IMG/VR virus record: IMGVR_UViG_3300001870_000001
Coordinates: 1 to 21,371 of that record
Direction: 5' to 3' (one strand)
Length of the DNA: 21,371 nt
Source of the DNA: a virus
The notes under the pieces were generated by a model. That model made no database searches, had not been told where the DNA came from, and saw only the letters and a program-made list of their open reading frames with translations. The first letter of the stretch is position 1. Each line of letters begins with the position of its first letter. The position numbers and the translations under genes are program-made. Of the stretch, positions 1 to 21,371 are shown piece after piece.

Positions 1-101
1 CTACTTGATGAGGATAATATTTTAATGCATTTTTTGGATAAATTAAAATCCAGAGCTGTTTCCCTTCAGGAATATCTTTTGCAGTTCCACTTACAGTATC
101 C
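1..101. repeat. Terminal direct repeat marking a circular molecule
   Basis: Bases 1-101 are identical to bases 21271-21371. The repeat lies inside a protein-coding gene that is intact only when the two ends are joined (218 bp at the right end plus 283 bp at the left, 167 codons in one frame). I infer an assembly overlap of a circular genome of about 21,270 bp rather than a viral terminal repeat. Confidence 0.95.
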
Positions 102-283
102 TGAATTTGAACTGTATTTAGTGGAAAAGCAATTTTTACATTAGGTTCAAAATGCGGCAAATTTGGTGGCATATCTTGTTTTAAAATGTTAGTGATGCCA
201 CCTACATTAAATATAACTCCTATGATCGCAGCTACGATCGTACAACCACCAAGTATCCAAGCAGCTTTTACTTGTGAGTCCAT
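1..283 (-). CDS. Membrane-anchored extracellular-domain protein, N-terminal part (gene wraps the contig ends)
   Basis: This is the first part of a 166-residue protein that continues at 21270 and stops at 21053. The start is the ATG at 281-283. Residues about 8-34 form one hydrophobic segment (AWILGGCTIVAAIIGVIF) after a very short charged N-terminus, as in a signal anchor. The remainder is a polar, beta-rich domain with phrases such as QIQDTVSGTAKDIPEGKQLW and WILIYP, as in Ig-like or carbohydrate-associated extracytoplasmic modules. I infer a single-pass protein facing outward. No Shine-Dalgarno sequence is visible. An A/T-rich TATA-like run lies about 30 bases upstream, which suits a leaderless transcript. 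The family was not identified. It is the last gene before the RHH genes at 450-1141 and is read in the same direction. Confidence 0.8.
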   Translation of the reverse strand, partial: MDSQVKAAWILGGCTIVAAIIGVIFNVGGITNILKQDMPPNLPHFEPNVKIAFPLNTVQIQDTVSGTAKDIPEGKQLWILIYPKNALKYYPHQV

Positions 284-449
284 GTAAAATAGAATATTAA
301 TAACTATTTATAATTTAGTTTAATCCATTTGTATCATTTACTTGTACAATACAACAGAAGAGATCTAATGGCAGATGATACAATTGTGGTGCAAAAATCT
401 CATAAGATGGATGTAAAAATTTGGCAGCCTCATGCAATCCAAATGATTT

Positions 450-956
450 CTATCTCTTCCAGAATTCGAACCATTTTTTCGATCCCGGAGCCTCAATTAA
501 CTTTTGATTTATTAAAGTCTGCATTTGTAAGAAATAATTATTATGCATTTGTTTGTTATCTGCAAGTTCATTTTTCAAAGTATCAATGAGATTATTCTTT
601 TCCGTAATAATCAAATTATTAGTTAATTCATTATTTTCTAATCTTTCTGTGAGATTATTTACTATTTTTTCATTTAATTCTTTTATTTCTTTACTAGTTT
701 CTACATTTTTTATTATATTTTCTTGTAATTCTTTTATTTCTGCATCTTTTTCATGCAATTGTTCTTCATCACGTTTACAATTGTTTACATTTTGTAAATG
801 ATTTTCTTCTTTTTGTAAATGATTTTGTAAACTATTTTCTTTCAGTAATTCCAAACCTGCGTTGATAGCTACACTCATGTTTATATATTCTTGTAAACAA
901 AACGTATACATTTCTTTTGTAATACGCGCACTTACAGTAACTTTCTCTTGTTGCAT
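450..956 (-). CDS. RHH-type DNA-binding protein with long coiled coil (plasmid maintenance type)
   Basis: 168 residues. Residues about 3-40 (EKVTVSARITKEMYTFC followed by two predicted helices) fit a ribbon-helix-helix DNA-binding domain. Residues about 45-150 are an unbroken Glu/Lys/Asn/Leu-rich heptad region, including a short internal repeat (NHLQKEENHLQN) that reflects repeated TTGTAAATGATTTT in the DNA. The protein ends in a basic-aromatic tail, KKWFEFWKR. This layout is common in plasmid and phage regulators or segregation proteins, but I cannot name a family. The gene stops with TAG, one of only two such stops here. It lies 32 bp behind another RHH gene (989-1141). The spacer holds TTTACAA repeats touching the start codon, which suggests self-repression. 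I see no recognisable toxin next to it. Confidence 0.75.
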   Translation of the reverse strand: MQQEKVTVSARITKEMYTFCLQEYINMSVAINAGLELLKENSLQNHLQKEENHLQNVNNCKRDEEQLHEKDAEIKELQENIIKNVETSKEIKELNEKIVNNLTERLENNELTNNLIITEKNNLIDTLKNELADNKQMHNNYFLQMQTLINQKLIEAPGSKKWFEFWKR

Positions 957-959
957 AAC

Positions 960-984
960 GTTTACAAATGTTTACAATTGTAAA
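960..984 (-). promoter_or_regulatory. Putative RHH operator over the start of the coiled-coil gene
   Basis: The perfect 14-bp palindrome TTTACAATTGTAAA lies at 971-984. GTTTACAA occurs as a direct repeat at 960 and 970, four bases before the ATG complement. Its position next to two RHH genes makes autoregulation a natural inference. No binding data can be read from the sequence. Confidence 0.5.
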
Positions 985-988
985 TAGA

Positions 989-1141
989 TTATTGTTTCAA
1001 TTTATAAGAGATTGCTTTACTTGCAATTTCACTTACGTGCAGGGGTTCGTATGGATTATTTTTGTTGTATTCATTGATCATATCATTTAATTCCGCAGGG
1101 ATTGAAATCAAAATACGTACTTTTGGTCGTTTAAATTGCAT
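989..1141 (-). CDS. Small ribbon-helix-helix protein (CopG-like)
   Basis: 50 residues starting MQFKRPKVRILISIPAELND. The beta strand (KVRILISIP) followed by AELNDMINEYNK and a second helix (VSEIASKAISYKLK) is the classic RHH layout of CopG/Arc-type repressors, which bind DNA as dimers of the strand. The ATG at 1139-1141 has no good ribosome binding site. A TATA-like stretch (AATATACATTT) sits about 33 bases upstream on the minus strand, so a leaderless message is likely. It is immediately followed by the larger RHH/coiled-coil gene. The role is probably copy-number or maintenance control of the replicon (inference). Confidence 0.75.
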   Translation of the reverse strand: MQFKRPKVRILISIPAELNDMINEYNKNNPYEPLHVSEIASKAISYKLKQ

Positions 1142-1219
1142 ATTTGATATATTTTGTAACTAAATGTATATTAGTGTTCACTTTGATATCATAATGATAA
1201 TCAGAATGGGGTGAGGGTA
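1142..1219. promoter_or_regulatory. Divergent promoter region between RHH operon and membrane-protein gene
   Basis: This 78-bp AT-rich spacer separates the minus-strand RHH operon from the plus-strand membrane-protein region. It contains two TATA-like boxes (GATATATTTTG near 1147 and ATGTATATTAG near 1165) and a small palindrome, ATCATAATGAT, near 1188. The assignment of boxes to genes is inferred from distance only. Confidence 0.4.
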
Positions 1220-1233
1220 ATGACTAAAGGTAA

Positions 1234-1314
1234 CCTACTAAGCGGACTAAAAAATGTAAAACTTTGGATGATTGTCTGCCCACTGGATTTAAAAAAGTTA
1301 ATAAGCAAGTTTGA
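1234..1314 (+). pseudogene. Decayed partial copy of the start of the 1338-1742 gene
   Basis: In one frame the DNA encodes KKCKTLDDCLPTGFKKVNKQV and then a stop. This matches KDKHRTLGNCPPTGIKRVKR in the N-terminus of the intact downstream gene, and the DNA is visibly similar over the same stretch. No full start remains in this frame. It looks like a truncated tandem duplicate. A 51-aa ORF in another frame (1220-1375) overlaps it and was not accepted. Confidence 0.55.
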
Positions 1315-1337
1315 TTATAAAAAGATAGGGTGCGGGT

Positions 1338-1742
1338 ATGGAAGGACATCCGTGGGATTCGCCAGAAAAAATTAAATGGCTTAAAGATAAACATCGAACA
1401 TTAGGCAATTGCCCGCCGACAGGAATTAAAAGGGTAAAACGGCCGGTAAATAAGATTCATTGGGTTATTAGTAAAATTGCGTTAGGGATTTATTATATTG
1501 CTTTTCTTTTTGTGTCATTTGGTGTTGTAATGGAAGCTCACGCCGAACATCACGCTTGGATAGTAGCTGATGCATTGAACGGTCTTGTTGGTGGGGTTTT
1601 TTTCGTTTATCCATTTAATATATTCAGAATGGATCTAGCAGATACTCTAGAAAAATGGGTACAATATACCATTCTAATGATCTTTTTAACTGCTACTGCC
1701 GCCGTCATTGGAGGGAATTTAGGGCTTGGAGGATTTATTTGA
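1338..1742 (+). CDS. Small multi-pass membrane protein, unknown function
   Basis: 134 residues. The first 45 are hydrophilic and basic (residues 2-40, with CPPTGIKRVKRPVNK). Three hydrophobic segments follow: about 44-64 (SKIALGIYYIAFLFVSFGVV), 75-92 (ADALNGLVGGVFFVYPF) and 107-132 (YTILMIFLTATAAVIGG). It should sit in the membrane with a cytosolic basic N-terminus (inference by the positive-inside rule). The start has a GGGTGCGGGT stretch just before the ATG. It is the only large plus-strand gene in the first 4.4 kb and has a decayed copy of its own beginning just upstream. A hairpin followed by T-rich DNA lies 33 bp after its stop. No family recognised. Confidence 0.7.
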   Translation: MEGHPWDSPEKIKWLKDKHRTLGNCPPTGIKRVKRPVNKIHWVISKIALGIYYIAFLFVSFGVVMEAHAEHHAWIVADALNGLVGGVFFVYPFNIFRMDLADTLEKWVQYTILMIFLTATAAVIGGNLGLGGFI

Positions 1743-1774
1743 ATTCCATAAACAAAAAGACAAAATAGGGGTTT

Positions 1775-1822
1775 GTTACTTTTAGGATCAAGCGTAACTA
1801 GAAGTAACACTTTTATTGTTAT
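1775..1822 (+). terminator. Hairpin plus T-rich tract after the membrane-protein gene
   Basis: GTTACTT at 1775-1781 pairs with AAGTAAC at 1802-1808 across a 20-base loop. It is followed by ACTTTTATTGTTATTC. The position, 33 bp after the stop codon, fits transcription termination, which in archaea mainly needs the T tract. Confidence 0.45.
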
Positions 1823-1985
1823 TCGTGCTAAAAAGCTGAAAATTTGAGTTAATTATAACTCTAGGTTATTCGTTTTTTATAGAATCCTCAAAAACCAGAA
1901 AATTCCATAAAAACAAGAATATTGAGTAAACCCAACTTTTTAAACGCTATCGGCTGACGTAGGCTATGTCGACGACTTAAGTCAT

Positions 1986-2077
1986 GTTCCATAGACTATG
2001 AGAACAGAAATGACAGATTCGTTAAAACGTGGTCGGATGGGCTTGAATATATTGAGGCTATATTTTACCCTTCGATA
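1986..2077 (+). repeat. 92-bp element, copy R1
   Basis: This runs from GTTCCATAGACTAT to TTTACCCTTCGATA. It aligns without gaps to 15267-15358: 66 of 92 positions match, and the last 14 bases are identical. A shorter, more diverged copy is at 5241-5322. No long ORF shared by all copies was found. It may be an RNA gene, a mobile-element remnant or a recombination site. About 32 bp downstream lies a perfect hairpin, CATGAGCC-GTT-GGCTCATG (2110-2128), followed by T-rich DNA, which could end a transcript. The rest of 1823-2403 is AT-rich with no supportable gene. Confidence 0.6.
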
Positions 2078-2109
2078 AGTGTATACGTAAAAAAACAATG
2101 AGAAACGCT

Positions 2110-2128
2110 CATGAGCCGTTGGCTCATG
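2110..2128 (+). terminator. Perfect 8-bp hairpin downstream of element R1
   Basis: CATGAGCC and GGCTCATG flank a GTT loop. A pyrimidine-rich stretch starts about 18 bases later. It is a possible terminator or the stem of a small RNA that begins at R1. Confidence 0.35.
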
Positions 2129-2403
2129 CATGAAGCATGAAAAACTTTCATTATCTTTCTTGTTCTTCTTTAACTGATATGGGCAATGAATACTGTTTTA
2201 GCAAAAAATAGTTCCTTTTCTTTCGTTCATCTTTCTTTTTTGCATATTTGGTCACATCCGGCTTTCATTTTAGTTTATTCTGTTATATTATTTGGTTACA
2301 GTTATACTTTGGAACCTATTCGTGCATCCTTACATTGGATGGCAGATTTTTAATATAACCAAAATAGAAATGACGACTAAGAAAAGTGAAATTAACTTAC
2401 ATG

Positions 2404-2470
2404 CGAGGCTCCGCTTTCATCCCCCACCTGAAGGAGGGAGTCTTCCCGCTGTGCCTCCGCGCTCCCCGAG
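2404..2470 (-). mobile_element. IS200/IS605 (TnpB-type) right-end-like remnant
   Basis: This GC-rich island of 67 bp sits inside AT-rich DNA. On the minus strand it contains CCCTCC-TTCA-GGTGGG, a near-perfect stem with a TTCA loop, inside the context GGGAAGACTCCCTCCTTCAG and then GATGAAAG. This matches the general shape of the 3' end hairpin of IS200/IS605 elements, which doubles as the guide-RNA scaffold of TnpB. No tnpB or tnpA gene is present, so it would be a solo end. The family assignment is by recalled pattern, not by search. Confidence 0.45.
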
Positions 2471-3547
2471 AATAAGTTTCGGAAATAAGATGTCGGAAAT
2501 TTCAAATATTTTTTTGTTAACATGTACAAATATAAATGTCAAACATAGTGTTATCATCAGATTTATTGTGTAACATAAGATAAGCATATAAGCCCAATTA
2601 TTTATGATTGGATACACTTTTGGTATTATAAGAAATAATATCGAGGCGCCAAATCCCTGGTATAAATACACTGTATAGACGTTCTTCCCTAAAAAACTTA
2701 AGAACACTATCACGGATCGTGGACATTTTTTAAAAAAGCCTTCTAAATTTTTCGCGTATAATGCAACGACTATCGAGAAAATTGAGGCTAAAAGATAGAT
2801 TAGCGATGGTGGAAACTTATTATTTTGAAGATTGAACGTCTCTTTACTCGTAACAAAATATAAGGAAACTATTAAAAGCGTCCCCGAGATATATGAAATA
2901 CACTGTCTTAAAGTTATTTTGTTATCATATAAAATTATCCCAGCAAAATAAAAAAATGTATAAAATATAATGTAGCGTAGCGATGTAAAGAATAATGGAG
3001 CATTGTATATGCTATTATTTATAAAAGTTGACATCGAAATTAAACACAATAATCCAAACAACAGAAATAAAGAATTCTGCTTATTCTTAGAAACCCATAC
3101 TAATAAAGGTGTCAACAAGTAAACTATAAAAAATACTTTTAGGAACCACAGCGAACCAAATATTACAGGCAACTCGTAAGAATTGCTATTAGTGTCGATT
3201 GACAGATAACCTGCAATTGGCAAGCTTGAAACGTTGTGGCCAAATACTGCTATCAACATGATGACCATGAAAATTATCATCACGATATACTGAACATATA
3301 GCTTAAAAATGCGAGCGGTGAAGATTTTGATATTATTTTTCTGGTAATTTGCAGCCCATCCACTAAGGAAGAAGAACAAGGACACGTCTACAATTAAAGA
3401 TAATTGACGGAGAGTATCATTAGCGTTGTAAGTACTTCCAGACCAGAAAATTGTGTGAATAAAAACAATGTTAAGAATTGCAATACCCTTTAACAGATCC
3501 AACGTTAAATTTCTTGAAGATACACAAATTTTTGTTTCTGTCATCAT
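2417..3547 (-). CDS. Acyltransferase family 3 membrane protein (O-acetyltransferase-like)
   Basis: 376 residues with about ten hydrophobic segments. The N-terminal motif RNLTLDLLKGIAILNIVFIH, with its conserved His, is the hallmark of the acyltransferase-3 family (OatA/NodX/WecH-like), integral membrane enzymes that acylate sugars of the cell envelope or exported glycans. The internal GSLWFLKVFFIVYLLTPL and C-terminal FLGKNVYTVYLYQ segments also fit. The start is ATG-ATG without a ribosome binding site, about 25 bases after an AAATTTAAATATG box. The last 17 residues (LGERGGTAGRLPPSGGG) come from the GC-rich IS-end-like island, so the natural C-terminus has probably been replaced. The gene stands alone and looks like cargo. 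I infer envelope modification, for instance changing a virus receptor. Confidence 0.85.
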   Translation of the reverse strand: MMTETKICVSSRNLTLDLLKGIAILNIVFIHTIFWSGSTYNANDTLRQLSLIVDVSLFFFLSGWAANYQKNNIKIFTARIFKLYVQYIVMIIFMVIMLIAVFGHNVSSLPIAGYLSIDTNSNSYELPVIFGSLWFLKVFFIVYLLTPLLVWVSKNKQNSLFLLFGLLCLISMSTFINNSIYNAPLFFTSLRYIIFYTFFYFAGIILYDNKITLRQCISYISGTLLIVSLYFVTSKETFNLQNNKFPPSLIYLLASIFSIVVALYAKNLEGFFKKCPRSVIVFLSFLGKNVYTVYLYQGFGASILFLIIPKVYPIINNWAYMLILCYTINLMITLCLTFIFVHVNKKIFEISDILFPKLILGERGGTAGRLPPSGGG

Positions 3548-3586
3548 TGTTTACTTTCTATTTTACATATTTAAATTTTTAGTACG

Positions 3587-3788
3587 GTTGCAAAAAATCA
3601 CAATACAGAAGAAAAATTTAGTTGCAAAACAAAGAACATTAAAAACACCATGGATATTAACATTTTGTAGGATTCTGCAGGAAGCAAAATCTGTTTTCCT
3701 ACAAACCGTAACCAACTGTAACTTGGTTACATATGATAAGGATAAAATCTATAATGAAACTCTTTTCCAATTCAACTATAAATCATAA
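3587..3788 (+). pseudogene. Remnant with VTNCNLVT peptide, plus strand
   Basis: An open frame here ends ...LQTVTNCNLVTYDKDKIYNE plus a short tail. The octapeptide VTNCNLVT recurs in the minus-strand remnant at 3899-4285, and the DNA of the two stretches forms an imperfect inverted repeat (GTAACCAACTGTAAC against GTAACTAACTGTAAC). No start or promoter is convincing because the upstream part of the frame is antisense to the acyltransferase. I read it as debris of a gene related to the neighbouring remnant. GTTGCAAAAAATC at 3587-3599 resembles the inner part of the IS6-like ends elsewhere. Confidence 0.3.
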
Positions 3789-3790
3789 TT

Positions 3791-3846
3791 TTATTATATC
3801 AGCAGCTAACGGTACTATACTACTTACTTTACTTAAAGAAGTACAA
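3791..3846. repeat. Gene-flanking repeat, copy 1 (second copy near 19632-19688)
   Basis: TTATTATATCAGCAGCTA, then TACTATACTACTTA (3813-3826), then AGTACAA matches TTATTATATTCATAGCTA, TACTATACTACTTA (19659-19672) and AGTACAA in the same order. Both copies lie just past the 3' end of a minus-strand gene or gene remnant, so they may be shared 3' flanks carried along with related replication-type genes. Confidence 0.45.
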
Positions 3847-3898
3847 TCTTTATACCATTAAGATTTCTTCTTTATTGCGAGAACATCATTTTTTATTG

Positions 3899-4285
3899 TC
3901 AGGATTCCATGAAATCCATATCTTTCTTATTAGTCACATTCTTTCCATTGTGCGTAACGAGGTTACAGTTAGTTACGTTGCTAACACCAGCCTTACTTCG
4001 CAACGTCCTGTACGTTTTTGACTTAAACACATGCCTGTATACATCGTTATAACTCTTTCCAGAACATCTCTCTTGACCTTCTGCCATACCAGAACTTTTG
4101 CTGCGCCCCCTGATTATAATCCAATCAAACATTGACATATTATCAAAAATTAGGTGTTCTTCCAAAGGTTCACAAGATAAGGATTTTACTTTTGCTTTTA
4201 TCTGCTTGAAAGCTTCTTTAGCAGGCTCAACTCTATTCTGAATATCTACAGTAGTTCCAACCGGTTCCGTTGCAAAAAATCCTTT
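3899..4285 (-). pseudogene. Truncated putative DNA-binding/replication-type gene
   Basis: The open frame runs from a TAG at about 4286 to the TGA at 3899 without a good start codon. It encodes about 128 residues, including a helical stretch (EPAKEAFKQIKAKVKSL) and a basic C-terminal part (SYNDVYRHVFKSKTYRTLRS, then VTNCNLVTHNGKN) that looks like a helix-turn-helix with a wing. The C-terminal pattern suggests a plasmid replication or regulatory protein, but I cannot name it. Directly upstream in the same frame are hydrophobic codons and two TAGs. An IS6-like end (4263-4281) interrupts the 5' part. Its 3' flank resembles that of the intact gene at 19772-20431. Probably dead. Confidence 0.4.
4263..4281 (+). 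mobile_element. IS6-family-like terminal repeat, left copy
   Basis: GGTTCCGTTGCAAAAAATC matches 18 of 19 bases of the inverted copy at 21018-21036. It resembles the GGTTCTGTTGCAAA ends known from the IS6 (IS26/IS257) family. There is no transposase next to it. Confidence 0.45.
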
Positions 4286-4364
4286 CTAAGGAAATAATAG
4301 AATAAGAAGAAAACCAAAAATAGTAATATGCTATCTAATTCCTTTAATTCTGGTGATATCTGAA

Positions 4365-4480
4365 AAATAGCTACGTTTTATGATAAAAGGTAGCTATTTC
4401 TTTGATTTTCAGCTACTTTTTAGGGCAAATAACTAACATATGAGCCAAAAATAGCTACCTTTTAATATTATGTAGCTATT
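4365..4480. promoter_or_regulatory. Cluster of AGCTAC inverted repeats before the recombinase gene
   Basis: Bases 4365-4380 and 4384-4399 are inverted copies of AAATAGCTACGTTTTA with one mismatch in 16 and a TGA centre. A third half-site, AGCTACTTTTTA, is at 4411. A second dyad pairs ATAGCTAC (4451-4458) with GTAGCTAT (4472-4479). The gene begins at 4490 with no ribosome binding site, and TTTTAATATTATG can serve as TATA box. The array could be the operator of the gene or the recombinase's own core sites (attP). Confidence 0.6.
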
Positions 4481-4489
4481 ATCATCTTC

Positions 4490-5065
4490 ATGGAAAATGG
4501 GCTAGTTACAGCAGATGGAACCAAGGTCCTAACTGTAGAGGAATATGAGAGGTTTATAAATGCTATTCCTGAGGCAATGAAAGCTATTTTTGAGATTAAC
4601 ACAATTACAGGCCTTAGATACATCGAGCTTCAAAGGCTCTATGAAAATCCTCAATGGTACTACAAAGAAAGAAACCAGATCATACTGCCTAAAGAAGCAC
4701 AGAAAAAGGAAAAGCAAAAGCTTCCTAAAAGGACTATTGATAAATTGCCTACTACTTTTTCCTATGTGTTTTCTCATTTCCTCAATGGAAAGAAACCGCC
4801 TTATAGATCTTCATGGAACAAAGATTTAGCTAGGTGGTCAGAGAAAGTAGGCATAAACCCAAAAGTTGGACCAAAAACTCCAAGAAAAACCATCGAGAGC
4901 TGGATGCTAAAGACTGGAATCCCATAGATAGAAATATATTCCAGACAAGGTCACGACCCTATAACATCTCTAAAGCATTACCAGAGCCTTTCTTTTACAG
5001 ATTACGAAATGAGGGACATAGAAAAAAGGCTTATAGAATGGGGAATTCTTGGAAGGGGGATTTGA
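4490..5065 (+). CDS. Short tyrosine recombinase (integrase) with in-frame TAG
   Basis: The frame encodes 191 residues if the TAG at 4925-4927 (position 146) is read through. Visible catalytic residues are Arg43 (TGLRYIEL), a Lys-rich beta region near 69-81, Arg132 (TPRKTIESW), His155 (RQGHDP) and the nucleophile Tyr164 (LKHYQ). The C-terminal helix runs to residue 191. The large N-terminal core-binding domain of most integrases is missing, as in some short archaeal plasmid recombinases. TAG falls exactly between Arg132 and His155, so without readthrough the protein is dead. With pyrrolysine or suppression it is complete, and the downstream frame shows no other damage. A cluster of inverted repeats precedes the start. 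It probably mediates site-specific integration or dimer resolution. A nonsense-mutated pseudogene is the alternative. Confidence 0.7.
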
Positions 5066-5240
5066 ATAAATTTGATCATAAAATAAAAAATATTTAAGGC
5101 TGCGCCAAAATATTACAAAAGAAATATACCTTTTGAGCTTACTACTGGAAATCTTGAATTAGTGTTTTATCCAATTTTGTTTACTCGACGAAAATTTTCG
5201 ATATCGGTTGATTAGAGCTATGTGAATCAGTAAACCCTCA

Positions 5241-5322
5241 TTCCAAAGACTATGAAACGCTTTTTTTAAAATCGATATCAATGAAAAACTAATTTCAAAA
5301 ACGCATATTTTACCTATCGATG
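5241..5322 (+). repeat. 92-bp element family, diverged copy R3
   Basis: TTCCAAAGACTATGA at the left and ATTTTACC-TA-TCGATGAGTG at the right match both ends of R1 (TTCCATAGACTATGA and ATTTTACCCTTCGATAAGTG). The middle is about nine bases shorter and not clearly alignable. It is in the same orientation as R1 and R2. A minus-strand ORF of 88 codons (5159-5425) crosses it and is not supported as a gene. Confidence 0.45.
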
Positions 5323-5393
5323 AGTGGACACCCCAACAGCAAAAAAGCATAAGAAACACATAGGTCACATTAAAAAAAGAAATATAAACAGAG

Positions 5394-5558
5394 TTTTTGG
5401 CATAGTTCATAACGGTTATGCCCATCTATAATTGTATTATTCCAAATTATGATGGGATAAGACGTGTCGTATCCGTCTTTTAAGATATTCTGTTCGAGTA
5501 ATTCGTGTTCATCTTGTCCCTGTGGCGGGACTAAATTTTTGAAAGTTTCACGGTTCAT
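5394..5558 (-). pseudogene. ParB-like N-terminal domain fragment
   Basis: The frame gives MNRETFKNLVPPQGQDEHEL, then an acidic helix, then PIIIWNNTIIDGHNRYELCQ. The order FKNLVPP, LEQNILKDG, PIIIWNN, IDGHNRYE is the signature of the ParB/Srx-fold nuclease-like domain used in DNA partitioning and in phage regulators. Similarity ends abruptly after CQK at 5394, and the frame runs into unrelated AT-rich codons (LCLYFFF), so the DNA-binding and C-terminal parts are gone. The fragment lies between element R3 and an IS-end-like hairpin, so insertion or deletion at mobile-element ends may have destroyed it. Confidence 0.65.
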
Positions 5559-5569
5559 AAGGAAGGAAG

Positions 5570-5590
5570 CTCCCACGCTTTAGCTTGGAG
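5570..5590 (+). mobile_element. IS200/IS605-like end hairpin, copy A
   Basis: CTCCCACGC-TTTA-GCTTGGAG folds into a stem with one mismatch and one bulge, preceded by GGAAG and followed by AGGAATTCCGTC. This matches the overall layout of right-end hairpins of IS200/IS605 elements. No transposase or TnpB gene lies beside it. A second perfect hairpin, GGAGAGTT-AAT-AACTCTCC, lies 30 bp further on at 5621-5639. The stretch 5640-5820 shows no gene. Confidence 0.4.
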
Positions 5591-5821
5591 AGGAATTCCG
5601 TCATCTTTTTTAAATTTGGTGGAGAGTTAATAACTCTCCCTCCCATTTCTGGGGTAACGAACTTTCGTTTCTCTTCTCGTCAATGTTGGAAATGCTTGTT
5701 GGACATAACACACCATCCACATCTCAATAGGATTTTTAATGTTATGCGATAGAGCTACAAACTGAAGAAGCATTCGTAGGTATCATGACAAATCCAACGT
5801 AGTCATTTAAGACTTAGACTG

Positions 5822-5871
5822 GTCAACTAGAGCCCTATTACAAGCTCATTGCTTTAGCATGAGAAGTTGAC
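5822..5871 (+). mobile_element. IS200/IS605-like end, copy B, abutting the viral block
   Basis: GTCAAC (5822-5827) can pair with GTTGAC (5866-5871), enclosing a second stem CTCAT-T-GC-TTTA-GC-ATGAG (5845-5863). The element ends one base before the stop codon complement of the next gene. It resembles the end structure of IS200/IS605 or IS1341 elements, but no ORF accompanies it. Confidence 0.4.
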
Positions 5872-6084
5872 TCAATTCGTGAACCAGTAGATTATATAAT
5901 CACGAAATTGGTATACGGATCGAAGCGGTTGGTCTGACGTTGAAGCGATAAACCCCAACAACTGGCCGCAAATCATAATCACTACTGTAACCCCGAAAAC
6001 CAATTCCAAATATTTTATGCTTTCAAGTTGTTTTTCTAAGACCTCGATTCTTTTCTGTAGATCGTCTTCTGATATTTCACTCAT
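5872..6084 (-). CDS. Small coiled-coil membrane protein, holin-like layout
   Basis: 70 residues. Residues 1-25 (MSEISEDDLQKRIEVLEKQL) are a charged coiled coil. Residues about 27-48 form one transmembrane segment (LELVFGVTVVIMICGQLLGF). A short tail with RDYIIYWF follows. The start has GAGGGG seven bases upstream. It is the last gene of the terminase operon, 107 bp after TerL. Phage packaging/lysis cassettes often end with such proteins, but one-helix proteins of this kind have many roles, so holin is only a guess. An IS-end-like structure abuts the stop codon, suggesting that the operon was cut here and that further late genes may have been lost. Confidence 0.65.
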   Translation of the reverse strand: MSEISEDDLQKRIEVLEKQLESIKYLELVFGVTVVIMICGQLLGFIASTSDQPLRSVYQFRDYIIYWFTN

Positions 6085-6191
6085 TTGTGTCCCCTCGCGG
6101 TTTTACGCTACTTCCATTTAATTTTATAATTATCTTTCTTTTTAATTCCTGGTCGAACCGGGTGTTCTCTTCCAGTTTCATCAGTCTTTTC

Positions 6192-7514
6192 TTAACCTCT
6201 GAATCTCGTTGTTGCTACGCTTGAAAGACTGAATTTCTCAAAAGGCGTCTTCCCCTCTAATTCAGTTATACTCCACACAAGCGCGTCTAACCTATCGGGG
6301 CTTTTCCCTGCTCCCGGTACCCACTCACAAAGCTGATCTTCTAATTCGGGAAAGGTCCCAAAATGATGAATTCTCCCTTGCTCATAGAGTGCGCTTACCG
6401 GCTCCGCCCTTGTGGCCTTTCCCCGGCTAGCATGGACTGCTTTGAAGGGTATACTTGGATCAATTGTCTTTAAGGTATGTTCGACCATTTCCCCGCCGTT
6501 GTTGGTCTCGCCTACGATTTTGTTGGCCTGGTGTTTGTGATAAGCAGTAACAGCCGCCTCACCCCATTTCTGAGGCGATCCGTGAATGGTATAATCACCC
6601 AGGATATAATAATGCCCGTCTTTACTTTTCCCTGCAGCAATTATGCCCGTATCATCTGACCCGTCTTTTGAAGTGGCTGCAGGATCAACCCCAACGACTA
6701 CATAGGTGAGTTCCGGGATCTGTCTAACCTTGTTATTGTCAATGTCCGAGCGTTTCCACAGGGATTCCGGGTTATCGTCCAGGATATCCCCGTTAATCTC
6801 CTGCCTACCTAACCGCGTGCCTTCGTATTTGGATTTCATCCGCTCGACAAACAGCGGGTTAAGGTTTGCAGAATTATCTAGCGTGCTGCCTCGGGTTTGT
6901 ACGGTTCTGGAGTCTGCAATTAAGTCTCGAATTGTCTTAATTGGCCTCGGTGTAGTCGTGCAGATAACCTGCGGATTATCGCCTATCCTCAACCCCATTT
7001 CCAGATTATCCCATGTTTCCTGCGGATAGCGGAACTTAGCCAACTCATCAACCCAAGCCTTTTGGTGCTGTGGACCTCTCAGTTGGTCTGATTCATCACC
7101 GGAATAGATCAGGCAGATCGAACCATTAGGAAAAGTTAAACGTCTCTTAGAAGGCTCGTACACAGGCCTGAACCAGGGAGGCGCTGCCCGCATTATAGAG
7201 CTATCCCCTATCTCTACCATAGTATCGCGCACATCGGCTTTAGTCCGGCCCACAAGAGCAATGGGAGTGTATCCATGTGCAGCCCATTCTATAACCGTTT
7301 CGGAGCCCGTCCTTGTCTTCCCGTACCCTCTACCCGATCGAAGGAGCCAGGTAAACCAACCGCCGGGGGGCATCCGTTGTGCAGGTCTGGCTAACAACTG
7401 CCAATCGTGCTGAAGATAATAGAGCTCTTCATCTGAAAAATTATTGAGAATAGTCTCTCTCTGCGCTGCTGTTAGACACGCAAAGGATTGCAGCATTGAA
7501 GCGTTCTCTGGCAT
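6192..7514 (-). CDS. Terminase large subunit (DNA packaging ATPase-nuclease)
   Basis: 440 residues, the usual length for the TerL group that includes gene-transfer-agent-like packaging proteins. ATPase: Walker A SGRGYGKT (60-67), Walker B AWVDE (153-157), coupling motif TTT (186-188). Nuclease: VVVGVDP with Asp277, an acidic site near GETNNGGEMVE (335-345), and DRLDALVW (407-414) supplying the last acidic residues. It should pump DNA into a prohead and cut it. The ATG lies within the 3' end of TerS (74-bp overlap), with GGAG about nine bases upstream, so the two are translationally coupled. All catalytic residues appear intact. No portal or capsid gene follows, which is unusual because portal normally comes next. 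Confidence 0.93.
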   Translation of the reverse strand: MPENASMLQSFACLTAAQRETILNNFSDEELYYLQHDWQLLARPAQRMPPGGWFTWLLRSGRGYGKTRTGSETVIEWAAHGYTPIALVGRTKADVRDTMVEIGDSSIMRAAPPWFRPVYEPSKRRLTFPNGSICLIYSGDESDQLRGPQHQKAWVDELAKFRYPQETWDNLEMGLRIGDNPQVICTTTPRPIKTIRDLIADSRTVQTRGSTLDNSANLNPLFVERMKSKYEGTRLGRQEINGDILDDNPESLWKRSDIDNNKVRQIPELTYVVVGVDPAATSKDGSDDTGIIAAGKSKDGHYYILGDYTIHGSPQKWGEAAVTAYHKHQANKIVGETNNGGEMVEHTLKTIDPSIPFKAVHASRGKATRAEPVSALYEQGRIHHFGTFPELEDQLCEWVPGAGKSPDRLDALVWSITELEGKTPFEKFSLSSVATTRFRG

Positions 7515-7947
7515 GGGCTGTTTGCTCCTGAATGTTTAGAATGTTAATATTGTTCGTGTTCGTTGGGGCCTTCAGTCTGCCCAATCTCTCGTCCAGGCTG
7601 TCTTGAGCGTCAGTTGCTCCCCTAAGCGCCATAACTGCGGCCCTAAAATCCCCCCGGGATATAGCCTGATCGGATATCTCCAAAAACTGATCAATTATTT
7701 CAACTCTTTTCGTGATGGTATTGATTTCGGCATCGGCTACCTTGGCCCGTAATTTATCGCTTTTTTCGATAGCCTGAACCAGGGCGTTTTCGTTTGAATC
7801 GAAATACCGGAAAACCGAAGACAAACTTATAGGAGTTTTCGATTCTTTCGTTAAGATTTGCGAAATCTCTTCAAGGGTCTTTCCGGCACCTTTAAGGGTT
7901 TTCGCTTGTGTTTCCAGATCGTTTTTTATAATGTGATTAATTCGCAT
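7441..7947 (-). CDS. Putative terminase small subunit (TerS)
   Basis: 168 residues from the ATG at 7947. The longer frame to 7968 would need TTG, and I prefer the ATG. Residues about 8-50 (AKTLKGAGKTLEEISQILTK followed by ISLSSVFRYFDSNE) fit a helix-turn-helix DNA-binding domain. Residues 60-125 are helical and charged (AEINTITKRVEIIDQFLEIS), as in the oligomerisation region of TerS. The C-terminal tail would contact TerL. Identification rests mainly on position: it ends inside the TerL start, the standard TerS-TerL arrangement. It would recognise a pac or cos site. A TATA-like box and a small dyad lie upstream at 7984-8006, so the packaging genes may have their own promoter. Confidence 0.7.
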   Translation of the reverse strand: MRINHIIKNDLETQAKTLKGAGKTLEEISQILTKESKTPISLSSVFRYFDSNENALVQAIEKSDKLRAKVADAEINTITKRVEIIDQFLEISDQAISRGDFRAAVMALRGATDAQDSLDERLGRLKAPTNTNNINILNIQEQTAHARERFNAAILCVSNSSAERDYSQ

Positions 7948-7983
7948 TTGTACCCACTCTTTTCGCAAATAGCGCGGTTTAAA

Positions 7984-8006
7984 GCAAAATTTGCTATATA
8001 TTTTCG
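7984..8006 (-). promoter_or_regulatory. Promoter for the packaging genes
   Basis: On the minus strand CGAAAATATATAG is a good archaeal TATA box. It is followed directly by GCAAA-T-TTTGC, a dyad that could be an operator. It sits in the 101-bp gap between the HD gene and TerS. Confidence 0.45.
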
Positions 8007-8048
8007 TTTTGAATGTTAATAAGGTTATTGGAGTGACCGCCCAGTGTA

Positions 8049-8615
8049 TTAAAATGCCCCTTTTCTTTTTGAGTCTGCCATGTCCAGGGCTGCAAATATT
8101 TGAACTTGTGGAGTCCGCAAGATTGCCCGATGCATTGACAAGGTATCATGTTCTCGATAAGTGAAAATCCCGAAAAGCCCCATATGAAATCTTATAATAT
8201 CGTCTTCTTCTGGGGTCAGTAGGATGTGTTCTCCTATCCTTGAGAGCGATAAGGTGGCATGACCTTTTATGCCCTTCACGGACTTGTAACCATTACCTGC
8301 CGGGAGATACGCATTGATCTTACACAAGTCATGCAAAAGCCCGCAGATGACCACAGAATCAGGGGGAAGGGGTTTCATAAGTTGCTTGTTCGCAGCACTG
8401 AAAGCATGGACCAGAGAGAGAGAATGGTGGCAGAGACCGCCACGAAACGAGTTGTGAAAGCATGAACTTGCAGGTGCGGTGAAGTAGTCCGATTCAAGCA
8501 GGTAATCTAGCAGACCCACAATGCCAGGTCTGTTCACTGACTGCAACCGGAATATCACGGTTTCCTGATTGTGATTGGGGTCAACCTGCTGAGTTACGGG
8601 GGGGTAAGTTTGCAT
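8049..8615 (-). CDS. HD-domain phosphohydrolase
   Basis: 188 residues. The HD metal-binding pattern is complete: His63/His64 (GGLCHHSLSLVHAF), the His95-Asp96 pair (GLLHDLCKI), His119 (KGHATLSLS), His144 (IIRFHMG) and Asp178 (ALDMADS). HD enzymes hydrolyse phosphate esters of nucleotides, cyclic nucleotides or oligonucleotides. In viruses they have been linked to nucleotide-pool changes or to removal of host signalling nucleotides, but the substrate cannot be told from the sequence. The ATG follows the helicase stop codon without a gap, so it is translated as part of the replication operon. No membrane segment or extra domain is seen. The C-terminus ends soon after the final Asp. Confidence 0.85.
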   Translation of the reverse strand: MQTYPPVTQQVDPNHNQETVIFRLQSVNRPGIVGLLDYLLESDYFTAPASSCFHNSFRGGLCHHSLSLVHAFSAANKQLMKPLPPDSVVICGLLHDLCKINAYLPAGNGYKSVKGIKGHATLSLSRIGEHILLTPEEDDIIRFHMGLFGIFTYREHDTLSMHRAILRTPQVQIFAALDMADSKRKGAF

Positions 8616-10004
8616 TTACATCCACCCTCTTTCATTTAATCGCTCGGCGTTAGAGAGAACGGCCTGTAATCCTAGACTCTTCACAAATCCCGGATACTTT
8701 TTATTGAAGTCTCCAACGAACACCGGGACGTTATCAACGACTGAATTATACCCGGATCTTGCGTAATTTTTTAAGTCTCTTCTCAACAGGTCAGACATTG
8801 TTAATTTTTCTTCAATATTAGGTGTGAGAGGTCTCACATTAACTTCTGAATCCGTAATCGTAGGTGGCTGACACAATTTACTCAAATCATCGGAATTATC
8901 GCTCAACGACCTCTCACATTTATTTTCGGCATCGGTTGACACCGTTGTGAGAGGTGTGAGAGATGCCTTCGTCGTCGGCTGACACGATTTACTTGAATCC
9001 TCACAAATTTCCCCTGAGAGACCTATACCTATATTTTTAAAAAATGTTTTTTCAATATTACCATTATTTTTACAAAAGCTCCCCTCTCTCTCTCCTATAT
9101 CTGTGATTATTGTATTATTATTATTATTATTATATACTATACTGTTATCGTTTTTATCTCTCACATTGGGTGTGAGAGTTGTGTGAGAGTTGTGAGTGGC
9201 GGTAGCATTTTCGTAATCGGCTTCAATGAATTCACGTGTGAGCCTTTCAGCTTTATCCCGGTCTATGATATCTGCGGATTGAAACAACTTTGAGTTAATT
9301 TCAAACAAACCACCAGTGTACTTATACACAGTGCTTTTTGTGCTCGTTCTAACTGTTCCATCCACGGTGCCTAGTGATTCCATTTTCTCTAATTTTGAAA
9401 GCCCTTTGACTTTTCCTAGAAGCCCATCACTCCCGTTGCGCCCATTCATCGTATACCGGAGATTTGTTTCTTTAACCCCTGTTTTTTCTTGGATTTCAGT
9501 AAATGTTATTATCCTGCCGGGGCTATGCTGGATCACTTTCATGATTCCAATTTCCTTCCCATTGAGATTACATGCATTATTTGCAGCGGTGCCACTGTAA
9601 ACCTCAAGCGCTCTATCGTAATCGGCAAGTGTCGAAACTATGCCTCCGTGTACTTTCTCCCGATTCCGGAAGTTGTAAAGCGTAATACTAAACAGCATAT
9701 CTTGAAATTTATCAAAATTTCGGCGGTGCGAGTCGTCGTTCCATACGATAGCGTCAACCAACGGAGCATATACAGCGCATTCATTCTGAAAAATCGTATC
9801 AAATATACAACGACATGTTAACGTATCGTCATCTGGGTCAACCGAATATATACGGGTTGCTCGGCTTTTCTGGTAGTTGTTTACCTTCTCGTCTTGGTCA
9901 GTGCTTTCATCAGTGTCACCTATACAGAACCGTGTCTGTAGTTGCTCGTCTGGTATACTATCAACTGATGACATCCAAAGCGTAACCCCGGGGGGATGCT
10001 GCAT
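8616..10004 (-). CDS. AAA+ replicative helicase, 3' part (-1 frame)
   Basis: The frame holds what the 5' part lacks: the sensor strand and arginine region (VTLWMSSVDSIPDEQLQTRF), the AAA+ lid, a winged helix (near HSPGRIITFTEIQEKTGVKE) and a C-terminal domain ending NERGWM. Its own first ATG (10004) has no ribosome binding site and would begin in mid-domain, so it is best read as the continuation of 9920-10933. Joining at the CCCCCCGGGG run (9986-9995) gives about 772 residues. The linker (about residues 250-400 of this frame) is low in complexity: six Asn from an (ATT)n run, and repeated CQPPT/CQPTT and LTP peptides caused by repeated GTGAGAG and GGCTGACAC DNA. The stop is one base from the HD start. 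Confidence 0.75.
   Translation of the reverse strand: MQHPPGVTLWMSSVDSIPDEQLQTRFCIGDTDESTDQDEKVNNYQKSRATRIYSVDPDDDTLTCRCIFDTIFQNECAVYAPLVDAIVWNDDSHRRNFDKFQDMLFSITLYNFRNREKVHGGIVSTLADYDRALEVYSGTAANNACNLNGKEIGIMKVIQHSPGRIITFTEIQEKTGVKETNLRYTMNGRNGSDGLLGKVKGLSKLEKMESLGTVDGTVRTSTKSTVYKYTGGLFEINSKLFQSADIIDRDKAERLTREFIEADYENATATHNSHTTLTPNVRDKNDNSIVYNNNNNNTIITDIGEREGSFCKNNGNIEKTFFKNIGIGLSGEICEDSSKSCQPTTKASLTPLTTVSTDAENKCERSLSDNSDDLSKLCQPPTITDSEVNVRPLTPNIEEKLTMSDLLRRDLKNYARSGYNSVVDNVPVFVGDFNKKYPGFVKSLGLQAVLSNAERLNERGWM
8866..9200. repeat. Repeats inside the helicase linker coding region
   Basis: GGCTGACACAATTTACTCAA (8876) and GGCTGACACGATTTACTTGA (8976) are copies about 100 bp apart. TGTGAGAG or its complement occurs many times between 8820 and 9200. 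A run of about seven ATT lies at 9113-9135. They encode the low-complexity linker but could also be DNA sites, for example for replication. Confidence 0.5.
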
Positions 10005-10933
10005 ACGTTGACTACCAGGTCGCTGTTTAATGTTCGATGTATGGCTTCTTTTTGATAGTGGGATGTTATTGCTCGAAGTGTTACAACTATATCCCCCTCT
10101 ACTTTAGCATCATCCGAGTATACTATGGTCCCTTTTTTTAATGATTTATCGTAAAACAACACTTTTGAAGACAGCGACCCGGTAATGTATTTATATTCAG
10201 GAAGCAAATCTAACATGTCATCCATTGCGTCGCTTTTTCCCGTACCGGTTGCCCCGCTCGGTTTCATATGCAGACCAAGCCATGTGTTTGGTATCATCGT
10301 TCCGGCAATTGAACATAGGAGATTCTCCCCGATGTTCTTATCTCCAATATGTCGCGTGTTCCACGTTTTGCGGATATATAAGAACGGATCGCCGTTGTCT
10401 AGTATTTCATTGGCTTTGTCCCTAGCCCATTGTGGATATTCTTCATTACTTTCTTCTGTGGTCCCTTGATCGTCTTTTTGTTTTGCGTTAGATGTGCTGT
10501 TTTTATTTGTAGCCTCGCTCTTCAATCGTTTGTAAAATTTGGTTATAACACTTACCCATTTCGTTTTTAAATCGAATTTTTCACAAGTGTTAATAATTAT
10601 CTCTAACGCTTCGTCTTCATTTAATTTCAGCAAAGTGCTACATTTTACGAAATTCTTAACCTGTTCAACTCTCTTATCCTTGTCATCGTCACGAACTAAG
10701 TTTTTCATTTCTTCATTACATTGGTTATAAAGACGGTCGGGCTGAGTTTCCCTAATATGAGTTGATATTTTATTCACCAGGCCACTGAGGTCTTCCACAC
10801 CCCACGGTGAATCAAGTTTTAAATTCTCAGCCTCTACAAACCTGATCATCTCGTCAATGTCTGACATCGTCTTTGCATATTCGGAAAGTTCGACTATGTC
10901 TTTAAATTGTTCAGGAGGGTTACTTTCTGCCAA
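9920..10933 (-). CDS. AAA+ replicative helicase, 5' part (Walker A and B)
   Basis: 337 codons, of which about 315 belong to the helicase before the frame change. Residues 1-165 are a helical N-terminal region. Walker A is GATGTGKS (227-234) and Walker B is TIVYSDDA (269-276). These fit a viral/plasmid AAA+ helicase of the SF3/MCM-like type, paired here with a PrimPol. The start is TTG (10931-10933): a stop lies two codons upstream and a strong GGAGGGG sits six bases before it. The start overlaps the PrimPol end by 14 bp. The frame ends with 22 unrelated residues and a TAG if no shift occurs. Conserved helicase sequence continues in the -1 frame immediately after SIPP, so either programmed frameshifting or a one-base assembly error is required. 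Confidence 0.85.
   Translation of the reverse strand: MAESNPPEQFKDIVELSEYAKTMSDIDEMIRFVEAENLKLDSPWGVEDLSGLVNKISTHIRETQPDRLYNQCNEEMKNLVRDDDKDKRVEQVKNFVKCSTLLKLNEDEALEIIINTCEKFDLKTKWVSVITKFYKRLKSEATNKNSTSNAKQKDDQGTTEESNEEYPQWARDKANEILDNGDPFLYIRKTWNTRHIGDKNIGENLLCSIAGTMIPNTWLGLHMKPSGATGTGKSDAMDDMLDLLPEYKYITGSLSSKVLFYDKSLKKGTIVYSDDAKVEGDIVVTLRAITSHYQKEAIHRTLNSDLVVNVCSIPPGLRFGCHQLIVYQTSNYRHGSV
9986..9997 (-). promoter_or_regulatory. Candidate -1 ribosomal frameshift site
   Basis: The minus strand reads ATC-CCC-CCG-GGG in the incoming frame. C-CCC-CCG fits the X-XXY-YYZ slippery pattern, and slipping back one base gives CCC-CCC-GGG-GTT, which continues into the conserved helicase sequence. The G run next to the C run is itself self-complementary (CCCCGGGG). 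I could not identify a clear downstream pseudoknot by eye. Confidence 0.5.
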
Positions 10934-12068
10934 AGTTTAACCCCTCCATTTTGCCAATTACCAGAGTAATAGTATAAGCGATATCACTCAGCCTATATCC
11001 GTCTGTTAAATCTTCTTTCTTACATACTCCCTTTTGAATAGCATAATATGAAAGTGCAGACGATGGGATAGGATCATTTTCGGGTATAAGCCCGCTATTC
11101 TTCGCGTATTTCCATACCTCAAATACGGTATAACCATCCTGAAAGTCGACCCCAAAATATCGCCCACCATGAGCTCGTCCTGAGCGCTCGCACGACAAAA
11201 CCCCCGCTAATATAGCCAGGTAAGAAAAAGCGTTATGGTATACTTCATGCCTCCAGCAGTGCAGTAAACCATTACTTACATTGCAATTGTGCCCAGTCCC
11301 TGACCCATGTATAATAGTAGGTATTGGAACCTTCCGATTGCCTGTTTCTCGGACCCCAGACACGTCCGTGATATCCAGATCCCATAACGCACTTCTATAT
11401 TTACCGCCTTTGTTCGCGTCGTTCGACTTTTTACCCACGTTTCTGATGACTGCCTGAATTTCATCATGTCTCATTTCAGCGTATCGTGCCCTGTAAACCT
11501 CTGGCAACTCATCGAATGTTATTTCAGAAACGGCGAGTTTGTTGTTAACGGTATATTTGCCTGCGAAAGGTCTTTCTTCTTCGGGCATCCGGCTAATTTG
11601 TTCTTCTGAGCAGGGTACATAAGATCCCGGAGCAACCACATAATACCAAACCGCTCGGACTTCTCCCGCGTTCTTTGTGGGTATGTTCTTTTTAGCAGTT
11701 CCATCTATAGCAAAATAATAATCGTGCCGCCCTATTCGCTTTCTTGATGTTATTTGAAGTGTTGGCTTTATCTCGGGTGCCTGGGTGAGATCGTCCCTGT
11801 CTACGATGCAAAGCGGATCTTTCCCAGTAGCACATATCCCGATATTGTGGCCTTTTTTCATCAAGTATACAGCTTGTTGAATGGTTTTCCGGTTGTTTTT
11901 CCAGCTTATATTTTCGATCGGTTCTTTATCGTTCTTTACCAGTGGGAAATAAAAGGGAGAGTATCCGCTAGGCGTGGATCGCATCAACAACGTATGAAAC
12001 TTTAATAATTCGGAGGGGTCAGTGACCGACGATTCGAATTTATTCACAAAATATGTTGGTTTTTCCAT
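10920..12068 (-). CDS. Primase-polymerase (archaeo-eukaryotic PrimPol)
   Basis: 382 residues. PrimPol motifs appear in order: motif I LCIVDRDD (86-93, Asp90/Asp92), motif II GRHDYYF (113-119, His115) and motif III GEVRAVWYYVVAPGSYV (135-151). A cluster HNCN...LLHCWRH (His260, Cys262, His270, Cys271, His274) followed by an alanine/leucine-rich helix and Cys293 resembles the zinc-binding segment found after PrimPol domains in archaeal mobile elements. The enzyme should make primers and possibly extend them on the element's DNA. It is first in the replication operon, with the AAA+ helicase overlapping its end. The ATG has AGGAAGA upstream. A palindrome-rich promoter lies 120-190 bp before it. 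Confidence 0.88.
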   Translation of the reverse strand: MEKPTYFVNKFESSVTDPSELLKFHTLLMRSTPSGYSPFYFPLVKNDKEPIENISWKNNRKTIQQAVYLMKKGHNIGICATGKDPLCIVDRDDLTQAPEIKPTLQITSRKRIGRHDYYFAIDGTAKKNIPTKNAGEVRAVWYYVVAPGSYVPCSEEQISRMPEEERPFAGKYTVNNKLAVSEITFDELPEVYRARYAEMRHDEIQAVIRNVGKKSNDANKGGKYRSALWDLDITDVSGVRETGNRKVPIPTIIHGSGTGHNCNVSNGLLHCWRHEVYHNAFSYLAILAGVLSCERSGRAHGGRYFGVDFQDGYTVFEVWKYAKNSGLIPENDPIPSSALSYYAIQKGVCKKEDLTDGYRLSDIAYTITLVIGKMEGLNFGRK

Positions 12069-12185
12069 TGTCTTTCTTCCTGAAATTCAGAAACAGAAAA
12101 GCCGACTGGAACCGAAAAAAGAGAAACTTAACGATTAATTTTAGCCCCCAAAAGACTTAAATCTCTGTACAACCATTGTTATACG

Positions 12186-12254
12186 CTGAGTGTACAATAC
12201 TCAGAAATTTTGAAAATCTGGTAAGAATATATTTAAATATTAGGGGACCCTAAT
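12186..12254 (-). promoter_or_regulatory. Promoter with two dyads upstream of the replication operon
   Basis: On the minus strand ATTTAAATATATT (about 12227-12238) is a strong TATA box. ATTAGGG-GA-CCCTAAT (12239-12254) is a perfect dyad just upstream, where the TFB-recognition element should be. CTGAGT and ACTCAG (12186-12204) form a dyad around the expected start site. Both positions suit repression. The leader would be about 130 bases long. Confidence 0.6.
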
Positions 12255-12287
12255 TATCCGTTAGGTTCTCTATATCAATTTCAGTCT

Positions 12288-12307
12288 GCCTGGATTGAGA
12301 GCCAGGC
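12288..12307. terminator. GCCTGG/CCAGGC hairpin between small genes and replication promoter
   Basis: A 6-bp GC stem with an eight-base loop lies between the small-gene operon end (12404) and the replication promoter. It may stop readthrough from upstream. The rest of 12308-12403 is AT-rich, with the dyad TGTACA-TTTAT-TGTACA at 12385-12401. Confidence 0.35.
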
Positions 12308-12403
12308 GGGCTTACTATTCTGATAATCTTTTTGATTGAATTTATATATTATTTTGGCATTCTTTTTTTGATTCTACCAAAACCTGTACATTTATTGTAC
12401 ATT

Positions 12404-12559
12404 TTAGTTGTTAACCGTTTGTGTGTGTTTTCCATGCCTTGATCGATTATATTCTGCCTCACATTGTTTGCAATAAGGCCGAAGCCCGTCTGTGTGTGTT
12501 ATATCTCGATGGAATTCATTCTCATCCTTCTCAGTCCCACATTTGGTACATCTTTTCAT
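12404..12559 (-). CDS. Small zinc-finger protein (CxxC...CxxC)
   Basis: 51 residues starting MKRCTKCGTEKDENEFHRDI. Cys4 and Cys7 form one knuckle and Cys30/Cys33 (YCKQCEAEY) the other, giving a four-cysteine zinc site. Phage and archaeal virus genomes often carry such small zinc-finger proteins, sometimes related to HNH nuclease knuckles, though no HNH motif is present here. It starts five bases after the stop complement of the preceding Cys-rich gene and ends in a TGTACA dyad. It is the last gene of a three-gene set (12943-12404). It is probably a nucleic-acid-binding regulator. Confidence 0.75.
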   Translation of the reverse strand: MKRCTKCGTEKDENEFHRDITHTDGLRPYCKQCEAEYNRSRHGKHTQTVNN

Positions 12560-12563
12560 TGTT

Positions 12564-12791
12564 TTAAGCCTTCTTTATTTTGTCAGTTTTCGATTTTTTT
12601 AGAAAATACGATTCGGCTATTACAGTTGGCCCCCATTCCGGGCACTTAGATTTCATTGCAGCGCCCCCATTACAAGAAATTGCCGGGTCGTTTATGGTAT
12701 TTAATCTCAATTGACATGTATAATATGCCCCCCCGTAGTTGCCACGCCCAGTTGGATCAAAGAATCGACTATGAATGCAACCGTCTTTCAT
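12564..12791 (-). CDS. Small Cys-containing protein, unknown
   Basis: 75 residues with Cys5, Cys27, Cys40 and Cys50 in the first two thirds (YTCQLRLNTINDPAISCNGG) and a lysine-rich tail (LKKSKTDKIKKA). Four spaced cysteines suggest a metal site, but the spacing fits no motif I know. Its ATG overlaps the stop of the upstream AbrB-like gene (ATGA), so the two are coupled. The start choice is firm because of that overlap. Confidence 0.65.
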   Translation of the reverse strand: MKDGCIHSRFFDPTGRGNYGGAYYTCQLRLNTINDPAISCNGGAAMKSKCPEWGPTVIAESYFLKKSKTDKIKKA

Positions 12792-12943
12792 TTTTCATTC
12801 CCAATTGTTATTACGATTTTACCGTTTTCTTTGGTGATGTCAACTTTACTTTCCATATTTATTCCCAAATCGTCTCGCAAAAACGAAGAAATGTAAATGT
12901 ACGTTTGTCCCTTCGGACCCGTTCGTACGTGAGTCTTAACCAT
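12788..12943 (-). CDS. AbrB/SpoVT-like DNA-binding protein
   Basis: 51 residues. The pattern KTHVRTGPKGQTYIYISSFL then RDDLGINMESKVDITKENGK and IVITI is that of the swapped-hairpin AbrB/MazE fold (strand, loop, short helix ending in LGI, then two strands). These dimers bind DNA as transition-state regulators or antitoxins. No toxin gene is adjacent. The ATG has no ribosome binding site, and a TTGTATA box lies about 20 bases upstream, so the message is probably leaderless. It is the first of three coupled small genes and may regulate them or the replication operon just downstream (inference). Confidence 0.75.
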   Translation of the reverse strand: MVKTHVRTGPKGQTYIYISSFLRDDLGINMESKVDITKENGKIVITIGNEK

Positions 12944-13045
12944 TGTACTACACATGCAGTTATACAATAAGTAGTTATTGGTCTTCTGTAACTGGTTATG
13001 AAAGGATGTTACCTTAGTCGCCTGGGCATCGAAAAAAGTTCACGG

Positions 13046-13131
13046 GAAGAAGGCCGGATGTTACAGTATTGGGAGAAGAAGGTCGGATGCACTGCACCCA
13101 CTGTATTGGGGTAGGTCAGAAGCCCGGATGC
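13046..13131. repeat. Three GAAGnnCGGATG direct repeats
   Basis: GAAGAAGGCCGGATG (13046), GAAGAAGGTCGGATGC (13075) and AGAAGCCCGGATGC (13118) are separated by the related spacers ACAGTATTGGG (13063) and CTGTATTGGGG (13101). They lie downstream of a minus-strand TATA-like box (TATTTATAC, near 13180) and upstream of the AbrB-like gene. No ORF explains them. Confidence 0.55.
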
Positions 13132-13206
13132 TTTAGCGCAGGCAGGAACTCCGTAATCTTTTCTCGATGCACAGAAGTATAAATACTATAGAATCATAAA
13201 CACCGT

Positions 13207-13298
13207 GGGGTGTAATGGAATCCGTTTAGCACCTTCACCTGAATTTTGTGATGCGATATTAACGTGGAATTGGAGTGTAATGGGATCCATTACACTCC
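13207..13298. repeat. Duplicated hairpin block downstream of the Cys-rich gene
   Basis: GGAGTGTAATGG (13272-13283) and CCATTACACTCC (13287-13298) make a perfect 12-bp stem with a GAT loop, followed by TTCACCT. A degenerate copy, GGGGTGTAATGGAATCC...ACCTTCACCT, lies about 65 bp to the left. It could be a terminator/processing structure or a protein site. Confidence 0.55.
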
Positions 13299-13303
13299 TT
13301 CAC

Positions 13304-13444
13304 CTACACTTCTTCGATTTTATTATTTTTGCAGTCTTTGCCGTAGTTCACAAGACCGCATGTATCGCAATCGCCGTCATTTTGAATACAATATATTTTC
13401 AATTCGACTCCCCCTGTATTGTTTTCGTGAATCACGCATAACAT
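13304..13444 (-). CDS. Small Cys-rich protein
   Basis: 46 residues: an N-terminal stretch, then KIYCIQNDGDCDTCGLVNYG and KDCKNNKIEEV. Five of its cysteines (with C-D-T-C) suggest metal or iron-sulphur binding. The ATG follows the stop of the preceding ORF without a gap, with GGAGG eight bases upstream. An internal TTG at 13402, with GGGGGAG before it, could give a 32-residue form. The gene ends in TAG. Readthrough would add VKECNGSHYTPIPR, encoded over the 12-bp hairpin. This is one of only two apparent TAG stops here. Confidence 0.6.
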   Translation of the reverse strand: MLCVIHENNTGGVELKIYCIQNDGDCDTCGLVNYGKDCKNNKIEEV

Positions 13445-13720
13445 TTAATCATCCTCCCTCATCTTTTCGTCTTTTCTCTTCTTAAATTCTCTATTCAATT
13501 GCCGGATTTTGGCCTCGTTTCTTTCTATTTTTTTGGCACAAATATATTTTAAGAACGCTGCTTGAAGCAGCGCGTCAACCGATGCTATTATCTCAGCGTA
13601 ATATTTGATATTATTATTTAACAAATGAGATAAAAACGGCCCTTGGAGGGCAGGTTCTATACCACTTGAGATTATGTATTCCAAGAATTTCCCTTGAAGG
13701 GAAACGTCAACCGATGCCAA
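13445..13720 (-). CDS. Repeat-built small ORF, uncertain
   Basis: 91 codons from a TTG, with no better start because a stop lies a few codons upstream. Three peptide repeats are visible: ASVDVSLQGKFLEYI (2-16), PALQGPFLSHLL (23-34) and ASVDALLQAAFLKYI (46-60). They are followed by a highly charged helix (IERNEAKIRQLNREFKKRKD). The repeats are encoded by DNA hairpins that share a loop, so the selection may be on DNA or RNA rather than protein. Direct abutment with the next gene's ATG and its ribosome binding site in the last codons supports translation. Function unknown. Confidence 0.45.
   Translation of the reverse strand: MASVDVSLQGKFLEYIISSGIEPALQGPFLSHLLNNNIKYYAEIIASVDALLQAAFLKYICAKKIERNEAKIRQLNREFKKRKDEKMREDD
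13556..13717. repeat. Hairpins with a common TTGAA loop and different stems
   Basis: CGCTGC-TTGAA-GCAGCG (13556-13572), GCCC-TTGGA-GGGC (13639-13651) and TTTCCC-TTGAA-GGGAAA (13688-13704) keep the loop but change both stem arms together. The first and third are followed by the same 13-mer, CGTCAACCGATGC (13573-13585 and 13705-13717). A short relative, GCC-TTGAA-GGC, is at 13884-13894. Confidence 0.65.
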
Positions 13721-13729
13721 AGTGCATCC

Positions 13730-13883
13730 GGATATTCATCAGACTTGAGCAACCAGAGACCAAGCCTGGGATCGCATTAAAACTGATATCAGTGCTCCAC
13801 CAACTGGATATCGATATCATCCATCAGACCGGGGGACCGCATTAAAACGGATATTGATACTACACATCAGACCGGGGCACCGC
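13730..13883. repeat. Tandem direct repeats in the gap before 13941-14696
   Basis: CATCAGACCGGGGNACCGC occurs at 13822-13840 and 13865-13883. CGCATTAAAACNGATAT occurs at 13773 and 13838. GGATATNNAT precedes each CATCAGAC, including a degenerate copy at 13730. The units are 43-65 bp apart. Only very short ORFs fit here (13721-13940). Candidate roles are iterons or a packaging-site/regulatory array. Confidence 0.6.
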
Positions 13884-13940
13884 GCCTTGAAGGCTCTCGG
13901 ATTTACCCCGACATCCGGAAAAAGTAAAAAGAATGTGGGC

Positions 13941-14696
13941 TCAAGACTCTACTTCGATTGATGCTCCTAACATTTTCGCAACAGCTTGGGGATAACGTGT
14001 GAGCAAGCCATTTAAAGTTTTTTCGCCTGTGCCGAAATCTTCGAAGTATTGTTGAACCATTGACCACTTGTCTTTAGAAGGTTTCCTAATCAGCTCGTAA
14101 TAATCAACACCATCCAGCAAAGATTTACCCCGGAAAACGAGTTTCATGTATAACTGTTGATGTAATTTGATGCTGTCCGCGAACGCCTCAGCGACGTGTG
14201 TCTGTAACTCAAGGTATGGGCGGCCCAATTCTAAGGTTTCGACCTTAACAACTTTTTTACCCTCTATTACGTCTATTTTATCCACCGTGACCTCTTTATC
14301 GCCCTGTTTTATACGGAGTGTGCCACACGATATATAGAAATATCGCAAGGGATCAACTGAACTATCTATCCAAAACGCACCTTTCGCCAGCACGAATAGT
14401 CTTCTGCCCTCTACTCGCTCTGTCAGAATTTCTCTTGGCAGTTCGAACTCGGTGGGTAGTTCCGTCTCTGTGTAATACTTTTCAAGGCCAAGAGGTTTCA
14501 AATCTATAATTATTGGGCCTTGGGTGTTGTCAAAATCTTCGTCATTAAATGTTAGAACTCGACTGGGGAAAGCGTCGCCGTTTACCTGTACATCGAACGA
14601 TTCGGGATTAACCGACACCACTTGCAGGTTGGTCCAATAATCTTTATTTCCTGTTTTGAATAGCGGGATTTCGTATATTTTGTGACCGTCTTTCAT
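13941..14696 (-). CDS. Conserved-looking soluble protein, unknown function
   Basis: 251 residues starting MKDGHKIYEIPLFKTGNKDY. It is rich in beta strands with acidic loops. A hydrophobic strand region (RLFVLAKGAFWID) lies near 120-132. The C-terminal 70 residues are helical (VAEAFADSIKLHQQLYMKLV, then WSMVQQYFEDFG, then LLTRYPQAVAKMLGAS). No membrane segment, signal peptide or catalytic motif was recognised. GAGATGAAC precedes the ATG. It belongs to the GC-richer block and follows the small gene at 14771-14917. It could be a single-strand DNA-binding or virion-related protein, but nothing in the sequence decides this. Confidence 0.75.
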   Translation of the reverse strand: MKDGHKIYEIPLFKTGNKDYWTNLQVVSVNPESFDVQVNGDAFPSRVLTFNDEDFDNTQGPIIIDLKPLGLEKYYTETELPTEFELPREILTERVEGRRLFVLAKGAFWIDSSVDPLRYFYISCGTLRIKQGDKEVTVDKIDVIEGKKVVKVETLELGRPYLELQTHVAEAFADSIKLHQQLYMKLVFRGKSLLDGVDYYELIRKPSKDKWSMVQQYFEDFGTGEKTLNGLLTRYPQAVAKMLGASIEVES

Positions 14697-14770
14697 ATTT
14701 GTTCATCTCAATTAATTTTGTTCAATTGTTAACAGTGTGATCTCGCGTGGCGAAAAAAACGTTCCCTGCT

Positions 14771-14917
14771 TTATCCTTCTATTTTTCGGACGAACACGCG
14801 GACCTCATAGCCCACTGTATATTCTTTTGCAGCGTAGATATTGCCGGATTTGTGAACGTGTCTATCGGGCAACTCCTTCCAGATATCCTTGTCCAGTTGT
14901 GTAAACTCGCCGGGCAT
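14771..14917 (-). CDS. Small AbrB-like/DUF2080-like protein
   Basis: 48 residues starting MPGEFTQLDKDIWKELPDRH. The segment HKSGNIYAAKEYTVGYEVRV resembles the pattern of small archaeal swapped-hairpin proteins (a GNSGRVYLPKEWVGK-type motif known from DUF2080, often mobile-element encoded). The ATG lies 23 bases after TTATATAA with no ribosome binding site, a typical leaderless archaeal promoter. It is the first gene of the GC-richer block, 74 bp before the 251-residue protein gene, and may be a DNA-binding regulator. Confidence 0.6.
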   Translation of the reverse strand: MPGEFTQLDKDIWKELPDRHVHKSGNIYAAKEYTVGYEVRVFVRKIEG

Positions 14918-15076
14918 ATACTATAATAATCAACAATAAATTATATAATAGTTTTGGTTCTTCGATATTTATTACATGGTGCTCAAATACTGCAATGGAA
15001 AACACCTTTACTAAATTAAGAAAAATCATAAAATCGTGCTATAAATCAAGATCTTCAATGAATACGCGCTTCGTAT

Positions 15077-15090
15077 GTTAACATGTTAAC
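15077..15090. promoter_or_regulatory. Perfect 14-bp palindrome GTTAACATGTTAAC
   Basis: A fully symmetrical site in the gene-poor stretch, about 160 bp upstream of the first gene of the GC-richer block. It looks like a dimeric repressor site. The partner is unknown. Confidence 0.4.
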
Positions 15091-15266
15091 AATCGTAACA
15101 CTTCGTTTGTGAACTGAATTGGTTTTACCCACGGTTCCGGTGGAAAGTGTGGGAAGTTGACATAGTTCGAGTTGTATTCAAATTCTCCGGTTTGGGGGTG
15201 CGTTGGGTTAACTCAGTGAACAAATCAATCGCGGGCGATGGGTACTATGCGTCAGAGTGAAACAGT

Positions 15267-15358
15267 GTTCCACAGACTATAGGCATAGAAATGACAAATG
15301 CCCAAAAACGCCATCAGAAGACACCAAATATAATGATCATATACTTTACCCTTCGATA
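15267..15358 (+). repeat. 92-bp element, copy R2
   Basis: GTTCCACAGACTAT at the left and TTTACCCTTCGATA at the right. It is the same length as R1 (1986-2077) with no gaps and 66/92 identical bases, and has the same orientation. It lies about 350 bp outside the first gene of the GC-richer block, while R3 lies outside the other end. Confidence 0.6.
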
Positions 15359-15995
15359 CGCCTAACTTCAATGGCAAAAAAGACCATTATAAACATAGCC
15401 TTATAATTATAGGGCAACTTTGAAACTTTATAAACTAATTGGACTACCTAACATTTTAACAGTCTAAAAGATCAGGAATTCTAATTTATCAAGAAATTAA
15501 CTAGAAAGTCGAAGGCTAACGCAAGCCAGAAAGAATAGAGATTGAAAATTAGAAACGTTTGAGCGGGGTCGGTGAAATTAAACCCTCCGATTCCTAATTA
15601 TTAATATAAGACTAATTATATATAAATCATATTTTAAAGTCACTAGCTGACAGTAGATTGGTTTGATACGATGGCGCCAGAATGAATACCCTGTGTCCGT
15701 GACGGGGCTGAGATTAACCCGTATTCCAGTACAAAATGTTTATACAAATTTTTTAAAAAAAAAATAAAGACCACTTGACCGTGATACATAACAGCCATTT
15801 TTTGGAGTTTAGATTTGACTTCGAGCGCGCCGTCTTGACTTCTATTAGTCGAATATGGTGATTGCACATCCTCTCAGGCGGGCAATAAATTTCACCATTA
15901 CTCTTTAAATTCTGCACGGATTTTTTATATAGTTATTTCAGAACTGAGATTATGCCGTGACTCAACTGAAATTAGTACGTATTTTGTGCCGCAAC

Positions 15996-16364
15996 TTAAA
16001 CTATAGCGTGACTCAATATATTGTCAAATATGCTCATTAATGCCACTCTATGACAATCAGAATGGGAGTTACAAACTAAATAGACGTTTTTTATTTTTGA
16101 CTCTGCAACTATATAGTTATCTAATTCTCTAGTTAAGGGGTTGTTTTTTAAATATTGTGAATATTTCCTTTTGAACTCATCTTTACTAATGAATCCTAAT
16201 TTCAAATCTTGAACTAACTTAGCATGAGGAGCTAACGCCGGGCAAATTTCCACTGCTGCAAATTTCAAGAATTTGGGTGGATCATTTATACAAATATAAA
16301 CCTTGCATCCAGGGTCTTGAATTATGGTTGCCCTTATTTCTTGAATATCGATAGCAGTAATCAT
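15996..16364 (-). CDS. DUF488-like protein
   Basis: 122 residues. The C-terminal NVYLVCNSHSDCHRVALMSI contains the C-x-x-C-H-R-type signature of DUF488-like proteins (VxLxC....CHR), small Rossmann-like proteins of unproven activity that are frequent on plasmids and viruses. The middle (KYSQYLKNNPLTRELDNYI) fits the family helix before the motif. The start overlaps the stop of the preceding mini-gene as ATGA, with AAGGAGAG five bases upstream, so it is the last gene of the helicase operon. Its function may be nucleic-acid or nucleotide related (inference from context only). Confidence 0.7.
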   Translation of the reverse strand: MITAIDIQEIRATIIQDPGCKVYICINDPPKFLKFAAVEICPALAPHAKLVQDLKLGFISKDEFKRKYSQYLKNNPLTRELDNYIVAESKIKNVYLVCNSHSDCHRVALMSIFDNILSHAIV

Positions 16365-16471
16365 TTGTACCTCTCCTTATAACGATCTAGCATCTCGTAT
16401 CTTGACGCAATTGATCTTACATTTTTTACCTTCAAAATCTGTAACTTATGGTCTTCTTCTTTTAATTCCAT
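16361..16471 (-). CDS. Coupled 36-residue ORF
   Basis: Starts MELKEEDHKLQILKVKNVRS and ends RYEMLDRYKERYK. It is mostly helical and charged. GGGGAG lies seven bases before the ATG, inside the last codons of the SF1 helicase gene, and the stop overlaps the DUF488-like start (ATGA). The tight packing argues that it is translated. It may encode a small partner of either neighbour. No family recognised. Confidence 0.6.
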   Translation of the reverse strand: MELKEEDHKLQILKVKNVRSIASRYEMLDRYKERYK

Positions 16472-16474
16472 ATT

Positions 16475-17932
16475 TTAACTCCCCTTGTTGTAATTCTTTT
16501 CATTCATCAACGGATAACAATAATTTATGTCTTCTATCAAGTACAGTACCCTCTTTGCTCTAGTAATTCCTACGTACCATACTCTAGCCTCAGCTCTCTG
16601 CTCCTCTCCGGGCATCAAAATAGCTTTCCTTATCTCTGGTGTAATTCCCAAATGCAAAAAAACAGCATCGGCTTCTAATCCCTTCGCGCCGTGAATTGTC
16701 ATAATCTTTCTATTCATAGCTTCATCAGGAGTAATTATATGAGTACGATTTACAATTCCAGCTAATTTAGCCCTTAATAATTTATTGTTAGTAATCATTC
16801 CATCGAAGATATTGCCAGAAATGATCTTACCTACATCAATGTGCTTGTAAAATTTCCCAAGCTCAACCATCTGTTTAGGTGTTCTCTCAGCTTCATTAGA
16901 AGTACGAAGCGTTATGATACCATTAGCGGCCTCTATCTCGCTGTCCTTCCATCCATAAGCACCACCGAAGACTTTTCCCTCCGTGGCTAATTTAATTGCA
17001 ATGGCTGAAGCTTGATAGTTACATCTGATTAAATGAAGCTCCGAAGGAAAGGATGGTAATTTAGCTTCATAATAAACGCGAATAATAACCTTAGAATCTG
17101 TTGCAACTGCTTTCATCTCAGGTGCAGCCATTTTGTTACACTTAAGTAAATCACGGGAATAATTCTTGATCGGTTCAAGAAGTCTGAAAGTTTCATCTAA
17201 GACTATTTCCTCTGCATCCCATTTAGTAAAGAAATCAGGGCTTCCGCCAAAGAACCCGTATATTGATTGATTAGGGTCTCCTGCAATGTAGACATGTTCG
17301 CAGGATTCAACCCACATATTGAAAACGTGATTCATTTGAACCGTCAGATCTTGGAATTCATCGATCATCAAAATAGAAGTATCGAGCGGTATCTTTTGAT
17401 CAAGAACATTTTGTAACATGTCAGAATAATCAATCACTTTTACACGCTTTTTGTATGTTTCATAGCGGCCAAAGCATTTTTTAATCTGATTTGAAGGTAA
17501 AATTATCTTATCAGAAGCGGGATACCTTCGCCAATGTTCTATAGGTGTACAGGTATTTTTTAACCACGTATACAGATCTAAGAGGTTGCCAGATCTGGTA
17601 GACTCCTCCGCACCTGATGTCCTTTTTGAAAAATTGTATCCATAAGCTTCATCGAAGACTTTCAAATCATCTGAATCAATTACAGTGGGATTTCCTAATA
17701 ATCGTAAACAAATTGAATGAAATGTGCCAACGTGCTTCTTAACTTCCTTTTCATCAAGCCTCGTATATGGCTTTATAGCACTAATTAAGTCATTTGCGGC
17801 ATTCTTTCTGAAAGTAAGGACTGTAATATTTTCAGGTTTGTAACCCTCTTTTATGAAGTCTTGATAAATCCCCTTCAGATAATATGTCTTCCCACATCCC
17901 GGCCCTCCGTGAATTTTAGTCTTAAAAACCAT
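16475..17932 (-). CDS. UvrD/PcrA-like SF1 DNA helicase
   Basis: 485 residues, compact compared with cellular UvrD (over 650) and typical of viral or plasmid SF1A helicases. Motifs in order: I GGPGCGKT (9-16), Ia TFRKNAA (40-46), II MIDEFQDL (189-196), III GDPNQSIYGF (218-227), IV ETFR (247-250), V TIHGAKGLEADAVFL and VI YVGITRAKRVLYL near the C-terminus. The enzyme should unwind DNA with 3'-5' polarity for replication or repair of the element. AGGAG lies six bases before the ATG. The promoter just upstream contains GTATC-type dyads. It is cotranscribed with the mini-ORF and the DUF488-like gene. Confidence 0.92.
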   Translation of the reverse strand: MVFKTKIHGGPGCGKTYYLKGIYQDFIKEGYKPENITVLTFRKNAANDLISAIKPYTRLDEKEVKKHVGTFHSICLRLLGNPTVIDSDDLKVFDEAYGYNFSKRTSGAEESTRSGNLLDLYTWLKNTCTPIEHWRRYPASDKIILPSNQIKKCFGRYETYKKRVKVIDYSDMLQNVLDQKIPLDTSILMIDEFQDLTVQMNHVFNMWVESCEHVYIAGDPNQSIYGFFGGSPDFFTKWDAEEIVLDETFRLLEPIKNYSRDLLKCNKMAAPEMKAVATDSKVIIRVYYEAKLPSFPSELHLIRCNYQASAIAIKLATEGKVFGGAYGWKDSEIEAANGIITLRTSNEAERTPKQMVELGKFYKHIDVGKIISGNIFDGMITNNKLLRAKLAGIVNRTHIITPDEAMNRKIMTIHGAKGLEADAVFLHLGITPEIRKAILMPGEEQRAEARVWYVGITRAKRVLYLIEDINYCYPLMNEKNYNKGS

Positions 17933-17950
17933 AAAGTACTCCTTTATGGT

Positions 17951-17997
17951 GTATCTCCTGTATCTCCAGAATCGGTATCAGTATATATATATGATAC
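17951..17997 (-). promoter_or_regulatory. SF1 helicase promoter with GTATC half-sites
   Basis: GTATC occurs at 17951, 17960 and 17975, and TGATAC at 17992-17997. GTATCA and TGATAC form a dyad 11 bp apart exactly over a TATATATATA box. Further along, TGTGACAG (18000) and TGTCACGG (about 18047) are inverted around a second TATA-like stretch. This looks like a repressor-controlled promoter. Confidence 0.6.
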
Positions 17998-18058
17998 AGT
18001 GTGACAGCATTTTTTAATGTTTTCTGAAAAAAATCTCTATATATGGTGTCACGGTGCA

Positions 18059-18664
18059 TCATTGATCCACCTCTTTTGGAATGAAAACCCAACACCTTGT
18101 TTGAATTCCGTCTAATCGGATTACGTCAGTGCCTGCCTTTTTTAATCCTAATTCCGTCATTGCAGTAGATAGGGTATTGAATGGTATCTGGAAATGATAT
18201 GTATCAACGATTTCTTTGACCTTCCAGGAAGGGAAGTAGTAATAGCCATTATGATCATACAACGCCTTTCCAGAAATGATGTCTTCAATTATAGTAGTTG
18301 GTTCAAATTGACGTATTTTAGCAAATATTTCCCTTGCTTTAAAAACAGCATCAGACTCCTCTGGTGCTTCAATTAATTTCATATTAAATACACTTGCTTG
18401 TAAAAATTTATCCCACTCAATGTTTGTAAATCTGACAGTCGGATAATACATTAACTTCTGATACTGTTTCCTAAATTCCTTGGGAGTATCAGCTTTCTCT
18501 GCACAAACCCTAATTAAGCTAGTATCCCCTGCTATCTCTATTTCAAATTCATAAAACGTAGGGTCGCTCGATATTCTCCCCTTTATAATTCTAAAATCTG
18601 TAAGTTGGTTAAATAAAGTATCAACATGTGTATTTTCAAAGTCTATGTTTCCTTTAAATTTCAT
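18059..18664 (-). CDS. Putative winged-helix DNA-binding protein
   Basis: 201 residues from the ATG at 18664, which has GGAGG six bases upstream. The longer frame from 18691 lacks a site, so I reject its first nine residues. Residues 1-110 are mixed alpha/beta. The C-terminal third (GYYYFPSWKVKEIVDTYHFQ, then IPFNTLSTAMTELGLKKAGT and RCWVFIP) resembles the winged-helix domain found at the C-terminus of some archaeal and viral replication proteins. It probably binds DNA and may be a replication accessory factor. It precedes the SF1 helicase by 126 bp, and a GGTAT/ATACC dyad lies about 105 bp upstream of its start. Confidence 0.7.
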   Translation of the reverse strand: MKFKGNIDFENTHVDTLFNQLTDFRIIKGRISSDPTFYEFEIEIAGDTSLIRVCAEKADTPKEFRKQYQKLMYYPTVRFTNIEWDKFLQASVFNMKLIEAPEESDAVFKAREIFAKIRQFEPTTIIEDIISGKALYDHNGYYYFPSWKVKEIVDTYHFQIPFNTLSTAMTELGLKKAGTDVIRLDGIQTRCWVFIPKEVDQ

Positions 18665-18768
18665 TTTTTCCTCCATAATTCTAAAGCGCATTCGCTAGGA
18701 GGAACTGCAATAGTAAAAAAGTATATATATTAACAATACGTTCTATATGTATACAGATTTTCTATATA

Positions 18769-18796
18769 GGTATTGCAGATCATACTCTGTGATACC
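18769..18796. promoter_or_regulatory. 28-bp dyad between RHH gene and 18059-18664
   Basis: GGTATTGCAGA (18769-18779) and TCTGTGATACC (18786-18796) are inverted arms matching at 9 of 11 positions. TATA-like CTATATAG lies directly downstream in the minus direction. The half-site GGTAT(C) recurs at 17974 and 19524. It is the likely operator of the winged-helix/helicase operon. Confidence 0.6.
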
Positions 18797-18810
18797 TGCC
18801 TCCATAGCGG

Positions 18811-18939
18811 TTAATTTTTCATAAATCGTTCAATTAATTCGTGTTCAATGTATTTGTTTCTGGAATAATTGCCTCTTTCTTGGTCAATTATAGCGACTAG
18901 TTCTGGTTGCAAATACAAACTAACAGGTTTCGTACTCAT
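18811..18939 (-). CDS. Small ribbon-helix-helix regulator
   Basis: 42 residues starting MSTKPVSLYLQPELVAIIDQ, then ERGNYSRNKYIEHELIERFM. The strand KPVSLYL, helix PELVAIIDQ, the turn with NYSRNKYI and the second helix are a clear RHH fold of the CopG/Arc type. GGAGAA precedes the ATG, and the palindromic AACATATATGTT promoter lies about 45 bp upstream. Its stop is 15 bp before the 28-bp dyad controlling the next operon. I infer that it represses that operon, and perhaps the other GGTATC sites. Confidence 0.8.
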   Translation of the reverse strand: MSTKPVSLYLQPELVAIIDQERGNYSRNKYIEHELIERFMKN

Positions 18940-18980
18940 GATTTTTCTCCTATTTTCTTTCCGTCCTTTTGACGTAAAGT

Positions 18981-18992
18981 AACATATATGTT
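18981..18992 (-). promoter_or_regulatory. Palindromic TATA promoter of the RHH gene
   Basis: AACATATATGTT is a perfect 12-bp palindrome that doubles as a TATA box about 42 bp before the RHH start codon. Confidence 0.45.
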
Positions 18993-19080
18993 GTACTTGT
19001 GGATAAACCTTCTCACACTATCATAAATTAGACTTAGTTTAAAGTCAGCCGTGCCATAAAAGAACATAAAAATAAAAAGG

Positions 19081-19130
19081 ATAATAAAAAAAGAAAGAAT
19101 GGGATTATTCTAGCCTAGGCTTCAAATCCC
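19081..19130 (-). terminator. Hairpin plus T tract
   Basis: On the minus strand GGGATT and AATCCC enclose an inner CCTAG/CTAGG pairing (19101-19130). It is followed by ATTCTTTCTTTTTTTATT. It lies about 40 bp past the small ORF at 19170-19235 and would end that transcript. Confidence 0.5.
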
Positions 19131-19169
19131 GATCTAGAGATAATTCTGTTTCGTTTTCTATAGTGCTAT

Positions 19170-19235
19170 TTATTCCAAAATCTCTTTCCCAAAGGAGCAT
19201 ACAGTTTCCTGAACGTCCTTCTCTATTTCATCCAT
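19170..19235 (-). CDS. 21-residue ORF overlapping the preceding gene
   Basis: MDEIEKDVQETVCSFGKEIL plus one Glu. The ATG lies inside the end of the 48-residue gene (8-bp overlap). Its frame is also open upstream for several codons, so it could be the shifted continuation of that gene, giving about 69 residues. It has no independent ribosome binding site. Coupled translation or frameshift are both possible. Confidence 0.4.
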   Translation of the reverse strand: MDEIEKDVQETVCSFGKEILE

Positions 19236-19374
19236 GTAATGCACCAAAAGCCAATATCTCGGTTACGGCAGCGGTCATAGAAGTCTGAACTGTGTTATTG
19301 AAAGTTGTTATTACTTCTTTATTTGCCTTTAAAGGTTTTTTAGTCTTTCTGATTAGTTTTTTGAGGTTAACCAT
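19228..19374 (-). CDS. Small basic/hydrophobic protein, unknown
   Basis: 48 residues starting MVNLKKLIRKTKKPLKANKE and ending MTAAVTEILAFGALHG. The N-terminus is strongly basic and the C-terminal half is a hydrophobic helix. GGAGTGA lies six bases before the ATG and a GTATATCA box about 18 bases further up, so expression is likely. The GGTATC dyads at 19524-19568 are about 150 bp upstream. No family recognised. The basic start might bind DNA. Confidence 0.6.
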   Translation of the reverse strand: MVNLKKLIRKTKKPLKANKEVITTFNNTVQTSMTAAVTEILAFGALHG

Positions 19375-19523
19375 AATCTATCACTCCTATGATATACTTA
19401 TGGAGTTTTTAAAATAAAGAACTTTCCTCTACTCTTTGTATGCGGCGTGCAACCTTCGCTTCCAAAGCTAAAAACAAGATATGTGAAAATGCTTCCTTAG
19501 AGATTAGCATAGTCTGCCTGGGT

Positions 19524-19568
19524 GGTATCTAATAGATACCGTATGGGCTGTATGGAATCTATCCATAC
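19524..19568. promoter_or_regulatory. Two consecutive dyads (GGTATC and GTATGGA)
   Basis: GGTATCTA-A-TAGATACC (19524-19540) is a perfect odd-centred palindrome. GTATGGA-ATCTA-TCCATAC (19550-19568) follows, with an extra half-site GTATGGG at 19541. The remainder of 19375-19771 is AT-rich and holds the flank repeat copy described under 19632-19688. No gene was found. Confidence 0.5.
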
Positions 19569-19631
19569 ATACGATCAAAATTAGATTCAAAATAAAAAAG
19601 AGGTTATTGCTATCATTCTTAACTATTCTTG

Positions 19632-19688
19632 TTATTATATTCATAGCTATTCATATTCTACTATACTACTTATTCAACAGAGTACAAC
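19632..19688. repeat. Gene-flanking repeat, copy 2
   Basis: Matches 3791-3846 at TTATTATAT, AGCTA, the 14-mer TACTATACTACTTA (19659-19672) and AGTACAA in the same order and orientation. It lies past the 3' end of the gene at 19772-20431. Confidence 0.45.
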
Positions 19689-19771
19689 CTTTTTATTTTT
19701 AGGTTTTCTTTGTTATATCGTTAAAGTGTCGTTTTATGTTCAGGTAGCCTGCATATTCCCCTTATTTCTAG

Positions 19772-20431
19772 TTAAGTTGTTTCTGACCGTATGTATGCAT
19801 CCGTACGCTTAAGCTGGCTGGTATCGTTTTCTGGTTTGTATCTGATCCGTACATCTCTTCTGCCATTCTTTTTCTTATCCAGAACAATAAAGGGAAACAT
19901 TTTACTTGCTTTCTGAATAACATCCTTCTTGAATTGCCGCGGATTTTTAATATCTTTCATGCGATAAGGTGTAGAAAGTCCGCTTTTCATAAAGTCCATA
20001 ATTTCATTTGATTTCAAAAACGTCTTTCCTTTCTTAATTACAACATCCCTTACATGTATTGCAAATTCAGTTGCCTTGAATTCTAAGCTTGTTCGAGGTT
20101 CAATTACGGTTTCCTGAATAGGTTCAGTTAAATTGTCAATCCGTTTAGCCAACAAAGAGAACTGTTCTGGAAATGTCGGGTCTTCTTCTTTACCGTTAAG
20201 AGCAGAAATACCTCTAAAATCAGCAATTCCCATTATTGTTTCTATTACTGCAAGCCTGTTAGGTGTTTCTGATTTCACATTACACTCTTCAATAATAGCA
20301 GCTAGGATTTCTCGAAATTCCTGATCCTCTTTAACAAGGGTGATCATTAATTCCCTTAGAGAACTCTTGAACTCTGGATCAAGAGTTTTAAAAAAAGGAT
20401 TCATTGCAGGTGCAGAAAGGACAGCACTCAT
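19772..20431 (-). CDS. Putative DNA-binding protein near the iterons (replication or partition candidate)
   Basis: 219 residues from the ATG at 20431, which has GGAG eight bases upstream. The frame is open further, to a TTG at 20470, which I reject. Residues 1-70 are helical (FKSSLRELMITLVKEDQEFR). A linker follows to about 115. The C-terminal 100 residues (KKGKTFLKSNEIMDFMKSGL, then NPRQFKKDVIQKASKMFPFI, then RRDVRIRYKP) look like a basic winged-helix domain. It lies 270-470 bp from an array of seven GTACAAA repeats, so the protein may be the initiator or centromere-binding protein of the plasmid part. No family name is certain. Confidence 0.65.
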   Translation of the reverse strand: MSAVLSAPAMNPFFKTLDPEFKSSLRELMITLVKEDQEFREILAAIIEECNVKSETPNRLAVIETIMGIADFRGISALNGKEEDPTFPEQFSLLAKRIDNLTEPIQETVIEPRTSLEFKATEFAIHVRDVVIKKGKTFLKSNEIMDFMKSGLSTPYRMKDIKNPRQFKKDVIQKASKMFPFIVLDKKKNGRRDVRIRYKPENDTSQLKRTDAYIRSETT

Positions 20432-21017
20432 CGAATCATCTCCATTGAACAGGAGACGATCATAGGGCAATCGAAAAGTTTATGACTGAATATACCATAG
20501 TTACAACTACACGAAATCATAATGTTTCCTCGTACTGGGGATCATTTTGGGGTTGCAGGTGTTAGGCTGTAACTCCATCAATCTTATCTTTCCTTAATCA
20601 AATGTTTTTGACATATTAAACTGTTTCTTCTGAATCCAGTGTATTTTCCGTTATTTTCCATACTATCTTTTTTTAATTTCATAAAATAAGAAAAAGAAGT
20701 ACCATTCGAGTACAAAACGACCGAAAATTCAGAGACATTGACTTACATAAAGTACAAAGAATAAAAATAATAGCGGTACAAAATAATCAAAAATTAAGAG
20801 ATATTGCAGTGCATAAAGTACAAAGAATAGTAATCATTTAATTATATAAAGTGCAAAAAATAACAATCATTCAAGTACAAAATTATCAAGAAAAATAAGT
20901 ACAAAACAAGGTATATTTTTACGAATATAAATATTGCTTTTTGTATTATTACTGACCTGTATATAGCATATAAATATCCCAATTATGACGTTTTTCACTG
21001 GTTTTGTAAAAGTGCCA
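20432..21017. other. Gene-poor AT-rich region holding the iteron array
   Basis: Apart from the iterons at 20699-20906 nothing supportable was found. A 32-codon frame (MKLKKDSMENNG...) on the minus strand near 20585-20685 lacks a ribosome binding site. TATA-like GAATATAAATATTG and GTATATAGCATATAAATATC lie at 20933-20977 and may drive transcription away from the array. Confidence 0.5.
20699..20906. repeat. Iteron array, candidate replication origin
   Basis: GTACAAA occurs at 20710, 20752, 20776, 20818, 20875 and 20899, with a variant GTGCAAA at 20851 and a degenerate GTACC at 20699. The spacing is 42, 24, 42, 33, 24, 24 bp. Bases 20710-20775 and 20776-20841 are a 66-bp tandem repeat (shared AAAATT, AGAGA, ATTG, CATAAAGTACAAAGAATA). 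The surroundings are extremely AT-rich. This is the layout of iteron-type plasmid origins or partition centromeres, with a putative DNA-binding gene adjacent. Confidence 0.7.
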
Positions 21018-21036
21018 GATTTTTTGCAACAGAACC
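21018..21036 (-). mobile_element. IS6-family-like terminal repeat, right copy
   Basis: On the minus strand GGTTCTGTTGCAAAAAATC differs from 4263-4281 by one base and faces it. It lies 17 bp past the stop codon of the wrapped membrane-protein gene. No transposase accompanies it. Confidence 0.5.
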
Positions 21037-21052
21037 GAAATCACTCCTTAAA

Positions 21053-21371
21053 TTATTCTCTAATTACAGTGATAGTAGTAATTTTATCAGTTCCCTCTGG
21101 AAGATTCTCCATTCCGGGCCAATTATTATCTGCTGCAGTATTAATATACGTCGCAAAATTGTTTGAAGCATTTTTATCAGCCAATACAGCTAATATGTCG
21201 TATTTATCACCAACATTATGTTCTTGACCGAACTGAGCAGTAAATTTCCAACTTCTATCATTTTTAATATCTACTTGATGAGGATAATATTTTAATGCAT
21301 TTTTTGGATAAATTAAAATCCAGAGCTGTTTCCCTTCAGGAATATCTTTTGCAGTTCCACTTACAGTATCC
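21053..21371 (-). CDS. Membrane-anchored extracellular-domain protein, C-terminal part (wraps to position 283)
   Basis: Within 21053-21270 the frame encodes the last 72 residues of the 166-residue protein that starts at 283. Bases 21271-21371 duplicate positions 1-101. The C-terminal half (RSWKFTAQFGQEHNVGDKYD, then ILAVLADKNASNNF and GTDKITTITVIRE) has the alternating strand pattern of a beta-sandwich, with a WKF...VGDKYDILAV segment typical of archaeal surface-protein modules. The stop is TAA. The gene is intact only in the circular form. The family was not identified. A host-surface or virion-associated role is possible. Confidence 0.8.
   Translation of the reverse strand, partial: DTVSGTAKDIPEGKQLWILIYPKNALKYYPHQVDIKNDRSWKFTAQFGQEHNVGDKYDILAVLADKNASNNFATYINTAADNNWPGMENLPEGTDKITTITVIRE

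Follow-up and report, generated by a model that had tools for sequence, protein, structure and literature searches.

Gene content of the circle

The window, by which we mean the whole stretch of DNA analyzed here, corresponds to a 21,371-base virus record in IMG/VR. Its ends are identical over 101 bp and a 166-aa ORF spans their joint, with the terminal repeat inside the ORF; the window is therefore a closed circle of 21,270 bp. Nearly all of the genes are carried on the minus strand. In order from the start of transcription, they encode a 232-aa unknown protein, a 210-aa protein, a UvrD-like SF1 helicase, a 122-aa DUF488-like protein, a 251-aa unknown protein, small regulators, PrimPol, a split AAA/Rep helicase, an HD-domain protein, and the small (TerS) and large (TerL) terminase subunits. 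The accessory region that comes after TerL holds a standalone HEARO RNA, a plus-strand integrase, an acyltransferase, and membrane proteins.

1..101, no strand: terminal repeat, exact 101-bp copy of 21271-21371, circle closure
4490..5057, plus: compact tyrosine integrase, 79% identical to a Methanosarcina chromosomal-island integrase
5667-5871, minus: complete HEARO (OMEGA-type) RNA, 134.9 bits, E 2.5e-28
6192..7514, minus: TerL, large terminase, 440 aa, ATPase and nuclease intact
7441..7968, minus: TerS, small terminase, 175 aa from TTG, overlapping the terL start
8049..8615, minus: HD-domain phosphohydrolase-like gene, also adjoining the terminase genes in L002 and L070 and present in L072
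8616..10933 (9920-10933 plus 8616-10004), minus: AAA/Rep-type helicase in two frames, one-base shift near 9989
10920..12068, minus: PrimPol, 382 aa, 93% identical in L068, 67% and 59% in islands L114 and L115
12788..12967, minus: small regulator-like ORF, homologue in L072
13941..14696, minus: 251-aa protein of unknown fold, sole relative found in L133
16475..17932, minus: UvrD-like SF1 helicase (Pfam/PHROG scans)
18059..18691, minus: 210-aa protein, relative in L133
19772..20470, minus: 232-aa protein of unknown fold, no known family

The element has its own replication module (PrimPol and helicases), with no origin identified. The AAA helicase is a single intact 762-aa ORF in the relative L068, and the one-base shift that splits it here falls in a C6G4 run; this may be a sequence error, and decay or frameshifting could not be distinguished. 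The integrase contains an in-frame TAG at 4925-4927, between the conserved R and Y boxes. Because TAG can encode pyrrolysine in Methanosarcina, this codon may be read through; TAG serves as the stop in one (450-956) of 17 window genes checked. No attachment site was found for the integrase. The split helicase and interrupted integrase could together reflect decay of the element.

An earlier note, made from the letters alone, had described a closed 21-kb circle carrying PrimPol, an AAA+ helicase, an SF1 helicase, and a recombinase. Closure is established by the repeat and the ORF across the joint, and PrimPol and the SF1 helicase were correctly read; the AAA helicase is split, and the recombinase is present but with an in-frame TAG. 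Among the unknown ORFs it listed, those of 251, 168, and 134 aa fit and that of 219 aa does not, the present list being 251, 232, 210, 168, and 134 aa.

The circle also carries several repeats and smaller features. A non-coding 93-bp repeat occurs at 1985-2077 and 15266-15358 (72% identical) and at 5305-5331, with the common core TTTACCCTTCGATA; it has no match at the other loci. Three 46-bp repeats (65-76% identical) lie in an AT-rich intergenic region at 20672-20882 and are possibly iterons of an origin. A 122-bp stretch at 20916-21037 was considered as a pac site and rejected: Aligned copies end in terminal inverted repeats GGTTC(C/T)GTTGCAAA, which identifies it as a small transposable element. 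This element, ~145 bp long with ends resembling the IS6 family, is kept in L002, L070, and L072, and the window copy is without its left end. A ParB-like fragment at 5370-5576 is akin to one in virus G113. The HEARO RNA directly follows the stop of a 70-aa ORF (5872-6084), and no IscB/IsrB gene was recognized anywhere in the window. HEARO is frequent in Methanosarcinaceae, occurring in 21 of 112 genomes with up to 19 scored copies per genome.

A complete and maintained terminase

Pfam domains Terminase_6N (1e-23) and Terminase_6C (1e-17) cover nearly the whole length of TerL, which also matches the PHROG terminase large subunit at 1.5e-47. All ATPase motifs are present (Walker A GRGYGKT at residue 61, Walker B VDE at 155, and the TTTP motif at 186), as are the acidic motifs of the nuclease (GVDPA at 275, ETNNGG at 336, and SPDRLDA at 405). 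The protein is 67% identical to TerL of virus L001, a headed virus that encodes a Mu-gpT-type major capsid protein (MCP) as well as a protein resembling portals (a below-cut-off match to Pfam Portal_Mu). TerS matches no family in the Pfam or PHROG libraries, but a profile combining the L001 TerS with that of a Methanosarcina provirus finds it at 4e-51. It is 77% identical to TerS of a second Methanosarcina element, L133, 48% identical over 147 aa to the L001 gene directly before terL, and 48% identical to its counterpart in a tailed provirus of Methanosarcina genome G082; the MCPs of this provirus and of L001 are 43% identical. Comparison with these homologues suggests that the true TerS start is the ATG at 7947.

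Pairwise dN/dS is 0.10 (window-L002) and 0.08 (window-L072) for the TerL nuclease half and 0.24 (window-L133) for TerS, with values of 0.14-0.22 among the type-B TerS genes of the sister elements described below. Judged by these comparisons, both terminase genes are under purifying selection (dN/dS ~0.1-0.24), and the low values for the nuclease half and TerS indicate that the motor is maintained. The full-length TerL with all motifs and the TerS of the earlier note are thus both real, the former by its Pfam and PHROG matches and every catalytic motif, the latter by its profile match and its overlap with the terL start. A dead TerL would have refuted the satellite reading of that note; with intact motifs and dN/dS of ~0.1, TerL is not dead.

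Absence of recognizable head and tail genes

The six frames of the circle were searched with profiles for seven portals, three MCPs, two proteases, head morphogenesis, and tape measure. No profile matched the window at E<=10; in the same run, each profile found its source proteins, and TerS and TerL of the circle were found. Pfam and PHROG scans of the larger window ORFs likewise revealed no head or tail gene (MCP, portal, or tail). Because portal and MCP families are diverse, profiles alone cannot exclude a very divergent head gene, and against a portal the stronger argument is ORF size. Terminases of this class act, to our knowledge, on a portal of ~300 aa or more. Every window ORF longer than 251 aa is assigned, the largest unassigned ORF being the 251-aa one, so the circle has no room for a portal. 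Of the 55 IMG/VR relatives of TerL whose sequence continues for 1.8 kb or more downstream, 50 have a portal-sized ORF no more than 1.3 kb away. Neither the 251-aa nor the 232-aa protein could be assigned to a known fold or family, and the 251-aa protein has no relative among viral contigs or in the PDB; their AlphaFold models (mean pLDDT 49 and 45, respectively) were too poor for structure search. Within these limits, six-frame profiles, Pfam/PHROG scans, and ORF sizes agree with the earlier statement that portal, major capsid, protease, and tape measure are missing.

Host and relatives

The PrimPol, integrase, and helicases of the window match mobile elements in Methanosarcina genomes, PrimPol alone having matches in 10 of 112 Methanosarcinaceae genomes. 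A contig of a Methanosarcina MAG, L072, carries the HD gene, PrimPol, helicase, TerS, and TerL; a second contig of the same MAG, L133, has homologues of the 251-aa and 210-aa proteins, UvrD, TerS, and TerL. From these matches and contigs, the 79% identical integrase, the transposable element shared with L072, and the spread of HEARO, we infer, without proof, that the host is Methanosarcina or close kin, in line with the archaeal origin supposed in the earlier note.

TerS and TerL, in turn, match those of methanogen tailed viruses that have heads. Apart from TerS, TerL, and the ParB-like fragment, no window genes were found in L001, the G082 provirus, or the examined parts of G113. The window backbone itself is of a type seen in integrative elements and archaeal plasmids. 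Scans with the HD gene and PrimPol for further closed family members returned only known fragments or nothing.

A mosaic motor in sister elements

Four sister elements (L002, L070, L068, and L072) are fragments, unlike the closed window. In L002 and L070, a TerS-TerL pair follows the same HD gene as in the window, and in L068 such a pair occurs with the same PrimPol and helicase. The TerS of all four is unrelated to that of the window (~22% identity), and the ATPase half of TerL differs as well (47-49%). In contrast, the nuclease half is 85-88% identical at the protein level in L002 and L072, and window and L002 share 85% DNA identity over this half (~6184-6758). Trees of the two halves differ accordingly: The ATPase-half tree joins the window to L001 (100/99), whereas the nuclease-half tree joins it to L002 and L072 (94/94). 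The sisters have kept the TerL nuclease half, but their TerS and TerL ATPase half have been replaced by versions from a different virus lineage. The virus relative of this type-B cassette is the 77-kb methanogen-type virus behind L046/G113 (TerS 45-47%; TerL 68% to L070; portal 24% to the L001 portal, E 3e-26). L046 itself, with no portal within 10 kb, was considered as a portal-less sister and rejected because its 77-kb contig has an L001-homologous portal; this contig also encodes a giant tape-measure-like protein.

Tailed phages use the ATPase half of TerL for contact with TerS and its C-terminal part for contact with the portal. Given these contacts, the exchange would alter DNA recognition and keep the docking side. 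We can offer only as a tentative possibility, and one we somewhat doubt, that these elements form a family of archaeal tailed-virus satellites with a whole motor and no particle, in which exchange of the cassette (TerS plus ATPase half) changes the helper or packaging signal and the element's own nuclease half and C-terminal tail are kept.

How far fragments can testify to a missing particle is limited by the arrangement of genes in headed viruses. Three chromosomal loci (L124, L129, and L132) that have a 54%-identical TerL but lack a portal next to it were rejected as satellites, since several such loci are full proviruses. A portal search identified full proviruses in G034, G065, G047, and G043, in which 2-11 kb of cargo separates TerL from the portal, and in virus G113 the portal lies ~11 kb beyond TerL. 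Portal absence in the sister fragments is therefore weak evidence, and the claim that there is no particle rests on the closed circle. Four further loci (G042:C7, G045, G051:C8, and G058:C80) remain undecided between provirus and satellite, so no portal-less chromosomal TerL locus was used as evidence. No relative of the L001 portal was found among the 112 Methanosarcinaceae genomes, which, like the unknown folds of the 251-aa and 232-aa proteins, counts against the satellite reading given below. As a separate observation, the cargo between terL and portal in the L124, L125, L127, L152, and L153 proviruses (2-11 kb) looks metabolic and includes flavodoxin, hybrid-cluster protein, transporters, and regulators.

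A probable satellite of tailed viruses

A complete, selectively kept motor without recognizable shell or tail genes most likely belongs to a satellite packed in the particles of another virus. The circle meets a broad criterion for helper-dependent satellites (intact packaging genes, no particle genes found) and does not meet that for autonomous tailed viruses, Caudoviricetes (MCP, portal, and tail genes). We consider it probable that the circle is a plasmid-like, integrative, helper-dependent satellite of Methanosarcina head-tailed viruses, its packaging by a helper being inferred. The satellite reading of the earlier note gains support in that the comparative evidence fits a plasmid-backbone element with borrowed packaging genes. 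Headed viruses with a related TerS and/or TerL do exist in methanogens (L001, G113, and the G082 provirus).

As we picture it, the element would replicate with its own PrimPol and helicases and would probably integrate via its own tyrosine recombinase. Empty heads would come from a compatible tailed virus, either an L001-like one or a provirus resident in the host; the element's TerS would mark element DNA, and its TerL would dock on the helper portal and pump the DNA in. The use of helper portals, heads, and tails is inferred, as are induction of the element by a helper and the notion that helper or packaging signal changed along with the observed exchange of the cassette. Direct evidence is lacking for packaging itself, for a pac/cos site, and for a helper that shared the sample.

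A virus-plasmid fusion or defective phage-plasmid-like tailed virus, stripped of its head and tail genes and maintained as a plasmid with the terminase as a remnant, would account for the interrupted integrase, the split helicase, and the ParB-like fragment akin to G113. We regard this as unlikely, because purifying selection acts on both terminase genes, neither of which is damaged; an intact TerS-TerL pair is likewise retained in sister elements, even as a swapped cassette; and the backbone is of the kind found in integrative elements and archaeal plasmids and differs from that of the headed viruses we examined.

Alternatively, TerS and TerL could serve host defense as an interference device that competes with or poisons the packaging of invading tailed viruses. 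Their resemblance to the terminases of methanogen viruses would suit such a role, and bacterial satellites do disturb helper packaging (PMC6092414, PMC11921389). However, both subunits are kept with full ATPase and nuclease, which is more than a decoy needs, and the islands that combine this PrimPol with TerS alone are laid out like the mobile phage-inducible chromosomal islands (PICIs). We give interference on its own little credence; it and the satellite reading are not mutually exclusive.

That the 251-aa and other orphan proteins form an unrecognized particle of the element's own, with a divergent capsid and no classical portal, is very improbable: The 251-aa and 232-aa proteins are indeed without known fold or family, but known terminases of this class act on a portal of the size given above, every ORF longer than 251 aa is assigned, and no head or tail profile matches the circle.

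Relation to known satellites

The satellite proposed here would practice a form of capsid piracy known from bacterial islands, the PICIs (PMC6092414). Like PICIs/SaPIs, which use their TerS to redirect packaging, it has a regulator, a primase-replication block, and a TerS; it also has an integrase, though one with an in-frame TAG and without a recognized attachment site. It differs in its inferred archaeal host and in being a closed circle, with unrelated proteins and with TerL besides TerS. The optional PICI trait of a TerS homologue is met, the window TerS being homologous to TerS of headed viruses (redirection is inferred). None of the exclusive PICI genes stl, alpA, ppi, and rpp was found in the window with Pfam, PHROGs, and NCBIfam, nor was a capsid-size or interference gene recognized there. 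The cf-PICIs likewise have their own TerS and TerL but bring genes for capsid, protease, portal, and connectors as well (PMC10690885), and the searches of the window found no such gene; with terminase only, it does not meet the cf-PICI criterion of capsid, protease, and portal plus terminase. The Marinitoga plasmid pMP1, which rides the tailed-virus particles of helper phage MPV1, is also free of structural genes, but is bacterial, 13.3 kb in size, and without TerS (PMC11921389), whereas the window has both subunits.

Among viruses, L001, G113 (77 kb), the G082 provirus, and Methanobacterium virus PhiF3 resemble the window or its sisters in TerS and/or TerL and differ in encoding heads and tails; L001, the G082 provirus, and the examined parts of G113 also lack its PrimPol, helicases, and integrase. 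The archaeal satellites pSSVx and pSSVi, which depend on Sulfolobus fuselloviruses, are like the window in being without complete particle genes, but their helpers are spindle-shaped viruses that are not known to have a terminase-portal motor. PMC11389934 mentions fusellovirus satellites and cites a review of fuselloviruses and their satellites.

A full-text literature search, with subscription journals mostly outside its reach, found no terminase-bearing archaeal satellite, the only archaeal ones being those of fuselloviruses, and no described satellite family with TerS and TerL but no head. SaPI-type PICIs have TerS only, and cf-PICIs have a head as well. Hijacking of tailed-virus particles is known in many bacteria, and we did not find an archaeal case described; the earlier note had called an archaeal capsid borrower with its own large terminase notable, packaging itself still being inferred. 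If our reading is true, capsid piracy of tailed viruses extends to archaea, with Methanosarcina as a test ground that is open to cultivation and genetic manipulation.

TerS-bearing islands in Methanosarcina

Two Methanosarcina genomes, G104 (island L114) and G105 (island L115), carry a window-type PrimPol beside a TerS. The two TerS proteins belong to PHROG_4102 (E 8e-5 and 8e-9) and share 49% identity; the ~40 kb examined around each island revealed neither a TerL nor a portal. By analogy, and with the island ends unmapped, their gene content is that of a TerS-bearing PICI, near the PICI/SaPI layout. The pyrF-adjacent integrase of both loci was considered as the islands' own and probably is not, because a recombinase at the same place is widespread in the genus. 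In the Methanosarcina genomes examined, different mobile islands (L176-L179, L114, and L115) directly follow this recombinase gene, and the site looks like a hotspot. In G105, BREX genes (BrxA 5e-106, BrxB 1e-76) occupy 18014-19901 of L115, starting ~4 kb past the island TerS, and could be cargo of the island.
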